A DNA stretch of 64,000 nucleotides from Sphingobacteriales bacterium (lineage in GTDB: Bacteria; Bacteroidota; Bacteroidia; Chitinophagales; Chitinophagaceae), in NCBI GenBank assembly GCA_027484425.1, contig JAIXSZ010000063.1:1-64000 (forward strand), given 5' to 3'. The position numbers and the translations under genes were made by a program. The notes beneath the pieces are model-generated. The model did no database searches. It had not been told where the DNA came from and worked only from the letters and a program-made list of their open reading frames with translations. Position 1 is the first letter of the stretch. Every line of letters begins with the position of its first letter. This document shows, piece by piece, positions 1 through 64,000 of this stretch.

Positions 1-779
1 CAGCAGGTGTGGCTACCTATACACTACCTACCGGGTGTAGCCGTACGGGTGTAGTAACAGTAAACAGACAGCCATCATCCATATATGGGGGTAGTGGTTT
101 ATTATGCACCGGAAATACATTGGCACAATTATCAAGTACAACTGGATGCATATGGTCGAGTGCAACACCATCGGTGGCTACAATATCGTCTACGGGTGTA
201 GTGACTGGAGTATCGGCAGGTAATGCTGTAATCAGTTATACGAGTGCGGCAGGCTGTGCATCACAACGCGTGATAACTGTAAATGCAACACCGGCACCGA
301 TAACAGGTGCAACCTCCGTAACAGTAGGTGGAAGTACAACGCTTTCAGATACGACAATTGGTGGCACATGGAGTAGCAGTACAACATCGAGAGCTACGAT
401 AGGCTCGGCGAGTGGTGTAGTGACTGGTGTGAGTATAGGGGCCACTACCATTACTTATATGATGCCAACCGGCTGTTTTGTGACGCGTGCTATGAACGTT
501 GCGGCAGCAAGAGGAGTAGAAGGTGTGATCTCAGAAGTTGGGGTATCGGAAGTTAGGATATATCCTAACCCTACTACTGGTACATTCTCGATAGCTACAG
601 AAACTGATGGTGCAATAAGTGTGTATACGATAGATGGCAAAGAGGTGTTGCAACATGAAGTGAAAGCAGGTACTACAAGTATCTCGTTACCTTCAGGAAT
701 CGCCAGTGGTGTGTATATGTTGCGCTTTAATGGTGTCGATGGTAGTAACAAGATGGTGAGATTGGTTTATCAACAGTAG
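1..779 (+). CDS. Secreted Ig-like (BIG2) repeat protein with type IX secretion sorting domain, C-terminal part
   Basis: This is the 3' end of a larger gene; the frame is open to the left edge, so the Met codon at 9 is internal. Two bacterial Ig-like (BIG2) repeats are visible, each with the pattern 'ATI.S.GVVTGVS.G...I.Y'. The last ~75 residues form a type A T9SS sorting domain that starts at 'VRIYPNPTTGTFSI' and ends with 'GVYMLRF' and a basic/hydrophobic tail. In this family the tail sends the protein through the outer membrane via the Gld/Por type IX machinery, parts of which are encoded at 7.9-13.4 kb here. It is probably a cell-surface or released adhesin-like protein; the N-terminus and true function are outside the window. 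Confidence 0.85.
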   Translation, partial: AGVATYTLPTGCSRTGVVTVNRQPSSIYGGSGLLCTGNTLAQLSSTTGCIWSSATPSVATISSTGVVTGVSAGNAVISYTSAAGCASQRVITVNATPAPITGATSVTVGGSTTLSDTTIGGTWSSSTTSRATIGSASGVVTGVSIGATTITYMMPTGCFVTRAMNVAAARGVEGVISEVGVSEVRIYPNPTTGTFSIATETDGAISVYTIDGKEVLQHEVKAGTTSISLPSGIASGVYMLRFNGVDGSNKMVRLVYQQ

Positions 780-830
780 GCAAACACTGATTTTAGATCC
801 GTGAAGTGTGTTTGTTGTTTAATTTGAAAA

Positions 831-869
831 CATAAGTGGGGCTGCCTCGAAATGGCAGCCCCACTTATG
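831..869 (+). terminator. Perfect 16-bp hairpin after the sorting-domain gene
   Basis: Bases 831-846 pair perfectly with 854-869 around a 7-base loop, 50 bases after the stop at 779. The stem has a GC-rich core. The bases after it are A/T-rich (taaatgtaaaa) without a clean T-run. It is likely the transcript end or a 3' stabilising hairpin. Confidence 0.75.
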
Positions 870-1034
870 TAAATGTAAAAGGTGAATGACGTGGTAGTTG
901 ATTTCTATGAGCCCAGCCCCTCACTGCCCCGCCAGTAGAAGCGAGTGACACAAAGCCCGCTGCTAGAAGTGCTTTGGCTGGTGACCTAAATAACTGCTAT
1001 CTGTGGGTGAAATGAAATAGCTGATGTAATACAT

Positions 1035-1042
1035 TACCTTTG
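1035..1042 (+). promoter_or_regulatory. Bacteroidota -7 box (TACCTTTG) upstream of prfC
   Basis: TACCTTTG matches TAnnTTTG. It lies 76 bases before the prfC ATG, giving a leader of about 70 bases; no good TTG lies at the expected -33 distance. An AAGGA stretch just before the ATG at 1118 could act as a ribosome site. The rest of the 780-1117 gap holds only the hairpin at 831-869 and G/T-rich sequence. Confidence 0.55.
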
Positions 1043-1117
1043 CGGGTCTGAGTGCGTGGTATGTGCTGCCTGAGTGGGTGGTGTGTGCTGTGCGATAACT
1101 ATAGTAAGGACTGAATA

Positions 1118-2710
1118 ATGAACGAAAAAGAGATAGCGCAGCGGCGCACATTTGCGATAATATCGCACCCGGATGCGGGTAAGACTACGCTTACTGAGAA
1201 GCTGCTACTGTTTGGTGGTGCGATACAGGTGGCGGGTGCTGTGAAGAGTAATAAGATAAAAAAACATGCTACGAGCGACTTTATGGAGATAGAGCGGCAG
1301 AGGGGTATATCTGTGGCTACATCGGTAATGAGTTTTGCGTATGATGGTGCACTGATAAATCTGCTGGATACTCCTGGTCACAAAGACTTTGCGGAGGATA
1401 CGTACCGGACGCTGACGGCTGTGGATAGTGTGATACTGGTGATAGATAGTGTGAATGGTGTGGAAGACCAAACTAGGAAGCTGGTGGAGGTGTGTAGGAT
1501 GCGGGATACACCGATAATAGTTTTTGTGAATAAGCTGGACAGGGATGGTAAGTTTCCGTTTGACCTGATGGATGAGATAGAAAAGGAGCTCAAGATATCG
1601 CTGCATCCGCTGTCGTGGCCTATAAACATGGGTAAGGAGTTTAAGGGGGTGTATAACCTGTATGATAGTAGCCTGAACTTGTTTACACCCAACCAGAAGT
1701 CGACGGAGGAAAATACGGTGCCTATCAATGACCTGAGTGATGGTCTGCTGGATGCACGCGTGGGTGAGCGCAATGCGGCACAACTGCGTGAGGATGTGGA
1801 GCTGCTGCAGGGTGTGTATGGTGAGCTGGATAAGGAGGCGTATTTGGAGGGTAAGATAGCGCCGGTGTTCTTTGGTAGTGCGGTTAATAACTTTGGGGTG
1901 AAGGAGCTGCTGGATACGTTTATAGCTATAGCACCGGCACCGCAGGGGCGCAACACTGATAAGCGGTACGTGGCACCAGAGGAAGATAAGTTTACGGGTT
2001 TTATATTTAAGATACATGCTAACCTAGACCCAAGGCACAGAGACCGAATTGCGTTTTTGAGGGTATGCTCTGGTAGGTTTGCACGCAATACATATTACAA
2101 ACATGCGAGGCTGGGTAAGGATGTGCGGTTTAGCAATCCGTATTCGTTTATGGCGCGCGAAAAGGATGTAATAGAGGAGGCTTTTCCAGGCGATGTGGTG
2201 GGGTTGTTTGATACAGGTACGTTTAAGATAGGAGATACACTGACTGAGGGAGAGGTGATGCAGTTTACGGGTATTCCCACCTTCTCTCCAGAGATATTTA
2301 AGGAGCTGGTGAATAAGGACCCTATGAAGACGAAGCAACTGGAGAAGGGTGTGCAGCAGTTGACTGACGAAGGTGTGGCGCAGCTGTTTACCCAGCATGG
2401 TGGCAACCGTAAGATAATAGGGTGTGTGGGTGAGCTACAGTTTGAGGTGATACAGTACCGATTGCTACAGGAGTATGGGGCATCGTGTGCGTTTATGCCA
2501 CTGTCGTTTTATAAGGCGTGCTGGATAACGGGCGATAAGAAGGCGATTGAGGATTTTGCGCGATTTAAGCAGAACAACATCATGTATGACAAGGATGGAA
2601 ACATCGTCTATTTGGCACAGAGCGAGTGGTTCTTGAATACAGAGCGGCAGAACAACCCAGCGATAGAGTTTCACTTTACATCGGAGTTTAAGACGGCTAT
2701 GAGCAAATAA
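1118..2710 (+). CDS. prfC: Peptide chain release factor 3 (RF3)
   Basis: This 530-aa translational GTPase recycles RF1/RF2 from the ribosome after peptide release. The G1 loop 'SHPDAGKTT' is at about residues 16-24. The RF3-typical switch region '[14 protein letters not shown]' and the G3 motif 'DTPGHKDF' follow, and G4 is 'NKLDRD'. RF3, not EF-G, is indicated by the '[10 protein letters not shown]' block, by the 530-aa length, and by the C-terminal 'GVLQFEV'-type stretch (here '[12 protein letters not shown]'). The gene stands alone behind its own -7 box and ends 4 bases before the convergent porin gene. Confidence 0.96.
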
Positions 2711-2714
2711 TGGC

Positions 2715-3800
2715 TTAGAAGCTGATGGCTATGGATGTGGTGGCTAGGTAGCTGGTGGTACTGGCTGTGCCAGTGGCTGTGGTGTAGAGTGGGGTGGTGC
2801 TATGGTACATCTTGGCCTCGGTGCGCCAGCGTACATTTGGTCCTAGGGCATAGTCGAAATTGGCCGAGTAAGCACGGGTGTCGACGAAGCCACCTGGTAG
2901 TGGAGCTATAATGACGGAATGTTTGTCTTGGTAATACTCGGCACGGGCGGCTATGGTGGTGCGTGGAGAAGTGCGGTAGCTGGCTATGATGGCTGCGCCC
3001 ATCCACGAATGCCATTTGGGCTCGTAGCCTGAGGATTGCTGGTTGCCGTAGTCTATTTCTGCAATAATATTGGTTTTACTGTTGAGGTTTATAAGGGCGT
3101 ATAGGTTGTGGAAAACCCTCAGCTCTGCAATGCTATCTGGGTATACATTGCCGGCAAAGGTGCTATAGTTGATGGTGAGTGATGATGAAGGAGTGTAGGT
3201 GAATTGTGTGCCAGTGCTGATGCTACTACTGCCGGATGTGCGTTGTATTTGTTGCCAGCCATTGAGCAGCATTAGTGCCATATACCATTTGTTTTTTGGG
3301 GAGGTATAGTTGAGGCTTACGCCAGACTCGTAGTAGGGCGAGTTGTCGGCAATGATGCTGCGTGTGAGGGTGCTGCAGGCGAGGCTGTTGGCACTCTCGA
3401 AGCCTAAGTGCGAGGGCATGATGCCGGCATCTATCCAAAGGTTTTGGCGGGGAGTGAGTTTGATACCTATGTTGGCTTCATATATGTTTTTCAGTACGCC
3501 GGGTTCATTGGCATAGTTGGCAGCAATGTAGGTACCTGTGGCCAAGGCTAGGTTGGCACGTATATAGGAGGTTTGGTAGTGTGCTTTGGTGTAGGCGAGA
3601 TTGAGATTAACCTCGTTGTGGCGATTGTGCGAGTATACGAATGAAGGTCGGGTATTGGTGGTGGGCTGGGCGAAGTCGAAGCTATAGTACACTTCTGCCA
3701 TTGCACTGAATGTTAGTGTTTTGGTAACTATAGTATCGGCACCCCAAGTGATAGTGGTGTAACTAATAGCTGCAAAAACAAATAACAGAAGTTTTTTCAT
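2715..3800 (-). CDS. Outer-membrane beta-barrel porin (OmpL-like, bbp2 type)
   Basis: A 361-aa precursor with a clear signal peptide (MKKLLLFVFAAISYTTITWG, cleavage near residue 20). Alternating aromatic/polar strands fill the rest and it ends in 'TTSIAISF', a typical outer-membrane C-terminal Phe. The N-terminal 'AMAEVYYSFDFAQP', 'HNRHNEVNLNLAY' and 'DAGIMPSHLGFES' are typical of the putative porin family common in Bacteroidota. It probably allows passive diffusion of small solutes; the substrate is unknown. It sits downstream of the sugar-transferase operon on the same strand after a 110-base gap, so readthrough is possible. Confidence 0.8.
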   Translation of the reverse strand: MKKLLLFVFAAISYTTITWGADTIVTKTLTFSAMAEVYYSFDFAQPTTNTRPSFVYSHNRHNEVNLNLAYTKAHYQTSYIRANLALATGTYIAANYANEPGVLKNIYEANIGIKLTPRQNLWIDAGIMPSHLGFESANSLACSTLTRSIIADNSPYYESGVSLNYTSPKNKWYMALMLLNGWQQIQRTSGSSSISTGTQFTYTPSSSLTINYSTFAGNVYPDSIAELRVFHNLYALINLNSKTNIIAEIDYGNQQSSGYEPKWHSWMGAAIIASYRTSPRTTIAARAEYYQDKHSVIIAPLPGGFVDTRAYSANFDYALGPNVRWRTEAKMYHSTTPLYTTATGTASTTSYLATTSIAISF

Positions 3801-3910
3801 GGACTGCGAGACAACTGGCAGCCAAAGTAGGGAATAATGCGGAGTAAGTAAAATGAATAGGATGGAAACTGATGAGGATCAGTAAATTAGCAGCAATAGT
3901 AGAGAACAAT

Positions 3911-5335
3911 TTACTTACCCCTACCCTGAAAGATAACCATAAAGGTGTACATGATGATTTTGATATCGAGTGCCAGAGAGCAATTTTCGATGTAGAGTAG
4001 GTCGTATTTCATGCGTTCTATCATTTCGTTGACGTTCTCGGCATAGCCAAACTGTACCATGCCCCAAGAGGTGAGTCCTGGTTTTACTTTGTGTAGGTAC
4101 TTGTAGTGTGGGTGGCTTTCGCTGATGATGTCTATATAATGGCGGCGTTCGGGTCTGGGACCTACGAGCGACATATCGCCTTTGAGGATATTGAGAAACT
4201 GAGGTACTTCGTCAATGCGCCATTTGCGCATAAATCTGCCCCAAGGTGTGATGCGAGGGTCGAGCTTGCTAGAGAGTGCTGGTCCGGCTTTTTCGGCCTC
4301 AAGGTACATGGATCTGAACTTATATATGTAGAATGGCCTGCCGAAAAGGCCTATACGCTCTTGTTTGTAAATAATGCCACCCTTTGATGATAGCTTAACC
4401 ATAATGGCGGTAAAGACCAGAAACGGTGTGAGCACTATAAGTGATGTGCCAGATATGAGTATATCTATGAGCCGCTTGCATACGCGCTGCCAGTCGGGCA
4501 TAAGGTCGGGGTGTATGTGAATTAGTACCGCATCGTACACGTTGCTGGTTTTTACAGAGCCAGATAGTATGTCGTAATAGTCGGGCAGCACCTTTACTAC
4601 TACGGGCCTATAGCTGAGGCGGGTAAGTATGTTTTCGAGTAGGTGATGTTCTGAAGAGTCTACCGCTACTATTACTTCTTCAATTTCGTGATTGTCTATT
4701 ATTTTTTCAAGCTCAGAAAGGTGGCCCAATTGTGGTAGGAATTTGCTCATTCCATTGCTGGCTTCTTTGTTGGAGTAGATGAAACCTTTGAAAATATTTC
4801 CCAATACTCTAGGGTTGTCTAGTACTTGTTTGTATATATTGATAGCCTGTTGGTTGCCACCTATAATTAGCGTATTAAAACCTACTTTGCCATTTATGAG
4901 ATTTAGTTTTACTCTATATAGTATCCATAAGCGAGATACAAGAGCAAATGTAGTGTGAATGAGTAGATATCGGCTGATAGTATTAATGAAGTAGGAATAA
5001 TCGCCAGTATCGTTGCCAAAGACGATAACAGAAACAGCAATACAACCCAGGATGCAAGAAATAAGTGTACGATTGATTTCGTTGAGTCGGGACTTGCGAT
5101 AAAGATCAAAGTACGTACCGGATAACAAGTAAGCAAGCAGCCAGCCTGATGGAATGACGAATAATATATTTAGATAATCACGAGCATGAAGGTGGTTTAA
5201 AGTATCTGAATACGGCATTCCAGTTAGGAGGTGTTGCCTATACATCCAAAAACAAAACCACGCCAGAGCAGAAGCTATGTAGTCGAGCAGAGCCAGTTGC
5301 CTGATGGCATTTCGTTTCATTTTGTTCAGGCGCAT
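3911..5335 (-). CDS. Undecaprenyl-phosphate sugar-1-phosphate transferase (WbaP/WcaJ-like)
   Basis: This 474-aa protein has N-terminal membrane segments (residues ~15-120), a CoA-binding-like central domain containing 'LIIGGNQQAINIYKQVL', and a C-terminal bacterial sugar transferase domain. The C-terminal domain carries 'KRLIDILISG', the basic 'YKFRSM', 'WRIDEVPQFLNILKGDMSLVGPRPE' split over two blocks, and 'KPGLTSWGMVQFGYA'. Family members attach the first sugar phosphate to undecaprenyl phosphate at the inner membrane, starting exopolysaccharide or O-antigen repeat synthesis. The gene begins 5 bases after the stop of the lipoprotein gene, so the two are almost certainly co-transcribed. The exact sugar cannot be read from sequence. 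Confidence 0.92.
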   Translation of the reverse strand: MRLNKMKRNAIRQLALLDYIASALAWFCFWMYRQHLLTGMPYSDTLNHLHARDYLNILFVIPSGWLLAYLLSGTYFDLYRKSRLNEINRTLISCILGCIAVSVIVFGNDTGDYSYFINTISRYLLIHTTFALVSRLWILYRVKLNLINGKVGFNTLIIGGNQQAINIYKQVLDNPRVLGNIFKGFIYSNKEASNGMSKFLPQLGHLSELEKIIDNHEIEEVIVAVDSSEHHLLENILTRLSYRPVVVKVLPDYYDILSGSVKTSNVYDAVLIHIHPDLMPDWQRVCKRLIDILISGTSLIVLTPFLVFTAIMVKLSSKGGIIYKQERIGLFGRPFYIYKFRSMYLEAEKAGPALSSKLDPRITPWGRFMRKWRIDEVPQFLNILKGDMSLVGPRPERRHYIDIISESHPHYKYLHKVKPGLTSWGMVQFGYAENVNEMIERMKYDLLYIENCSLALDIKIIMYTFMVIFQGRGK

Positions 5336-5340
5336 GCTGT

Positions 5341-6195
5341 CTAAAAAGTTACAAGTTTTACGTTATCTATCAGCATTCTGCCATTTGTTTGCCCTGCAGG
5401 CATGGATGTTTTTATGTAAAGGTGGTAATTATCGGCTGGGTATTGATTGATAAAGGCCGACACATTAAGATAGAATTTTTTCCACCCTGTACTTGGAAGA
5501 ACCCCTGCCAGATAATTGACTGAAGAAGAGTAGAGGCTACCTAGATTGGCCTGCATGCCGAGGATGAATGGTATAGAGGTATTGTAGTCGAATTCAATAA
5601 AGGCTGCACCGGGTTTGATAACAAATGGGGTAGTGGTACTATCAATAGAGCTATCGGCAGCGCTTACTAAAAATACCGCTCCACTTCCGGTTCCTTCATA
5701 TGTGAGGGAGTCAGCGGTTACACCTATAATATTAGTAGTGCCACCCCAACGCGAGAATTTTGTGATTCCGGCTTCAAATTCAGATATCGTAAAGAATTTC
5801 ACCGAATCAAAATATTTTGTTTTGGGAGTGTAGTAAACAATTTTGCCAGGTTGCTCGGTAAGGGTAGAAACGTCAATTTTGTAAAAAGGGTAGGTGAGTG
5901 GGCGTTCGTTGCGTCCATTGATAGAAATTCCAGGAGCGATTTCTAGTGAGCCAGTGGTACCAGATGTGATGATTGGAACTGTTGCGGGCAGGTCGAAGGC
6001 TCCCACAGGATTGTTATTGTAGTAAACCCAAATATGTTTGATTTCGTGTGATGTTGTTCCTTCAAAAATAAAGGAATCAATGTGCACGTATGTAGGTGTT
6101 TTTTCTTTAGGGTTGATGGCATTACACCCCCACAGCACAGACAGAGCAATTGACGCGGATATAAGTAATAGTAACCTACTGTACAGTTTCGGCAT
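5341..6195 (-). CDS. Lipoprotein of unknown function in the sugar-transferase operon
   Basis: A 284-aa protein with a lipoprotein signal (hydrophobic residues 8-22, lipobox 'VLWGC', Cys24). The mature part is rich in beta-type sequence: 'GTTSHEIKHIWVYYNNNPVGAFDLPATVP' split over two halves, then 'IEFDYNTSIPFILGMQANLGS' and a C-terminal 'MLIDNVKLVTF', which resembles carbohydrate-binding jelly-roll ends. No family is recognised with confidence. It lies between the Gfo/Idh/MocA dehydrogenase and the polyprenyl sugar transferase with 35- and 5-base spacers. A role in surface polysaccharide handling is therefore a context inference only. Confidence 0.75.
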   Translation of the reverse strand: MPKLYSRLLLLISASIALSVLWGCNAINPKEKTPTYVHIDSFIFEGTTSHEIKHIWVYYNNNPVGAFDLPATVPIITSGTTGSLEIAPGISINGRNERPLTYPFYKIDVSTLTEQPGKIVYYTPKTKYFDSVKFFTISEFEAGITKFSRWGGTTNIIGVTADSLTYEGTGSGAVFLVSAADSSIDSTTTPFVIKPGAAFIEFDYNTSIPFILGMQANLGSLYSSSVNYLAGVLPSTGWKKFYLNVSAFINQYPADNYHLYIKTSMPAGQTNGRMLIDNVKLVTF

Positions 6196-6230
6196 GATAA
6201 TCGTTTCCTCAGTACTAACGTAAAAAAATG

Positions 6231-7217
6231 TTAAACATTGTGTAACTCATTGTGCAAACTCATTTTTTTTAAAATTTGATGAGCTACATCCATAGCTTGA
6301 TAGCCATCATACACTGATACTCGTTCAGGTTTGTTTTGCAAAATAGAGGAAGTAAATTCAGAGAGCTCAGTTTTTATAGCATTTATCTCAGAAATTTCGG
6401 GTAACTGCACAGAAATAATCTTTTGCTCGCCATTTCCTAGTGATATAGGTATATCTAGTAATTCTTGGGGAGCATCGTTTTCCTTCATTTTTATGATTTC
6501 TGTTTTTTTCTCCAGAAAATCAATTCCTATATAAGCATCCCTTTGAAAGAGACGCATTTTACGCATTCTTTTTAGCGATATTCTGCTGGATGTGAGGTTT
6601 GCTACGCAGCCATTATCAAATTCTATTCGTGCATTTGCTATATCGGCTGTTTCGCTGAGCACAGATACTCCGCTTGCAGAAATTCGTTTCACTGGTGACT
6701 TTACCAGACTCATCACTATATCTATATCGTGTATCATAAGGTCTAGTATCACAGATACGTCCGTTCCTCTGGGGTTGAACTGAGCTAATCTGTGCGCTTC
6801 AATAAACATTGGTCTGATGTTTAGGTCAGCAAGCGCCAAAAATGCAGGATTATATCGCTCTACATGACCTATTTGGCATTTTACATTTGCTTCTTTAACT
6901 AGCTTTACTAATTCTTTCCCTTCTTCAAGTGTATGTGCAAGCGGCTTTTCTATAAATAGGTGTTTGCCAGCAAGCAGGCACTTTTTAGCTATTTCGTAGT
7001 GAGTAGTAGTAGTGGATACAATGTCCAAAGCATCGCACTCTGTAATAAGTTCATCTATGTTTACAAATCTTTTGATATTAAATTCTGATATTGTCGCATT
7101 TGCTTGAGAGTCATCGGGGTCGAAAAAGCCTACAAGTGTAATGTTTTCAATTTCTTTCCACTGCCTAATGTGTATTTTGCCTAGATGGCCCGCACCAAAA
7201 ACTCCTATTTTTAGCAT
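6231..7217 (-). CDS. Gfo/Idh/MocA-family NAD(P)-dependent oxidoreductase
   Basis: This 328-aa protein has an N-terminal Rossmann fold with 'KIGVFGAGHLGKIH' (residues 3-16), the family's 'EKPLAHT' dinucleotide/substrate motif near residue 95, and 'GHVERYNPAF' and 'DLMIHDIDIVMSL' in the C-terminal alpha/beta domain with the conserved His pair region. Such enzymes oxidise or reduce sugars, often nucleotide sugars such as UDP-GlcNAc-3-uronate. Its place at the head of an operon with a polyprenyl sugar transferase supports a nucleotide-sugar substrate. ATG at 7217 is preferred over the in-frame TTG at 7223 because the Rossmann strand starts right after it. Confidence 0.88.
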   Translation of the reverse strand: MLKIGVFGAGHLGKIHIRQWKEIENITLVGFFDPDDSQANATISEFNIKRFVNIDELITECDALDIVSTTTTHYEIAKKCLLAGKHLFIEKPLAHTLEEGKELVKLVKEANVKCQIGHVERYNPAFLALADLNIRPMFIEAHRLAQFNPRGTDVSVILDLMIHDIDIVMSLVKSPVKRISASGVSVLSETADIANARIEFDNGCVANLTSSRISLKRMRKMRLFQRDAYIGIDFLEKKTEIIKMKENDAPQELLDIPISLGNGEQKIISVQLPEISEINAIKTELSEFTSSILQNKPERVSVYDGYQAMDVAHQILKKMSLHNELHNV

Positions 7218-7944
7218 TTCCAAATTAAAGTATTGTTGATGTTGGTAGTAAAAAACTTAATTATTTCGTGCAAGTTAACAATTATACCAAATATTCGAAA
7301 CCACAGTACTTATTTTGATTCTGATAAAATATCAAATGCTATCATGTGCAGTTCAATGCAGCCTTTGATTTTTTGTGTAGCAAGCAAGTTGAATGAATAT
7401 TATTTTCGCGAATGCGTTGATATTGATGATTTAAAATGTATTAACATAGACTAGTCTAACAGTGGGTAGTTTTATGCAGTTCGGTCTTCAATAAAACGGA
7501 ATGCAATGCAATGCAAATATTTATACATTATTTTTAGCCTATTTATGGGGTTAAAATACACAATCGGTAATTATTTAAATGGTAAATAATACAATTCGAT
7601 TGGGAATATGTTACTTTTAAACGAAAAATAGTAGTTGTAAATAGGTAAAACATCTGTATAATGGGTGTTTTTTTGGGAAATGTTTTTGCTTTTTAAAGAA
7701 CTTATCTATCTTTACGCAAAATAGTTAGATTTTAGCATTTGATTGTAAAGAATGTTAGCCTGAATTATTTGTGATTCCGGAAGGGTGGATAACTAAAATT
7801 TGTTGTCAATTAATTAGCACAGCAATGTGCTTGATGATGTTTATTAGTTTATATTTGCACCATGTTAGCGGATATAGTCAAATATTTCAGCTATTGTTTT
7901 GTTAGTTAGTAAGCACATTATTAAATTAAATAAATATAACACGT
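7218..7944. promoter_or_regulatory. 727-base AT-rich divergent intergenic region with the gldK promoter
   Basis: This region separates the leftward dehydrogenase gene from gldK. A consensus -7 box TATATTTG is at 7850-7857, about 88 bases before the gldK ATG, with a TTG 16 bases upstream (7831-7833). A second weaker candidate, TATCTTTA at 7707-7714, has TTG 18 bases upstream (7686-7688). The remainder is A/T-rich, and the 73-codon frame at 7233-7454 has no convincing protein character. No RNA gene was recognised. Confidence 0.5.
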
Positions 7945-9885
7945 ATGTACATAAAGAGATCCTTGTTACTCGCTGGAGTTCTATTTGTCACCGCATCCTC
8001 TTTATCAACAACTTCTATCGCTCAAGAGAACCCCAATTACCACAAATCACGTACTCGTCCTGTTATCCCATTCAGGCACCTTACACTTGCTGCACCTCCC
8101 GGAATGGTATATATACCTGGTGGTTCGGTGACTATTAAGTACAGTCAATCTTCTACAGATACAAATAGTAAGAAACGTGTTAGTTTGAGTTCGTTTTACA
8201 TTGACAAAACAGAAGTTACTAACCAGCAGTATCGTATGTTTAGTGAGTGGGTGATTGATTCTATAGCAATCGTAAAATACCTAAAAGACGATAAATATTT
8301 TATTGACCCGCCCGCAACTGCTGCAGGTGCTGAAGAAGAGAAAGGAAAAGGGAAGAAAAGAAAAGGTAAAAACAAAAACGAAGACACAGCTACAGCACCT
8401 GTTGTAATGTTGGATTCAGCTTCTACCCCAACTACCGACACTATTCCTACTGCTTTGGGTGGCGATATAGCAACTACAACGCCTCCTGTCACGGATACTT
8501 CGGCATTAAAAATCGTCGATACCTCAAAAACAGCGGCAGCAATTGATACCAGCGGACCTGTTAAAAGACGCATCAATTGGGCAAAAGTGAAACATAAAAA
8601 CATTTTTGAGAGCAATGATGATGAAATAAAAGCTAAGATTGCTCCAATGTATGACCCAGTAACGGGCAAGATTCGTGAAGAGTTGTACGTTTACAACTTC
8701 ACATATTTGAGAGCAACTGGTACTAACAAAAATGCCAAAATTGGTGAATACGTTACTGAGCAAATCAACATTTATCCTGACACTAAAATATGGTTTAAGG
8801 ATCTGGTGAATTCGCAAGTTGAAATTTTGGTTGAAAATTACTTCACTCAACCTCCGTTTGATGACTATCCAGTAGTAGGTGTAACATGGAAACAAGCACG
8901 TGCTTTTGCAGCTTGGAGAAGTCATACCAACTTTGATTATGCTACTATCGCTGAATATCTAAAATATTACCGTTTGCAATTCAGTTTGCCATCAGAAGCA
9001 CAATGGGTATATGCTGCCGGTAAAGATATCAAGGATTCCAAGCAACCTGTAATGGAAAAAGAACCAGAACCAGAAGCAACTCCAGAACCAGTTGTTGTTA
9101 CTGACTCTGCTACTCTAGCTACTACTAATCCAGACGGCAGCACTACTCCAGTTACTGACAGCACAGCGACTATAACCCCAGCTGTAGACACTACGGCGGT
9201 AGCGATCACTGATACCGAGGATGGTAACGATAAGAAGAGCAAAAAAGATAAAAAGAAGAAGAAAAAGAATAGAAAGAATAAAGATGACGAAGAAAACGAC
9301 GAAGAGCCTAATCCAGAAACAGTAATTGCTGTCAACGACAAAGATGCAATACCACTAGACAGAGACCGCGACGGTAATCTTTTGGTTAACTTCAAACAAG
9401 AAGAAGGTGATTATACTGAAGATGGTTCTAACTTTACATTGCCAGTTATGTCTTATGCTCCTAATGAGTTTGGCGTATATAATATGATAGGTAACGTTGC
9501 TGAGTGGGTTTTAGATGCTTACAGTCCATCTGCGTTTGCTTTTGTTTCGGATATAAATCCAGTGTTAATGTATGATGCTGACAGTACAGAAGCTGACCCT
9601 ATGAAACGTAAAGTTGTTAGAGGTGGTTCATTTGTAAGTAATGCAAAAGCATTGAGTCCTTTTACACGTGATTTCGAGTTGCAAGATCAAGTACACTGCT
9701 ACATAGGTTTCAGATGTGTAATGTCAGCTCCAGAAATACTTACAAAGTATGTAGCTACTCGTAGAGTACAGACAGGAAGCAAAAAGCCTAACATGACGTC
9801 TATGGACAAAGCTAAACCTACTTCTTCTTCAACTACTAAAGCTAAACCAGCTGAAACAAAACCAGCTACAACTACTAAAAAATAA
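7945..9885 (+). CDS. gldK: Gliding motility / type IX secretion protein GldK (PorK) with long insertions
   Basis: A 646-aa periplasmic component that in known systems forms a ring with GldN (PorN) beneath the outer membrane. The FGE-sulfatase (SUMF1-like) fold is visible in pieces: 'GMVYIPGGSVTI' (~residues 53-64), 'FYIDKTEVTNQQYRMF', 'YPVVGVTWKQARAFAAWRS', 'FSLPSEAQWVYAAG', 'GVYNMIGNVAEWVLDAY', 'VVRGGSFVSNAKALSPFTRD' and 'CYIGFRCV'. Two low-complexity Asp/Thr/Lys-rich insertions (about residues 130-210 and 365-485, the second with a long Lys run) interrupt the fold and raise the length above the usual ~450-500 aa. The signal peptide (residues 1-26, ending 'SIAQ') has no lipobox Cys, although studied GldK proteins are lipoproteins. 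First gene of gldKLMN. Confidence 0.93.
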   Translation: MYIKRSLLLAGVLFVTASSLSTTSIAQENPNYHKSRTRPVIPFRHLTLAAPPGMVYIPGGSVTIKYSQSSTDTNSKKRVSLSSFYIDKTEVTNQQYRMFSEWVIDSIAIVKYLKDDKYFIDPPATAAGAEEEKGKGKKRKGKNKNEDTATAPVVMLDSASTPTTDTIPTALGGDIATTTPPVTDTSALKIVDTSKTAAAIDTSGPVKRRINWAKVKHKNIFESNDDEIKAKIAPMYDPVTGKIREELYVYNFTYLRATGTNKNAKIGEYVTEQINIYPDTKIWFKDLVNSQVEILVENYFTQPPFDDYPVVGVTWKQARAFAAWRSHTNFDYATIAEYLKYYRLQFSLPSEAQWVYAAGKDIKDSKQPVMEKEPEPEATPEPVVVTDSATLATTNPDGSTTPVTDSTATITPAVDTTAVAITDTEDGNDKKSKKDKKKKKKNRKNKDDEENDEEPNPETVIAVNDKDAIPLDRDRDGNLLVNFKQEEGDYTEDGSNFTLPVMSYAPNEFGVYNMIGNVAEWVLDAYSPSAFAFVSDINPVLMYDADSTEADPMKRKVVRGGSFVSNAKALSPFTRDFELQDQVHCYIGFRCVMSAPEILTKYVATRRVQTGSKKPNMTSMDKAKPTSSSTTKAKPAETKPATTTKK

Positions 9886-9952
9886 TTTTTCAGTCTAAAC
9901 AACAACAATTTAAAAACTAAAACAATTTCTCACTCACAAATCCAACACAATT

Positions 9953-10681
9953 ATGAGCAACAGTAAAAGCAAAAAAATCGGTTTAAATTCGATAATCTCC
10001 TTCGGAGCGAGTGTGGTTATCTTGGGTCTTATGTTCAAAATTCTTCACTGGAAGGGTGGTGAAATTATGATTGGTCTTGGTCTTGCTACAGAGGCAGTTC
10101 TGTTTGCGATATTAGGTTGGGCTGCACGTGAAGTGCCAGGTGAAGCAGAAGCTGCAGAAGGTGGTACTAATTTAAATGAATTGTTATCATCAGCAGTAAC
10201 TCCAAAGGTTGTTGAAGGTCTTACTAAAGGTTTCCAACAGTTTACTCAAACAGTTCAATCTGTTAATCAAATTGCTGGTTCTGCAAACTCTACTGGTAAT
10301 TTCGTAAAAGAAATCGAAACTGCTACAACTGACATCAAAAAATTCCGTGATAACATGGGTACAGTTTCTACTGGTTTTGATTCTTTCAACAAATCACTTC
10401 AAGCAGTAAGCCAGATGTCAGGAATATCTGTAACAATGATGAAAGAATTCGAAACTGCTGGTCAGGGTATGAAATCTTTTTCAAAGAACATAGGTGATAT
10501 GAATGCGAATTTTGATCAGTTCAACAAGACGCTTGGAGCCATCAATCAGATGACTGCATCTTCTCAGAACATGATGAAAGAATTCGAAGCTGCTACTAAT
10601 GGTATCAAAGTGTACAACAAAAACCTTGGTGAATTAGCTAAAATCTACCAAGCTCAGGTTGACGCTTTCAGAAAAAACTAA
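9953..10681 (+). CDS. gldL: Type IX secretion inner-membrane motor protein GldL (PorL)
   Basis: A 242-aa protein with two N-terminal membrane helices (about residues 12-30 and 37-58) containing the family signature 'FGASVVILGLMFKILHW' and 'ATEAVLFAILGW'. A cytoplasmic/coiled-coil tail follows with repeated 'MMKEFE.A..G.K.F.KN' units. With GldM it forms the proton-driven rotary motor of the type IX secretion system; the acidic residue in 'GLATEAVLF' on helix 2 is the expected proton-path Glu. It lies 67 bases after gldK and 92 bases before gldM in a classic K-L-M-N order. Confidence 0.95.
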   Translation: MSNSKSKKIGLNSIISFGASVVILGLMFKILHWKGGEIMIGLGLATEAVLFAILGWAAREVPGEAEAAEGGTNLNELLSSAVTPKVVEGLTKGFQQFTQTVQSVNQIAGSANSTGNFVKEIETATTDIKKFRDNMGTVSTGFDSFNKSLQAVSQMSGISVTMMKEFETAGQGMKSFSKNIGDMNANFDQFNKTLGAINQMTASSQNMMKEFEAATNGIKVYNKNLGELAKIYQAQVDAFRKN

Positions 10682-10773
10682 TCAACTTATAGATTGGTAT
10701 TTTAGTACAGTATTAATTAACGTCTTTTCAAAAGAAAGACCCATTCAAATCACTATTATAAAATCATAATCGC

Positions 10774-12318
10774 ATGGCAGGTTTACATGAAACTCCCCGG
10801 CAGAAGATGATGGGTATACTATATCTAGTACTGTTAGGATTAGCAGCTACTACGGTTACCGATCACGTTCTTGATGCCTTTAGAAATCTTACAGTTAGTC
10901 TTGAAACATCATCTAAGAATGTTAGCGCTACTGTAGAAACATCAATGTCAAGTTTTGAAGCAACAAAATTGAAGAATGAACCAGAGCGTGCCAAACCAGT
11001 TTGGGATAAAGCGCAAACTGTTAAGACCTCTGTTGCTGACCTTGATAAGATGATAAATAGTATTAAAGAAGAATTGATAACTTTTGGTGGTGGAAGAGAT
11101 AAGGAGTCAGGTGATGTTGCAAACAGAGCTGACATTGACATCTCTGCACGTGAAATGGTACGTAAAGGTCGTGCCAAACAACTGAAAGCAAAAATCGAAG
11201 AGACACGTAAGAAAATACTTTCCTGCTTGCCTCCAGACAAAAACAACCCAGGTAAAGAACCACAATTAGCTCTTAGCGCGCAGGATCCACCACGTGGTAG
11301 AGGTGGTGTTATCAGCTCTTGGGAGGAATCAAACTTCGGTGAGGGTATTCCTTTGACAGCTGCATTAACTGCTCTTACTAAAATACAAGCAGACATGCGT
11401 AATACAGAGGCTGACGCTATCAAAAAAATACTGGGTGAAGTTGACAAAGCAGTAATCAACCTTGACCGTTTCGATGCGGTTGCTGTTGCCCCTACCTCTT
11501 ACATACTTGTAGGTCAGCAATATACAGCAGATGTATTCCTTACAGCATCTGACTCTAAAGCTAACCCAGAAGTATCAGTAGGTGGTCAGTCACTGAAAAT
11601 TGTTGACGGTAAAGGTCTTTATACTGTTTCTGCTTCACGTGAAGGTGAGTTCAAATGGGTAGGTACTGTAAAAGTTAAACAGGCTGATGGTACAATGAAG
11701 GAATACAAAACGAAAGAGCAGGTTTATACTGTAGCTCGTCCTTCAGCTGTTGTATCTCCTGACAAAATGAACGTATTCTATATCGGTGTTCCAAACCCAG
11801 TGTCGGTTTCTGCTCCTGGTTTTGCTAAAGACAAAATTAAAGTTAGCATTAGTGCAGGTAGCATTTCTGGTACTGGTGGCGCTTTCACTGTTAATGTAGC
11901 TCAGCCTGGTAAGGTTACAGTTACAGTTACTGGTGTATTAGATGGTGGTAAAAGCACTGTATTGGGTTCTACTGAATTCCGTACTAAACGTATTCCTCCG
12001 CCAATAGTTAAATTTAGTGGTAAACCAGGTGGTACGATTTCAGCTGCTGAGGCAAAAGTACAAAACCGTATATTTGCAATATTGGAAGACTTTGATTTTG
12101 ATGCGCCATTTACAATACAGCACTTCAAAATGTACATAGTAAAACCACGCGCTGATGCGATAGCTCTTGAGGCCAATAGTAATGCATTTACACCAGCTAT
12201 GACTGCAGCAATGCAGGGTCTTATACCAGGTTCACGTGTGTTCTTTGATGACATCTACGCTACTGGTCCAGATAAAGTTAAGCGTTCATTGAACCCTATT
12301 ACGTTCACTATTAAGTAG
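10774..12318 (+). CDS. gldM: Type IX secretion motor shaft protein GldM (PorM)
   Basis: A 514-aa protein with an N-terminal 'RQKMMGILYLVLLGLAATTV' membrane helix (about residues 9-28). A long periplasmic helical domain follows (residues ~30-225), then beta domains with 'FYIGVPNPVSVSAPGF' and a C-terminal 'PGSRVFFDDIYATGPD'. Known GldM dimers span the periplasm and couple the GldL motor to the GldK/GldN ring. Length and motif order match the family, and the gene sits between gldL and gldN with short spacers. Confidence 0.96.
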   Translation: MAGLHETPRQKMMGILYLVLLGLAATTVTDHVLDAFRNLTVSLETSSKNVSATVETSMSSFEATKLKNEPERAKPVWDKAQTVKTSVADLDKMINSIKEELITFGGGRDKESGDVANRADIDISAREMVRKGRAKQLKAKIEETRKKILSCLPPDKNNPGKEPQLALSAQDPPRGRGGVISSWEESNFGEGIPLTAALTALTKIQADMRNTEADAIKKILGEVDKAVINLDRFDAVAVAPTSYILVGQQYTADVFLTASDSKANPEVSVGGQSLKIVDGKGLYTVSASREGEFKWVGTVKVKQADGTMKEYKTKEQVYTVARPSAVVSPDKMNVFYIGVPNPVSVSAPGFAKDKIKVSISAGSISGTGGAFTVNVAQPGKVTVTVTGVLDGGKSTVLGSTEFRTKRIPPPIVKFSGKPGGTISAAEAKVQNRIFAILEDFDFDAPFTIQHFKMYIVKPRADAIALEANSNAFTPAMTAAMQGLIPGSRVFFDDIYATGPDKVKRSLNPITFTIK

Positions 12319-12348
12319 TGTTTTATTTACAAAATTATTTGAGTGATT

Positions 12349-13371
12349 ATGAAAAAAGGTACATTATTAATATTGTTTGTTCTGCTTTCTCTAGGAGCTA
12401 CTACTTACATTGGTGCACAAACAACTCCTAAGAAAAAGAAGAAGAAAAAAGTGGAAAATAAAATCAACGCAGACAGTCTTGCAGCCGCCCGTGCTGCAGA
12501 CAGTCTGGCTGCGATTGCTGCTGCCACTCCTGCGGTTGTTGAAGAGCCAGATCCTTTCCCAGATCTAGTTTCTTTCGATACTGGTTATCAAGATGACTTT
12601 GTGTTAGATACATCAAAGCCAATCGTTGATGGTCATTATCGTGAGACCAACCTGAAAGGTGCTAAGCCGTTTGCTTTCCCTAAAGAAAACAAAAACAATA
12701 TTAAGTTCTATAAGCGTATATGGAGAGAGATTGATCTTACAGATTCGTCTAACAAAATATTTGCTATGCCAGGCGAAACCCTGATCGCATTGATACTTGA
12801 TGCAATCAAGCATAAAAAATTGATAGCTTACACGGATCAGACCTTCAGAAAACAAATGACTTATCAGAAAGTTATGAAATCACTTTCTTCTGATAGTAGT
12901 CTTGTTCCAATCCTTGATTCTATCACTGGTGATAACATTGGCTTCAAGTCAGTTTACAACGAATTCAACCCCGATTCTTTATTGAAATATGAATTGAAGG
13001 AAGATATTTATTTCGACAAAACAAGAGGTCGTGTAATTACTCAGGTTGTTGGTATTTCTCCTGTATTGAAATTGAAGAATAGCGTTGGTGAGTACATAGG
13101 TGATACGCACCCCTTCTGGTTGTATTATCCACAGTGTCGCAATCTGTTTGCAGCAAGAGAAGTAGTTGATCCTCAGCGCGATATCTATAATGAGAGTTAT
13201 GACGACATGTTTGTGCAACGTAGATATGTAGCAAGAATAATTAAAGAATCTAATCCTGCAGATCTAAGCATTAAGGATAAATATCCGGGCGATATAGAGC
13301 GTCAGAAAAAAGAGTCTGAAAGGATTGAACGCGAAATACAGAACTACAAAAAGAATCTGTGGAAGTATTAA
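12349..13371 (+). CDS. gldN: Type IX secretion ring protein GldN (PorN)
   Basis: This 340-aa precursor has a signal peptide (residues 1-23, ending 'YIGAQ'), then a Lys run 'TPKKKKKKKVEN' and an Ala-rich linker. The GldN domain includes 'KRIWREIDLTDSSNKIFAMPGE', read here as two blocks, with 'GVKSVYNEFN'-like and 'IGDTHPFWLYYPQCRN' features ('PFWLYYP' is a strong family marker). It partners GldK in the periplasmic ring. ATG 12349 is chosen over the upstream in-frame GTG at 12343 because the signal peptide starts there. The Lys run echoes the Lys-rich insertions in this organism's GldK, a shared feature of two ring partners. Confidence 0.93.
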   Translation: MKKGTLLILFVLLSLGATTYIGAQTTPKKKKKKKVENKINADSLAAARAADSLAAIAAATPAVVEEPDPFPDLVSFDTGYQDDFVLDTSKPIVDGHYRETNLKGAKPFAFPKENKNNIKFYKRIWREIDLTDSSNKIFAMPGETLIALILDAIKHKKLIAYTDQTFRKQMTYQKVMKSLSSDSSLVPILDSITGDNIGFKSVYNEFNPDSLLKYELKEDIYFDKTRGRVITQVVGISPVLKLKNSVGEYIGDTHPFWLYYPQCRNLFAAREVVDPQRDIYNESYDDMFVQRRYVARIIKESNPADLSIKDKYPGDIERQKKESERIEREIQNYKKNLWKY

Positions 13372-13376
13372 TTCCG

Positions 13377-13384
13377 TATATTTG
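13377..13384 (+). promoter_or_regulatory. -7 box (TATATTTG) for the outer-membrane gene after gldN
   Basis: A perfect TAnnTTTG element starts 6 bases after the gldN stop and 29 bases before the next ATG. No TTG sits at -33. The outer-membrane gene may therefore be transcribed on its own as well as by readthrough from gldKLMN. Confidence 0.5.
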
Positions 13385-13405
13385 CTTTAACCTAAATCTT
13401 TAACC

Positions 13406-14176
13406 ATGGTTTCTAAATTTAAACTACTTCTTCTTTCATCTGTTCTTGGCTGTATTACAGCTGGGGCACAGGTGAGAACAGAAATTAGCTTACGCGATCT
13501 GAATAACAGTGCATATGGTGTTGGTGAACAGGGTTATAATTCGCACAACTATAGTGTTGGATTTGGCATTGGTTCCAGCAAATTATATGGTGATTGGGCT
13601 TACTCAAACCCTCAACCAGTTTACATAGGGTACTTTGAGAAGAACATTTCTCATGCTGTTAGTATTGGTTGGACAGTTTCGGTAGGTGATTTATCCACAC
13701 GCGATCCTTATACATTCTATCGTGCTTTTAACCACTTTACTTCTGTTGATCAGCATATTACTATTCAATTAGGTTCTATTTTTAATCTTGTGACACAAGA
13801 CTATTATGATAATCTGTTGTTTAGATACATTGGTGGTGTATATGGTGGTATTGGTTTAGGTATCATAAATAATGATGTTAAGCGTATAGCTAATTTTAAT
13901 GAAGATATACCTGGTAAGATCATAACAGGTAATCCTACAATGCTTACGAACACTACATCTCTTTATGTTCCAGTTAATGTTGGATACAATTTGTACATAC
14001 CTAAGTTGTTATTCTTTAAGGGTTGTGTTTTCAACGCTAACTTTCAGTACGCTACTGCTATGAGTGATTATTTGGATGGTTATAAACCACCATTGAATGC
14101 AAACAAGAAAAATGATGTTTTCACTGTAATGTCTGTAGGTTTCAGGTTTTACATTATGCAACCTGCAGAATATTAA
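13406..14176 (+). CDS. Outer-membrane beta-barrel protein downstream of gldN
   Basis: A 256-aa protein with a signal peptide (residues 1-22, ending 'ITAGAQ'). The body shows alternating beta strands such as 'NYSVGFGIGSSKLYGDWAY', 'AVSIGWTVSVGDLS' and 'YIGGVYGGIGLGIIN', and it ends with a strand 'VMSVGFRFYIMQPAEY'. It resembles Bacteroidota small outer-membrane barrels. It does not show the opening motifs of PorP/SprF. Position right after gldKLMN, before the shared terminator, suggests a type IX secretion or envelope link, but this is inferred. Confidence 0.7.
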   Translation: MVSKFKLLLLSSVLGCITAGAQVRTEISLRDLNNSAYGVGEQGYNSHNYSVGFGIGSSKLYGDWAYSNPQPVYIGYFEKNISHAVSIGWTVSVGDLSTRDPYTFYRAFNHFTSVDQHITIQLGSIFNLVTQDYYDNLLFRYIGGVYGGIGLGIINNDVKRIANFNEDIPGKIITGNPTMLTNTTSLYVPVNVGYNLYIPKLLFFKGCVFNANFQYATAMSDYLDGYKPPLNANKKNDVFTVMSVGFRFYIMQPAEY

Positions 14177-14197
14177 TAAGAGTTTAAAGAGTATAAG

Positions 14198-14226
14198 AAA
14201 AAAGCTACCTTCCGGTAGCTTTTTTT
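14198..14226. terminator. Bidirectional intrinsic terminator
   Basis: A perfect 12-bp stem (14198-14209 with 14214-14225) with loop TTCC has an A-run on the left and a T-run on the right. It can therefore stop transcription from both the gldKLMN side (+) and the convergent gene ending at 14249 (-). Confidence 0.93.
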
Positions 14227-14248
14227 ATGCTCTAAACTATTAGTATTG

Positions 14249-15133
14249 TTAGTTTTTCATTGTTAGCTTTATTACGTTTTCTATTTTCTTGAGTTCTGCT
14301 ATTTTGTTATTATCGTTCTTGTATTGGAAACATTGGGATAGTTGGTTTATCAGTTTACAGATCACTTCTTTGTTGGTCAGCGGAACAATACTTTTTGTTT
14401 TATCTATTTGGTTGAGCTTTTTTAGGTAGTTTTCAAGATCAGTTTGTGTATACGCCATACCTGTTGTGGGATCCAAATAAAACTGTATTTGCTGTATTCC
14501 GTTAGGATCGTTACTGAAAAAGCTATATAACGTATCTATGTATGCAAAAAGGAATAACTGAGGAACCTCTATTGCAAAAACAGGTATATCTAATAGCTCG
14601 CAGATAGATAGATATACTATTCCTATAGAGTAGCTATTACCTTGCTTAGTATCAAATAACTTATTGACAAAGAAATTGCCAATATTTCTGTCTGTTAATT
14701 CGTTGCCTATAAATTTGTAATGATTATAGATGATAGTATTTAGGACATTAACCTGCTCTAGTGGTGTGAGATAGTTATTAAGCTCTAACCATACACTTCT
14801 ACGCAGCTGGTCGAATTCAGCTAGTAATGCGGGTATGTTTACATCAGGATACTCATATTTAGCTATTAGTATTGCACCTCGCAGTAGATCCGGATTACTG
14901 CTTTTACTCCATTCTTTTACTTCCTCCAGCAAGTCGTTGTAGCGCACCTGATGTATCAGTAGCTCCATACGGTCTTGTGTCAGTTTGTCAAAAGTAGATT
15001 CCCAGACTGTTTCTAGTTTGGGGATTATTTGCCTTCCATAACGAATGATTTTTGCAGCTACTGTCTCAAATACTTCATCATCAGGGTCATCTACCAGTTG
15101 CAATAATGCATTTATCTCTTTATCGGGCAACAT
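14249..15133 (-). CDS. SirB1-like transglutaminase-fold protein (UPF0162 type)
   Basis: A 294-aa cytoplasmic protein. The first half is HEAT-like helical ('LLQLVDDPDDEVFETVAAKII'-type opening). The second half carries the transglut_core2 pattern: 'LEQVNVLNTIIYNHYKFIGN', 'NSYSIGIVYLSICELLDIPVFAIEVPQLFLFAY', where the Ser in 'GNSYSIGIVY' replaces the catalytic Cys position of true transglutaminases. The family is widespread and its function poorly defined. It has no signal peptide. It lies between the bidirectional terminator and topA, both on the minus strand with topA downstream in coordinates but upstream in transcription. Confidence 0.75.
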   Translation of the reverse strand: MLPDKEINALLQLVDDPDDEVFETVAAKIIRYGRQIIPKLETVWESTFDKLTQDRMELLIHQVRYNDLLEEVKEWSKSSNPDLLRGAILIAKYEYPDVNIPALLAEFDQLRRSVWLELNNYLTPLEQVNVLNTIIYNHYKFIGNELTDRNIGNFFVNKLFDTKQGNSYSIGIVYLSICELLDIPVFAIEVPQLFLFAYIDTLYSFFSNDPNGIQQIQFYLDPTTGMAYTQTDLENYLKKLNQIDKTKSIVPLTNKEVICKLINQLSQCFQYKNDNNKIAELKKIENVIKLTMKN

Positions 15134-15236
15134 ATTTATCTATTTGTGAGTGGTTTTAGTAATAGGTAATACTCACTTAGTAAAACAGCAAGTAGCAAAT
15201 AGCGTTAGTTAGTTGAGCTATTGCTAGATATTTTAG

Positions 15237-17573
15237 TTATTTCTTTTTTCTTACTGGTTTTTTAGGTGGATTTGCTTTGTTTTCTTCTATAATTACCTTT
15301 ACCTCTTCAATAGTTAAAGCTGTAGCATTTTCAGCTTGTTCTTTTGGTATCTTGTAGTTGCGCAAGCCCTGTTTAATGTAGGGGCCGTAAGGTCCTTTAA
15401 GTATCCGAATTTTTTCTTTCTCAAATACTTTCAATTCGCTCTCTGCTTTTGATTTTCTTTTTTCGTCTATAAGTACGGCTACTTCATCAAGCCCCACTGA
15501 GTACGGATCCATTTCTTTTTTCAAGGAATAGAACTGACCTGCATGCTGTGCATATGGACCAAACCGACCTATGTTCACTGTCACATCTTCATTTTCGTAG
15601 CTGCCTATATTTCGTGGTAGTCTGAAAAGTTCAAGTGCTTCTTCAAGAGAAATTGTTTCTATACTTTGATTGGTTCTTAGTTTTGAGAATCTTGGTTTTT
15701 CTTCGCCCTCGGCAACGCCTATTTGCACCATAGGGCCAAATTTGCCCAACCTGGCTACTACTGGCTTACCGCTTGTAGGGTCGGTACCTAACTCACGCTC
15801 ACCTTTAGCTCTTCCGGCATTTTCTATGGTATGTGTAACGTTTTCATGAAATGGATGATAGAAATTGTCTATCATTTTGTTCCATACCTGATTGCCTTCG
15901 GCTATCTGGTCAAACTCAGCTTCTATTCGAGCGGTGAAATCGTAATCCATCACTTTAGTAAAGTGCTCTCTCAGAAAGTCTGTTACTACCATCCCTAAGT
16001 CGGTAGGGAATAGTTTGCTTTTCTCAGCACCGAAGTTTTCAGCTTCTGTTACTTTAGCTATCTTATCATTTTGCAGTGTCAGCTGCACATATTCTCTTCT
16101 AGTGCCGTCTTTATCTCTTTTCTCTACATAGCCTCTTTGTTGGATAGTGCTGATTGTAGGGGCGTAGGTCGACGGACGACCTATTCCTAGCTCTTCTAGT
16201 TTTTTAACCAGTGAAGCCTCTGTGTAGCGCGGTAATGGGCGGGTGAAACGCTCTGTAGCTAGCATCTTTTGTAAGCCCGGCTGCTGACCCACCACTAACG
16301 GAGGTAACATACCTTCGTTTTTGTCCTCTCCATCTTCGTCATCATTGCCCTCGCTGTATATTTTCAAGAACCCATCAAAACGCAATACTTCGCCAGTAGC
16401 AGTAAGTTGCTCTTGCTGGGTAGATATGCCTATTTTGGCTATGGTACGCTCTATCTGTGCATCTGCCATTTGGCTAGCCATTGTGCGCTTCCATATCAGG
16501 TCGTAGAGACGGGTAGTGTCGGCATCGCCAGCAGATGTTACATTCATATCTGTTGGGCGAATAGCTTCGTGTGCCTCTTGTGCCGATTCATTTTTGTTTT
16601 TAAATGCTCTTTTGTAGTGATACTTTTCGCCATAAAGGTTCAGTATCGACTCTCGAGCACTGTCTAGTGCAGTGTCTGAAAGGTTCACAGAGTCGGTACG
16701 CATATAGGTGATATGCCCATTTTCGTACAGTTTCTGAGCCAATAGCATGGTTTTAGAGACTGAGTACCCTAGTTTTCTGCTGGCCTCTTGTTGTAAGGTA
16801 GAGGTTGTGAATGGTGCCGATGGCGATTTTTTGGCTGGTTTCACTTGTATATCCTTCACAGTGTAGGTAGCACCTACACACTGCTCCAGAAAACTCATAG
16901 CACCAGTAGTATCTTTTATCTTATCTGGTCCTTCTGCCTTGAAGGTTACTTTCTTTTTGTTGATATCTTCGGCACTAAAGAATGCTTCTATCTTGAAGCT
17001 GCTTGTTACCCCAAACTGATTTATTTCGCGTTCGCGCTCCACTATCAGTCTTACAGATACAGATTGTACCCTACCTGCCGACAGATTGTTGCGCATACTC
17101 ATTTTGCGCCACAACACTGGCGATAGCTCAAAGCCCACTATCCTATCTAGTATGCGGCGGGCTTGCTGTGCATTTACCAGATTCATGTTCACATTGCGTG
17201 GGTTTTGTACTGCACGCTGTATGGCTGGTTTGGTGATTTCATGAAATACTATACGCTTTGTAGTATAGGGGTCAAGATCTAGCACCTCGCACAGATGCCA
17301 CGATATAGCCTCTCCTTCACGGTCCTCATCCGTTGCTAGCCAAACCTCGCCCGATTTTTTGGCTAGCGACCTCAATTCTTTTACTACCTTTTGTTTGTCT
17401 TCAGATATGGTGTAGGTAGGCTTATACCCATTTTTTAAGTCAATACCCATGTCTTCCTTCTCCAGATCACGTATATGACCATAGCAAGACTTCACCTCAA
17501 AATCGCTGCCCAGTATCTTTTCTATGGTCTTGGCTTTCGCCGGAGACTCCACTATCAATAAGTTTTTAGCCAT
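15237..17573 (-). CDS. topA: DNA topoisomerase I (type IA)
   Basis: A 778-aa enzyme that relaxes negative supercoils through a transient 5'-phosphotyrosine link. The N-terminal Toprim domain has 'LLIVESPAKAKTI' (residues 5-17) and the acidic 'DEDREGEAI' (82-90). The catalytic Tyr is Y290 in 'GHITYMRTDS', and 'SAGRVQSVSVRLI' (165-177) is the core motif. The C-terminus has repeated topoisomerase modules ('LGKFGPMVQIG', 'IGRFGPYAQHAG', 'LKGPYGPYIKQGLRNY') and a Lys-rich tail in place of zinc fingers, as is common in Bacteroidota. Start at 17573 is a perfect match to the family N-terminus (MAKNLLIVESPAKA). Confidence 0.97.
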   Translation of the reverse strand: MAKNLLIVESPAKAKTIEKILGSDFEVKSCYGHIRDLEKEDMGIDLKNGYKPTYTISEDKQKVVKELRSLAKKSGEVWLATDEDREGEAISWHLCEVLDLDPYTTKRIVFHEITKPAIQRAVQNPRNVNMNLVNAQQARRILDRIVGFELSPVLWRKMSMRNNLSAGRVQSVSVRLIVEREREINQFGVTSSFKIEAFFSAEDINKKKVTFKAEGPDKIKDTTGAMSFLEQCVGATYTVKDIQVKPAKKSPSAPFTTSTLQQEASRKLGYSVSKTMLLAQKLYENGHITYMRTDSVNLSDTALDSARESILNLYGEKYHYKRAFKNKNESAQEAHEAIRPTDMNVTSAGDADTTRLYDLIWKRTMASQMADAQIERTIAKIGISTQQEQLTATGEVLRFDGFLKIYSEGNDDEDGEDKNEGMLPPLVVGQQPGLQKMLATERFTRPLPRYTEASLVKKLEELGIGRPSTYAPTISTIQQRGYVEKRDKDGTRREYVQLTLQNDKIAKVTEAENFGAEKSKLFPTDLGMVVTDFLREHFTKVMDYDFTARIEAEFDQIAEGNQVWNKMIDNFYHPFHENVTHTIENAGRAKGERELGTDPTSGKPVVARLGKFGPMVQIGVAEGEEKPRFSKLRTNQSIETISLEEALELFRLPRNIGSYENEDVTVNIGRFGPYAQHAGQFYSLKKEMDPYSVGLDEVAVLIDEKRKSKAESELKVFEKEKIRILKGPYGPYIKQGLRNYKIPKEQAENATALTIEEVKVIIEENKANPPKKPVRKKK

Positions 17574-17592
17574 TACTTTTAGTCATTAATGC

Positions 17593-17610
17593 TGCCACAA
17601 TCATGTGGCA
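17593..17610. promoter_or_regulatory. Inverted repeat in the topA leader
   Basis: TGCCACA (17593-17599) and TGTGGCA (17604-17610) form a perfect 7-bp dyad 20 bases upstream of the topA start. A TATTATTG -7-like box on the minus strand (17619-17626) has CAA (TTG on the minus strand) 18 bases further up. The dyad would sit just inside the transcript or at the start site, and could be an operator or leader hairpin. Confidence 0.35.
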
Positions 17611-17894
17611 AGCGTGTGCAATAATAGAATATTGTTTCCAAAAACAAAAAACGACCCTAAAATCAATGTTGGCTTTACTCCATTACCGCCTACATTATAC
17701 AAGCAGCAAGTACCTACATTACCTTATGTTGTGTAAGCCAATAGTTGATTGCCATTTCATAGCAAATTTATCGTTTCTGGCACTTATATAATGGTAGGGT
17801 AGGATACACAATTATAATTAACTCAATGTTTTTTCGGTATTACCTCAGTCTATTGTACTTTCGGTGTGCCTGTATAACATGCAGCTATACTTCT

Positions 17895-18107
17895 ATGGCC
17901 AACAACTCACCCAAACCCAATATGGCCCTGAGATATGCAGGGTTGGCTACACAGTGGATGGTGATGCTGCTGCTAGCAGTGTATGTGGGATACAGGTTAG
18001 ATAGACTTACAAATTTGCCCTTACCTTTGTTCTTAATTTTATTCCCTTTACTTTCATTGACTTTTTCGCTCTGGCAGCTTATAAAGCAATTAAACAAATC
18101 TCGTTAA
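17895..18107 (+). CDS. AtpZ/AtpI-family small membrane protein
   Basis: This 70-aa protein has two membrane helices (about residues 12-31 and 41-62) with 'ALRYAGLATQWMVMLLLAVYVGYRLDRL' (given here as two overlapping blocks), the AtpZ-type 'G..TQ......L..Y.G..LD' pattern. AtpZ proteins accompany F1Fo ATP synthase genes and are implicated in Mg/Ca transport or c-ring assembly. ATG 17895 is preferred over the frame opening at 17826, whose extra residues are unlike the family. It overlaps the next gene by one base (stop TAA/start ATG). No ATP synthase subunit gene follows in this window. Confidence 0.75.
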   Translation: MANNSPKPNMALRYAGLATQWMVMLLLAVYVGYRLDRLTNLPLPLFLILFPLLSLTFSLWQLIKQLNKSR

Positions 18108-18490
18108 TGAAGCGGCAGTACACTATTACTATTATTATTACACTATTGGTGCTCGATGTCACCTTCAGGCTGCTAAAAGTGTATGCGCCCGATTTCCACA
18201 TTGCCGCATTGCAGATAGCTAACTTTACTATGGCGGCACTTTCGCTAGCAGTCTATGCCCTCGTTACTCGGCAGGTGGCCAACAGGCCTCAAGCTTTTGT
18301 AAGGGGTGTGTATGGTGCGTCCCTGCTGCGACTCATGGTGAGTATGACGGCTATGCTCATATATATAGTTATCAACCGCGACACTATACACAAGCCATCT
18401 GTGTTTGTGCTGTTTGGTATATATGCGGTGTACACTGCTATAGAAACTGTGATATTGTCTAAAACTGCTAAAAAGAAATCAACACCCTAG
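18107..18490 (+). CDS. Four-helix membrane protein coupled to AtpZ
   Basis: A 127-aa protein with four predicted membrane helices (about residues 5-22, 33-52, 66-85 and 95-115) and a basic tail 'KTAKKKSTP'. Its start overlaps the AtpZ-like stop by one base, so the two are translationally coupled. In many Bacteroidota an unnamed small membrane protein sits between AtpZ and atpB, and this is probably that gene (AtpI-like). The call rests on size, topology and position, not on a specific motif. Confidence 0.6.
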   Translation: MKRQYTITIIITLLVLDVTFRLLKVYAPDFHIAALQIANFTMAALSLAVYALVTRQVANRPQAFVRGVYGASLLRLMVSMTAMLIYIVINRDTIHKPSVFVLFGIYAVYTAIETVILSKTAKKKSTP

Positions 18491-18530
18491 CGTATAAAGC
18501 TTACCCCTTCACTACCTTAACTATGTGACA

Positions 18531-19175
18531 ATGAAAAAGCAGGAAAAATCATTCAGCTTTTTAGAACAATTTCTGCCGCCCGGCTCTTATCAGCAGGTAG
18601 CGCCTTTTTTCGATACACACGCCATACACCTTACCATTACCAATGAGCGCAAGTCTGTGCTGGGCGATTACCGGCACCCAGTGCGCGATGCTCCGTATCA
18701 CCGCATCAGCATCAATGCCAACCTGAATCCGTATAGTTTTCTCATCACCCTCCTGCACGAGCTCGCACACCTATTTACGTATGTACACTTTCAGCGCAAG
18801 GCCGCCCCACATGGCAAGGAATGGAAAACGCAGTTCAGGCACATACTCATACCGTTTCTAGGCAAAAAATACTTTCCGCCCGATGTAGAGAAGGCGCTAT
18901 TTGCCTACCTGCACAATCCTGCTGCCAGCACCTGCACCGACCCAGACCTTTATAAGGCACTCTACCGCTACGACGAGCAGCGTCCAGGTTACGCATTGGT
19001 AGATGACCTACCCGTAAATCAGTACTTTGAGACCGAAGATGGTACAGTGTATCGTAAGCTGGAAAAGCTGCGCACCCGCACCAAGTGTATGAACATGGTG
19101 AATGGCAGGATGTACTTGTTTCAAGGCATAATGGAGGTGAAAATCACTAAAAAACGACCTCAACCCGGTGTGTGA
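18531..19175 (+). CDS. SprT-like zinc metalloprotease-domain protein
   Basis: A 214-aa cytoplasmic protein with the zinc-protease motif 'LLHELAHLFTY' (HExxH, near residue 80) and a preceding 'RISINANLNPYSFLITLLHE' helix. It also has 'FQRKAAPHGKEWKTQFRHIL', whose 'HGKEWK' block is the SprT family's third metal-ligand region. Eukaryotic relatives (SPRTN) cut DNA-protein crosslinks; the bacterial role is not settled. ATG 18531 is used rather than the in-frame GTG at 18525. The C-terminal third (to 'KKRPQPGV') includes a 'GTVYRKLEKLRTRTKCMNM' segment likely to be the SprT beta-ribbon. Confidence 0.85.
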   Translation: MKKQEKSFSFLEQFLPPGSYQQVAPFFDTHAIHLTITNERKSVLGDYRHPVRDAPYHRISINANLNPYSFLITLLHELAHLFTYVHFQRKAAPHGKEWKTQFRHILIPFLGKKYFPPDVEKALFAYLHNPAASTCTDPDLYKALYRYDEQRPGYALVDDLPVNQYFETEDGTVYRKLEKLRTRTKCMNMVNGRMYLFQGIMEVKITKKRPQPGV

Positions 19176-19217
19176 CCTGCCGCACCACGCTATGCGGTGT
19201 ATATGAGTAGTGTGCCC

Positions 19218-19225
19218 TATCTTTG
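19218..19225 (+). promoter_or_regulatory. -7 box (TATCTTTG) of glyA
   Basis: A perfect TATCTTTG lies 20 bases before ATG 19245. It lies downstream of an in-frame Met at 19197, which argues that the longer reading is not the real start. No clear TTG sits at -33. Confidence 0.65.
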
Positions 19226-19244
19226 CAGCCTAATAAGCACAAAT

Positions 19245-20525
19245 ATGCAACGTGACCTAGCCATTTTCGGGCTGATACAAGAAGAACTGGAAAGACAAAG
19301 ACATGGATTGGAACTGATAGCTTCCGAAAACTTTACCAGCATGCAGGTAATGCAGGCTATGGGTAGTGTAATGACCAATAAATATGCAGAGGGCTACCCA
19401 GGGCGCAGATACTACGGTGGCTGCGAGGTGGTAGACAAAAGCGAACAACTGGCTATAGACCGTGCAAAAGAGATGTTTGGGGTAGACTATGCCAATGTGC
19501 AGCCACACAGTGGTGCGCAGGCCAATGCCGCCCTGATGCTGGCTATACTGAAGCCAGGCGATGCTATACTGGGCCTAGACCTCAGCATGGGTGGCCACCT
19601 TACACATGGCTCTCCGGTCAATTTCAGCGGCAAGCTCTACAACGCCCATTTCTATGGTGTACATGCCGATACCGGATTGATAGATTATGAATCGATGGAG
19701 CGCCAAGCACTGGAACACAAGCCTCGCTTGCTCATATGCGGAGCATCTGCCTATAGCCGCGACTGGGACTATGTCCGCATACGTGCGATAGCTGATAGCG
19801 TAGGCGCACTGGTGCTAGCAGATATATCGCACCCTGCTGCACTGATACAAACAGGATTGCTGAGCAGTCCGTTCGATCATTGTCACTTTGTGACTACTAC
19901 TACCCACAAAACCCTGCGCGGCCCTCGTGGTGGACTCATAATGATGAAGACCGACTTTGAAAACCCAATGGGCATAAAAGGACCCAAGGGCGAGGTGCGC
20001 CTGATGAGCCAACTGATAGACCTGGCGGTGTTTCCAGGTACACAGGGTGGCCCACTAGAGCATGTGATAGCTGCTAAGGCAGTAGCGTTCTACGAGATAC
20101 TACAGCCAGAATTTGCAGCCTACACCCGCCAGGTGGTGGCAAATGCACAAACCATGGCTCAGGCATTTACAGATAAGGGCTATAATATAATATCTGGTGG
20201 CACCGACAACCACCTGATGCTGATAGACCTGCGCAACAAAAACATAAGCGGTAAAAAGGCAGAAAACACACTGGTAAAGGCAGATATAACCCTCAACAAA
20301 AACATGGTACCTTACGACGACAAATCGCCATTCGTTACATCGGGTATACGCATAGGGGTGCCAGCTATAACCACTCGTGGGCTACGCCAAGGTGATATGC
20401 AGCAGGTGGTAAACTGGCTAGACCGTGTACTGCTATCGCCCGACGATGAGGCGGTAATAGCCACCGTAAAGGGCGAGGTAAATGAGTTTATGAAAGCCTT
20501 CCCGCTATACCCCGAAATGGCATAA
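19245..20525 (+). CDS. glyA: Serine hydroxymethyltransferase
   Basis: This 426-aa PLP enzyme interconverts serine and glycine with tetrahydrofolate, feeding one-carbon metabolism. Signature blocks: '[12 protein letters not shown]' near the start, '[14 protein letters not shown]', '[13 protein letters not shown]', '[18 protein letters not shown]', and the PLP lysine motif '[14 protein letters not shown]'. The C-terminal '[13 protein letters not shown]' is also present. The start at 19245 (MQRDLAIF) follows from the promoter position and the usual SHMT length of ~420 aa. Confidence 0.97.
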
Positions 20526-20579
20526 AATAGGCGCATTTATTAGGATAAAAAGATTCTGAAAAACAACCTAAATATCATT

Positions 20580-20609
20580 TTGTATTCTCAATCTCACTTC
20601 CTATCTTTG
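20580..20609 (+). promoter_or_regulatory. Consensus Bacteroidota promoter of tRNA-Phe
   Basis: TTG at 20580-20582, 19 bases, then TATCTTTG at 20602-20609: an exact match to TTG-N19-TAnnTTTG. Transcription should start about 7 bases on, some 10 bases before the tRNA 5' end. This site is a useful calibration for the weaker promoters in the window. Confidence 0.85.
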
Positions 20610-20626
20610 CAATCCCAAAACGGGAC

Positions 20627-20702
20627 GGTGTGGTAGCTCAGTTGGTAGAGCAAAGGACTGAAAATCCTTGTGTCGGGGGTTCAATTCCCTCCCACACCAC
20701 CA
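20627..20702 (+). tRNA. tRNA-Phe (anticodon GAA), CCA encoded
   Basis: A full cloverleaf can be drawn: acceptor GGTGTGG/CCACACC, D arm GCTC...GAGC, anticodon stem AAGGA/TCCTT with loop CTGAAAA (anticodon GAA), T arm GGGGG-TTCAATT-CCCTC with one G-T pair, discriminator A, and an encoded CCA at 20700-20702. Confidence 0.97.
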
Positions 20703-20710
20703 CTTACACC

Positions 20711-20750
20711 AAACGCCTTTCAGCATCGCTGAAAGGCGTTTTTGCTTTTA
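20711..20750 (+). terminator. Intrinsic terminator of tRNA-Phe
   Basis: A 14-bp stem (20711-20724 with 20728-20741) and 3-base loop are followed by a T-rich tail (tttgctttt). Confidence 0.93.
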
Positions 20751-20795
20751 GGGGTTATGTTTATCTTAATTCTAGTTTTTTTCTACTACTTAATG

Positions 20796-21770
20796 TTATC
20801 TACTGTAAAAGAAGTTAAAATCATACTTCAATCCTTGAATATCACTAAAAAGATTTTTGCCTATTAAATCCTTTCTTTTTAGAAATTGAAAAGCAGAAAT
20901 ATTTTCTATCCCGTCCTTATTAAATCTATTTCTTGCATTCATGAATGAATTGTAACCTATTTTGAAAATTGTAACAACTGGCTCAGGTAACGTCAGTTTA
21001 TAATACTGTTCATGAATTTCTAAAAATCGAATAAAATCTATGTTTTGGTTTCTATTGCAATCTAAATCTATTCCTTTCTCATTATCGAATAATAAAAAGC
21101 ACCCTTTCTGTGTAAGTAAGTTGTAATTATTATTGTTTAGGTGTTCTTTTTGTGGGTTTATTATTAATCCGATTTTTACATTAACATCTTTAGATAAATG
21201 GTAGTGTGTAGCATAGGAGTTGAGAAAGGAATCGAAATTTTCCGAGTCAATATCTTTTGTACAAAAATGCTTCCTTAATATGTTGCAATTCAAACGGTAT
21301 ATAGAAACAAAGTCTCGTTCTACATCGTTTGAGAAATGTATGCAATTTCCATCGCCATCATATATTAAAGAACTAGTTCCTTGAATTGCTGACATAGCAA
21401 AATACATTGCAATAAGCGGATCTGTAGTAAAATCAATTAGGCATGTAGGCAAGCCATAATGCTGAAGATAAAAACATTTTTGAAGGGAATTTAACATGGC
21501 TAAATTTGTTATGTTTCCATAAGAGTATTGGCTGTAATAGAATTTAAACAGGTCTGTTTCTAAATGCTGATTAAGCATATTGCTAAATTGCAGTGAGAAT
21601 TTTTTTGTATAGAATCTGTTGAATGATGATTCAACCCGCCATTTAATAAAATCTCCATTAGGACCAATACTATTAGATTGACCTCTGAAAATGTAAGGGG
21701 TAGTGTCTGTATTTTCATGAAGAGTTACATAGTCTTGCCATGAATTTAAATTTATTGTCGCTATGTACAT
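20796..21770 (-). CDS. FRG-domain protein
   Basis: A 324-aa protein with the FRG signature: 'YIFRGQ' at residues 26-31 and the downstream 'LQHYGLPTCLIDFTTDPLIAMYFAM' block (shown here in part: HYGLPT, IDFT, MYFA). FRG domains (named for the F-R-G motif) are found in many bacterial accessory genes, often near mobile or defence genes; their activity is not established. The gene is AT-rich, stands alone and converges on tRNA-Phe. There is no signal peptide, so it is cytoplasmic. The C-terminal third has no recognised domain. Confidence 0.8.
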   Translation of the reverse strand: MYIATINLNSWQDYVTLHENTDTTPYIFRGQSNSIGPNGDFIKWRVESSFNRFYTKKFSLQFSNMLNQHLETDLFKFYYSQYSYGNITNLAMLNSLQKCFYLQHYGLPTCLIDFTTDPLIAMYFAMSAIQGTSSLIYDGDGNCIHFSNDVERDFVSIYRLNCNILRKHFCTKDIDSENFDSFLNSYATHYHLSKDVNVKIGLIINPQKEHLNNNNYNLLTQKGCFLLFDNEKGIDLDCNRNQNIDFIRFLEIHEQYYKLTLPEPVVTIFKIGYNSFMNARNRFNKDGIENISAFQFLKRKDLIGKNLFSDIQGLKYDFNFFYSR

Positions 21771-22042
21771 TTGTTAATTTATTGTATAATAATTTCGAAA
21801 ATAAGCACTGTTACCCGCCGGTAAAAGCCTATTTCGACTTTTCTACGCTAGGGGTTACTATTGGGCGATTATGTTGCCATAACAATATTTACCTATCCTC
21901 TCGATTCAACATTGTTTACAAAAAAAATAAAGTTAAAAATTCTTCCAATTTTAATGAAAAAACATTTCTTGAAACAACTTTATACTCACACTTGAACTAT
22001 TTTTACATCTCGATATCTATAAAATTCAATACCACATTAACC

Positions 22043-23284
22043 ATGAAACATCTGATTACACTTATTGCATTGCTATTGCTGATACTTTCCTCTCGTGCCC
22101 AAGTACCTAATGCTATACCCTATCAAGCTGTAGCCCGTAATAGTAGCGGTGCAATACTTGCCAGTACAAACATATCAGTTAGGTTTACTGTTAGAGATAG
22201 CATAGCTACAGGTGTAATAAAGTATCGTGAAACACATGCTGTTACTACAACAACACAGGGTATGTTTTCGCTCAATATTGGTCAGGGTACACCCGTTACA
22301 GGTACTTTTAATGGTATTAATTGGGGTGTAAATTCAAAGTTTATGCAGGTAGAAATGGACCAAGCTGGAGGTAGTAGTTATATAGAGTTGGGTACTCAGC
22401 AAATGTTAAGTGTACCGTATGCGTTACATGCTGGTAGTGCAAGTAATATCACAAATAATGGTTCTGCTATCATAAATAACGTACTCATTACCACAAATAC
22501 ACCTGTCTATACTCCTAACACACCAAGTGCCTATACAGGTGGTGGAAATATCATTTGTGATGGTGGAAAACCTGTTTTACAAAGAGGGGTGTGTTGGAGT
22601 GCTTCTCCCAATCCTACAGCAATGTTATCCACTAAAACAATTGATAGTTTTGGTGCGGGTAGTTTTATTAGTAAATTTGGCAATCTTTTAAACACCTCTA
22701 CTACTTACTATGTTAGAGCATATCTGATAAATTCTGTAGATACTTTTTATGGAAATGAAGTTAGTTTTACAACACTTGAATTTGCTGTTGGTTTAACTTA
22801 TCGTGGTGGTGTTATTGCATATATTCTACAGCCTGAAGACACTGGATATGTAACAGGTGAAACACACGGATTAATAATTACTCCAAGTGATCTTGGTACA
22901 TTGCAGTGGGGGTGTCTTGGAACTATAGTTGGTACATCCACGGCATTTGGTACAGGGGCGGCGAATACAGCTGCAATATCGGCTATTTGTGGTGCTGGAA
23001 CTGCTGCAAGATTTTGCTCAGACTTAGTTTTAAATGATTACGATGATTGGTATTTGCCAAGTGTTGATGAGTTGTATAAGATATATTCAAATAGAAATAT
23101 TATATCTTTAGGTAGATATTGGTTGTGGACTAGTTCCGAAACAAATTCTTATTTTCCTGAGCATAGTGCATTTAATATTGATAATTATGATGTTCATGGT
23201 GTTGAATATTTCTCTAAAAACTTTGGATTGCCAGAGATGGGTTACGAAGAATATTTAAGATTTTATGCTGTACGTTCATTTTAA
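22043..23284 (+). CDS. Secreted protein with Bacteroidota surface-protein N-domain and Lcl (DUF1566) C-terminal domain
   Basis: A 413-aa protein. The signal peptide (residues 1-20, 'LLLLILSSRAQ') starts at ATG 22043; the reading frame is open for another 101 codons upstream but that part is not protein-like. Residues ~21-135 match the N-terminal region of many Bacteroidota surface proteins ('IPYQAVARNSSGAIL', 'SVRFTVRDS', 'QMLSVPYALHA'). An Fn3-like middle ('RGVCWSASPNPT', 'TTYYVRAYLINS') leads to an Lcl-type domain with 'WYLPSVDELYKIY' and 'YWLWTSSE'. It is probably outer-surface; there is no T9SS tail at the C-terminus. Confidence 0.78.
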   Translation: MKHLITLIALLLLILSSRAQVPNAIPYQAVARNSSGAILASTNISVRFTVRDSIATGVIKYRETHAVTTTTQGMFSLNIGQGTPVTGTFNGINWGVNSKFMQVEMDQAGGSSYIELGTQQMLSVPYALHAGSASNITNNGSAIINNVLITTNTPVYTPNTPSAYTGGGNIICDGGKPVLQRGVCWSASPNPTAMLSTKTIDSFGAGSFISKFGNLLNTSTTYYVRAYLINSVDTFYGNEVSFTTLEFAVGLTYRGGVIAYILQPEDTGYVTGETHGLIITPSDLGTLQWGCLGTIVGTSTAFGTGAANTAAISAICGAGTAARFCSDLVLNDYDDWYLPSVDELYKIYSNRNIISLGRYWLWTSSETNSYFPEHSAFNIDNYDVHGVEYFSKNFGLPEMGYEEYLRFYAVRSF

Positions 23285-23390
23285 AAAAAACTCTCCTTCC
23301 TATTTGCTAAGGAGACGATACGGAATGGTATTTATGACGCCACTCGACCAAGTCTACAAATGCTGACCAATGGTTATTTTGAGATTTATT

Positions 23391-23398
23391 TACCTTTG
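23391..23398 (+). promoter_or_regulatory. -7 box (TACCTTTG) almost touching the next start codon
   Basis: A perfect TAnnTTTG ends only 4 bases before ATG 23403. If used at normal spacing, transcription would start at or within the start codon, giving a leaderless message. No TTG sits at -33. Confidence 0.4.
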
Positions 23399-23402
23399 CA
23401 AA

Positions 23403-23630
23403 ATGAAAAAACTAATTACTATTCTGATTTTATCTACCTTTTTTTCATGTAGTAAAATTCCTAAATGTTGGAATTGCACACGTACCACTACAAGTAAAGG
23501 TGTTGTATACGTAACATCGCCAGAGGTCAAAACAGAACAATGTAAAAAGACAAAAAAGGAAATAGAAGATTATGAGAAAACGAATACTTACGAAACTTCA
23601 AGTCTTTATGTTTTAACTGAATGTAATTAG
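23403..23630 (+). CDS. Small Cys-rich lipoprotein
   Basis: A 75-aa protein: signal peptide with lipobox 'TFFSC' (Cys16), then 'KIPKCWNCTRTTTSKGVVY' with a CxxC pair and two further Cys, ending 'YVLTECN'. It resembles many small Bacteroidota lipoproteins with paired cysteines; the function is unknown. It is followed by a 326-base gap with folded-RNA potential. Confidence 0.65.
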   Translation: MKKLITILILSTFFSCSKIPKCWNCTRTTTSKGVVYVTSPEVKTEQCKKTKKEIEDYEKTNTYETSSLYVLTECN

Positions 23631-23956
23631 GTGTTATGTTTCTTTTTCATTCACTCCCTCACCCGTCCCAGTTTAAAACATACTGTGAAATCAGCTCGGC
23701 TTAGACTCCTGTATATTTCACAGTCTCATCTGGTCTTCTGACGTGCGTACTATGCTCCTCTTATTCCCTGTTTGTAACGGGATGCAACGGTAAGTCGTTA
23801 TATACGCCATTACAATACACCACTTTAGCCTTTCTACTCACCAGCAATTGTTACTACTATGTACTAGTATATAGGTTTGGGTTGTAGTCAGCGGTGGTGA
23901 GTGCCCAAACAATTATTATAGCAGCAGTAGTGCTTCTAAAATGGCTAATTGCCATT
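23631..23956. other. 326-base convergent gap with nested inverted repeats
   Basis: No gene fits here. Three perfect inverted repeats are visible: 23682-23691 with 23715-23724 (10 bp, 23-base loop); ACTCACCA 23836-23843 with TGGTGAGT 23895-23902; and GTTTGGG 23875-23881 with CCCAAAC 23904-23910. The last two interleave as an H-type pseudoknot would. The region is also more GC-rich than the flanking genes. Confidence 0.4.
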
Positions 23957-24466
23957 TCAAAGATCTTTACACCCTCTCGCTGAAAGTACTATTTCTATAG
24001 CTTCCACTAGCGGAACACCAGTTGCTTCCAATTTCTTTATTTCAATGCTGTCATACTCCAATTGAGATTTATTTTCTCTATCTGCAAAATAGTAGCAAAA
24101 TGCAATTTCTTTGATAATGCCATCTACAACGTCTATCATAAAACCTGTTTTTGCTCGTTCACGGGAATCCTCCTGTCTGATAAGGAAACCATCATTAAAT
24201 AATACGACTGGATTACCCATTTTGCACAATATGCACTGGTCGTATTCTATCGAAGTAACAGACTGTTTGGTTAAAACAAACTTGAGCCAATCCATAAATG
24301 TAGACTTACTACTGCTTTCAATAGTATTCAGGTCTGCATCCTGAGTATTGAATTCTCCATCATTAGCTAGCAGATTTTCTATGATGGTAAAATCTTTATT
24401 CTGAATAGCTTTTGCAAACTGCCTTGTAATTTCCCTTGGGTCGATAATAGTTGCTATGTGAACCAT
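23957..24466 (-). CDS. NTF2/SnoaL-like small protein, possibly immunity-type
   Basis: This 169-aa cytoplasmic protein opens with 'ITRQFAKAIQNKDFTIIENLLANDGEF', the helix-helix-strand start of the SnoaL/NTF2-like fold, and continues with 'MDWLKFVLTK' and 'KTGFMIDVVDGIIKEIAFCYYF' (both typical of these cones). No catalytic residues can be assigned. It heads or follows a run of small leftward accessory genes (24527, 25084), an arrangement common for immunity gene stores in Bacteroidota. Function unknown. Confidence 0.6.
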   Translation of the reverse strand: MVHIATIIDPREITRQFAKAIQNKDFTIIENLLANDGEFNTQDADLNTIESSSKSTFMDWLKFVLTKQSVTSIEYDQCILCKMGNPVVLFNDGFLIRQEDSRERAKTGFMIDVVDGIIKEIAFCYYFADRENKSQLEYDSIEIKKLEATGVPLVEAIEIVLSARGCKDL

Positions 24467-24526
24467 GCTTTTTTAGTTAGGTTTATGTGTGATAGTGCTG
24501 TGTAATTTATATGGCAAATATGACTA

Positions 24527-24928
24527 TTAATCTGTCAATTCAACATGGTAAACATCTGTATCATTTCTTCTAAGACCACTGAAATAGAAGCCACCTGATT
24601 CGGGTATTTCTTCTACAAGATCAAAGACTTTTGTAGACTGTGGTAAGGGTGAGAAAATAAGCGAAAATCTCAAAGTGCTTTTTGGTGGAATAAGTGTCCA
24701 GCTCGGATAGTTTGACACACCTATCGTATGTAGTAGAGTGCTTTTTTGCTTAGATATTTTGTCTACAAGGTAGGTACTTTTCCATATTCGTGCGGCAGTA
24801 CCGTCGTTACCTCCGTTTATTATACAATTGACTATAATCTGCTTTTCTTCATCAACAATGGAAAATAGTTCTTTCTTTACGTCTTCATCTATAACTACTT
24901 CGGTAGTTGTTATTGTATTTAGTGCCAT
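24527..24928 (-). CDS. Hypothetical 133-aa protein in the immunity-like set
   Basis: A cytoplasmic protein, mostly beta by appearance: 'QIIVNCIINGGNDGTAARIWKS', 'TYLVDKI', 'SWTLIPPKSTLRFSLIFSPLP', ending 'VYHVELTD'. No family is recognised. It lies 60 bases upstream (in transcription) of the NTF2-like gene and 155 bases after the DUF4279 gene, all on the minus strand, so the three may share a transcript. Confidence 0.6.
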   Translation of the reverse strand: MALNTITTTEVVIDEDVKKELFSIVDEEKQIIVNCIINGGNDGTAARIWKSTYLVDKISKQKSTLLHTIGVSNYPSWTLIPPKSTLRFSLIFSPLPQSTKVFDLVEEIPESGGFYFSGLRRNDTDVYHVELTD

Positions 24929-25083
24929 ATTTTGTGTGTATGTGTAATGTTAGTAATTCGTTCATTGGTTTTCCATCACCGTCCATAAATTGTAATGTAT
25001 AATTTTAGGCTTACTCGTCCCCGATTTTTCTTTGGCAGATATGCCAGTTTACAGAGTTTATAACGCCTGTTACAATCTACTCA

Positions 25084-25527
25084 CTATTTATCAGGATCTC
25101 CTTCTTCCTCATAGTCACCAAGTAAAATAATGTCCATATCCAACGCAATATCTAACTGGCTCATTACCTGATGGTATCGTTTTGTAAGGTGTATAGATGG
25201 TGTGCTTTCGTCTATGTTCGAATAAAGGAATAGAGCCAAAGATATCTCACACTTGTGTTTTCTGCATATGATATTGAACCCTTCCATATTCCCTTCAATG
25301 ATGTCAAGAAGAATATTTATTTGCTGCTCAAATGACAACTTCCTTTTCGTGTCCGCCTCAAAGTACCATCCGTCGAATCTTGCTATAGAAACTCTTTTCG
25401 GTTCTATTGGTAACCCTTTGGTAAATGTCAGGGTAGGCTTAATGCCAAGTACTTCGGATATTTCATCATGAGTTTTTCCATTAAACTCCCAAACACAGAA
25501 CCGGACTGATAGTTCATTTTTTATCAA
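25084..25527 (-). CDS. DUF4279-family protein
   Basis: A 147-aa protein with the DUF4279 pattern: an opening beta strand 'SVRFCVWEFNGKTHDEISEVLGIKPT', a central 'DGWYFEADTKRKLSFEQQINILLDII' helix, and 'CEISLALFLYSNIDESTPSIHLTKRY' towards the end (each shown in part). The family is common as small single genes in accessory loci and is often found in immunity-gene neighbourhoods of polymorphic toxin systems. The acidic C-terminus ('DYEEEGDPDK') is notable. No toxin gene is next to it here. Confidence 0.72.
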   Translation of the reverse strand: MIKNELSVRFCVWEFNGKTHDEISEVLGIKPTLTFTKGLPIEPKRVSIARFDGWYFEADTKRKLSFEQQINILLDIIEGNMEGFNIICRKHKCEISLALFLYSNIDESTPSIHLTKRYHQVMSQLDIALDMDIILLGDYEEEGDPDK

Positions 25528-25653
25528 ATAAATTGTTTATTAACTTTAAAATTACGAATCATTTGTCGAAGTTTGCAATCTGACGATTGGAAAAGAATAA
25601 GTTTTTCCAAGTCATTGCATACATTTACTTACTATCAAATTCATAGTCACCTT

Positions 25654-26343
25654 ATGAAACAAACCTTAGCATTATTAATATTTCTACCCCTTTTTGCATC
25701 CTCCCAACAAATAGTAGACAAAGTAACCACTACCAAATCTAAAAAATTTGAGATTTGGGCAGGTGTGGGATATGGAAATAGTACGCCACTGAAAGTAAAA
25801 AAGCTTGACCCTAATTATGTGGGTTATGCTGCGTCTTATGACAAGTACTTTTCTACCTACCTAAAAAGTAATTACACCCCTGTTTATTCGTTAAAAATAG
25901 GCGTTAGGTTGTCAGAGCGTGTTTCTGTAGGTGTCAGGTGCAACATACAAACTGTATTGTATCAGTATGAGCAAAAAATACCTCCTAATGTTAGGCTGAG
26001 TTCTAATTTCCCTCTTTACGAAAACAATGACCGTTATTTTGGTAACCCAATGTTGCAGCTCGGTGCATATGGTAAATATGTGTTACCATTGGGTAAATTT
26101 TCACCTTACGTTTCATTACAAACTTCTTGGGTTCATTCTGATGTCAAAGTTACTTTTAACAACCTGAATCCAGGATCTGAACAATATAATGCAATAGGTT
26201 ATGGTGGGGCATTGGGTACACAATATCAACTCATTGATCGTTTGCATCTAACTGCTCAGGCTGAGGTAACTCAAATGCAATTCGGTAAATATTACAGCAT
26301 GTCGCAAAAATCTATGTCTTTGGGAATGATATTTTTGTTCTAG
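25654..26343 (+). CDS. Outer-membrane beta-barrel protein
   Basis: A 229-aa precursor from ATG 25654: signal peptide 'QTLALLIFLPLFASSQ', then repeated barrel strands ('FEIWAGVGYGNS', 'PVYSLKIGVRLSERVSVGVRC', 'YGKYVLPLGKFSPYVSLQTS', 'GYGGALGTQYQLIDRLHLTAQAEV') and a final 'SMSLGMIFLF' ending in Phe. It fits the OmpA/OmpX-like small barrel family. The longer frame from 25573 has no signal peptide in the right place. Its 3' end overlaps the tail of the opposite-strand small gene at 26312. Confidence 0.75.
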   Translation: MKQTLALLIFLPLFASSQQIVDKVTTTKSKKFEIWAGVGYGNSTPLKVKKLDPNYVGYAASYDKYFSTYLKSNYTPVYSLKIGVRLSERVSVGVRCNIQTVLYQYEQKIPPNVRLSSNFPLYENNDRYFGNPMLQLGAYGKYVLPLGKFSPYVSLQTSWVHSDVKVTFNNLNPGSEQYNAIGYGGALGTQYQLIDRLHLTAQAEVTQMQFGKYYSMSQKSMSLGMIFLF

Positions 26344-26536
26344 AGCCTAGGTGTTTTTGTTTGCAAACTTCAGTGTTAACAACAGCAGAATCAACAAACC
26401 GCCTTTCGTTAATCAATTCCTCCAGACGCTGTTTCTCTAAAGAGAGTTTTTTGTTGGCAGGGTAGTAGAATATAAGTTGCCACGCTTCCCATGTAGTATC
26501 AGAATGTACCAATTTATAATGCTGGTTATCATTCAC
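26312..26536 (-). CDS. Small hypothetical protein after mtaB
   Basis: A 74-aa frame starting 18 bases past the mtaB stop on the same strand, with a plausible composition ('WEAWQLIFYYPANKKLSLEKQRLEELINERRF', shown as one run in part). It contains an amphipathic Lys/Glu helix. Its last 32 bases overlap the convergent outer-membrane gene. It could be a real co-transcribed small protein or a chance frame. Confidence 0.4.
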   Translation of the reverse strand: MNDNQHYKLVHSDTTWEAWQLIFYYPANKKLSLEKQRLEELINERRFVDSAVVNTEVCKQKHLGSRTKISFPKT

Positions 26537-26554
26537 TCATAAGCACCTACCAGC

Positions 26555-27841
26555 TTACACCGTCCACTCCACAATACTATTTACCAGTCGGTCTTGGTAG
26601 GGCACTTGTATGCGTATATAGTTATCAGTATAGCCTTCCATCATGCCATTTTTATCTGCGTGTTCAAACAGCACTTTGCGGCTGGCACCTCGTTGCTGCT
26701 CTGTAAAGTATTGCAGCTTCTGGTAAGACAGGTTGCGCAGTGTTTTGTTGCGCTCATTGCGGATGTGCACTGGTACCACAGGTTTCATTTCTGCAGCTAA
26801 TGTGTTGGTGCGCTCAGAATAGGTGAATACGTGCAGGTAAGACACATCTACGTTATGCAGAAAATCGAAAGTTTCTCTGAATTCCGTGTCTCCCTCGCCA
26901 GGGAAGCCGACTATCACATCGGCACCTATACAGCAATGTGGCATCAGTTCTTTTATACGTGTCACGCGCTCGGCATAGAGCTCGCGCTTGTAGCGGCGGC
27001 GCATTTGCCCTAATATAGTATTACTACCACTCTGCAGCGGAATATGAAAGTGCGGCATAAACCTGCGAGACGAAGCCACAAAACTTATTACCTCATCGCT
27101 GAGTAGATTAGGTTCTATCGACGATATTCTGAATCGCTCCACTCCCTCAGCAGCTTCGGCGTCTATAGCCTGTATTAGTTCCAGAAACGAACTATCACGG
27201 GTTTTACCCCCATCAGCACCCTTACCAAAGTCGCCTAGATTAATACCCGTCAATACTACTTCTTTCACGCCACTAGCTGCCAGCTCTGCTATATTTGCCA
27301 GCACACCCGCTATACTATCGCTACGGCTATGACCACGTGCCAGCGGAATGGTACAAAAGCTACAATTATAGTCGCAGCCATCTTGCACCTTCAAGAAGGT
27401 ACGTGTACGGTCTGATACCGAAAACGAGCTATGAAAACCAGCTACCTCTTCTATATCGCAAGAGCATATTTTAGCACCATTGCGGTCAGCAGGCCCTTCG
27501 GCTATGTCGCGCAGGTGTGCTACTATATTGAATTTTTCGGCAGCTCCCAGCACCAGGTCCACACCCTCTATATTGGCTATTTCCTGTGGTTTCAGTTGTG
27601 CATAACAGCCCGTTATCACCACCATGGCGTCAGGTGCACGGCGCTGTATACGGCGCACTAGTTGCCGGCACTCCTTATCGGCATTGTCGGTAACAGAACA
27701 GGTGTTTATAACATACACATCAGCGGCCTCATCAAAATCGCGTTTCTCAAACCCATCAGCCTCCAACATGCGGCTTAGTGCCGATGTCTCCGAGTAGTTG
27801 AGCTTGCAACCCAATGTATGAAATGCTACTGATTTGTTCAT
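26555..27841 (-). CDS. mtaB: tRNA t6A37 methylthiotransferase MtaB
   Basis: A 428-aa radical-SAM enzyme that adds a methylthio group to t6A at position 37 of ANN-decoding tRNAs. The N-terminal UPF0004 domain has 'FHTLGCKLNYSETSAL' and Cys at 'VINTCSVT' and 'VITGCYAQ'. The radical-SAM cluster motif is 'CDYNCSFCTIPLARG' (CxxxCxxC), followed by 'GINLGDFG' and 'HIPLQSGSNTILGQMRRRY'. The TRAM domain closes the protein. ATG 27841 is chosen over an in-frame start at 27874 because the promoter -7 box covers 27872-27879. The substrate t6A is made by TsaD, also encoded in this window (60966). Confidence 0.94.
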   Translation of the reverse strand: MNKSVAFHTLGCKLNYSETSALSRMLEADGFEKRDFDEAADVYVINTCSVTDNADKECRQLVRRIQRRAPDAMVVITGCYAQLKPQEIANIEGVDLVLGAAEKFNIVAHLRDIAEGPADRNGAKICSCDIEEVAGFHSSFSVSDRTRTFLKVQDGCDYNCSFCTIPLARGHSRSDSIAGVLANIAELAASGVKEVVLTGINLGDFGKGADGGKTRDSSFLELIQAIDAEAAEGVERFRISSIEPNLLSDEVISFVASSRRFMPHFHIPLQSGSNTILGQMRRRYKRELYAERVTRIKELMPHCCIGADVIVGFPGEGDTEFRETFDFLHNVDVSYLHVFTYSERTNTLAAEMKPVVPVHIRNERNKTLRNLSYQKLQYFTEQQRGASRKVLFEHADKNGMMEGYTDNYIRIQVPYQDRLVNSIVEWTV

Positions 27842-27871
27842 TTGTATAGTACTGTGCTTGTGTTTGGCGGG

Positions 27872-27879
27872 CAAAGTTA
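27872..27879 (-). promoter_or_regulatory. -7 box (TAACTTTG) of mtaB
   Basis: Read on the minus strand, TAACTTTG sits 30 bases upstream of ATG 27841 and overlaps the alternative upstream start, so it fixes the shorter protein. Confidence 0.55.
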
Positions 27880-27969
27880 CAGATAAAACAACTTAGGAGC
27901 GTTGACACTATGTTTTAAATTAAAGCATTGTATCCTAGCTATATCCTTGCAAATACTACTAAAGTGTAA

Positions 27970-28000
27970 TTGACTATCGGTATAGTAAAAAATACATTTG
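27970..28000 (+). promoter_or_regulatory. Promoter TTG-N20-TACATTTG
   Basis: TTG 27970-27972 and TACATTTG 27993-28000 with a 20-base spacer, 25 bases before ATG 28026: a full match to the Bacteroidota consensus. Confidence 0.75.
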
Positions 28001-28025
28001 TACTCACCCGAAAACGATATTACTG

Positions 28026-28583
28026 ATGAAGATTTTCACAACAAAATTAGGTGGCTCGGCATATATGAGCATTATAGTACTGGCAGCCATGGCAATATTT
28101 TTTGTAAGTATGGGTTTGGTGCCTTATTTCAAACAAGCCAACCATATTAGCTACTACGATTTCATAAGACTGCAGAAAAATAATATAGCAATACCATATG
28201 TTATCCTAACACCCTTATTTATAGCAGTTTGTCTAGCCTACAGTTATTGGAATAGGGTTAGACTACTCACTATTGCCGAGGGTAAACTTATAATTGAGCG
28301 CAAGCGTAAAACAGTGTCCATAGCGCTAGGTGAGGTTGATAACATTCTTCTCGTTCCTACAAAAGATATCATGTTTTCCACCTATCAGGACAGCACCTGG
28401 CGTAGAAGTCTGGTAGGCTTCACTGGCAAGTATTACAACAAAAATTACGGTGAGATGCAGTGGTACTGCACCAAAAGTAAAAACTACGTGCTGCTTACCC
28501 TCAAAGACAAACGAAAAATAGCCTTTACTCCCGACGAACCAGAGCGTTTTGTGAACGAGGTGAAGAGGTGGTTGAATGATTAA
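28026..28583 (+). CDS. Two-helix membrane protein with bacterial PH-like domain
   Basis: A 185-aa protein: N-terminal 'TTKLGGSAYMSIIVLAAMAIFFVSMG' with a first helix (~14-33), a second helix (~58-76), then a cytoplasmic bacterial PH-like domain. That domain has 'LLTIAEGKLIIERKRKTVSIALGEVDNILL' and closes with 'RKIAFTPDEPERFVNEVKRWL' (both shown in part). This 'two helices plus PH' plan is common in Bacteroidota proteins of unknown role, possibly envelope sensing. It has its own good promoter and converges on the DUF262 gene with an 11-base gap. Confidence 0.72.
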   Translation: MKIFTTKLGGSAYMSIIVLAAMAIFFVSMGLVPYFKQANHISYYDFIRLQKNNIAIPYVILTPLFIAVCLAYSYWNRVRLLTIAEGKLIIERKRKTVSIALGEVDNILLVPTKDIMFSTYQDSTWRRSLVGFTGKYYNKNYGEMQWYCTKSKNYVLLTLKDKRKIAFTPDEPERFVNEVKRWLND

Positions 28584-28594
28584 AAATAACACTG

Positions 28595-30304
28595 TTAGAA
28601 TTGAATTTTCCAGATACCAGTGGCTATTTTAGCTAACTTTTCTTGTCGGTTCTTAATGTGTGCAATTGTCCAATTTATGTCGTCAATGGTGTTAGTTATA
28701 TGATATTTGCTAGTTTGATACACCGCTTTTTTGTCTTCAAAAGGTTTATTAGCAGCATCTTTATTATTCTTATTGGCTTCTAGCAGTGTTAAATTTCCTA
28801 TCATATATACATTACGTTCATATTCTTCTTTACTGAAAAACTCTTCCCAGTTTTCTCCATAGCTTTCGGGCAATATATGCTCTATAGTTCCTTTATCAGT
28901 TTCATAGTCATACAAATTACCATCACTTATTTGCGACTCTAATTTGTATAATGTGTAACGAGCCATTTTTTTATCGTTAGAGTTGTTTGTGTCAAACTGT
29001 TTCAACTCAAAGTATTTTTTAAAATCGTCGTCGTTTACATACAAGTCTTTAAGGTCGTTTATCGCGTTTTTTATAGAACGGGTTTGTGAATTATGTAAAT
29101 TGATAGCTGCATTGCTGTACACTTTTTCCATTTCATTAGTTTGCATTTTAGCAATTACATTATACCTGTAGGATATAGCAATTATTGCTTTTAGCAATTT
29201 TTTGAATTCTGGAGAGTTTGGTTTGAATTTTTCAGTGGCTACCATAGCTAGTGGTTTCCATTGAGTTACCCGCAAAGTTTTAAGAATAGTGATAGCAGAA
29301 GTGATTTCTTTGTCGTTTTTCCAAGTGTCATCATCTGCATTGCCCAAGGCAACGTAATTGTATGCATACTTTTCCAGATTTTCTAGGAGCTCAAAAACCT
29401 CATCAGCATTTTTAATGTAATTTTTTATTTCCTTAAAAAGGTATTCTTTTGTTAGTTGTTTTCTGGTAGCCAACAGGTAGTATCGCAAAAAAGTAGGGAA
29501 ATCTTTTAGGCCAATAATGGTTATTATTTTCTTCCATAATTCTTTGACGTTGTTTAAATCTGTTTCGCTTCCTGCTACCTTTGAAAATAGATAATTTTTT
29601 AGTAAGTCAGTAGAAGTAAGATCAACTCCCCTCGAATTCAATGTTTCAAACACAGTGTAAGCATTCATTTCATCTTCTACTGTTATTTGTATAAACATCA
29701 TTAATTCACCTACGGCTGTAGTTAGGAAGGAACTAAGCTTATCGCCAGAATAATCTTGAAAATTTTCACTAATTTTATTCTGGTAAAACTTATATGCTTC
29801 CCACAATAATGATTCTGAATGAGATAGTTTTATCTCATTTATCGGCCCTTTGAATTTCAATAATCTTGTTTGGTAAAAGTTGTTATTATTTTCATTCAAA
29901 AACAGTTTGCTTGAATTTCGGAGAGATGATGGTTCTTTTTGCTCAATAAACTGATTCATCAATAATTTTTCCCTCTCCTCGTTGTCAGTAGTTTCGATCC
30001 CATTGATGGCTAAATTCCTGATTGCATTTATGATTGCTAGTATCAGTATACTTATTGTTGCAAACCTTTGCTGACCATCTATGATCTCAAACTCTTTATT
30101 ACTATTGGCTTTTAGTACCACTGCACCCATGTAGTGTGGTGTTTCACTGGAATAAGCATTTAGGAGATCGTTCCACAAGTCTTCTAATTGATCTTGTCCC
30201 CACGAGTAGTCGCGCTGAAAGAGAGGCACTTTATATATCTTGCCATTTCCCAGTATTTCATATACACTTACTGTTTTAGTGTCCAGAAGATGTTTAGATG
30301 CCAT
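28595..30304 (-). CDS. DUF262/DUF1524 protein (GmrSD-like nuclease family)
   Basis: A 569-aa protein. The N-terminal DUF262 domain (ParB/Srx-like) has 'VPLFQRDYSWGQDQLEDLW' and the diagnostic 'DGQQR' (residues 76-80). The C-terminal DUF1524 HNH-like domain has 'IEHILPES' with H476 and the later 'IGNLTLLEANKNN' Asn-rich strand. In GmrSD this pair gives a nucleotide-dependent enzyme that cuts phage DNA with modified cytosines; related proteins appear in BREX, Ssp and other defence loci. Here it stands alone without a second subunit. AT-rich composition relative to the next genes suggests acquisition. Cutting specificity cannot be predicted. Confidence 0.85.
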   Translation of the reverse strand: MASKHLLDTKTVSVYEILGNGKIYKVPLFQRDYSWGQDQLEDLWNDLLNAYSSETPHYMGAVVLKANSNKEFEIIDGQQRFATISILILAIINAIRNLAINGIETTDNEEREKLLMNQFIEQKEPSSLRNSSKLFLNENNNNFYQTRLLKFKGPINEIKLSHSESLLWEAYKFYQNKISENFQDYSGDKLSSFLTTAVGELMMFIQITVEDEMNAYTVFETLNSRGVDLTSTDLLKNYLFSKVAGSETDLNNVKELWKKIITIIGLKDFPTFLRYYLLATRKQLTKEYLFKEIKNYIKNADEVFELLENLEKYAYNYVALGNADDDTWKNDKEITSAITILKTLRVTQWKPLAMVATEKFKPNSPEFKKLLKAIIAISYRYNVIAKMQTNEMEKVYSNAAINLHNSQTRSIKNAINDLKDLYVNDDDFKKYFELKQFDTNNSNDKKMARYTLYKLESQISDGNLYDYETDKGTIEHILPESYGENWEEFFSKEEYERNVYMIGNLTLLEANKNNKDAANKPFEDKKAVYQTSKYHITNTIDDINWTIAHIKNRQEKLAKIATGIWKIQF

Positions 30305-30361
30305 TTATCGATAGTTACTTTGTAAATTTACTTCTATTATAACACAAATGCCTTCTCTCTC

Positions 30362-32377
30362 TCATTTCACCAATTCATAAAATGCTGGGTCAACTTTCGT
30401 CCCTCTTTGTTTAGCGTCTTCTATGTCTTTTAAGGCTTGAGTTTTGTTGCCATTGCGGGCGTGTGCTTGTGCCCTCAGGTAGTAGGGGTCTGCCATTTCT
30501 GGTTTCAGCATACAGGCACGGTCTAGGTCTTTTACTGCTTCTGCAGGTTTATTTAGCCTCAGGTATATGCGGGCTCTGTTCATATAAGGTATATAGGCAT
30601 CAGGGTTTTGGTCAATGGCTTTTTGATACACTATGATTGCAGAGTCGGGCTTGCCTACTATGTCCAGAAAGTTGGCATAGTTACTATATCCCTCCGGAAA
30701 ATAAGCCTTTAATGATAGTGCTTTGCGGAATGCAGGCCCTGCAGAGTCGTATTGTTGTTTCATGCTATACACAACAGCGAGCCCTAGGTAGGCACTTTCC
30801 AGATTGTCTTTGATAGCTAGCGCTTTCAGGTAGGTTGTTTTCGCTTCATCTATTCTACCGGTGCTGCGCTGATACTCGCCTATACACACCAGCGGGCTGG
30901 TATAGTCAGGTTTGCGCTGCACAGACTGCACAAAGTAGTAATAAGCAGAGTCGCCATATCGCTGCCTGTCTTGCTGAGTGGTGGCACCTTCAAATCGGGT
31001 ATAATAGTCTTGCCCTAGATAAAAATAAGCAATAGGCGATTCCGGATTATTCTTTATCGCAGAGTTCCACAGGCTTATCGAGTCACACCAATCTTTATTA
31101 CGCGCTTGTGTCACGACACCAAACATCAAACTTGCCGCTACGCACACTCCAAGTGCCACATTAGCCGATGGTCGCTTGTTGTCTACCAATTGCCCCACTA
31201 TACTACCTATTATCAAAAATAAACCCGCATAGGGTATATAGGTATACCTGTCCGACATTACAGCTCCACCCACTGGCATAAACTGTAATAACAACAGCAG
31301 ATTAATGACGAAAAAGCCTACACCCAGCAACACTAATCTGTTCTGTCTGAAGTATTTCCATAGCACAAACAACAAACCCACAACTACTACCGGATACAAG
31401 TAAAATGCCGCAGGCAATGCATCATTTACCTTGGCAGGGTAGGGGTAGAAGTTAGTAAGGCCCACAGGAGCTATCAGTTTCCACAGATACGTACACAAGC
31501 CATAACAACCCAGTGCTAAACGCTCCAATGGATTAAAACTCACATCAAGCGTACCCAATGCGCCGATGTCTTTTTGAGCGTGTATAGATATCAATCCAAA
31601 CGTTACCGATAGGGCAAACAGAGGTAACTTTTCTATAAGCAGTTGTAGGCTCAGTCTGCGGTTTTCGTAATAGTCTATCAGTAACAGCACCACTGGTAGT
31701 GTCACCCCCACCGACTTACACATCAGCGACAACGCAAACAATACAATTGCACTTGCATACCATATCATTTTTTTACCGCCTTCGTTGCGTATGTACCATA
31801 TATGTGCCGTGCATGCCAACATGTAAAACATACCATACAGCAAATCTTTCCTGCCAGCTACCCACGTCACAGACTCTACGCGCATGGGGTGCAGCGCAAA
31901 CAACAATCCAGCCACCAAAGCTGCCACAGAGCTACGTGTAAGCACCCTTACAAACCCAAACACTGTAGCAGTACACAATATATGAAACAGCAAACTATGT
32001 ACATGATACATATGAGGTTCCAGTCCGTACTTGCCATATTCATACCAGTAGGTCACTATCGTCAAAGGGTGATAGTTACCCATTACAGTGCTCGATAGTT
32101 CAAACAACCTCTTAAGCCCTTCGGTACTACTGTCTTTTATGAGTGGGTTAGTAAGCACATATCCCAGATCATCCCAGTTAGTCATTTGGTTGTTCAGCGA
32201 GCCTGCATAAAATATATATGTCACCACCGCTATGCCAGCCAGCATCAGCAGGTGAGCATACTTTTTCATAGCACTGTTTTGGTTTTTTGTAGTGCTATTA
32301 GTCTGCTGTTTCTGTACTTGTGGATTAGCAGCCACAGCAGGTTTTGGTTTGGGTGGGGTGTTTTGTTTCTTTGCCAT
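30362..32377 (-). CDS. TMTC-like membrane glycosyltransferase with C-terminal TPR repeats
   Basis: A 671-aa protein. After a basic/Gln-rich cytoplasmic leader (residues 1-38) about ten membrane helices follow. The GT-C type acidic motif 'NNQMTNWDDLGYVLTNP' occurs in the first external loop and 'HPMRVESVTWVAGRKDLLYG' follows a few helices later, as in eukaryotic TMTC proteins and their bacterial homologues. The last ~230 residues are TPR units ('AYFYLGQDYY', 'SAYLGLAVVYSMKQQYDSAGPAF', 'AYIPYMNRARIYLRLNKPAEAV'). It is likely an inner-membrane transferase using polyprenyl-phosphate sugars; donor and acceptor are unknown. Confidence 0.82.
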   Translation of the reverse strand: MAKKQNTPPKPKPAVAANPQVQKQQTNSTTKNQNSAMKKYAHLLMLAGIAVVTYIFYAGSLNNQMTNWDDLGYVLTNPLIKDSSTEGLKRLFELSSTVMGNYHPLTIVTYWYEYGKYGLEPHMYHVHSLLFHILCTATVFGFVRVLTRSSVAALVAGLLFALHPMRVESVTWVAGRKDLLYGMFYMLACTAHIWYIRNEGGKKMIWYASAIVLFALSLMCKSVGVTLPVVLLLIDYYENRRLSLQLLIEKLPLFALSVTFGLISIHAQKDIGALGTLDVSFNPLERLALGCYGLCTYLWKLIAPVGLTNFYPYPAKVNDALPAAFYLYPVVVVGLLFVLWKYFRQNRLVLLGVGFFVINLLLLLQFMPVGGAVMSDRYTYIPYAGLFLIIGSIVGQLVDNKRPSANVALGVCVAASLMFGVVTQARNKDWCDSISLWNSAIKNNPESPIAYFYLGQDYYTRFEGATTQQDRQRYGDSAYYYFVQSVQRKPDYTSPLVCIGEYQRSTGRIDEAKTTYLKALAIKDNLESAYLGLAVVYSMKQQYDSAGPAFRKALSLKAYFPEGYSNYANFLDIVGKPDSAIIVYQKAIDQNPDAYIPYMNRARIYLRLNKPAEAVKDLDRACMLKPEMADPYYLRAQAHARNGNKTQALKDIEDAKQRGTKVDPAFYELVK

Positions 32378-32469
32378 GCCTCAGGTGCGTATGTAAATGC
32401 GAAACTAATGTGTAAAGCTGAAATTGAGTAATTTATATGATTGCCATTCAGGTACAGCCCTTACCACTA

Positions 32470-34860
32470 CTAAAAATCCACCCTATAATAGAATATCGGC
32501 AGAAAGCCCAGTTGATACTGTGTGTAGAAAGGGTAGGCTACCCCCTGTGCTGCTAGGTCTGCGCTATAGGTCAATGCAAGTATGTTTTTGGTGTTGGTCA
32601 CATTCACTAGGTCCAGTGCTATTTCGTGGGTCAGTCGTTTTGAGTTCAGTCTAATCCCTAGCTTCAGGTCAGTACGAAAGTATGATTCAAAGCGAAGTGT
32701 GTTACGCTCATTGTCTATCACTACCATATCGCCCAGTGCATTAGATGCCGTAGTGTCTACCGGCGAGTATAGTTTGCCACCTATCACCGTAGCCTTTATG
32801 CCGCTTGTAAAGGTGCTATACTTACCTATCTTCTTTTCATAACCCACCAGCACATTGGCAGCATATTGTGTGTTATAGTCTGTATTCCTGTACACACCAT
32901 CATTGCCCGCCGCCTTAGAGTCGAAAGCCGATGCAGTAAATAGCACATAGTAGCCCCTGCTGTAGGTTTTTTCTAGTGTCAGCTCCAATCCATAGTTATA
33001 ACCTGTACCAGTGTTTTGCAGCGTATCCGGGAAGTTGCGCGAGAACGTAGACCCCTGATTGAGCCCCGAGTAAGACGAACCCACTCGCACCTCTACTGGC
33101 ACATTAAACAGGTACTGCCCGTAGCCCTCTACTCTCAGCCGCACACCTTGCCCCAGTGGTCGCTCATAACCCGTTACTAAGTGATGACTTCTCGTGAAAC
33201 CCAGATTATAATTCTGCAATAGTCCCTTAGGGTCTTGCGGTAGCTGTGCAAAGTACTGATACAATGGTTGCATTTGGCTGTGCAGTCCGTAGCCAGCGGT
33301 AAGAGTCCCGGCATTACCCATACTATAGCGCATAGCCACACGTGGCTCCAGTGCCGCACTTCCGTTGTGGCTCAGGTACTGTGCATGCAGCCCACCTGTC
33401 AGGGTCATAGCCTCAGTGGGGCGAAGTTTATATTGTATATATGCCTGTGCTAGGTTAGTACCTCCCGTGTAGTCTGACCGCACCTGCCAGTCTTGCCTTG
33501 TAGTAGGGAACTGTCTGCTACTGTCCTCAAAGTTCACATGATAATATTTATTCACCACCCCAAATTTCAGCGTCTGCCTTGCCGATATCTTTTTATTCAC
33601 AAACCAGTGCGCCACCGTAGATAGGGTAGTGAAGTCATACCCCAGCACGTTTTTCATAGAGTCTACCGCAAATGTTGCACTCCTGAACACCTTATCGTGT
33701 TGTGCCCATACATTACCCCCAGTTTGTGCTATGGTAAGTTTGGTGTAGGTGTTTTTGTTGATGTTGCGGGTGTAGGTACCGCCCACTAGGCCAGTTTTAG
33801 AGGTGAAGTATTGGTCCCTGTCACTTTCGCCATACAGTTGCGATTCAGGTGTGGTCAGTGTGCTCACTATTAGGTCTATGCGACTGGTACCGCCCAGCCC
33901 AAAGAACGACAGCTCCCCTTTTTTGCCCATCGGGAAGTGCAACCTGAAGCTCGCATCCTGATACTGCGGCACAGATGTAGTGCCTATCTTAATGTTCAGC
34001 CCCTGAAACAACTGCAGCGTACTATATCTATAATTAACCAGAAACGACGACCCCGACTTGCGCGACAGCGGCCCCTCCGCACTGGCTTCTGTACCCAGCA
34101 GACCTAGCTGAGCAGTGTACTCATACTTTTTATTGTTACCATTCCTTAGTCGCACATCAAATACTCCCGCCACAGCATCGCCATACTCAGCCGGAAAAGC
34201 CCCCATAAAAAAGTCACTGTTGGCCAGCATCTTATTGTTCAGCATGCTCACCGGGCCGCCAGTAGTACCCGGTATCGAAAAGTGGCTGGGGTTGGGTATA
34301 TCCACCCCATCCATACGCCACAGTATACCCTGCGGACTATTGCCCCTCACCACTATATCGTTGCGCGAGTCATCGCCTCCTTGTGCCCCGGCAAAGTTAG
34401 ATGCCATACGGGCTGGGTCGCCACGGCTACCTGCGTAGCGTTCTGTTTCCTGCACGTCAAATGTGCGAGTACTCACCAGTGCCATTTCGTTGATGTGCTC
34501 TCGCTTGGTACCTATTATCATTTCTACCATTTCCACCACCTTTTCTTCTAGCTCCACAGGTAGCAGCACTTCCTTGGCAGTAGTCACCAGCACCTCACGC
34601 AGTATTCGGCTTTCGTAGCCCACACAGCGCACCTCTATGGTGTGTTTGCCCACAGGCACGCTATCTATCACATATTGTCCATCAGCGTCTGTTACACCAC
34701 CGGGCGAAGGTTTCAAATCTATCACCACTACCACCACACCTGGCAGCACCATTTTGCTTTCCTTATCCGTCACTGTTCCCCTTATCCGTTGCATGCGTTG
34801 CGCCATAGTCACCATGGGTGCCATAGCCAGCAACAATATACCTATCCACCTACTATACAT
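32470..34860 (-). CDS. TonB-dependent receptor with carboxypeptidase-like N-domain
   Basis: A 796-aa outer-membrane transporter. Signal peptide (residues 1-20, 'MAPMVTMAQ'), then a CarboxypepD_reg-like domain ('GTVTDKESKMVLPGVVVVV', 'DADGQYVIDSVPVGKHTIEVRCVGYE'), a plug domain with 'NDIVVRGNSPQGILWRMDGVDIPNPSHF' (in part), and a 22-strand-type barrel ending 'LGFLPIFYYRVDF' with C-terminal Phe. No SusD partner is adjacent, so it is probably not a glycan-utilisation SusC; the substrate may be a metal chelate or small peptide. It is transcribed towards the TMTC-like gene with a 92-base gap. Confidence 0.9.
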   Translation of the reverse strand: MYSRWIGILLLAMAPMVTMAQRMQRIRGTVTDKESKMVLPGVVVVVIDLKPSPGGVTDADGQYVIDSVPVGKHTIEVRCVGYESRILREVLVTTAKEVLLPVELEEKVVEMVEMIIGTKREHINEMALVSTRTFDVQETERYAGSRGDPARMASNFAGAQGGDDSRNDIVVRGNSPQGILWRMDGVDIPNPSHFSIPGTTGGPVSMLNNKMLANSDFFMGAFPAEYGDAVAGVFDVRLRNGNNKKYEYTAQLGLLGTEASAEGPLSRKSGSSFLVNYRYSTLQLFQGLNIKIGTTSVPQYQDASFRLHFPMGKKGELSFFGLGGTSRIDLIVSTLTTPESQLYGESDRDQYFTSKTGLVGGTYTRNINKNTYTKLTIAQTGGNVWAQHDKVFRSATFAVDSMKNVLGYDFTTLSTVAHWFVNKKISARQTLKFGVVNKYYHVNFEDSSRQFPTTRQDWQVRSDYTGGTNLAQAYIQYKLRPTEAMTLTGGLHAQYLSHNGSAALEPRVAMRYSMGNAGTLTAGYGLHSQMQPLYQYFAQLPQDPKGLLQNYNLGFTRSHHLVTGYERPLGQGVRLRVEGYGQYLFNVPVEVRVGSSYSGLNQGSTFSRNFPDTLQNTGTGYNYGLELTLEKTYSRGYYVLFTASAFDSKAAGNDGVYRNTDYNTQYAANVLVGYEKKIGKYSTFTSGIKATVIGGKLYSPVDTTASNALGDMVVIDNERNTLRFESYFRTDLKLGIRLNSKRLTHEIALDLVNVTNTKNILALTYSADLAAQGVAYPFYTQYQLGFLPIFYYRVDF

Positions 34861-35022
34861 AGCCTTCAGTATTTGTGCAGTAAGATAATGATTGGTGGCA
34901 ATATATCAAATGCACCCTCTTTTCGCTCTCGCCTGACCTTAATCACCTTTATCCCTACAGAAGGGTGGTAACTTCATCCTATTACCGCAGTAAATAGAGT
35001 TTAACCAATAAATACAAGTATC

Positions 35023-35775
35023 ATGAAACAGTTAGAGAACAAAGTAGCCCTTGTCACCGGTGGCGGTTCGGGCATAGGTAGGGCAATTGCAGTATTGTAT
35101 GCAGCACAGGGTGCCAAGCTTGTGGTGACAGACATAGACGAGAAAGGCGGCAACGAAACAATAGCTGAAATAAAAGCAGCAGGTGGCGAAGGTGTTTTTG
35201 TGAAGTCAGATACCTCTAAGCCCGATGATAGCAAAACCGCTGTAGACCATGCAGTGCAGCACTTTGGTGGTTTGCACATTGCCGTCAACAATGCGGGCAT
35301 AGGTGGTCCGCTCATGCCTACTGGCGAGTATCCCATCGATGGTTGGGACAAGGTTATAGGCATCAATCTTTCTGGTGTGTTTTATGGCATGCGCTACCAG
35401 ATACCCGCCATGTTAGCATCGGGTGGTGGCTCTATTGTCAATGTTGCTTCTATCTTAGGCAAGGTAGGCTCTGCTGGCTCTCCCGCTTATGTAGCTGCCA
35501 AACACGGCGTGATAGGGCTAACCGAAGCCGCCGCCCTCGAGTATGCCAAACTGAAAATCCGCATCAACTCCATCGGCCCAGGATACATCGTTACACCCCT
35601 GCTCACCAATGCACTCAGTGCAGACGTGATGAAGTCGTTGGAAACACTACACCCCATGGGCAGACTAGGTACCTCCGAAGAAGTAGCCGAGCTCGCTCTT
35701 TGGCTGAACTCCGATAAGGCTTCCTTTGTCACTGGTTCTTACTACAATGTAGACGGTGGCTATTTGGCTCAATAA
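35023..35775 (+). CDS. Short-chain dehydrogenase/reductase (SDR)
   Basis: A 250-aa classical SDR: cofactor motif 'TGGGSGIGRAIAVLYA' (residues 12-27), 'NNAGIGG' near residue 90, catalytic Ser in 'GSIVNVASILG', and catalytic Tyr-Lys in 'SPAYVAAKHGVIGLTEAAALEYA'. The C-terminal 'VTGSYYNVDGGYLAQ' is the family's usual closing. An Asp in 'VVTDIDEKG' after the second strand suggests NAD(H) preference. Resembles glucose/3-oxoacyl type enzymes; the substrate is not readable. A single gene with its own terminator. Confidence 0.9.
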   Translation: MKQLENKVALVTGGGSGIGRAIAVLYAAQGAKLVVTDIDEKGGNETIAEIKAAGGEGVFVKSDTSKPDDSKTAVDHAVQHFGGLHIAVNNAGIGGPLMPTGEYPIDGWDKVIGINLSGVFYGMRYQIPAMLASGGGSIVNVASILGKVGSAGSPAYVAAKHGVIGLTEAAALEYAKLKIRINSIGPGYIVTPLLTNALSADVMKSLETLHPMGRLGTSEEVAELALWLNSDKASFVTGSYYNVDGGYLAQ

Positions 35776-35795
35776 TGTTTTAGTCTACTAATACC

Positions 35796-35836
35796 AAAAA
35801 TGGGTTGCCTCAGCGAAAGCCAGGCAACCCATTTTT
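35796..35836. terminator. Strong bidirectional terminator after the SDR gene
   Basis: Bases 35796-35810 pair perfectly with 35822-35836 (15 bp) around an 11-base loop. There is an A-run on the left arm and a T-run on the right, so it can end transcripts from both directions. Confidence 0.93.
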
Positions 35837-35868
35837 CTTTTATTTTTTGACTTTTCTGTTATTTAACC

Positions 35869-35921
35869 CTTTGGAATTTGGAATTTGTTCTTTGTTCTTT
35901 GGAATTTGTCCTTTGGAATTT
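35869..35921. repeat. Short degenerate tandem repeat (ctttggaattt)
   Basis: The 53 bases are built from imperfect units of 'ctttggaatttg' and 'gttctttg' (three 'ctttggaattt' and two further partial units). It lies between the terminator and the DoxX-like stop. Confidence 0.65.
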
Positions 35922-35929
35922 CCGCAACC

Positions 35930-36346
35930 TCACCCTATCACCCTCTTATCCTTAGCCACATATTTCGCAAAGCCCATCAGCGCACCAGTTACCATTATGT
36001 TCCTAAATATGTTCACCATTTCCAGTTCTTGCTCGCGTGCAGCATTGTCCATCATAGCAGCCACATCAGCTCCTATACCCATAGCCCTGGGCACATGCAC
36101 CAGTATAGCCATCAGCAGCACATACACCGCCATCAGGGTATAAGCCAGCTTGTCATACTTACCTATCACCGCACTCACTATAAATGCCACTATACACACC
36201 AGCGTAAAGTAGTTCCAGAAATACGGAAAAGGAATAAACTTCGGCACAAACGATGCGCCCACATCTGGTTTGCCCATATGCAGCCCCACATATAGCAGAA
36301 ACGACAACGGAAACAAATATCGACCTATGTTGAGTATTTTGTTCAT
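35930..36346 (-). CDS. DoxX-like small membrane protein
   Basis: A 138-aa protein with four membrane helices (residues ~10-24, 45-63, 67-86 and a last one ~112-128) and the DoxX-family feel of 'LFPLSFLLYVGLHM' and 'NYFTLVCIVAFIVSAVIG', with 'NIFRNIMVTGALMGFAKYVAKD' near the end. Function in this subfamily is unknown. It lies 2 bases after the YCII-like gene stop, so it is in one operon with it. Confidence 0.7.
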   Translation of the reverse strand: MNKILNIGRYLFPLSFLLYVGLHMGKPDVGASFVPKFIPFPYFWNYFTLVCIVAFIVSAVIGKYDKLAYTLMAVYVLLMAILVHVPRAMGIGADVAAMMDNAAREQELEMVNIFRNIMVTGALMGFAKYVAKDKRVIG

Positions 36347-36348
36347 CG

Positions 36349-36705
36349 CTATTGGTTTATGGGGAATGGTACAAGCGTTCTTATTTCCACCGTGCTAAAC
36401 GGATACTTCAGTATAGGGCAGCTCTTGCTCCATTCTTTTACCTCAGCCTCGTTGTCGGTTTTGCATATCAGGTAGCCAGCTACTAGCACACTATTTGGTT
36501 CTTTATAGGGCCCTTCCTTTATGGTGTCGTTACCCACCACACAGGCGTTATACTCTATGGGGGCAGTGCTCACCAGCTTGCCCTGCATAGCTATGCCGCC
36601 TATCCATTGTTGCCATTTGGGCATGTCCTCGGCCATGTCTGCCGATGTTGCAATGTATCCGTCCACATTGCTGGCGTTTCTAAACAGTAAGAGATACTCT
36701 TTCAT
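36349..36705 (-). CDS. YCII/DGPF-domain protein
   Basis: A 118-aa ferredoxin-like-fold protein of the YCII-related (DGPF) family: 'KEYLLLFRNASNVDGYIATSADMAEDMPKWQQWIGGIAMQGKLV' read in parts, then 'KEGPYKEPNSVLVAGYLICKTDNEAEVKEW', the 'GP..E....L.GY....' core of the family. Members near sigma-70 ECF or Crp regulators are common. ATG 36705 is used; the extra residues from 36738 do not look like family sequence. It forms an operon with the DoxX-like gene. Confidence 0.8.
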   Translation of the reverse strand: MKEYLLLFRNASNVDGYIATSADMAEDMPKWQQWIGGIAMQGKLVSTAPIEYNACVVGNDTIKEGPYKEPNSVLVAGYLICKTDNEAEVKEWSKSCPILKYPFSTVEIRTLVPFPINQ

Positions 36706-36774
36706 TTTTATCGTGGTTTTTGTACAGCAAAGCACCACAATAAAAACGGAGCAGATAATGACAAATGTCTACAT

Positions 36775-37341
36775 TTATATCTGCGACCTCAGTCGGCTAA
36801 ATACATCTTTATTGATGCCTAGGTAAGAAGCTATTATTTTTCCTGGCAGTCGGGTCATAAGTTTGGGCCTATGTTCCAATAGCCATTTTATCCGGTCCAG
36901 TGCCGATAGCGACACAAAAGTATTCACCCTATACACCGAGTTGGCATACGACTGTTCCAGTATCTGCTTGTATACTTTGTCAAACTGTGGCACATGCTGC
37001 ATCAACTTCCCAAAACTGTGATAGTCTATAGCATACAGCACACTTTTTTCTATTGCCTTTATGTTTTCGGTCGCTGGTTGCTGCTTCCCAAAGCTTATCA
37101 GCTCACTACACCAGCTATCCTCTATCGCTATATCTCTTGTGTTTTCGTTATAGTCACTATCGTGCACATACACTTGCAGGCAGCCTTCAGCCACATAGTA
37201 CACATACTTACACACATCTCCCTCCTTCAGCAGCACCTCATTTCTGTTGGCTACCACTTCTTTAAAATGCGCTAGCACAAAGTCCAGATTTTCTATATCC
37301 TCCCCTAGTCGTTTCGTTACATGATCCCTAAGCGCCTCCAT
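36775..37341 (-). CDS. Crp/Fnr-family transcription regulator
   Basis: A 188-aa protein: cyclic-nucleotide-binding-like N-domain ('FKEVVANRNEVLLKEGDVCKYVYYVAEGCLQVYV', in part), a dimer helix, and a C-terminal helix-turn-helix reading 'KLMTRLPGKIIASYLGINKDVFSRLRSQI' (in part). The recognition helix keeps the Crp/Fnr 'S-x-L-R' motif. No Cys cluster is present, so it is not an oxygen-sensing Fnr. It is upstream of and on the same strand as the YCII/DoxX pair (69-base gap) and may regulate them. ATG 37341 (MEALRDHV) is preferred over 37371. Confidence 0.85.
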   Translation of the reverse strand: MEALRDHVTKRLGEDIENLDFVLAHFKEVVANRNEVLLKEGDVCKYVYYVAEGCLQVYVHDSDYNENTRDIAIEDSWCSELISFGKQQPATENIKAIEKSVLYAIDYHSFGKLMQHVPQFDKVYKQILEQSYANSVYRVNTFVSLSALDRIKWLLEHRPKLMTRLPGKIIASYLGINKDVFSRLRSQI

Positions 37342-37643
37342 TACAGTATTTTGTTCAAAATTACTCCACAAAACAATCCATATTCATTGTGTTTACGTAA
37401 ATCACAGTAGGTTCATTTAGAAAATGTGAAATAGATTACTGCAGCGTTTAAGCTATAGGCATAACACCAATTGATCTATAGTTGCATAAAAAATAAGCAT
37501 GCTTTTCGAGAGCCTAATTCTAGATTTATTTAACTTAATTTGACAAACTTTTTTGTCATCCATCGATATAGTGTGGTTTTCTTACCCAGGTGCAGAGTGG
37601 ATGATAAGTAGCAATGATAACAACTGACTCAAAATAATAAGTA
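37342..37643. other. 302-base divergent gap upstream of the GAF histidine kinase
   Basis: AT-rich region between the Crp-like regulator (leftward) and the histidine kinase (rightward). It probably holds both promoters, but no box matching TAnnTTTG at proper spacing was found on either strand by eye. Nothing else was seen. Confidence 0.3.
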
Positions 37644-38834
37644 ATGAAACAAGCTTCATTTCCTCACAATGAGATGGAAAGAATACTGGCATTGGCAGAT
37701 CTCAATGTCGATTATTCAAATGTCAACGACACCTTTAAAGATTTAGTAAAACTTGCTGCAAAAGTTACAGGAAGTCCTATCTCTATGATCAATCTCATCG
37801 ACAATTACACTACCTGGACTATATGCAGTTACGGATTTGATGTGCAGCAAACCCCCAGAGAAGAAAGCATTTGCCAGTATACTATTCTACAGCGCGAGCA
37901 TCTCGAAATTGCAGATCTCACCGTCAGCCCTATATTCAAAGAGGAAAACTTCGTCACCGGCGACCCACATTTCCGATTTTACGCAGGTGTTCCATTACCT
38001 GTAAATGATCAAAACATAGGTTCATTGTGTGTAGTAGACCGACAAGCCAAATCCTTATCTGCCGAAAAAATTGAGCTTCTCAAAATCATTGCCCAGGAGA
38101 TAGTCAATAGACTAAAAGTGTTTCAATACATCGATTCGCTCAGAAATAACATTGTAGATGTAAAACAAACCCAAAATAAAATCGTACACGATATCAGAGG
38201 GCCGCTGGCTGGTATCATGAGTCTTGCCGAAATCATAAGTATGCAAGGCGAAGACAATAACCTCGAAGAGGTATTAGACTTCATTTCCATGATTTACAAG
38301 GGTGCAAAATCTGTTTTAGACCTAGCCGATGAAATACTAACCGAGGACAAAAAAGCAAAAAACAATGCAATGTTGCTCCAAACTTTTAAGCAAAAGTTAG
38401 AACAGTTATACACACCTCAGGCTAAAAGCAAAGACATTGATTTCAGAGTAGAGGTGGCTCCCTCAGCCGATGTGCTCTCTATTCCACAAAACAAAATGAT
38501 GCAGATAGCAGGCAACCTTATTTCAAACGCCATAAAATTCACCCCCAAATCAGGCACTGTAGTCGCCACACTCAACACTACCAAAAATGACACCGAAAAC
38601 ACCCTGCAAATAACAGTAAGTGACACCGGGCAGGGTATAAAACAAGCTCAAATAGAACTACTTTTATCAGACAATACCGACTCTTCCGACGGCACCGACG
38701 GCGAAAAGGGCTACGGTTTCGGACTAGCACTCGTCAAGCACCTTGTAAAAGGACTCAACGGCACTTTAAATATTGTATCTACCCACCATCAAGGGTCTAA
38801 GTTCATTGTGTCTATGCCTATTGCTTCCCATTAG
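37644..38834 (+). CDS. Soluble GAF-domain sensor histidine kinase
   Basis: A 396-aa kinase without membrane segments. A GAF domain spans about residues 20-160 ('GSPISMINLIDNYTTWTICSYGF', 'FYAGVPLPVNDQNIGSLCVVD'), a HisKA-like helix follows with phospho-acceptor H182 in 'IVHDIRGPLAGIMSL', then the HATPase domain with N-box 'NLISNAIKFTP', G1 'DTGQGI' and G2 'GYGFGLALV'. The 'FYAGVPLP' and 'SLCVVD' motifs are those of the GAF proteins often found with histidine kinases in Bacteroidota. The partner response regulator is not adjacent. Confidence 0.9.
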   Translation: MKQASFPHNEMERILALADLNVDYSNVNDTFKDLVKLAAKVTGSPISMINLIDNYTTWTICSYGFDVQQTPREESICQYTILQREHLEIADLTVSPIFKEENFVTGDPHFRFYAGVPLPVNDQNIGSLCVVDRQAKSLSAEKIELLKIIAQEIVNRLKVFQYIDSLRNNIVDVKQTQNKIVHDIRGPLAGIMSLAEIISMQGEDNNLEEVLDFISMIYKGAKSVLDLADEILTEDKKAKNNAMLLQTFKQKLEQLYTPQAKSKDIDFRVEVAPSADVLSIPQNKMMQIAGNLISNAIKFTPKSGTVVATLNTTKNDTENTLQITVSDTGQGIKQAQIELLLSDNTDSSDGTDGEKGYGFGLALVKHLVKGLNGTLNIVSTHHQGSKFIVSMPIASH

Positions 38835-38855
38835 CCTATTAGTTATATGCCATAT

Positions 38856-38893
38856 ACCATCCTTCACTTCTGGTAAGTGGTGGATGGTTTTTG
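38856..38893 (+). terminator. Intrinsic terminator of the GAF kinase gene
   Basis: A 14-position stem (38856-38869 with 38875-38888; one T-T mismatch, one G-T pair) and a 5-base loop, followed by a T-rich tail. Confidence 0.75.
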
Positions 38894-38979
38894 TTTTGCA
38901 AGTAGGAGGGGTAAATGGTTTTTTGCAGGTGCAACCAAAAAAGATCTTGTATATCATTCAGCTATAAGACGTAATTCTA

Positions 38980-39690
38980 TCAATCTTCATAACCAGCTGG
39001 TCTAGGTATGGTCGTTTCTTCTATGGTTTTCAGTTGGTTGTTTATTAGACGCACACGAGTACGGTAAAATATTGAAGGGCAACATCTAGCGTCAGTATCA
39101 TCATAGTCATTACCAAAGCCTATTAATATCTGATTTTCGATTTCCTTTGGATAGAAGTAACCTGAGCCGTCCATTATATCTATATCGCTTTTTATGTCTG
39201 CCAGTTTATATTGTCCATTAGCACCAGCAACAAATAAAAAATGATCCCACCAGTGACTTCCTAAGCCACCAGAGCCGCCACCTTCTGTCAGTACAGTGAA
39301 AAGTAAGTCTGGCAAACCATCACTATTCATATCTCCCATTATCGCCGGGTCGATATGTTTCGTTAGAGACACATAAGCAACTAATTGAGTACCAAATGAA
39401 TCATGAGATGCATCAACAAAATTAACTTCCAACATAGTATCTGATGGTGATAACCACATACTTATGCTATCTTTTAGGTATTCTTTACGATAGTAATTGA
39501 CTATCTCCTCCAGCATTGTTTCTGTAAGCTGGTTATAAGTACGAGGCATTTTAGGTAATGTTGTTGTTTTTGTCACCTCTTGAATGGTGTAATTATCAGT
39601 CCTCGAAGTACCCTTATTAGTATTTTTACAGCCAATTAATACCACACACAAAATGAAAATAACAACCAAATAGTTGGATTTCTCCTTCAT
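38980..39690 (-). CDS. Lipoprotein with FG-GAP-like segment
   Basis: A 236-aa protein with a lipobox 'VLIGC' (Cys21). The mature part contains 'AIMGDMNSDGLPDLLFTVLTEGGG' (in part), a calcium-loop-like 'GDMNSDGLPDLL' as in FG-GAP/VCBS repeats, and 'WWDHFLFVAGANGQYKLADIK'. It is probably an extracytoplasmic lipoprotein of unknown role. The AT-rich accessory stretch begins here. Confidence 0.65.
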   Translation of the reverse strand: MKEKSNYLVVIFILCVVLIGCKNTNKGTSRTDNYTIQEVTKTTTLPKMPRTYNQLTETMLEEIVNYYRKEYLKDSISMWLSPSDTMLEVNFVDASHDSFGTQLVAYVSLTKHIDPAIMGDMNSDGLPDLLFTVLTEGGGSGGLGSHWWDHFLFVAGANGQYKLADIKSDIDIMDGSGYFYPKEIENQILIGFGNDYDDTDARCCPSIFYRTRVRLINNQLKTIEETTIPRPAGYED

Positions 39691-40130
39691 AAGTTACTTT
39701 TCTCCAAAGCTACTATTTAATATATTGGAACGATATGTGATATAGTTCTATATTTTGTGTTTGTTAACTCATTTTTTTAGTTTTTTAATCAATTATTGTC
39801 TACCCATTTATTGTTATGAATAACCAATAATCATTAATAGTTTACTGTACACCATTTTTATCGTCAACCGCATTTGTTTCATGGTTATTCAATACCTATG
39901 TAGTATTTTTGCACTGCAATACGCAAATACCACTATGTATTTTATAGTATATTATTCCTAATACACTCCACCCGGAGTTCGTGACCAGTACTTCTGCGGC
40001 TGGTATTAAGTTGCATGCCCGTGCGGCTTTGGAATAGTATATTTTCCATTGTTGTTTTACTCCTCTTGGTTGTTGGTTATACCACTCCCCGCCATGGCGT
40101 GCTATTGTTTATTTCTAAATAAATATTAGC
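39691..40130 (+). promoter_or_regulatory. 440-base gap with promoter and long leader for the next gene
   Basis: A -7 box TATTTTTG is at 39904-39911, so the leader to GTG 40131 would be about 210 bases. Within that leader a short hairpin (ACCAG 39984-39988 with CTGGT 40000-40004) and an 8-base palindrome GCCATGGC (near 40092) stand out, and the base composition rises in GC compared with the AT-rich 39700-39900 part. It may be a structured leader or an unrecognised small RNA. Confidence 0.35.
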
Positions 40131-40517
40131 GTGTATTTGAGATTCAAAACCTCATTCGTCGATTCCTATCAGGAGAAGCGATACGGGGTGTTTCAGGCAG
40201 CGTATTATTTGCTCCATAGCAACGATATGTACCCCTACGATGAAATGAGATTAAAAGAAATCTGGAGTTGGTTCAGACATAATTTGCGATCGCCACAGGT
40301 GTTCAAACAAAATAAAACTGAAGTAAATGCCATTTGCTGGTACAAGCCAGATGCAAAAGATCACTTACAGAAAATGTATGAAATGATCCACATTCTGGAG
40401 CTATATGGCTACCATGTATGGCAAATAAAATGCCACAACCCAGGCTATATAGTGTACGAAGACGACGAACAAATAGCCGTTATACCACATGGAAAGCTGT
40501 TTAGGGAGGTAAGGTAA
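40131..40517 (+). CDS. Hypothetical 128-aa protein (GTG start)
   Basis: A protein of good coding character starting with GTG: 'YQEKRYGVFQAAYYLLHSNDMYPYDEMRLKEIWSWF' (in part), 'ICWYKPDAKDHLQKMYEMIHILELYGYHVWQIKCHNPGY' (in part). It has no signal peptide or membrane helix and many aromatic residues. It looks like a small cytoplasmic accessory or immunity-like protein, but no family is recognised. It stands alone, convergent with the YD-repeat-like gene. Confidence 0.6.
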   Translation: MYLRFKTSFVDSYQEKRYGVFQAAYYLLHSNDMYPYDEMRLKEIWSWFRHNLRSPQVFKQNKTEVNAICWYKPDAKDHLQKMYEMIHILELYGYHVWQIKCHNPGYIVYEDDEQIAVIPHGKLFREVR

Positions 40518-40594
40518 TAATACTACATTTTTGTTTGTTAATTCTATAGATAAACGTGTTGGAGATAATTTATATCAAATCAGCACGTTTATTT

Positions 40595-41740
40595 CTATTG
40601 CTTGTTATCAAGTTTTTGTGTATAATATTCTATTTTTCTTGTAGTTATCATTTTTGGCAAACTATCTAAGTATTCGGTAACTTCTAACCAATTGCCATTT
40701 GTATCTTTTTTACCCCAAATTGCTTGAAATAAAACACAATTTTCTTTTGGCCTACTTAAATCACAGTAACGTCTCTTGTTTAGGTTGCCATCTCTGTCAA
40801 ATAAATAATCAGTTTTATTAACTACTATGTTGTTCTTGTCTGTAGTAGTTTCTTTTAGAAGTTGTCCTTTTTCATTGTACCAGTAGCATGTTTTTGAACT
40901 CATTATCCCATCATTGTCAAATTTCTCTGAGCTAACTAAATGGTTGGTGGTGTCATATTTGTTCTTTGTATGAAATGAGCTACTATTATGTTTTGTATCA
41001 TTGTATATGTATTCAGTTTCGTTTCCTTTTGTGTTGTATTTTTTTATATAATGCATTGTCATTGTTTTATCGTCATAATATTTAATTTCATTGCTCTTTA
41101 TTGTTTTATCATCATAATAATTCCAAGATTCCCTCAGCCATAATTTTCTGCAATAGTATCTCTTTCTTTCTATTGGTTTTTTTGCCTTATTGTATTTTGT
41201 TTTACTCAATTCTCTTTTGTCGTGTTTATCCAGAGTTGTAGTTGTTATCAATAATTTCCCTCTTTTTTTTCTTGTGTAATTTTCTGATACGTAATCGGTT
41301 TCTTCATTCTCACCAGACATCCGTATAGTGTTTAAAATACTTTTTTTCTTGTTTACGCTCGTTTGGCTTTCTTTTAGGAAATAACTATTGTCATAATCAA
41401 ATTCTATTGTTTCAAAACACTTCTCATTCTGATAGTAAACACTAGTAAAATTTGGTACACCTAGGCGATATTCAGTATATATCTTTCTAGTTAAATTACC
41501 TGTTGTATCATAATTACAGTTAATAGTGTAATTAGTGTTTTCTATGTTTTTTGTTGTGTCATTTTCATCAACAGAATATACTACAATGAATACGTTTTTC
41601 TTATTGCCTTTTACATCTTGTAGGTCTATTTGGGATTTGTATTCAAAAGTTGAAGTCAAAAGAACTTTTTCTACTTTTTCTTGGGCTAACAAAATTTGGA
41701 AAGAAAGAGTGATAAGAATTTGAATACATATAGTTCTCAT
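40595..41740 (-). CDS. Secreted YD-repeat-like (RHS/MORN-type) protein
   Basis: This 381-aa precursor has a signal peptide (residues 1-19, ending 'QILLAQ'). The body consists of repeats with the pattern 'YD..GN....Y': 'NYDTTGNLTRKIYTEY', 'YNTKGNETEYIYND', 'KYDTTNHLVSSEKFDNDG', 'WYNEKGQLLKETTTD', 'LFDRDGNLNKRRYCD'. Such repeats occur in RHS toxins and in YwqK-type repeat proteins. No toxin domain follows the repeats; the end is 'RKIEYYTQKLDNKQ'. Very AT-rich and Lys/Thr-rich. Confidence 0.65.
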   Translation of the reverse strand: MRTICIQILITLSFQILLAQEKVEKVLLTSTFEYKSQIDLQDVKGNKKNVFIVVYSVDENDTTKNIENTNYTINCNYDTTGNLTRKIYTEYRLGVPNFTSVYYQNEKCFETIEFDYDNSYFLKESQTSVNKKKSILNTIRMSGENEETDYVSENYTRKKRGKLLITTTTLDKHDKRELSKTKYNKAKKPIERKRYYCRKLWLRESWNYYDDKTIKSNEIKYYDDKTMTMHYIKKYNTKGNETEYIYNDTKHNSSSFHTKNKYDTTNHLVSSEKFDNDGIMSSKTCYWYNEKGQLLKETTTDKNNIVVNKTDYLFDRDGNLNKRRYCDLSRPKENCVLFQAIWGKKDTNGNWLEVTEYLDSLPKMITTRKIEYYTQKLDNKQ

Positions 41741-41906
41741 GTTTGCAAATTTATAGTTATTTCATGTTCTCGGTATTCCCCCGCAGAAAAAGTGGGACGA
41801 ATCAACGAGAACGGAAGAAAATAACACCAACAATGACACAAAAAAACAATGCAACTAATCTGATGAATTGCCATTTCTCTTATGCACTACCCATCGGGGA
41901 AGGAAA

Positions 41907-42287
41907 CTAGTTCTCGGATTTCATAAAAGATATTTTTTTAAATTTTTTGAATAAATAAATCGATGGCCCTCCAAACTCTAAATATACAGTGTCTTCTGTT
42001 TGTCCGAAATATAACTCTGCGTCGTCTGTTATTCCTTTCCCATAAAGCATTATGGTATTGAATTCCCGATTGTCATTCGCACTCCAATAACCTGCAAATC
42101 GTTTACTTGGATATATAATTTCGAATCTGCCGCTAGAAGCTAAAACAAGCAACGGTAATTCGATGATTGAATCAGTGCTTTCATAGTTCACTACAACATA
42201 ATGACCAACTGCTTTTTTTTCGATTTTATTATTGCAGGATATTGCAGATGTAGCCAATGTCATTAAAAGAATCAGTTTTCTTATCAT
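41907..42287 (-). CDS. Small lipoprotein of unknown function
   Basis: A 126-aa protein with a lipobox 'TSAISC' (Cys18). The mature part has 'FAGYWSANDNREFNTIMLYGKG' (in part) and 'TVYLEFGGPSIYLFKKFKK', reminiscent of small beta-barrel lipoproteins seen as single genes in Bacteroidota. No family named. Confidence 0.55.
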   Translation of the reverse strand: MIRKLILLMTLATSAISCNNKIEKKAVGHYVVVNYESTDSIIELPLLVLASSGRFEIIYPSKRFAGYWSANDNREFNTIMLYGKGITDDAELYFGQTEDTVYLEFGGPSIYLFKKFKKISFMKSEN

Positions 42288-42560
42288 TTGTATGGTGATT
42301 TTCTAGTGGCGAAAATTGCATTGGGTACACGCCTTGTGAATTAAAGAATAATATTTTGTTTTAAAAATCGTAAACTAAGAACGGTTTATCCCGAAATTGG
42401 TAACAGAATATAAATATTCTACTTCGCACTGCAAATGTTTATTATTTTACAATGTCAAGAATTTTTTGTGCTGTTTTCAACTAAGCCAACATAATTTTTT
42501 GTTAGCATTCGCTTGTATTTACATTATTAAACAATCTTAGTCACCGGATATTAAAACGAT

Positions 42561-43247
42561 ATGTACTATTCATTAGTTTTTTCTTCAGACCCTAGTGTCA
42601 TCGGAAGTCAATATCCTCAAATACAAAAGACGACTCCTAATTATGACTTCAGTTCCTCGTCTTCGGTTTATAATGTGAGTCGATCTTTTAGAACTTTACC
42701 AAATGTTGTGCCAGATTTTAATGGATTTGTGTTACCCAATCGGGCAATATTGACTGATTTTTTAAGCAATGTATTTTCATATCCTAATGGCTTTATTGTT
42801 AGTGAGCGTGTCAAAAATATACTGTCTAAGTGTACTCTACAGACGCATGCATTTTATCCAATTGTTCTTTATTACAAAGGATTGAGAATAGATAGTTATT
42901 TCTGGTTTCATATTATATATGATTTAACTGATGTAGTTGACTATGAGCGTTCAAAGTTTTTCATTAAAAAACTGCACCATGATTTAGGTGATGTGTCCGT
43001 TAGCTCTAAAAGTGATTTTTTAAAAAAACGAGAAGCTATTGAGCAAGAGTATTCTGGACAAAACGTAACATTGTGGACAAAAAAAGTGCAATTTTTATCT
43101 CATGCCAATTTTGATTTTTTTAAAATTGGCATGTTTGATAGTCGTTGTTTTATCACTGATAAAACCTATTATATGTTTGGTTGTGAACGAGTAACTGGAC
43201 TTGAATATTGCCATTTGCCAGATGAAATAAATAGCTTTTTACTTTAG
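42561..43247 (+). CDS. Imm11/Imm43-like (DUF1629-type) protein
   Basis: This 228-aa cytoplasmic protein shows a pattern typical of the Imm11/Imm43 superfamily of immunity proteins: 'GFIVSERVKNILSKCTLQTHAFYPIVLYYKG' (in part: 'SERVKNIL'), 'IIYDLTDVVDYERSKFFI' and a late 'DSRCFITDKTYYMFGCERVTGLEY' (in part). Such proteins neutralise toxins of polymorphic toxin systems. No toxin gene lies beside it. It starts 101 bases before the next gene of the same style (43348). Confidence 0.55.
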   Translation: MYYSLVFSSDPSVIGSQYPQIQKTTPNYDFSSSSSVYNVSRSFRTLPNVVPDFNGFVLPNRAILTDFLSNVFSYPNGFIVSERVKNILSKCTLQTHAFYPIVLYYKGLRIDSYFWFHIIYDLTDVVDYERSKFFIKKLHHDLGDVSVSSKSDFLKKREAIEQEYSGQNVTLWTKKVQFLSHANFDFFKIGMFDSRCFITDKTYYMFGCERVTGLEYCHLPDEINSFLL

Positions 43248-43347
43248 TTCGGAAACGATTATAAGACACGCTATACCGATTCTTGTATTCCCTTGCACAA
43301 GCAGATGATATGAAACCGAATTTGTAAAAATATCGCCAAAACAAATA

Positions 43348-44043
43348 ATGTTAAATAATATTAGTATATTCATTTGCGATAATGAGCCACTTTATGGTAA
43401 TAGGTTTTTTACGCCAGATGTTAAAAGATATTTCATTTCAATGCTTGGAAAGAATCTTTCTAAATTTAGGCATTTGAGAATATATTTATCTGCTGCAGTC
43501 GATAAAAAAGCTTCTTTTGAAGAGAAAATTATAGACAGTTCTAAAACTATTATTTCTATCAACTGCTATTTCGATTTTTTCAAATATTTTGGTAGCGATG
43601 ATTTTCATAAAAGAGAATTACTCTTCACCACACTTTGTACTGTAGTAGATGAGTTGTTTTCTTTTCAATTGTTAGATACGGAACCAATTAAAGCCATATA
43701 TGCGAAAGCTGTTAGTAGTGGTTTTGTTTTCGAATGGCATTTCGACAAGAAGCTATTTTCGATAGGGGCATACTACATTTCTATCTTATATCATTCTGAT
43801 GTTAGTGTTTACAAAATATACGAAGTGTTATATTCTTCTGAGAGAAAAGAAATAGCAAGAAGATGTATATTCATGGATGAAATCTCAGTATTTCAGATCA
43901 GTAAAGTATATGTAGTAGACGACTCGAATTTTTGTTATTTTTTCAGTGGTCCAAAAAAGTTATTTAGATCCAGTGTGGAAAATATATTAAATGGACCCGA
44001 AATAAGTACCTCTGTCAATACCAGTGCGTTTTTTAAGAATTAA
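43348..44043 (+). CDS. Unrecognised 231-aa protein, immunity-like context
   Basis: A cytoplasmic, AT-rich, Phe/Lys/Ile-rich protein: 'NNISIFICDNEPLYGNRFFTPDVKRYFISM' (in part), 'IISINCYFDFFKYFGSDDFHKRE', 'ISVFQISKVYVVDDSN'. It has no signal peptide and no recognised domain. It follows an Imm11-like gene on the same strand and is followed within 11 bases by the first copy of the 152-bp repeat. Confidence 0.6.
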   Translation: MLNNISIFICDNEPLYGNRFFTPDVKRYFISMLGKNLSKFRHLRIYLSAAVDKKASFEEKIIDSSKTIISINCYFDFFKYFGSDDFHKRELLFTTLCTVVDELFSFQLLDTEPIKAIYAKAVSSGFVFEWHFDKKLFSIGAYYISILYHSDVSVYKIYEVLYSSERKEIARRCIFMDEISVFQISKVYVVDDSNFCYFFSGPKKLFRSSVENILNGPEISTSVNTSAFFKN

Positions 44044-44053
44044 CGCTAGTCCC

Positions 44054-44205
44054 CATCTGGTCGAGGCGTCTCGCCTCGTCCTCTTTTTTTCGTCAGCGTC
44101 CTCGCTGATTGGCGAATGCAAAACGAAGCTAATGAGCAACAAAAAACCAATTTTGTGGATAAAATACCCCCTGCCAACACCCACTTTGGCTCGTTTTTTG
44201 CGGCA
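44054..44205 (+). repeat. 152-bp hairpin repeat, copy 1
   Basis: Matches 45282-45433 with about five differences, counted by eye. It starts with a perfect 7-bp hairpin (CGAGGCG 44062-44068, loop TCT, CGCCTCG 44072-44078), then a T-run (44084-44090), a second hairpin (CAGCG, loop TCCT, CGCTG), and closes with 'tcgttttttgcggca'. The first hairpin plus T-run would act as a terminator for the gene ending at 44043. Weaker similarity continues for about 40 bases beyond both copies. Between the two copies lie the DUF6934 gene and its small partner. Confidence 0.9.
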
Positions 44206-44329
44206 TACAATTATAGGTAAATTTGAAATCACTCAGTTTTTATTTATTAGTTTCGCCCTGTGCATTTAGACCGAGGGTTACCTTTCTGCACAAATAACAC
44301 CTACATTAGCCATTGTTAACTAACAAATA

Positions 44330-44782
44330 ATGCAGCAAGAGAAATATGATTATGCCACTAACGAGGATCTACTAAATTTCGTATTTGACAGTGTAGGCCC
44401 CAAAGGAACAATCAAAAAAATTATTAGGTTTACGGCACGTAATGCAAATGGTATTACCTATTTTAATCTTGGCTTTGGAGATTTAAACATTGAAACAGGA
44501 AAAATTGATGACCTTATTATTACAGACAATAAGGACAGAGATAAAATATTAGCTACCATCGCATCGGCAGTATTAGATTTTACATCACAGTTTCCCGACA
44601 TTATGGTTTATGCCCAAGGTAGTACGCCATCTCGTACAAGATTATACCAAATGGGCATAGCATCTAACTTGGAAGAAATAGCACAACTTCTTGACGTCTA
44701 TGGATTTCACACAGACTCTTGGTCAAAATTTGAGAGAAATGTTAACTATGAGGCTTTTTTAGTAATCAGAAAAAAGCTATAA
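44330..44782 (+). CDS. DUF6934-family protein
   Basis: A 150-aa protein: 'KYDYATNEDLLNFVFDSVGPKGTIKKIIRFT' (in part), 'YFNLGFGDLNIETGKIDDLIITDNKDRDKILATIASAVLDFT' (in part), and the 'YAQGSTPSRTRLYQMGI' block characteristic of the family. Function unknown; the family is frequent in Bacteroidota accessory DNA. A -7-like TACCTTTC lies at 44279-44286. The gene is followed after 27 bases by a 56-codon gene on the same strand, and the pair sits between two copies of the 152-bp repeat. Confidence 0.75.
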   Translation: MQQEKYDYATNEDLLNFVFDSVGPKGTIKKIIRFTARNANGITYFNLGFGDLNIETGKIDDLIITDNKDRDKILATIASAVLDFTSQFPDIMVYAQGSTPSRTRLYQMGIASNLEEIAQLLDVYGFHTDSWSKFERNVNYEAFLVIRKKL

Positions 44783-44809
44783 TTTTACAATAAGCGAATT
44801 TGTACTACT

Positions 44810-44980
44810 ATGCAACAACTATCTAAGAAAAAAAATCAAAAGAAAGTAGCCATCAATGCCATAATAAGCAGTGATGTAAAAGATTATGGTAATGATCCTT
44901 ATTTCATCAAAAAAGCAAATGAATCAAAAGATTTTCTAGAAAAACATGGCTTTCCTGAGGAATTGATGAAAAACAGGTGA
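44810..44980 (+). CDS. 56-aa partner of the DUF6934 protein
   Basis: The frame encodes a 56-aa protein with a Lys-rich start (MQQLSKKKNQKK) and a C-terminal 'NDPYFIKKANESKDFLEKHGFPEELMKNR' (in part), an amphipathic helix-loop-helix. It begins 27 bases after the DUF6934 stop. Two-gene units of this shape (about 150 aa plus about 55-70 aa) are typical for toxin-antitoxin-like or regulator pairs, but this is inferred from layout only. Confidence 0.7.
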   Translation: MQQLSKKKNQKKVAINAIISSDVKDYGNDPYFIKKANESKDFLEKHGFPEELMKNR

Positions 44981-45010
44981 TGTGTTGCTGATGGTGTTTT
45001 TCGCACATCC

Positions 45011-45117
45011 ATCTATTCTAGGCGTCTCGCCTCTACGCTACTCAGGGACTACGCCATCCATTATTTTTTTTTATTGACACTCACTACGCTAAGCAGTGAC
45101 TCGCTGTTGACGGCAAA
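45011..45117 (+). repeat. Diverged third relative of the hairpin element
   Basis: It contains the shared core 'ggcgtctcgcct' (hairpin AGGCG 45020-45024, loop TCT, CGCCT 45028-45032), a T-run (45063-45070 region) and a second dyad-rich part 'cactacgctaagcagtgactcgctgttgacgg'-like (given in part). The order hairpin, T-run, second hairpin is the same as in the 152-bp repeats. It follows the 56-aa gene stop at 44980. Confidence 0.55.
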
Positions 45118-45281
45118 GTACCTCAACTACAAATCTACATTACCAACAAATCTGATACACTACAGAAAAACGAAACTACAAATTATTAATTATATAATAA
45201 AAATGATTTTGTAACGAAAGTGGATGAACAGATTCGACCATGAGATAGCATGCAAACATAGCTTCAATTAATGGAAAATTA

Positions 45282-45433
45282 CATCTGGTCGAGGCGTCTC
45301 GCCTCGTCCTCTTTTTTTCGTCAGCGTCCTCGCTGATTGGCGAATGCAAAACGAAGCTAATGAACAACAAAAAACCAATTTTGTGGATAAAATGCCCTCT
45401 GCTACCACCCACTTTGGCTCGTTTTTTGCGGCA
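45282..45433 (+). repeat. 152-bp hairpin repeat, copy 2
   Basis: Near-identical to 44054-44205 (hairpin 45290-45296 with 45300-45306, T-run 45312-45318, second hairpin, 'tttggctcgttttttgcggca' end, shown in part). It is not directly preceded by a gene stop: 300 bases without a good gene separate it from the 56-aa gene, and part of that is the diverged element. Confidence 0.9.
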
Positions 45434-45484
45434 GGTGGTTGGTAAGTTATTTTGAATTTTCTCAGTTATTATTCATTTATTACA

Positions 45485-45850
45485 GTATGTGAGGCATACA
45501 TGCACTCACCACCTGCAAAACAGAATGTTATTGATAATCAACGACTTATACCCCAAAACATAGGAAACTACCGGAAACAAACCGGAAAATCCTACAAACA
45601 CATACTAAAAATGTCCGTACTAATGAACAAACTTCAACCGATAAAACCCAACCAATGCAGCTTCAGTATCAAAAACAAAATAATACCCTAAATAATTATC
45701 AATAACTATCACCATATCATCCATTCCGGTACTTACAACATGCAAAAGTGAATAGTATTGATAATCAATGACTTATACCCAAAAACGTAGGAAACAACCG
45801 GAAACAAACCGGAAAATCCTACGAACATAGTAACGAAAAATCTGTACTAA
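45485..45850 (+). repeat. 366-bp direct repeat, copy A (two 95-bp sub-repeats)
   Basis: Matches 46079-46444 with a constant offset of 594 and about 93 percent identity by eye. It holds two sub-repeats of about 95 bp: A1 45529-45624 and A2 45756-45850. Each has a dyad TTGATnATCAA near its left end, then 'accggaaacaaaccggaaaatcct', i.e. two direct ACCGGAAA motifs about 11 bases apart, enclosed by TAGGA...TCCTA (perfect CGTAGGA/TCCTACG in A2), and ends in 'ccgtactaat' or a close variant. Confidence 0.9.
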
Positions 45851-45875
45851 TAAACCTTACCCACCTGAACGAGAT

Positions 45876-46049
45876 ATGTTTGAAAACGAATTACAAATAG
45901 AACAAAGTAACAGTACACAAATGCAACCTCTAGCACTTTCTGATGAAGATTTTGCCGAATTGTCACAACTTGCCAATGAGCCTTTTGGCAAAGACAGTAT
46001 AACTTTGCAGGAGTTTAATTGCATAATGGAGAAATGGCTTGCGAAATAA
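45876..46049 (+). CDS. 57-aa small protein between the two 366-bp repeats
   Basis: The frame encodes a 57-aa acidic protein (MFENELQIEQSNSTQ...) with 'LALSDEDFAELSQLANEPF' and an end 'LQEFNCIMEKWLAK', helix-rich and protein-like. It fills the only unique segment (45851-46078) between repeat copies A and B. No family is recognised. Its context suggests a cassette gene. Confidence 0.55.
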   Translation: MFENELQIEQSNSTQMQPLALSDEDFAELSQLANEPFGKDSITLQEFNCIMEKWLAK

Positions 46050-46078
46050 TCACTGCTAATTAATATTTATAACGATTG

Positions 46079-46444
46079 GTATGTGAGGCATACATGCACT
46101 CAACACCTGCAAAACAGAATGTTATTGATTATCAACGACTTACACCCAAAAATATAGGAAACGACCGGAAACAAACCGGAAAATCCTACAAACACATACT
46201 AAAAATATCCGTACTAATGAATAAACTTCAACCCATAAAACCCAACCAATGCAGCTTCAGTATCAAAAACAAAATAATACCCGAAATAATTATCAATAAC
46301 TGTCATCATATCATCCATTCCGGTACTTGTAACATGCAAAAGTGAATAGTATTGATAATCAATGACTTATACCCAAAAACGTAGGAAACTACCGGAAACA
46401 AACCGGAAAATCGCACAAACACATACTAAAAATATCCGTACTAA
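46079..46444 (+). repeat. 366-bp direct repeat, copy B (two 95-bp sub-repeats)
   Basis: Sub-repeats B1 46123-46218 and B2 46350-46444, same orientation and spacing as A1 and A2 (227 bases start to start). B2 carries 'tcgcac' instead of 'tcctac', breaking the outer dyad seen in A2. The spacer between the two sub-repeats is nearly the same in A and B (131 bases). The repeat ends about 70 bases before the promoter of the cyclophilin operon. Confidence 0.9.
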
Positions 46445-46512
46445 TGTTGTGCCGAAAATACACTATTTGCTATCATAACAATTTAGCAATTTTCGCCCAC
46501 AGTTATTTTCTG

Positions 46513-46520
46513 TAACTTTG
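46513..46520 (+). promoter_or_regulatory. -7 box (TAACTTTG) of the cyclophilin operon
   Basis: TAACTTTG lies 50 bases before ATG 46570; no TTG sits at the expected -33 distance. It marks the return from repeat DNA to core genes. Confidence 0.55.
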
Positions 46521-46569
46521 GCACACCCAATATTACAGGGTACATACAATTCATAAATATTATTTACAA

Positions 46570-46767
46570 ATGGCTGCCAGACAAAGAAAACCCACTGACA
46601 AAAAGATGCCAGCTTTCAGGGCTGAAAGAGTAGAAGACAACACAGAAGAGAACGACCTCAAAAAAGTAAAAGAAAACATACTGCGTCAGCTCAACGAAGA
46701 CACCACCGCCAACGATAAAGAGTGGTATGACAAAGAATTAGAGAAAAATCTAAAGAATATAAAATAA
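46570..46767 (+). CDS. Small charged protein in the cyclophilin operon
   Basis: A 65-aa, highly charged protein: 'ARQRKPTDKKMPAFRAERV' then an acidic/basic helix 'NDLKKVKENILRQLNED' and a 'WYDKELEKNLKNIK' end. No domain is recognised. It starts 50 bases after a -7 box and ends 19 bases before the peptidylprolyl isomerase start, so it is in the same transcript. Confidence 0.65.
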   Translation: MAARQRKPTDKKMPAFRAERVEDNTEENDLKKVKENILRQLNEDTTANDKEWYDKELEKNLKNIK

Positions 46768-46786
46768 TACAAACCAAATAAATACA

Positions 46787-47263
46787 ATGGAAGGTACAAT
46801 CAAAACCAACATGGGCGATATTGTTATCGATTTTTACGATCAACAAAACCCTAATACAGTTGCCAATTTCGTAAAACTTGCCAAGTCAGAGTTTTACAAC
46901 GGCGTTAAGTTTCACCGCATCATCAGTGGTTTCATGATTCAGGGTGGCGATCCGCTTACCAAAGACGATACCATGAAGCACAGATGGGGTACGGGTGGTC
47001 CTGGCTACAAGTTCAACGACGAAATTGCCCCCGACAACAACAATGCGGCTGGTACTATTTCTATGGCCAATGCCGGTCCTAACACCAACGGTAGCCAGTT
47101 TTTCATCAATCTCGCCAACAATAACTTCCTCGATACCAAGCATACAGCATTCGGTAGGGTAGTAGCCGGTATGGATGTTGTTACTGCCATAGGTGCAGTA
47201 CCTACCTCACACTCCGATCAGCCACTCCAGCCTGTTATCATCGAGTCAGTAATTTTCGAATAA
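46787..47263 (+). CDS. Cyclophilin-type peptidylprolyl isomerase
   Basis: A 158-aa single-domain cyclophilin without signal peptide, so cytoplasmic. Family motifs: 'NFVKLAKSEFYNGVKFHRIISGFMIQGGDP' (in part; catalytic Arg in 'FHRII'), 'TISMANAGPNTNGSQFFINL', 'LDTKHTAFGRVVAGMDVV'. It catalyses cis-trans isomerisation of X-Pro bonds. Second gene of a two-gene operon closed by the terminator at 47288. Confidence 0.95.
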   Translation: MEGTIKTNMGDIVIDFYDQQNPNTVANFVKLAKSEFYNGVKFHRIISGFMIQGGDPLTKDDTMKHRWGTGGPGYKFNDEIAPDNNNAAGTISMANAGPNTNGSQFFINLANNNFLDTKHTAFGRVVAGMDVVTAIGAVPTSHSDQPLQPVIIESVIFE

Positions 47264-47287
47264 TATTCTATATTTATATCATGTATT

Positions 47288-47320
47288 TATGAGCAGCCAT
47301 CATTGGCTGCTCATATCTTT
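47288..47320 (+). terminator. Intrinsic terminator of the cyclophilin operon
   Basis: Perfect 12-bp stem (47288-47299 with 47304-47315), loop TCAT, then TCTTTT. Confidence 0.88.
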
Positions 47321-47443
47321 TGGAGGGCTAAGTTGCCACAGTTACATAGTAGTAAATTTATTATTGTTCCATTTGTAGTATAGCTTGTTTTGCTGATAGA
47401 GTGTTTTTTCCTAATTTCACATCCTCAAAACCAACCTATTACT

Positions 47444-48667
47444 ATGCGTCTTATAGCAGTTGCCTCTTTGCTATTCCTCTCTTTCTCTGCTATTGCTCAG
47501 CGCGAAGATCTCGGCTGGATAGCCCCAGAAGGAAAAATCATCAACTATCGCACCCTCACCTGGAACGACTTTCAGCAGCGCGAAGACAAACAACATGCCG
47601 AGGAATTGAAAGCTAGAAATCTAATCGCCGCAGCCTATGTAGCCCCGGTCATTTACTTTACAGCTGACAATGGTGTGCGTCAAGAAAATGGTAGACTCAA
47701 ATTTAAATTTCATGAAAAGTGTGCCTTCCAGAGTCGGGCATTCGTAAGAGAATCTACCAAACAAGAAAAGTCAAATTATGTGCTCATTCACGAGCAAGAC
47801 CACTACGATGTCGCGCTTACTTTTGCTCATCTTCTATGCGAGGAATTATCTAATAGCGATTACAGCCTAGAAAACTATAATGATGAAATAGCTAAGATTT
47901 ACGAAAAATTGAATGACCGTTACAATGCCATTCAGGAGAAATATGATGGCGAAGTAAACCCCAATGGCACCGACAATGTACCGATGCAAACCCTATGGGA
48001 CATGCGTATCAAAAAGTGTCTGGAAAACGCTACAGAAGAGTATTACACCAGTCCAGAGGCAGTAGTTAAGTCGGTAAAAGCATGGGGCCAAACCGTTAAG
48101 CGCCTACCCGGCGAAGACAAAAGACGGTTCATTACCCGTGCCCGCCCGCTCTATGCTGAAGTTACAGATGAGCTGACTGCCTCAAGTCTAGAAACAGCCG
48201 AGTGGACTGCCGAGAAGTCGGTAGTATCTTTTTATTTAGACCGTTACTTTGTGCAGCAAGAAGATAAGCCCACAAAAGAATGCTCCCGTATTTTGGCATA
48301 TATCTTCATCCCCAATGGCAAGGACACCTACAAAAGATCCTTCATAGACACATTTAGCTACAACGACCAGGCCCCCAAAATCAGTGCCGTATTTTTTGCC
48401 AGTGCCGATAGCGACAATGTAAAAGAGCTCATCATACACACCACCGCCGATCAGAAGGACAAAGAAGCTACTGGCAAGCATTACTTCACCAGGGCATACG
48501 ACAATTGGACTACTCGTGCCCTCCCCGGTCGCCTCAAAAAAGTACCACTTAGCCCCACTATTGAGGTCGGTTTTGAAGGCACACTAAACGGAAAGCCTCA
48601 AAAAGCCTCCGCCAAAAACCAAAAGGAGATAGCAGAGGCATTAAAAAAGCTCGGTTTTGCTGGGTAG
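47444..48667 (+). CDS. Secreted DUF922-like putative metalloprotease
   Basis: A 407-aa precursor from ATG 47444 with signal peptide 'MRLIAVASLLFLSFSAIAQ'. The N-terminal part has 'YRTLTWNDFQ', the opening motif of DUF922-like proteins, and 'NYVLIHEQDHYDVALTFAHLL'. Here HEQDH is an HExxH zinc-protease motif with the family's 'HEQ.H.D' form. The C-terminal ~190 residues have no recognised domain ('VVSFYLDRYFVQQ...'). It is likely a periplasmic zinc enzyme; the substrate is unknown. The upstream Met at 47390 is out of place because the signal peptide begins later. Confidence 0.72.
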   Translation: MRLIAVASLLFLSFSAIAQREDLGWIAPEGKIINYRTLTWNDFQQREDKQHAEELKARNLIAAAYVAPVIYFTADNGVRQENGRLKFKFHEKCAFQSRAFVRESTKQEKSNYVLIHEQDHYDVALTFAHLLCEELSNSDYSLENYNDEIAKIYEKLNDRYNAIQEKYDGEVNPNGTDNVPMQTLWDMRIKKCLENATEEYYTSPEAVVKSVKAWGQTVKRLPGEDKRRFITRARPLYAEVTDELTASSLETAEWTAEKSVVSFYLDRYFVQQEDKPTKECSRILAYIFIPNGKDTYKRSFIDTFSYNDQAPKISAVFFASADSDNVKELIIHTTADQKDKEATGKHYFTRAYDNWTTRALPGRLKKVPLSPTIEVGFEGTLNGKPQKASAKNQKEIAEALKKLGFAG

Positions 48668-48704
48668 CAGCCTCATACCAGCATGGGGTGTTTTTTAGCT
48701 CATT

Positions 48705-51377
48705 TTAGGCGCTTTCTTCAGTAGTATTGTCAGTTTTTTTAGGCATATACTTATCGTGTTCCGCGCTGCTATCACTATTCTCGTCGCTATTTTCAGTATT
48801 GTCCTCAGGGGTGGTATCAGTTACGTTTCCATTATCATTGGTTTCGTCTTCGGTTGGGGTATAGGGTTTGTAGTCGCCATAAGGCACCGTAAAGGTCTCC
48901 TGCACCCTCACCGACCTCATAAAGTAAGGCACCCATATACATACACTAAATATACTCCTGAATACATCTTTGTAGTCTTGTGTAGTATCGGGTATCAGCA
49001 GGTTGGTAAGTATGCCATCTACTATTACAGCCACCATAATACCCACATACATCCTTATGATGTGTTTGGGCAGTATATCTCTTTTGTTATACATCAGCAC
49101 TAGGCAAAACACTGCATAACAAATAATACTTGCATTCACTATCAGTTCCAGCCATAGTATCATATTGAACGCCATGCTTATAGGCTTGTGGTCATAAGCA
49201 TGCCATATCGCATCTCTAAAGTAGCCCGTGTCTATAATAGAGTAGCCTAGCTGAATAGGGGTGATAATGAGCCCCAGAATAGGTATTATCAGCCATCCAC
49301 CTATAATTCGGGGTGTGGGGTGCAGGTGTTGGTACCTTGCAGTGGGTGTTTGGTATATTTTTTTGCCCATATACACAGCTCCAGCCATTATAGCTAGCAG
49401 TAGCAATATGGCACTGTACTTTATGCCAGTATACGTCTGGCCAGAGCCAGGTGTGTAAGTAAATGAGTAAGACAATAGGTCATTCACCATTCTTTTACTG
49501 TCTTTGTCATACTGCACTATTTCTTCAGGCGCTATATGGTCTTTATTGTATTTGAAATCATGGTCCAGCGCAAAAACATTGTTATCTACAGACACCCTGT
49601 ACTTAAATGTGTATGCTGGTCGGTCTATAGTCTCCGTCTGAAAATCTATGTTCCAGTTCAGCGGTATTTTTACTCTTATTGAGTGGTGTAGCTCATATGG
49701 ATAAGATGTGGCAATAGGGTATTTCTTTTTGTTGTCTACCGATGGTAGCATATTTTTTATCATTCTTGCATAAAAGCTCACAGGGTAGTTATGGTTAACA
49801 GAGTCATACTCAAAAAAGTCTGTGATGATGTACTTTTCGGTAGTTTCCAGCACATTACTGGCCTTGTCATCCATTATTATCAGCGTATCTGCTCTTTCTA
49901 TTTTCGAGTAGAAGTTAGAATAATAGTCCAGAAAGTTCTTTTCCAGGTCCACATTGCTTTGGTTGGCATAACTGGCTCTTATTTTATCCGCCATTCCACC
50001 CGAATAGGTGGTTATTACAGTTAGGGTTACTGGCGACTTTACATCATCTGCCTCATATTGTTCAGTATAGTGTAATGTACCATTATTGGTTTCAGGTATT
50101 GGCGAAAGGTCTGTTTTGCCAGCACCTAGCACTAGTGCGTTGCCATAGTCTGGGCAGTATATATCGGCGCCAGTGCTCCCTTGGTAAGACATCGTAGGGT
50201 CTATCCATATTTCCTTATCGTCAAGGTGGGCCACTACTATAGCATGGTTAAATGCTGATGGCGATGGTATTCTTTCTGTTACATGCTCTTCGCTACTCGT
50301 ACTTACCAGTGCCATCTCTGCAGGTATACCCACACTCAGCAGTGCAGATACCAGTAGTAGCGACTTGTCCTTGCAGTCTCCATACCGTTGTTCATATACT
50401 TTTTCTGGGTTGTTTGCTTTGTGCGAGTAAGGGCCTATCTCCACACCCATATACCTTATTTCGGTCTGCACCATATCGGTCAGTGCCCTCAGTAGTCCCG
50501 GTTTGTTGTCTTTATATTTATCAGCTATTTCTTTTATTCTTTTGCCCAATGCACCGCCCGGTTTATCAGTAGGTTTGTTAATGCTGTGTCCCCACTGTGC
50601 CACTTCAGTCCAGTCTTTAAACTCTGATATTTGTATAAAAGGGTAAGCTATGTACCAGCTGGGTATTTTGTCACTTACGTCTATACCATTCAGGTTTTGC
50701 AAGTCCCATTCATATATCATGTCTCCGCCTACTGTCTGTTGCACAGGAGGTTTCGCCTCGTTATAGTATTTAAAGTTGAGTTTTCGGCTACCTGGAGCTA
50801 TGATGTAGTAGTGCATATGTGCTATAGGGTCAGTTCCCTGTAGCACCAGCGATGTAAAGAACTTATTCTCAAAAACCGGATTATCACCCGTAAGTGTATA
50901 GCTATATTCTATTTTGTCACCTACTCTTATGTCATTCAGTATCAGGTAGGCAGTATAATTACCATTGTATATAAACCTAGACAAGTCTTCTTCATTTGCC
51001 ACTATTTTAAAGGCTGCTTTGTCTAGCCGGTTCATGGGCTTACCATCTCTCCACACTGTTACCTCGTGTATAGATATTTGTTCATAGCTAGGGTTGAAGT
51101 TGAGCGTAAGGTTAGCCGCACTTTGTATGCCTGCCTCAGATATAATTTCTCTAACCGTGTGCTGATAGGTTTGATGGGTGGTAACATTATATTCCTGCTC
51201 AAACATTCTTAAGAAATAGCCATCATTTATTTCTCTTGTGTTGGGTGTTTGGGTGTTGGTAGATACTTTTTTCACCCATGCAGGTGTAGGGCCAAATTGC
51301 AATTGAACTTTTGCTAAACTCAGACTGGAAAACGATAATAACAACAGTGACAGGGCAATAACTGATTTCTGAAACAT
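48705..51377 (-). CDS. DUF3857 - transglutaminase - DUF2569 membrane protein
   Basis: An 890-aa protein: signal peptide (residues 1-23), DUF3857 domain with 'RVGDKIEYSYTLTGDNPVFENKF', and a transglutaminase-like domain with Cys in 'QRYGDCKDKSLLLVSALLS', His in 'AFNHAIVVAHLDDKEIWIDP' and Asp in 'IDPT'. After ~600 residues a membrane segment, then a C-terminal DUF2569 with four helices ('IGGWLIIPILGLIITPIQLGYS', in part), and an acidic, Thr/Asn-rich tail. DUF3857-transglutaminase proteins are common in Bacteroidota; the fused DUF2569 is unusual. ATG 51377 begins the signal peptide; longer frames to 51488 are not used. Confidence 0.85.
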   Translation of the reverse strand: MFQKSVIALSLLLLSFSSLSLAKVQLQFGPTPAWVKKVSTNTQTPNTREINDGYFLRMFEQEYNVTTHQTYQHTVREIISEAGIQSAANLTLNFNPSYEQISIHEVTVWRDGKPMNRLDKAAFKIVANEEDLSRFIYNGNYTAYLILNDIRVGDKIEYSYTLTGDNPVFENKFFTSLVLQGTDPIAHMHYYIIAPGSRKLNFKYYNEAKPPVQQTVGGDMIYEWDLQNLNGIDVSDKIPSWYIAYPFIQISEFKDWTEVAQWGHSINKPTDKPGGALGKRIKEIADKYKDNKPGLLRALTDMVQTEIRYMGVEIGPYSHKANNPEKVYEQRYGDCKDKSLLLVSALLSVGIPAEMALVSTSSEEHVTERIPSPSAFNHAIVVAHLDDKEIWIDPTMSYQGSTGADIYCPDYGNALVLGAGKTDLSPIPETNNGTLHYTEQYEADDVKSPVTLTVITTYSGGMADKIRASYANQSNVDLEKNFLDYYSNFYSKIERADTLIIMDDKASNVLETTEKYIITDFFEYDSVNHNYPVSFYARMIKNMLPSVDNKKKYPIATSYPYELHHSIRVKIPLNWNIDFQTETIDRPAYTFKYRVSVDNNVFALDHDFKYNKDHIAPEEIVQYDKDSKRMVNDLLSYSFTYTPGSGQTYTGIKYSAILLLLAIMAGAVYMGKKIYQTPTARYQHLHPTPRIIGGWLIIPILGLIITPIQLGYSIIDTGYFRDAIWHAYDHKPISMAFNMILWLELIVNASIICYAVFCLVLMYNKRDILPKHIIRMYVGIMVAVIVDGILTNLLIPDTTQDYKDVFRSIFSVCIWVPYFMRSVRVQETFTVPYGDYKPYTPTEDETNDNGNVTDTTPEDNTENSDENSDSSAEHDKYMPKKTDNTTEESA

Positions 51378-51539
51378 ATTGGGTATATAATTTTTGGAAA
51401 TTAAATGTACACAACGAAAAATATAGAAAAGTGCCTTGCTACATAAATTTTCTGTTATACCCGATGTTTTTTTATAAATGTGTAGCAAATGATGCTGTTA
51501 TCGTATCAATTCCTGAAATTTACAGCAAAGAATAATAAC

Positions 51540-51902
51540 ATGAAGTTGGATACAAACGAAGCAATAGCAGTAAAATGGTTTCAGGCTTTTAATGAACAAA
51601 ACCTTGACAAATTATTGGCTTTGTACGACGATAACGCAGAGCACTACAGCCCTAAACTAAAAGTAAGATTACCCGAAACCAAGGGATATGTAAGAGGAAA
51701 AGCAGCGCTAGGCTCATGGTGGCAAGATGCGTTCGATAGATTGCCCACTCTTCACTACAGTTATACTTCGCTTACTGCCAATGGCGACAGAGTATTTATG
51801 GAGTACATACGTACAGTAGTAGGAGAGCCCGAAATGCAGGTAGCTGAGGTGCTAGAAATCAAAAATGGTCTTATTGTAGCATCTAGAGTGTATCATGGTT
51901 AG
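51540..51902 (+). CDS. SnoaL-like (NTF2-fold) protein
   Basis: This 120-aa cytoplasmic protein has the fold's usual features: 'AVKWFQAFNEQNLDKLLALYDDNAEHYSPKLK' (in part), 'GYVRGKAALGSWWQDAFDRLPTLHY', 'DRVFMEYIRTVVGEPEMQVAEVLEIKNGLI', ending 'SRVYHG'. SnoaL-like proteins are isomerases, hydrolases or binding proteins, and the active site cannot be read. ATG 51540 is chosen (frame opens at 51489) since the family starts right there. Confidence 0.85.
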   Translation: MKLDTNEAIAVKWFQAFNEQNLDKLLALYDDNAEHYSPKLKVRLPETKGYVRGKAALGSWWQDAFDRLPTLHYSYTSLTANGDRVFMEYIRTVVGEPEMQVAEVLEIKNGLIVASRVYHG

Positions 51903-52027
51903 TTGACATACTTTTATTTGTTAGGAAAGCTACCATAGTGTATTACCATATTGTTGCTTAGTCATGTAGGTAGTTGTTTGCTGCACAACTATATTGCTGG
52001 TTGGTTTATTTCATAATTAATCCTGAC

Positions 52028-52035
52028 TATCTTTG
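52028..52035 (+). promoter_or_regulatory. -7 box (TATCTTTG) of the acetyltransferase-aminotransferase operon
   Basis: TATCTTTG, 19 bases before ATG 52055. The nearest TTG (52001-52003) is 24 bases upstream, longer than ideal. Confidence 0.6.
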
Positions 52036-52054
52036 TTTCCGTTAACAAGATACT

Positions 52055-52666
52055 ATGATTGTGTACGGCGCCAGCGGTCATGGCAAAGTGATTATTGAAA
52101 TACTGGAAAGTGTAAATACTCCACATATAGAAGTGTGGGATGATGCTGCAAAACCCCCAATGTGGGAGTATCCAGTGCTAAAACCTTTTTCGTCAGAAAA
52201 CTGGGCTAATAATCAATTTGTGATAAGTATAGGCGTAAATGCCACCCGAAAGCGTGTGGCGGAAAAACTAGCTACTGTTGCCAGTTTTGGTACAGCTATT
52301 CATGCTACTGCACGCCTTTCCAAAAGAGCTACTATAGGAGAGGGTACCGTAATAATGAATGGTGTCACCATAAACGCCGATACCCAAATAGGCAAACATT
52401 GCATCATCAATACTAGCGCATCTATTGACCATGACTGTGTGATAGGTGATTTTGCACATGTATCGCCCAATGCTACATTGAGTGGAGATGTCCACATAGG
52501 TGAGGGCACACACTTTGGTGCTGGTGCCAGTGCCATACAAGGTATACGTATAGGTAAGTGGTGTACCATTGGTGCAGGCACAGTTGTGATAAGAGATATA
52601 CCAGATTATGCAACAGCTGTGGGTAACCCTGCCCGAATTATAAAATATAAAGAACCCCAACAATAA
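52055..52666 (+). CDS. PglD/NeuD-type sugar O/N-acetyltransferase
   Basis: A 203-aa protein with an N-terminal Rossmann-like domain ('MIVYGASGHGKVIIEILE', the PglD/NeuD opening) and a C-terminal left-handed beta-helix of hexapeptide repeats ('IGEGTVIMNGVTINADTQIGKHCIINTSASIDHDCVIGDFAHVSPNATLSGDVHIGEGTHFGAGASAIQGIRIG', read in parts), with the catalytic His in 'ASIDHDCVIG'. Family members acetylate amino sugars (UDP-4-amino sugars) or sialic acids. It overlaps the aminotransferase start by one base, forming a PglE-PglD pair. Confidence 0.88.
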   Translation: MIVYGASGHGKVIIEILESVNTPHIEVWDDAAKPPMWEYPVLKPFSSENWANNQFVISIGVNATRKRVAEKLATVASFGTAIHATARLSKRATIGEGTVIMNGVTINADTQIGKHCIINTSASIDHDCVIGDFAHVSPNATLSGDVHIGEGTHFGAGASAIQGIRIGKWCTIGAGTVVIRDIPDYATAVGNPARIIKYKEPQQ

Positions 52667-53796
52667 TGAAACCAAAGATTTGGATGTCTTCGCCACATAT
52701 GGGCGGTACTGAACAGGAATTTGTAAAAGAAGCCTTTGATACCAACTGGATAGCACCATTGGGGCCAAACGTAAATGGCTTTGAACATGATTTAGAGTTG
52801 TTTTTGGGCGAGGGCAGCCATGTCGCTGCACTGAGCTCGGGTACCGCTGGTATACATCTAGGCTTGGTATTGCTGGGTGTGCAGCCTGGCGATGAAGTGC
52901 TGTGTCAGAGTATGACATTCTCAGCTACCGCCAATCCAATCAAGTATCTGAATGCTACTCCAATATTTGTAGACAGCGAGGCAGATACTTGGAATATGTC
53001 GCCGGAGTTGCTAGAAACTGCAATAAAAGACCGAATAGCCAAAGGCAAAAAGCCTAAAGTGATAATGCCAGTGCATTTATACGGCATGCCTGCCAAAATG
53101 CATGAAATAAATGGAATAGCCCAAAAATATGGTATTCCAGTGCTGGAAGACGCAGCGGAGGCCCTTGGCTCATCTATCAATGGTAAACAATGTGGCACAT
53201 TTGCTGATATATCCGTCTTATCATTTAATGGCAACAAAATAATAACTACATCAGGTGGCGGTGCATTGGTGAGTGCTGCTGCCAATGTGGTACAGGATGC
53301 TAGGTTTTTGGCTACACAAGCTCGCGATGAAGCGCCCCACTATCAACACTCTAGGGTAGGGTATAACTACCGAATGAGTAATCTGTGCGCTGGGGTGGGC
53401 AGAGGGCAAATGCAAGTATTGGCAGATAGAATAGCTAGCCGCCGTGCCATATACAATCAGTACACCGATGTGCTGGGCAGTAAAAAGGGTATCAGTTTCT
53501 GCAGTGAGCCTGATGGATATTTTAGCAATCGCTGGTTGTCTACAATTCTTATAGATAGTAATGTAGCAGGTGTATCTAGAGAAGACTTGAGACTGGCTTT
53601 AGAAAAAGAAAATATAGAATCAAGACCGCTATGGAAGCCCATGCATATGCAACCAGTATTTGAAGGTTGTGCTTTTTACGGCGATGGTACTTCCGAGCGT
53701 TTATTTAGAGATGGTCTTTGTCTGCCATCTGGTTCCAATTTATCAGCTGATGATATGGACCGAGTGATGGAAGTAATACATGCAGTCATCAAATAG
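52666..53796 (+). CDS. DegT/DnrJ/EryC1/StrS-family PLP aminotransferase (PglE/EpsN-like)
   Basis: A 376-aa sugar aminotransferase. 'WMSSPHMGGTEQEFVKEAFDTNWIAPLGPNV' (in part) is the family's opening. 'SSGTAGIHLGL', 'HLYGMPAKM' and 'EDAAEALGSS' build the PLP pocket, and the PLP-binding Lys lies in 'SFNGNKIITTSGGGAL'. Paired with a PglD-type acetyltransferase, it most likely makes a UDP-4-amino-sugar that is then acetylated (bacillosamine-like route). Translation of the two is coupled by the one-base overlap (TAATGA). Confidence 0.92.
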   Translation: MKPKIWMSSPHMGGTEQEFVKEAFDTNWIAPLGPNVNGFEHDLELFLGEGSHVAALSSGTAGIHLGLVLLGVQPGDEVLCQSMTFSATANPIKYLNATPIFVDSEADTWNMSPELLETAIKDRIAKGKKPKVIMPVHLYGMPAKMHEINGIAQKYGIPVLEDAAEALGSSINGKQCGTFADISVLSFNGNKIITTSGGGALVSAAANVVQDARFLATQARDEAPHYQHSRVGYNYRMSNLCAGVGRGQMQVLADRIASRRAIYNQYTDVLGSKKGISFCSEPDGYFSNRWLSTILIDSNVAGVSREDLRLALEKENIESRPLWKPMHMQPVFEGCAFYGDGTSERLFRDGLCLPSGSNLSADDMDRVMEVIHAVIK

Positions 53797-53845
53797 ACCC
53801 TTGTAATTTTCTAGTTCAATCAGTATAAGTTTATCTTTTTACTCC

Positions 53846-54982
53846 ATGAGTTTGTCTGCCGAAAAACAACAGAGATTTCATTTTATAGATGGCATGAGGG
53901 CTATTGCCTGCATGATGGTGATACTGCATCATGCGGTATCCGCCAATGTAGCCAGATTTTTGATGAGTCATGGATTTATAAAGTTTGGTGAGTTTTTTTG
54001 GAATTTACCGGGTTCAGGGGTGGACCTGTTTTTTGTCATAAGCGGACTAGTCTTACTTAGACCTTACTTAAGGAACGAAAGAAAATTTGATACACTCATT
54101 TATCTCAAGAAGCGGTTTATACGTATCTATCCCACTTATTTTGCTGCGTTATTGTTTGGTGCTGCTGTTATCTGGTACATCAATACTTTTCCTACTTGGT
54201 ACAACGAGAAGGGAATTTATGTGATGTTTTCAGTGCGCACCACCCTCATGCAAGCGTTACTGTTCAACGTAGACGGTATTTATTACAATTTGGCGTGGTG
54301 GAGTGTACAGGTTGAGGCGGTGTTTTATTTACTTGTACCATTGCTTATAGTTTTCTTTCCCCGTAGCGACAAGCTCAATAACAGCAAAATACTAATGATT
54401 ATTATAGGCTGTATGATAGGCAGCTTGGGGTTGCAGTTGTTGCTCGATAGGTATTTTCCAATTTTATATTCTTATCACGATATTGTGCTAAACATGGGTA
54501 GGATAATTGATTATCCTGTTTGTTTTCTTTTAGGAATGTTCTTGGCAGCACACGATTTCAGCAAGAAGCATGCTTATCAGATGTTGGTAGTGGGGACAAT
54601 ACTGGTGCTCATGCAGTGGATATACAAACCAGCTATACACACCGGTTATGGATTTGTCTATGCAGGTTTGGTTATTCTTTCTTTTAATACTCAGTCTATT
54701 CAGCGTTTTCTGAGTAAACCATTGTTGATATGGATTGGTGAACGCTCTTATTCGCTTTTTTTGGTCCATTTTTCAGTGTTCTACCTAGTCAACAATCTTA
54801 CTGCCAGAGTCACTACACACAGGGGTTTTGAATATGCACTCATCACCAGAGGTGTAGGTGTTCCACTCTCTTTTATTGCAGCCATGTTGCTATTTCATTT
54901 TGTAGAGAGGAAGTTTGCAAGAGGACTAATAACTGATGATATGTTTTGGCCCTGGCAAACGAGCAAAATGAAAAAGGCATAA
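53846..54982 (+). CDS. Membrane acyltransferase (acyltransferase 3 family)
   Basis: A 378-aa inner-membrane protein with about ten helices. Typical N-terminus 'RFHFIDGMRAIACMMVILHHAV' with catalytic-region 'ILHH', and 'GSGVDLFFVISGLVLLRPYL', the family's 'F..SGF/L..'. It probably O-acylates a surface sugar. Directly follows the sugar aminotransferase by 49 bases on the same strand. A near-consensus TATCTTTT is present only 6 bases before its start. Confidence 0.88.
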   Translation: MSLSAEKQQRFHFIDGMRAIACMMVILHHAVSANVARFLMSHGFIKFGEFFWNLPGSGVDLFFVISGLVLLRPYLRNERKFDTLIYLKKRFIRIYPTYFAALLFGAAVIWYINTFPTWYNEKGIYVMFSVRTTLMQALLFNVDGIYYNLAWWSVQVEAVFYLLVPLLIVFFPRSDKLNNSKILMIIIGCMIGSLGLQLLLDRYFPILYSYHDIVLNMGRIIDYPVCFLLGMFLAAHDFSKKHAYQMLVVGTILVLMQWIYKPAIHTGYGFVYAGLVILSFNTQSIQRFLSKPLLIWIGERSYSLFLVHFSVFYLVNNLTARVTTHRGFEYALITRGVGVPLSFIAAMLLFHFVERKFARGLITDDMFWPWQTSKMKKA

Positions 54983-55018
54983 AAGGCATCTCAGAATAAA
55001 TTCAGAAAAAGAATTACA

Positions 55019-55840
55019 ATGCAACAACAATGGCAAATAGCAGTAGAAGCTGCTTTCAGCAATAGAGATTTGCTAAAAGATGAATACTATACCAATGCTG
55101 TAAAGGCAGTGATAGAAGAGGTGGACAAAGGCAGGCTGCGGGTGGCTGAGCCATTGCTAAATGGTGGTTGGCAGGTGAATGAGTGGGTGAAAAAAGCAAT
55201 ACTGATGTATTTTGGTATTCAGCAAATGAAGACTTGGGAGTTGCCTCCATTTGAGTTTTATGACAAAATGGACCTGAAGAAGGATTATGCATCGCTGGGT
55301 GTAAGAGCAGTGCCACATGCTGTAGCAAGGTATGGGGCATATATAGCTCGTAATGTGATACTCATGCCATCCTACGTAAATATAGGTGCTTATGTGGGAG
55401 AGGGAACCATGGTAGACACATGGGCTACAGTTGGGTCTTGTGCACAGATAGGCGCTGGGGTACATCTGAGTGGAGGGGTGGGAATAGGTGGTGTACTAGA
55501 GCCTTTGCAAGCAACACCAGTTATAGTAGAAGATGGTTGTTTTTTAGGTTCGCGCTGCATAGTGGTGGAGGGAGTCGTGGTAGAAAAAGAGGCAGTATTG
55601 GGCGCCAATGTGGTACTGACTCAGTCTACCAAAATAATAGATGTAAGTGGAGCATCGCCCATTGAATACAAGGGTCGAATTCCTGCACGCAGTGTGGTAA
55701 TACCCGGCAGTTATGCCAAAAAGTTTCCTGCAGGGGAATATCACGTAAATTGTGCTTTGATTATCGGTACCAGAAAACCATCTACAGATTTGAAAACAAG
55801 CCTGAATGATGCTCTGAGAGAATTTAATGTTTCAGTGTAG
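55019..55840 (+). CDS. dapD: 2,3,4,5-tetrahydropyridine-2,6-dicarboxylate N-succinyltransferase
   Basis: A 273-aa hexapeptide-repeat trimeric enzyme of the lysine/meso-diaminopimelate route, transferring succinyl from succinyl-CoA. Motifs: 'RVAEPLLNGGWQVNEWVKKAILMYFG', 'RAVPHAVARYGAYIARNVILMPSYVNIGAYVGEGTMVDTWATVGSCAQIG', 'HLSGGVGIGGVLEPLQATPVIVEDGCFLGSRC' (all read in parts). The last strands end 'CALIIGTRKPSTDLKTSLNDALR'. Length and motif order match DapD. It lies 36 bases after the acyltransferase and 39 before the GT-C-like gene. Confidence 0.95.
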   Translation: MQQQWQIAVEAAFSNRDLLKDEYYTNAVKAVIEEVDKGRLRVAEPLLNGGWQVNEWVKKAILMYFGIQQMKTWELPPFEFYDKMDLKKDYASLGVRAVPHAVARYGAYIARNVILMPSYVNIGAYVGEGTMVDTWATVGSCAQIGAGVHLSGGVGIGGVLEPLQATPVIVEDGCFLGSRCIVVEGVVVEKEAVLGANVVLTQSTKIIDVSGASPIEYKGRIPARSVVIPGSYAKKFPAGEYHVNCALIIGTRKPSTDLKTSLNDALREFNVSV

Positions 55841-55879
55841 TTAAGTCAACTATTATTCAAAAGCATCGAGTCAGACCTT

Positions 55880-57523
55880 ATGACAACATTTATAGAGCGT
55901 TATAATGCTGAAAGGGCGGTGCAATTGATGAAAAATTTAGGTGCCAAAGATTGGTTGTTGATACTAGGGTTGGTTGCTTGTTTGTTGCAAATATGGTTGC
56001 CAGCATATTATTTGAATTGTGATGGTCCATGTCATATAGCAAATGCTAGAGCTATGCTGGAAATGAGTACCAATGCACAGGAAGATTTCTATACTCGTTT
56101 TTTTACATTAAGCGAAGACCCCAATCCCAATTGGTTGTCTAATATTCTTCTAGCTTTCTTATTGCAGTTTTTTAAAGGGGCTGTAGCGGAAAAAATCCTA
56201 CTTAGTGGTTATGTACTTTTAATGATTGTATCGTTTAAAAAGCTAACTGATAGGCTTTGTGATCGTAAGTCTGGACTTGTTTTACTGTTTTTTGTGTTTG
56301 TGTTTAACAATACGTTGGCGCAAGGATTTTATAATTTTTCATTTAGTATCCCATTTTGTCTTTTACTGGTCAACAGTTGGTTGGTATATCTAGAGCAGGG
56401 CAAAATTGCAAGTGTATTTTGGGTGTTTTTATACATGATGCTCACCTATTTTTCTCATCCTGTTTCTTTTGGATACGGTGTTTTGATTTGTTTTAGTTTG
56501 TTGATGAGTTATGCAGTGTCTGGGTATTATGTAGGTAGTCTAAAACAGATACTGGTGAAACTATTAGTGATAACAGCCTGTACTGTACCTTTTTTGATGT
56601 TCTTTTTGACATTCGCAGATAACAGCGCCCGACATGGTAAAATTGTACCTGCTTATATGCCCGAGCGTGTATATGAGTTAATATCTTTTGACTATCTCAT
56701 TAACTACTCCAGCAAAGAAGTACTTATTGTCAAGGGATTGGGTGTCTTGTTTTCCCTACTTTTTCTACTGATATTGGTTTTTAGGTTCATTTCTAAAAAA
56801 AGCATTCATAAATACGACGGCTTACTATTGTCTTTGTTATTGTTAGTGTATGCTTTCTTTAATATGCCTGACAAAATGATGGGTGGTGGTTTTTTTGTGA
56901 TGAGAACAGGGCTCTATTTGTTCATGGTTACTGGCTTTTGCGCAGCTTATTTGTTGCCATTAGGTTTTAAAAACACCATTGGATATGTAGGGTATTTTGG
57001 TTTTTTACTGTTGGTTTTTGTTAGAATTCCCATTATGATTGACGGGGCTAATAGGGTACGAGAGCATGTAGCTGTGGCTAGTAGGATACCTGAGCAAAGT
57101 TTGCTGTTGCCACTCAACTTTAACAAGTTTGGTAAAAAGAACAACGGTGATTTGATAGCTGACAGAAATGAGGTTTATGGCCATGTGGCACAATATATAG
57201 GTGCTGATAAAAAGATACTAGTGCTGGACAATTATGAGGCAAATACTGGTTACTTCCCTCTCAACTGGAAAAGTGATGTAAATCCTTACATACATCTCAA
57301 CAGATATAAGGGTATAGAGGGAGTGCCGCCAGGTGCTGGACCAGTGCAATATAAACAGATAACAGGTGTGAATATCGATTACATACTATTGATAAACTAT
57401 GAACTATCGATTGATGGACATGAAGATTTTAAGGAATTGAAGACTCAGCTTGACACCGCTTATCACGAAACCTATCGATCTGCAAGCGGAAAGACCATTT
57501 TGTTGGTAAGTAATGTACGATAG
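55880..57523 (+). CDS. GT-C-like multi-helix membrane protein
   Basis: A 547-aa protein with roughly ten to eleven membrane helices. An acidic motif 'YLNCDGPCHIANARAML' after the first helix resembles the catalytic 'D.P.H' loop of GT-C glycosyltransferases. A C-terminal soluble part (~residues 405-547) is typical of that class. It may transfer sugars from a polyprenyl donor, in agreement with the PglD/PglE-like genes upstream, but no specific family is clear. The tail overlaps the frame opening for the kinase gene by 11 bases, but the kinase start is later. Confidence 0.65.
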   Translation: MTTFIERYNAERAVQLMKNLGAKDWLLILGLVACLLQIWLPAYYLNCDGPCHIANARAMLEMSTNAQEDFYTRFFTLSEDPNPNWLSNILLAFLLQFFKGAVAEKILLSGYVLLMIVSFKKLTDRLCDRKSGLVLLFFVFVFNNTLAQGFYNFSFSIPFCLLLVNSWLVYLEQGKIASVFWVFLYMMLTYFSHPVSFGYGVLICFSLLMSYAVSGYYVGSLKQILVKLLVITACTVPFLMFFLTFADNSARHGKIVPAYMPERVYELISFDYLINYSSKEVLIVKGLGVLFSLLFLLILVFRFISKKSIHKYDGLLLSLLLLVYAFFNMPDKMMGGGFFVMRTGLYLFMVTGFCAAYLLPLGFKNTIGYVGYFGFLLLVFVRIPIMIDGANRVREHVAVASRIPEQSLLLPLNFNKFGKKNNGDLIADRNEVYGHVAQYIGADKKILVLDNYEANTGYFPLNWKSDVNPYIHLNRYKGIEGVPPGAGPVQYKQITGVNIDYILLINYELSIDGHEDFKELKTQLDTAYHETYRSASGKTILLVSNVR

Positions 57524-57591
57524 GGGTGATAATATTGTACAGATTAGCTATAAAGGTCGATGGTTATTTTCCTTAGTAGATAGTTATCTAT

Positions 57592-57599
57592 TACATTTG
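57592..57599 (+). promoter_or_regulatory. -7 box (TACATTTG) of the sugar kinase gene
   Basis: TACATTTG lies 18 bases before ATG 57618, inside the upstream open frame from 57513, so it supports the shorter start. No -33 TTG seen. Confidence 0.6.
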
Positions 57600-57617
57600 C
57601 ACCAAAATTTATTTTTT

Positions 57618-58538
57618 ATGTCTTTATTAATAGTTGGTACATTGGCGTTTGACGCGTTAGAGACTCCATTCGGTAAAGTAGACCGTATAATAGGTGGGTC
57701 TGGTACCTATGCTGCATTGGCGGCTTCAAATTTTACAGAACCTACCAACCTGATATCCATTGTTGGTGGAGATTTTCCAGAGGAGGAAATGAACGAGTTG
57801 AAGGCAAGAGGTGTAAAATTTGATGGTGTAGATGTGATGGCAGACGAAAAGAGTTTTTTCTGGAGTGGTCGTTATCACATGGATATGAACACAAGGGATA
57901 CTTTGGTTACAGATCTTAATGTACTAGCAAAATTTGACCCTAAAATTCCTGAAAGCTACCAAGGTAGTGAGTATGTGATGCTTGGCAACTTGATGCCAGC
58001 TGTGCAAATAAGTGTACTGGAGCAACTGAAGTCTAAGCCAAAGTTGGTGATAATGGATACCATGAACTTCTGGATGGACATAGCTATGGACGATCTACAG
58101 AAAGTGCTGGGCATGGTGGACCTGCTAATGGTAAACGATAGTGAAGCACGTCAGTTGAGTGGAGAGTATTCATTGGTAAAAGCTGCTCGTAAGATACAAG
58201 CCATGGGACCAAAGTATGTGATAGTGAAAAAAGGTGAGCATGGCGCTTTGCTGTTTCATGGTGACAAAATATTTTCGGCCCCTGCATTGCCATTAGAGGA
58301 TGTTTTTGACCCAACTGGTGCAGGCGATTCTTTTGCCGGTGGTTTTATTGGCTATTTGGCAAGGGTAGACAGCACTTCTTTCGAAAGTATGAAGGCTGCC
58401 ATAATTATGGGATCTGCAATAGCTTCTTTCTGCGTGGAGAAATTCGGTCCAGAGAGATTGAAAGAAATATCGGCAGCAGATATTGAGGCTAGGGTAAATG
58501 AGTTTATTTCTTTGTCGAACTTTGATGTAAGATCTTAA
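57618..58538 (+). CDS. PfkB-family carbohydrate kinase
   Basis: A 306-aa kinase: N-terminal 'MSLLIVGTLAFDALETPFGKVDRIIGGSGTYAALAASNF' (in part) with the Gly-Gly substrate motif 'IIGGSGTYAALA', and the C-terminal PfkB signature 'DPTGAGDSFAGGFIGYLA' with catalytic Asp in 'GAGD'. 'MLGNLMPAVQISVLEQL' and 'VNDSEARQLSG' are usual for the adenosine/ribokinase-like branch. The substrate (sugar, adenosine or similar) is not fixed by the sequence. Confidence 0.9.
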   Translation: MSLLIVGTLAFDALETPFGKVDRIIGGSGTYAALAASNFTEPTNLISIVGGDFPEEEMNELKARGVKFDGVDVMADEKSFFWSGRYHMDMNTRDTLVTDLNVLAKFDPKIPESYQGSEYVMLGNLMPAVQISVLEQLKSKPKLVIMDTMNFWMDIAMDDLQKVLGMVDLLMVNDSEARQLSGEYSLVKAARKIQAMGPKYVIVKKGEHGALLFHGDKIFSAPALPLEDVFDPTGAGDSFAGGFIGYLARVDSTSFESMKAAIIMGSAIASFCVEKFGPERLKEISAADIEARVNEFISLSNFDVRS

Positions 58539-58539
58539 T

Positions 58540-58585
58540 ATCTAACTTAGTTGGTGCAGTATCCACTGCGCCAACTAAGTTAGAT
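58540..58585. terminator. Long hairpin terminator between convergent genes
   Basis: A 21-bp stem (58540-58560 with 58565-58585, one G-T pair) with a 4-base loop ATCC fills the 49-base space between the sugar kinase stop (58538) and the histidine kinase stop (58588). It serves both strands; T-runs are weak. Confidence 0.85.
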
Positions 58586-58587
58586 TA

Positions 58588-60036
58588 CTATGAAGGTAAC
58601 ACAGGGAAAGACATAGAAAAAGTTGTACCCTCTCCTTTAGTAGACAAAACGTCGGTGTTAGTGCCGTGTGCCTTCATAATGCTAAGTGTGAAGGATAAAC
58701 CCAGCCCAGCACCTGTAGGCTTACTGGTGTAATAGGGTTCAAATATTCTGTTTATATTTTCTTCGCTTATTCCGCAGCCATTGTCTGCGATAGTTAATAG
58801 TGCCTTTTGCTCCTTTTCTACCAAATTGATAGCTATCATTCCAGTGTTTTCTTTTACAGCTTCTGTGGCATTAATAAGTATATTCAGCAATGCTAGTTTT
58901 AGGTTTTTTTTGTCAGCCATAATCATTACTGGTAGAGAAGAATAGTTTAGGGTGAGTTTAATTTTTTTCAATGTTATACGGTCATTAGATGCCACAACAG
59001 CCTCATCTATAACATGTTGCAAGCAACAAGCTTTGTGAAAATTATCTTTCGGATTTGAAGAATGTAGTAGCTCTCCAATTAGGTTATTTATTCTTATGCT
59101 GTTTCGTTTAATAATGTCAAGATACAAAGAGGGTTCTGTTTCGGTAATTTCAGATTGTAGTTGCGATGCAGAAATAGTGATATTATTCAGTGGGTTGCGG
59201 ACCTCGTGAGCCAATGTTCGTATTAGCCTGGAAGTAGCAGCCATTTTTTCTAGTTGCAATGCTGACTTTTCCGCCTTCTTAAGGTTAGTAATGTCGTGTA
59301 TTATGCCTTGTAAATAATTGTTTTTTTCATTACTTGCTATTACGGTCACTGATATGATGCATGGTTTTGCCTTGCCTGAAATAGTGAATAAGGACGTAGG
59401 GTAATCATCGATTGATATTCCTTTGTTGAGATTTTGAATAAAGAAATCCCTTATGTTAACGTCTGTAAGTAATTGAGGTAGTGATAGGTTTTGAAATGCA
59501 GCTTTGGTATATCCAAGCATGTCAGTAACGGCGTCATTAACTTCAGTGATTCGAAGCGTTGAGTCAGCTACAAAAATAATGTCTTTTGATTTTTCGAATA
59601 TGCGCCTGTATTTATTTTCACTATCGCGTAGTGCTTTCATACTTTTAGCTCGCTCTAATGCATATCGTATACTTCGTTCTATTTTTTCTCTATTTAGTTC
59701 TGTTTTTATTAGGTAGTCAATAGCGCCAAACTGCATAGCTTCGAGGTCAATTTTATAATTTCCCTGACCTGTTAAAAGTATTATGGGACTGGTACACCCT
59801 ATTCGTTTTGCCTCTGCCAAAAAATCTAAACCCGATTTGGCACCAAGCCTATAATCAACAAAGTATAGGTCATAAATACCAGTAGCCATTTTTTCAATTC
59901 CATTGGTGTAGCTAGACGCCCAATCTATTTGAAATGTGTTACTGCTGATGTCATTGATGTGACCAGATGTAATGATGAAATCATCCTCATCATCATCCAC
60001 TATTAGAATTCTCGACGCGTTGTTGTGTGTAAGCAT
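58588..60036 (-). CDS. REC-PAS-histidine kinase hybrid
   Basis: A 482-aa protein with domain order REC (residues 8-125, phospho-acceptor D61 in 'LYFVDYRLG', acidic pocket 'VDDDEDD'), PAS (~140-255, 'IFVADSTLRITEVNDAVTDMLGYT'), HisKA with H277 in 'TLAHEVRNPLNNI', and HATPase with 'NILINATEAVKENT', 'DNGCGI' and 'GAGLGLSFTL'. A receiver in front of a kinase means it can be switched by another kinase instead of sensing a signal itself. No membrane segment. No partner regulator is adjacent. Confidence 0.92.
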   Translation of the reverse strand: MLTHNNASRILIVDDDEDDFIITSGHINDISSNTFQIDWASSYTNGIEKMATGIYDLYFVDYRLGAKSGLDFLAEAKRIGCTSPIILLTGQGNYKIDLEAMQFGAIDYLIKTELNREKIERSIRYALERAKSMKALRDSENKYRRIFEKSKDIIFVADSTLRITEVNDAVTDMLGYTKAAFQNLSLPQLLTDVNIRDFFIQNLNKGISIDDYPTSLFTISGKAKPCIISVTVIASNEKNNYLQGIIHDITNLKKAEKSALQLEKMAATSRLIRTLAHEVRNPLNNITISASQLQSEITETEPSLYLDIIKRNSIRINNLIGELLHSSNPKDNFHKACCLQHVIDEAVVASNDRITLKKIKLTLNYSSLPVMIMADKKNLKLALLNILINATEAVKENTGMIAINLVEKEQKALLTIADNGCGISEENINRIFEPYYTSKPTGAGLGLSFTLSIMKAHGTNTDVLSTKGEGTTFSMSFPVLPS

Positions 60037-60255
60037 TTTACAGCTATGTATAAGGGGGTATGTAAAGTTAGTTATGAATAACTGAAATGGTACACATCGG
60101 CTTATCGTGATATTGTATCAGTATCAAGTATGTTTCCTGTTTTCATTATTCGCCATAAACCAAATTGATAAAAAATTTAGCCTTACTACAATGTTTGTAA
60201 AATGTAATATAATTAGCTGGCGTACCGAGTAATGCAAATGTTGTTGGTACAGCAA

Positions 60256-60969
60256 TTACAGATTTAGGTAATAGGCAGAAAGTAGTTCTTTGAAAGAACT
60301 TGTGTAGTTGCCATCATGGTCTTTTATCGACAATTCTGTAATTACCGGAGATGATATTTGTAATGGTGACAAAAGGGTAACTACTCGTTTTACAGGGGAG
60401 GAAGGTGTATGTTTAATATAAAGACATTGGGACTCGAAGAGATTACATTCAATTGCTGTTTGTCGCCATAGTAAGTACTCCGTGTAGGGCAGTAGTAGCG
60501 ACAGGAAGCCGTCATTTGCCAGCAATGAATATACTTTAGTGAACAATTGGCGACTAGTGAGTGAAACATCATGTCGGGCCAAGTTTTTGACAGGGGTAGG
60601 CCCCAGTAAACTATGTGAAAAAAAAGGAGGATTGCAGATAATAACGTCATATTTGGCACCTGCTTTATAATCTCGTACGTCAGAGACGTAACACTTTAGT
60701 CTATTGGACCAGGGGCTATCAATAAAGTTTTGTGATGCTTGGGAAGCTGCTTCAGGGTCTATCTCTACCGCTTCTATCTTTATGTTGGGGTTTCTTTGTG
60801 CCAGCATAAGAGACAAGAGCCCTGTGCCTGTGCCAATATCCATTACATGGTTACTGGCAGTAGGTAATGGTGTCCAAGCCCCTTGAATACAGGCATCGGT
60901 AGTCACCTTCATGGCACAATCGCCCTGATTGATTCTGAATGCTTTGAATTGAAACCAAGAGTTGCTCAT
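60256..60969 (-). CDS. trmN6: tRNA1(Val) (adenine(37)-N6)-methyltransferase
   Basis: A 237-aa SAM-dependent methyltransferase: 'FQFKAFRINQGDCAMKVTTDACIQGAW' (in part) is the family opening, 'VMDIGTGTGLLSLMLAQR' is the SAM motif I, and 'YDVIICNPPFF' is the N6-adenine catalytic 'NPPF' motif. It methylates A37 next to the anticodon of tRNA-Val. ATG at 60969 overlaps the tsaD stop by 4 bases (ATGA), so the pair is translationally coupled. A TTG at 60975 is a less likely start. Confidence 0.88.
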   Translation of the reverse strand: MSNSWFQFKAFRINQGDCAMKVTTDACIQGAWTPLPTASNHVMDIGTGTGLLSLMLAQRNPNIKIEAVEIDPEAASQASQNFIDSPWSNRLKCYVSDVRDYKAGAKYDVIICNPPFFSHSLLGPTPVKNLARHDVSLTSRQLFTKVYSLLANDGFLSLLLPYTEYLLWRQTAIECNLFESQCLYIKHTPSSPVKRVVTLLSPLQISSPVITELSIKDHDGNYTSSFKELLSAYYLNL

Positions 60970-61976
60970 GACCAAGTAGCTCTAGCACTGGGTGTAGCTG
61001 AAAAGTCTGTAAATGAACCTTGAAGGTATTTGTAATGAGCGGTTATACCTATCATAGCTGCATTGTCTGTACAATACTGAAATGCAGGAATATATACTTG
61101 CCAGCCTTTTCGCTCACCTGTTTTAACAATGGCATTCCTTAAACCAGAGTTGGCTGACACACCACCAGCAATGCCAATGTGTTTTATACCCAAGTCATCG
61201 GCTGCTTTTTCTAGTTTGGTCATCAGTACTTTGATGATAGTATATTGTACTGATGCACATATATCATGCATATTTTTCTCGGCAAATTCAGGGTCTTTCT
61301 TTCGCTCAGCTTGCAAGAAATAAAGAACAGATGTTTTGATGCCACTGAAACTGAAAGAGTAGTTTTTCATTTCATTGGTTGGGAATTTGAACCGTAGCGG
61401 ATCGCCAATGGCTGCATACTTATCCACCAATGGACCGCCGGGGTATGGTAACCCCAACATTTTGGCCACTTTGTCAAAAGCTTCTCCAGCTGCGTCATCC
61501 ATCGTTTCACCTAGAACTTCCATGTTTAGATGGCTTCGACAAAGTACTATCTGTGTATGCCCCCCTGAAACTGTAAGACAAAGGAAGGGAAAAGAAGGTT
61601 GAGCCTCAATGAAGTGAGCTAATACGTGCGCCTGCATATGATGCACTGCAATGAGTGGTAGGTTGCGTGCCTGTGCAAATGACTTTGCAAAACAAGTGCC
61701 TACTAGTAACGAGCCTATTAGGCCTGGAGCTTGTGTGAATGCAACTGCATTAATGTCTTCTTTTTTGATTCCTGCATCTTTGATAGCAACATCAACGACT
61801 GGAATTATATTTTGTATATGAGCACGCGAAGCCATTTCTGGCACCACACCTCCATACCGTTCGTGCACCTTTTGGGTGGCAATCTGGTTGCTAAGTACCT
61901 TTCCGTTTTGTACTATTGCAGCGCTAGTTTCATCGCAAGACGATTCTATAGCAAGTATATTGATGTTGTTGGTCAA
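60966..61976 (-). CDS. tsaD: tRNA N6-adenosine threonylcarbamoyltransferase TsaD
   Basis: This 336-aa metalloenzyme transfers the threonylcarbamoyl group onto A37 of ANN-decoding tRNAs (t6A). Signatures: 'ILAIESSCDETSAAIV' (N-terminal), 'GGVVPEMASRAH', metal-binding 'HHMQAHVLAHF', 'LTVSGGHTQIVL', 'GEAFDKVAKMLGLPYPGGPLVD', and a late 'GGVSANSGLR' and 'CTDNAAMI'. Operates with TsaB, TsaC and TsaE, none of which are in the window. First gene of a two-gene operon with trmN6. Confidence 0.96.
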   Translation of the reverse strand: MTNNINILAIESSCDETSAAIVQNGKVLSNQIATQKVHERYGGVVPEMASRAHIQNIIPVVDVAIKDAGIKKEDINAVAFTQAPGLIGSLLVGTCFAKSFAQARNLPLIAVHHMQAHVLAHFIEAQPSFPFLCLTVSGGHTQIVLCRSHLNMEVLGETMDDAAGEAFDKVAKMLGLPYPGGPLVDKYAAIGDPLRFKFPTNEMKNYSFSFSGIKTSVLYFLQAERKKDPEFAEKNMHDICASVQYTIIKVLMTKLEKAADDLGIKHIGIAGGVSANSGLRNAIVKTGERKGWQVYIPAFQYCTDNAAMIGITAHYKYLQGSFTDFSATPSARATWS

Positions 61977-61993
61977 AATATATTGTTAGGCTA

Positions 61994-62001
61994 CAAAATT
62001 A
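61994..62001 (-). promoter_or_regulatory. -7 box (TAATTTTG) of tsaD-trmN6
   Basis: Minus-strand TAATTTTG lies 17 bases upstream of the tsaD ATG at 61976. No TTG at ideal -33 distance. Confidence 0.5.
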
Positions 62002-62048
62002 GTAGCTAAGTGTTCAATTTTGGCATGGTAAGCCATATAATTTGATAA

Positions 62049-63302
62049 TTATTGTTTATCCTTTTCAGGTTTCAAAATAAGCCTTAAGGTAGTGTCGTTA
62101 GTAAAGTAACTAATGGCCCAATTAATGAAAATGAAAAGCTTATTGCGCACACTAAGTATGAGCATTAGGTGCAGGAACATCCATGTAAACCATGCCAGAC
62201 GACCCTGAAAACTGAAAAATGGTAAATCTACCACAGCTTTATGCTTGCCTACTGTAGCCATAGAGCCTGGTGACTTGTAAATGAACGCTTTTAGTGGGTT
62301 GTTGTTTTTGAGTCTTTTCAGGTTTATTGCTAAATTCTTAGCTTGATTAATGGCTACATTGGCAACTTGTGGATGTCCTTTTGGGAAGTCTTTTGTTTCC
62401 ATATAAGCTATATCTCCTAGGGCAAATACTTTATTCATGTTGGCAACTTCATTGTATTCGTTTACCATTATTCTATTGCCTTTTACTACTGAGGTGGGGG
62501 GTATACCAGCAGGTAAATTGCCTGTAATGCCTGCACTCCATATCATGGTGCGGGTTTTTATGGTATTGCCATTATTTAGTGTTAGTAATTTGCCATCGTA
62601 ATCGGTAGCAAATGTATTGACCAATACCTTCACCCCCATTTCTTCCAAGTACTTTTTAGAGAACTTGCGAGATTCTTCACTCATGTTTTGCAAAGTATTT
62701 GGCATTCCCTCAACCAGATACACCGTTAGTTTGGAGAAGTCCATATCAGGATAATCGCGCGGCAGAATATTTTTTTTCATTTCTGCCAAGGAGCCAGCAA
62801 GCTCTACGCCAGTAGGACCACCTCCTGCAATAACTATGTTCATTATTTCCTCTTGCTCATCGGTAGTTGCGGATAGTGCATTTTCGAAGTTGAGCAGAAT
62901 TCTGTTTCTTAGGGCTATTGCCTCGTTAGTAGACTTCATAGGATAGGTGTACTTTTCAAAGTTTTTGTTGCCAAAAAAGTTGGTAGTGCACCCAGTGGCT
63001 ATGACCAGATAATCATAGTAATAGCTATCATCCTCAGTTGTTACTAATTGTTTAGTAGGGTTTATGTCTGTAACCTTTCCTATTCGAATGTGGATGTCTT
63101 TGTCTTTTTGAAATACTTTTCTGAGAGGGAACGATACTGCGCTAGGCTCCAACCTTGCAGTAGCTACCTGATAAAAAAGTGGCTGAAACTGGTGGAAATT
63201 GTATTGGTCTATAAGTGTGATTTCAAATTCCAATCCTTTTGAGTGCTTTGCAAGTTGGAGACCTGCAAAGCCACCGCCTAGTATAACCAGCTTCTTTTTC
63301 AT
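62049..63302 (-). CDS. Type II NADH:quinone oxidoreductase (NDH-2-like)
   Basis: A 417-aa flavoprotein: FAD motif 'VILGGGFAGLQLAKH' (residues 5-19), NAD motif 'IVIAGGGPTGVELAGSLAEM' (~165), 'MIWSAGITGNLPAG', and the second FAD-binding 'VFALGDIAYME'. The C-terminal 'RLAWFTWMFLHLMLIL' and 'LFIFINWAISYF' helices anchor it to the membrane, as in NDH-2. It would feed electrons from NADH to menaquinone without proton pumping. ATG 63302 is used; the two upstream codons are 'MH'. Confidence 0.9.
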   Translation of the reverse strand: MKKKLVILGGGFAGLQLAKHSKGLEFEITLIDQYNFHQFQPLFYQVATARLEPSAVSFPLRKVFQKDKDIHIRIGKVTDINPTKQLVTTEDDSYYYDYLVIATGCTTNFFGNKNFEKYTYPMKSTNEAIALRNRILLNFENALSATTDEQEEIMNIVIAGGGPTGVELAGSLAEMKKNILPRDYPDMDFSKLTVYLVEGMPNTLQNMSEESRKFSKKYLEEMGVKVLVNTFATDYDGKLLTLNNGNTIKTRTMIWSAGITGNLPAGIPPTSVVKGNRIMVNEYNEVANMNKVFALGDIAYMETKDFPKGHPQVANVAINQAKNLAINLKRLKNNNPLKAFIYKSPGSMATVGKHKAVVDLPFFSFQGRLAWFTWMFLHLMLILSVRNKLFIFINWAISYFTNDTTLRLILKPEKDKQ

Positions 63303-63400
63303 GTGCAATGTTGAGTGAGAAATTAATAATTAAAGGTACCCAATAGCGATGGTTATGAAATGCAACATGGTGTTAAATACTGGTATATGCATAAATAAAT

Positions 63401-63422
63401 TACCCCCGCAAAGGCAGGGGTA
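63401..63422 (-). terminator. Short intrinsic terminator of the right-edge gene
   Basis: Stem 63401-63409 with 63414-63422 (9 bp including one G-T pair) and a 4-base loop; on the minus strand it is followed by AATTTATTT. It ends the gene stopping at 63451. Confidence 0.7.
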
Positions 63423-63450
63423 GTTTATTTTAAATTATGTATTGAATTAA

Positions 63451-64000
63451 TTAGTGTGCACGTCCTTTTGCTGGAGTTACTCTATTCATATCGTCTTGTG
63501 GTGTTTTCCAAGCCATTTTGTTGAAATAAACTCTTACACCCAATAAAAGACCATAGTTATGGCTTCTAACAGTTTGTACCTCATTAAGCATTGAATTGTA
63601 GTTAACACCTAATGCTTTGTTATTGGCATCCCTCACGATTTGGTCGGTAAGTCTTAATGCATTATTGTTAGATGTATTAGTGAACGATTGAGCAGTATAA
63701 TACGCACCTAAACGTATGCAGATGTTTCGAACTACCATGTAGTTCACTGCTACTTCACCAGTATATCCTAAAGAGCCAGATTTGTATTTTACTTCTCCCT
63801 CTCCGTTAACGGTATTTAAGTTAAGACCCACACTTTTGCCTATGCTGTCTTGGAACCTGAAGTAGTTTTTTACATCTCCTCTAGGGAAATCTTTCAGATA
63901 TTCAGCTTTTGTAACCAATAGGCTAGTACTGTCTGGGATAGATGAGTTGTCGTAAACAGGGAAGTTGCCTTCAAATTTATAAATTCCTTCGTAATCAAAT
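63451..64000 (-). CDS. Outer-membrane barrel protein, C-terminal part
   Basis: The frame is open from the right edge to the stop at 63451, so the N-terminus is outside; the TTG at 63918 is only internal. Visible blocks: 'VNGEGEVKYKSGSLGYTGEVAVNYMVVRN', 'CIRLGAYYTAQSFTNTSNNN', 'RSHNYGLLLGVRVYFNKMAWKTP' (in part). The alternating strands and 'GLLLGVRVYF' closing strand indicate a beta-barrel of the Bacteroidota outer membrane, with an extra soluble tail 'QDDMNRVTPAKGRAH'. Function not assignable. Confidence 0.6.
   Translation of the reverse strand, partial: FDYEGIYKFEGNFPVYDNSSIPDSTSLLVTKAEYLKDFPRGDVKNYFRFQDSIGKSVGLNLNTVNGEGEVKYKSGSLGYTGEVAVNYMVVRNICIRLGAYYTAQSFTNTSNNNALRLTDQIVRDANNKALGVNYNSMLNEVQTVRSHNYGLLLGVRVYFNKMAWKTPQDDMNRVTPAKGRAH

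Follow-up and report, generated by a model that had tools for sequence, protein, structure and literature searches.

The four repeats in a 960-bp region of the 64,000-nucleotide stretch of DNA analysed here (the window) are best read as one of more than 50 dispersed arrays of candidate binding sites. The host is related to Flavipsychrobacter stenotrophus, and about 190 copies of a core of around 77 bp are found in these arrays, 150 of them in the first 39 loci (from a profile search, one being a split match) and about 40 in other loci. Because several contigs of the draft genome end inside an array, this count is a lower bound, and the arrays help to explain the breaks in the assembly. We tentatively propose that they are pac-like binding-site arrays of domesticated small-terminase proteins, which may have grown by tandem duplication.

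In the window, two direct 366-bp units, A (45485–45850) and B (46079–46444), both on the forward strand, lie at an offset of 594 bp and are 92.6% identical, in line with the roughly 93% given in the original prediction. As it also described, they contain four 95-bp copies in the forward orientation, starting at 45529, 45756, 46123, and 46350, which we found to be 83 to 94% identical; each has a TTGAT[AT]ATCAA dyad and two direct ACCGGAAA words 11 bp apart. The dyad of copy 1, TTGATAATCAA, is located at 45531–45541, with its words at 45570–45577 and 45581–45588; that of copy 2 at 45758–45768 (words at 45797–45804 and 45808–45815); that of copy 3 at 46125–46135 (46164–46171 and 46175–46182); and that of copy 4 at 46352–46362 (46391–46398 and 46402–46409). 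A TAGGA...TCCTA box had been assigned to every copy, but it is complete in only three of the four, as copy 4 reads TAGGA...TCGCA. The core that is conserved throughout the genome starts some 17 bp upstream of the 95-bp copy, at a stretch resembling ACCGGAAAAGTGAATAG, whose sequence is degenerate in the four copies of the window. Upstream of the array, at 45371–45433 on the forward strand, there is a divergent leader segment (TTGTGGATAAAATGCCCTCTGC..CCACTTTGGCTCGTTTTTTGCGGCA), and positions 45373–45755 match a leader profile built from 30 arrays at 57 bits. An isolated second copy of this segment (44143–44207, forward strand) belongs to a 152-bp direct duplication (44054–44205 and 45282–45433) that is 97% identical. 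The 57-aa open reading frame reported between the units is present at 45876–46049 on the forward strand and shows 38 to 47% identity to the C-terminal half of proteins of about 80 aa, which are encoded beside a ParE-like reading frame in several other species of the genus. It is thus probably an N-terminally truncated, orphan antitoxin of a ParE/RelE-like pair, with the toxin assigned by eye. Rfam matched only a tRNA in the window, and the viral contigs searched gave no match.

The original prediction depended on the repeat occurring beyond this locus, and a 960-bp query from the window gave 144 matches in its own genome, which places the pattern far beyond chance. An array usually has two to six copies in one orientation, spaced mostly 159 to 240 bp apart, with recurrent values near 159, 182, 193, 204, and 225 bp and a few longer gaps. 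Arrays are headed either by a gene or by a conserved leader of about 250 bp (CCACATCTCAAATTGTGGATATCTTAATC...TTGGCGCACTTTTTGCGGCATCAGTAGAGCG), the latter in most arrays whose start is covered. Within an array, the spacers mostly resemble one another and are non-coding, and even those above 240 bp mostly lack open reading frames, the exceptions being the truncated antitoxin of the window and a Sel1-like gene; a 2.6-kb gap at one locus (L019) lies between two arrays that each have a leader. Close matches are limited to two sister species, and a pattern search of named genomes found matches on 29 contigs of one F. stenotrophus MAG. The single match in a Chlamydiae MAG (L084) has the dyad stretch in common, with no ACCGGAAA words seen beside it. 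Gene names given without a family search were assigned by eye.

Given a leader followed by repeated units, one could imagine that the leader drives transcription of repeated genes for small RNAs or peptides. The leader does fold better than shuffled sequences (z −2.1), and short ATG reading frames start in the leader and in the spacers, but the RNA fold of the core is not notable (z −0.2 and −0.7), the differences in unit length are not multiples of three, and the core has stop codons, so we regard such genes as very improbable.

The core itself has the consensus ACCGGAAAAGTGAATAG[TC]A-TTGATAATCAA-[CT][GC]A[CG]TTA-n6-CAAAACACATGAAAnnACCGG[AC]AACAAACCGG[AC]AA, that is, a TTGATWATCAA dyad between direct ACCGGAAA words. 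Over about 250 copies, the dyad positions are 94 to 100% conserved and most ACCGG positions of the downstream word pair 88 to 99%, while the variable core positions fall to 45 to 65%; between the last two words, the spacing is 11 bp in 195 of 204 copies and 12 bp in the others. Such uneven conservation points to sites that are kept at the DNA level. As a separate observation, many units have their ACCGG word interrupted by a hairpin module of about 33 bp (TTTTAGTAGCCATAGCTTTAAGCGAAGGCTACC; in L025, L034, L043, L115, and L165–L175; for instance, at L043:4717), which sits in frame inside terminase-like genes too. The 12-mer of this module was found only in array-carrying loci.

With a dyad core and directly repeated arm-like words, the copies have, in sequence, the anatomy of attachment sites, which is what led to the original proposal of tyrosine-recombinase cassette arrays, in which the dyad would be the core site, the ACCGGAAA words the arm sites, and the spacers the exchanged cassettes. 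The same dyad occurs amid different words in other species, and a few spacers do carry genes (the antitoxin remnant and the Sel1-like protein), and both points favor cassettes. Nevertheless, no recombinase gene adjoins the arrays. The genome has five PF00589 genes, two of which are Xer-like by length (about 303 aa) and score, and the three other integrases are all located away from the arrays; the sister species, despite its 61 exact sites, has no match to an integrase of the PF13102 family; and 92 kb around thirty recombinase loci of related genomes contain no dyad, against a chance expectation of 0.2. A distant cognate recombinase could exist, but since none is linked to the arrays in this or related genomes, and most long spacers are without a gene, we retain the anatomy and drop the cassettes, which we now consider hardly probable. 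Moreover, arrays are found at matched sites in both sister species, which argues for inherited positions rather than moving cassettes. One of the integrase genes (L118, G000 C90:24500-34500) adjoins an apparent serine tRNA gene, probably as part of an integrated island unrelated to the arrays.

Other repeat families defined by mobile elements or recombination were also compared. Integron attC sites and tyrosine-recombinase arrays likewise consist of direct repeats with a dyad and arm-like words and spacers of variable length, whereas the arrays described here have no linked integrase, and their spacers are similar and non-coding. The consensus lacks the RYYYAAC/GTTRRRY boxes of attC, and its single-strand DNA fold is weak (z −1.2 to −1.7), so attC was rejected. 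A CRISPR-like nature was rejected because the spacers of one array are alike. As for REP/RAYT systems, the genome has two Y1 transposase genes, one at a distance of about 3.5 kb from an array and one in an examined stretch without an array; the GTAGCCATAGCT hairpin turned up only in array-carrying loci.

The second type of array is headed by a gene for a helix-turn-helix protein, and it is this gene that suggests what may bind the sites. The gene is present in this genome in roughly a dozen copies or more with at least 83% identity, some of them cut by contig ends, and homologs in other species of the genus are about 24 to 48% identical. Its protein is matched by PHROG 4151 (E 7e-20) as well as by several small-terminase profiles, and Bacteroides phage p00 has a homolog that carries the annotation of small terminase subunit and is encoded directly upstream of the large terminase; the protein is thus homologous to phage small terminase subunits (TerS). 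In about a dozen gene copies, the core is read in frame as TTG ATA ATC AAC GAC TTA ... AAA ACA CAT GAA ... ACC GGA AAC AAA CCG GAA, giving the peptide LIINDL..KTHE.TGNKPE. There are typically two to four such cores per gene, in the C-terminal half of the protein, and one further, non-coding core usually follows 20 to 60 bp after the stop codon. Repeated words are therefore present within and beside the gene itself, where they may serve as bound sites. One copy, on contig C51 (L043) and encoding 437 aa, lies between a probable toxin–antitoxin pair and a PolX-like gene as judged by eye, and the neighborhoods of the other copies were covered in part.

Homologous genes in other species of the genus also carry these words. 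CGGAA occurs near their 3′ ends at 1.57 per 300 bp against a background of 0.59 (p = 9e-4), while five of seven control pentamers were flat, the other two being CCGAA (p = 0.007) and CGAAG (p = 0.05). Pairs of CGGAA spaced 10 to 11 bp apart number 18 in the 18.2 kb near gene ends compared with three in the 88.4 kb elsewhere, an enrichment of about 29-fold, although these pairs are not all independent because some of the 28 genes are close relatives. Given that spacings of 10 and 11 bp are not codon multiples, the signal appears to act at the DNA level, with the same phasing as in the arrays, yet the codon phases of CGGAA are uneven (45/18/12), so a constraint at the protein level contributes as well. 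Both the words at 3′ ends and those flanking dyads were noticed first and tested afterwards against background.

Phage P22 has its pac site inside the TerS gene (PMC9611059), and this, together with the phased words at the 3′ ends of the homologs, is why we propose the words as TerS-like sites. According to our favored but tentative explanation, the core of about 77 bp would be a protein-binding site composed of the dyad and helically phased direct ACCGGAAA words, the latter bound by the multi-copy, TerS-related helix-turn-helix proteins of the genus. The TerS-like genes carry the same words near their own 3′ ends, as P22 does with pac inside terS, and arrays are located behind either the leader of about 250 bp or a TerS-like gene; their units would be gained and lost through tandem duplication, unequal crossing-over, and conversion. 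The result could be many fixed nucleoprotein complexes along the chromosome, which might serve in autoregulation, in chromosome organization, or as packaging-type initiation sites. Protein binding, the pairing of protein and motif, how units are gained and lost, and what the arrays do in the cell are all inferred from sequence comparison. The likeness to P22 (PMC9611059) lies in a TerS-homologous helix-turn-helix protein whose own gene has repeated words toward its 3′ end; the difference is that here the genes are chromosomal and multi-copy, no large terminase is linked to them where inspected, and there are about 190 dispersed sites.

Comparison of the two sister species fits array sites that are inherited, with tandem gain and loss of units. 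At matched sites, an array is present in both, with six copies versus one at L036/L093, one versus one at L189/L085, and four versus four at L044/L071; at the last pair, for example, the spacing differs, which is the kind of variation between related genomes that the original prediction called for. The mean identity is 86% between copies within an array, 85% between orthologous arrays, and 80 to 83% for other pairs. For the array in the window, no ortholog was identified in the sister species, where L072 has only the repeats and the leader in common with it. Looking for empty sites in the sister species, we found none; one candidate (G000 C56) was rejected as it holds a single copy.

These same data invite the thought that the arrays are a selfish, non-autonomous intergenic repeat of the minisatellite or MITE kind, propagated by slippage and gene conversion, lodged in genes too, and with motifs that have no function for the host. 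The elements are multi-copy and mostly intergenic, with a leader and then tandem units; close matches are confined to the two sister species, and the six copies versus one at a matched site, as well as the hairpin module within the ACCGG word of many units, are what such an element could produce. A comparable element is BrickBuilt from Porphyromonas gingivalis, a MITE/minisatellite with 23-bp units without spacers and small inverted-repeat ends, of which there are 19 forms in one genome with a narrow host range (PMC4596501). It is likewise a dispersed, intergenic element of Bacteroidota in which a leader precedes tandem repeats, but the arrays described here have cores of about 77 bp in units of mostly 159 to 240 bp, and their cores are also coding inside a terminase-like gene family. 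We would not expect position-specific conservation in neutral junk, nor, in other species, homologous genes with phased words toward their 3′ ends, nor a dyad found class-wide; inspection of array ends by eye revealed neither terminal inverted repeats nor target duplications, and no empty site turned up in the sister species. Thus, we hold a selfish repeat to be unlikely, though a serious competitor. Abundant intergenic direct-repeat arrays of varying copy number have also been described as STAR elements in staphylococci (PMC3532100) and as TAACTGA repeats in Beggiatoaceae (PMC4679880). They resemble the arrays in layout but are unrelated in sequence. To our knowledge, neither family has a dyad core or a linked terminase-like gene.

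The dyad extends well beyond these arrays. The ATTGATWATCAAYNACTT pattern occurs 128 times in this genome and 61 times in the sister species, one to seven times in many relatives, and 16 times in one distant class member; most sampled class members have none, and a reversed control pattern is almost absent. By its occurrence across Bacteroidia, the dyad is a class-wide site. Small dyad arrays exist in other species, with three dyads at 216/214 bp in L304, two at 197 bp in L303, and two at 142 bp in L301, and some dyads stand amid other 7-mer words, such as TGAGCAA, CCCACAA, TGCCCCA, and ACAAGGT. At least four clustered 7-mers accompany nine of 79 dyad sites compared with 39 of 3277 background windows (p = 1e-6). 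Within about 8 kb (less at contig ends) of 20 dyad loci of other species, we found neither a terminase-like gene nor a recombinase; the dyad is therefore probably bound by a protein of its own, and other species have several terminase-like genes and few dyads. As many of these loci have other words or none, different binders may serve the dyad and the words.

A class-wide dyad could also be the operator of a conserved Bacteroidia regulator, with arrays acting on adjacent genes or as decoys. In several Chitinophagales, the rplM-rpsI-rpsB operon has the dyad upstream of its promoter (L233, L239, L241, L242, L243, and also L226), possibly as a conserved operator, and in one genome (G008; L238, L296, L297, and L300) the dyad is found in closely similar regions upstream of a paralogous secreted-protein family (MKNFFKSIAIAAVATFGFATASHA...). 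The arrays, on the other hand, have no consistent orientation or distance to neighboring genes, some abut the 3′ end of a gene, and several copies with phased words exceed the needs of a simple operator, which makes transcriptional regulation an improbable purpose for them.

Array orientation is non-random along the chromosome: taken in the direction of the array, flanking GC skew is negative in 42 of 55 arrays (p = 1e-4) and, in this genome alone, in 32 of 42 (p = 9e-4), the latter figure being given separately because the 55 include some orthologous pairs. Whichever strand a gene is on, its third-position skew has the same sign. Several of our statistics were devised after the pattern had been seen, and each was compared with background. 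A bolder version of the binding-site proposal, which we consider conceivable but rather unlikely, would be that a phage packaging protein was domesticated and multiplied and that its pac-like words, together with the class-wide dyad, spread into more than 50 GC-skew-biased arrays, forming a chromosome-wide network of sites for the organization, packaging, or transfer of chromosomal DNA. We know of no description of a network of this kind. If the proposal is correct, bacteria would have turned a phage terminase subunit to a new use, binding chromosomal DNA at dispersed site arrays of its own. Should the arrays be packaging starts, they would point to a new gene-transfer system and, if not, to a new nucleoprotein or regulatory network. 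TTGATWATCAA combined with ACCGGAA phased at 10 to 11 bp offers a testable motif pair for an uncharacterized Bacteroidia-wide site.

Two minor observations concern repeats in other species. Terminase-like homologs in L181 and L182 have different in-frame repeats (for example, SSQNTNQQSPSPFRAG, four times), as if terminase-like genes collect repeats. In G178 (L276, L292, L293, and L311), longer inverted repeats enclose dispersed elements in which TTTACCTTGTTT/ACAAGGTAAA words surround the dyad.
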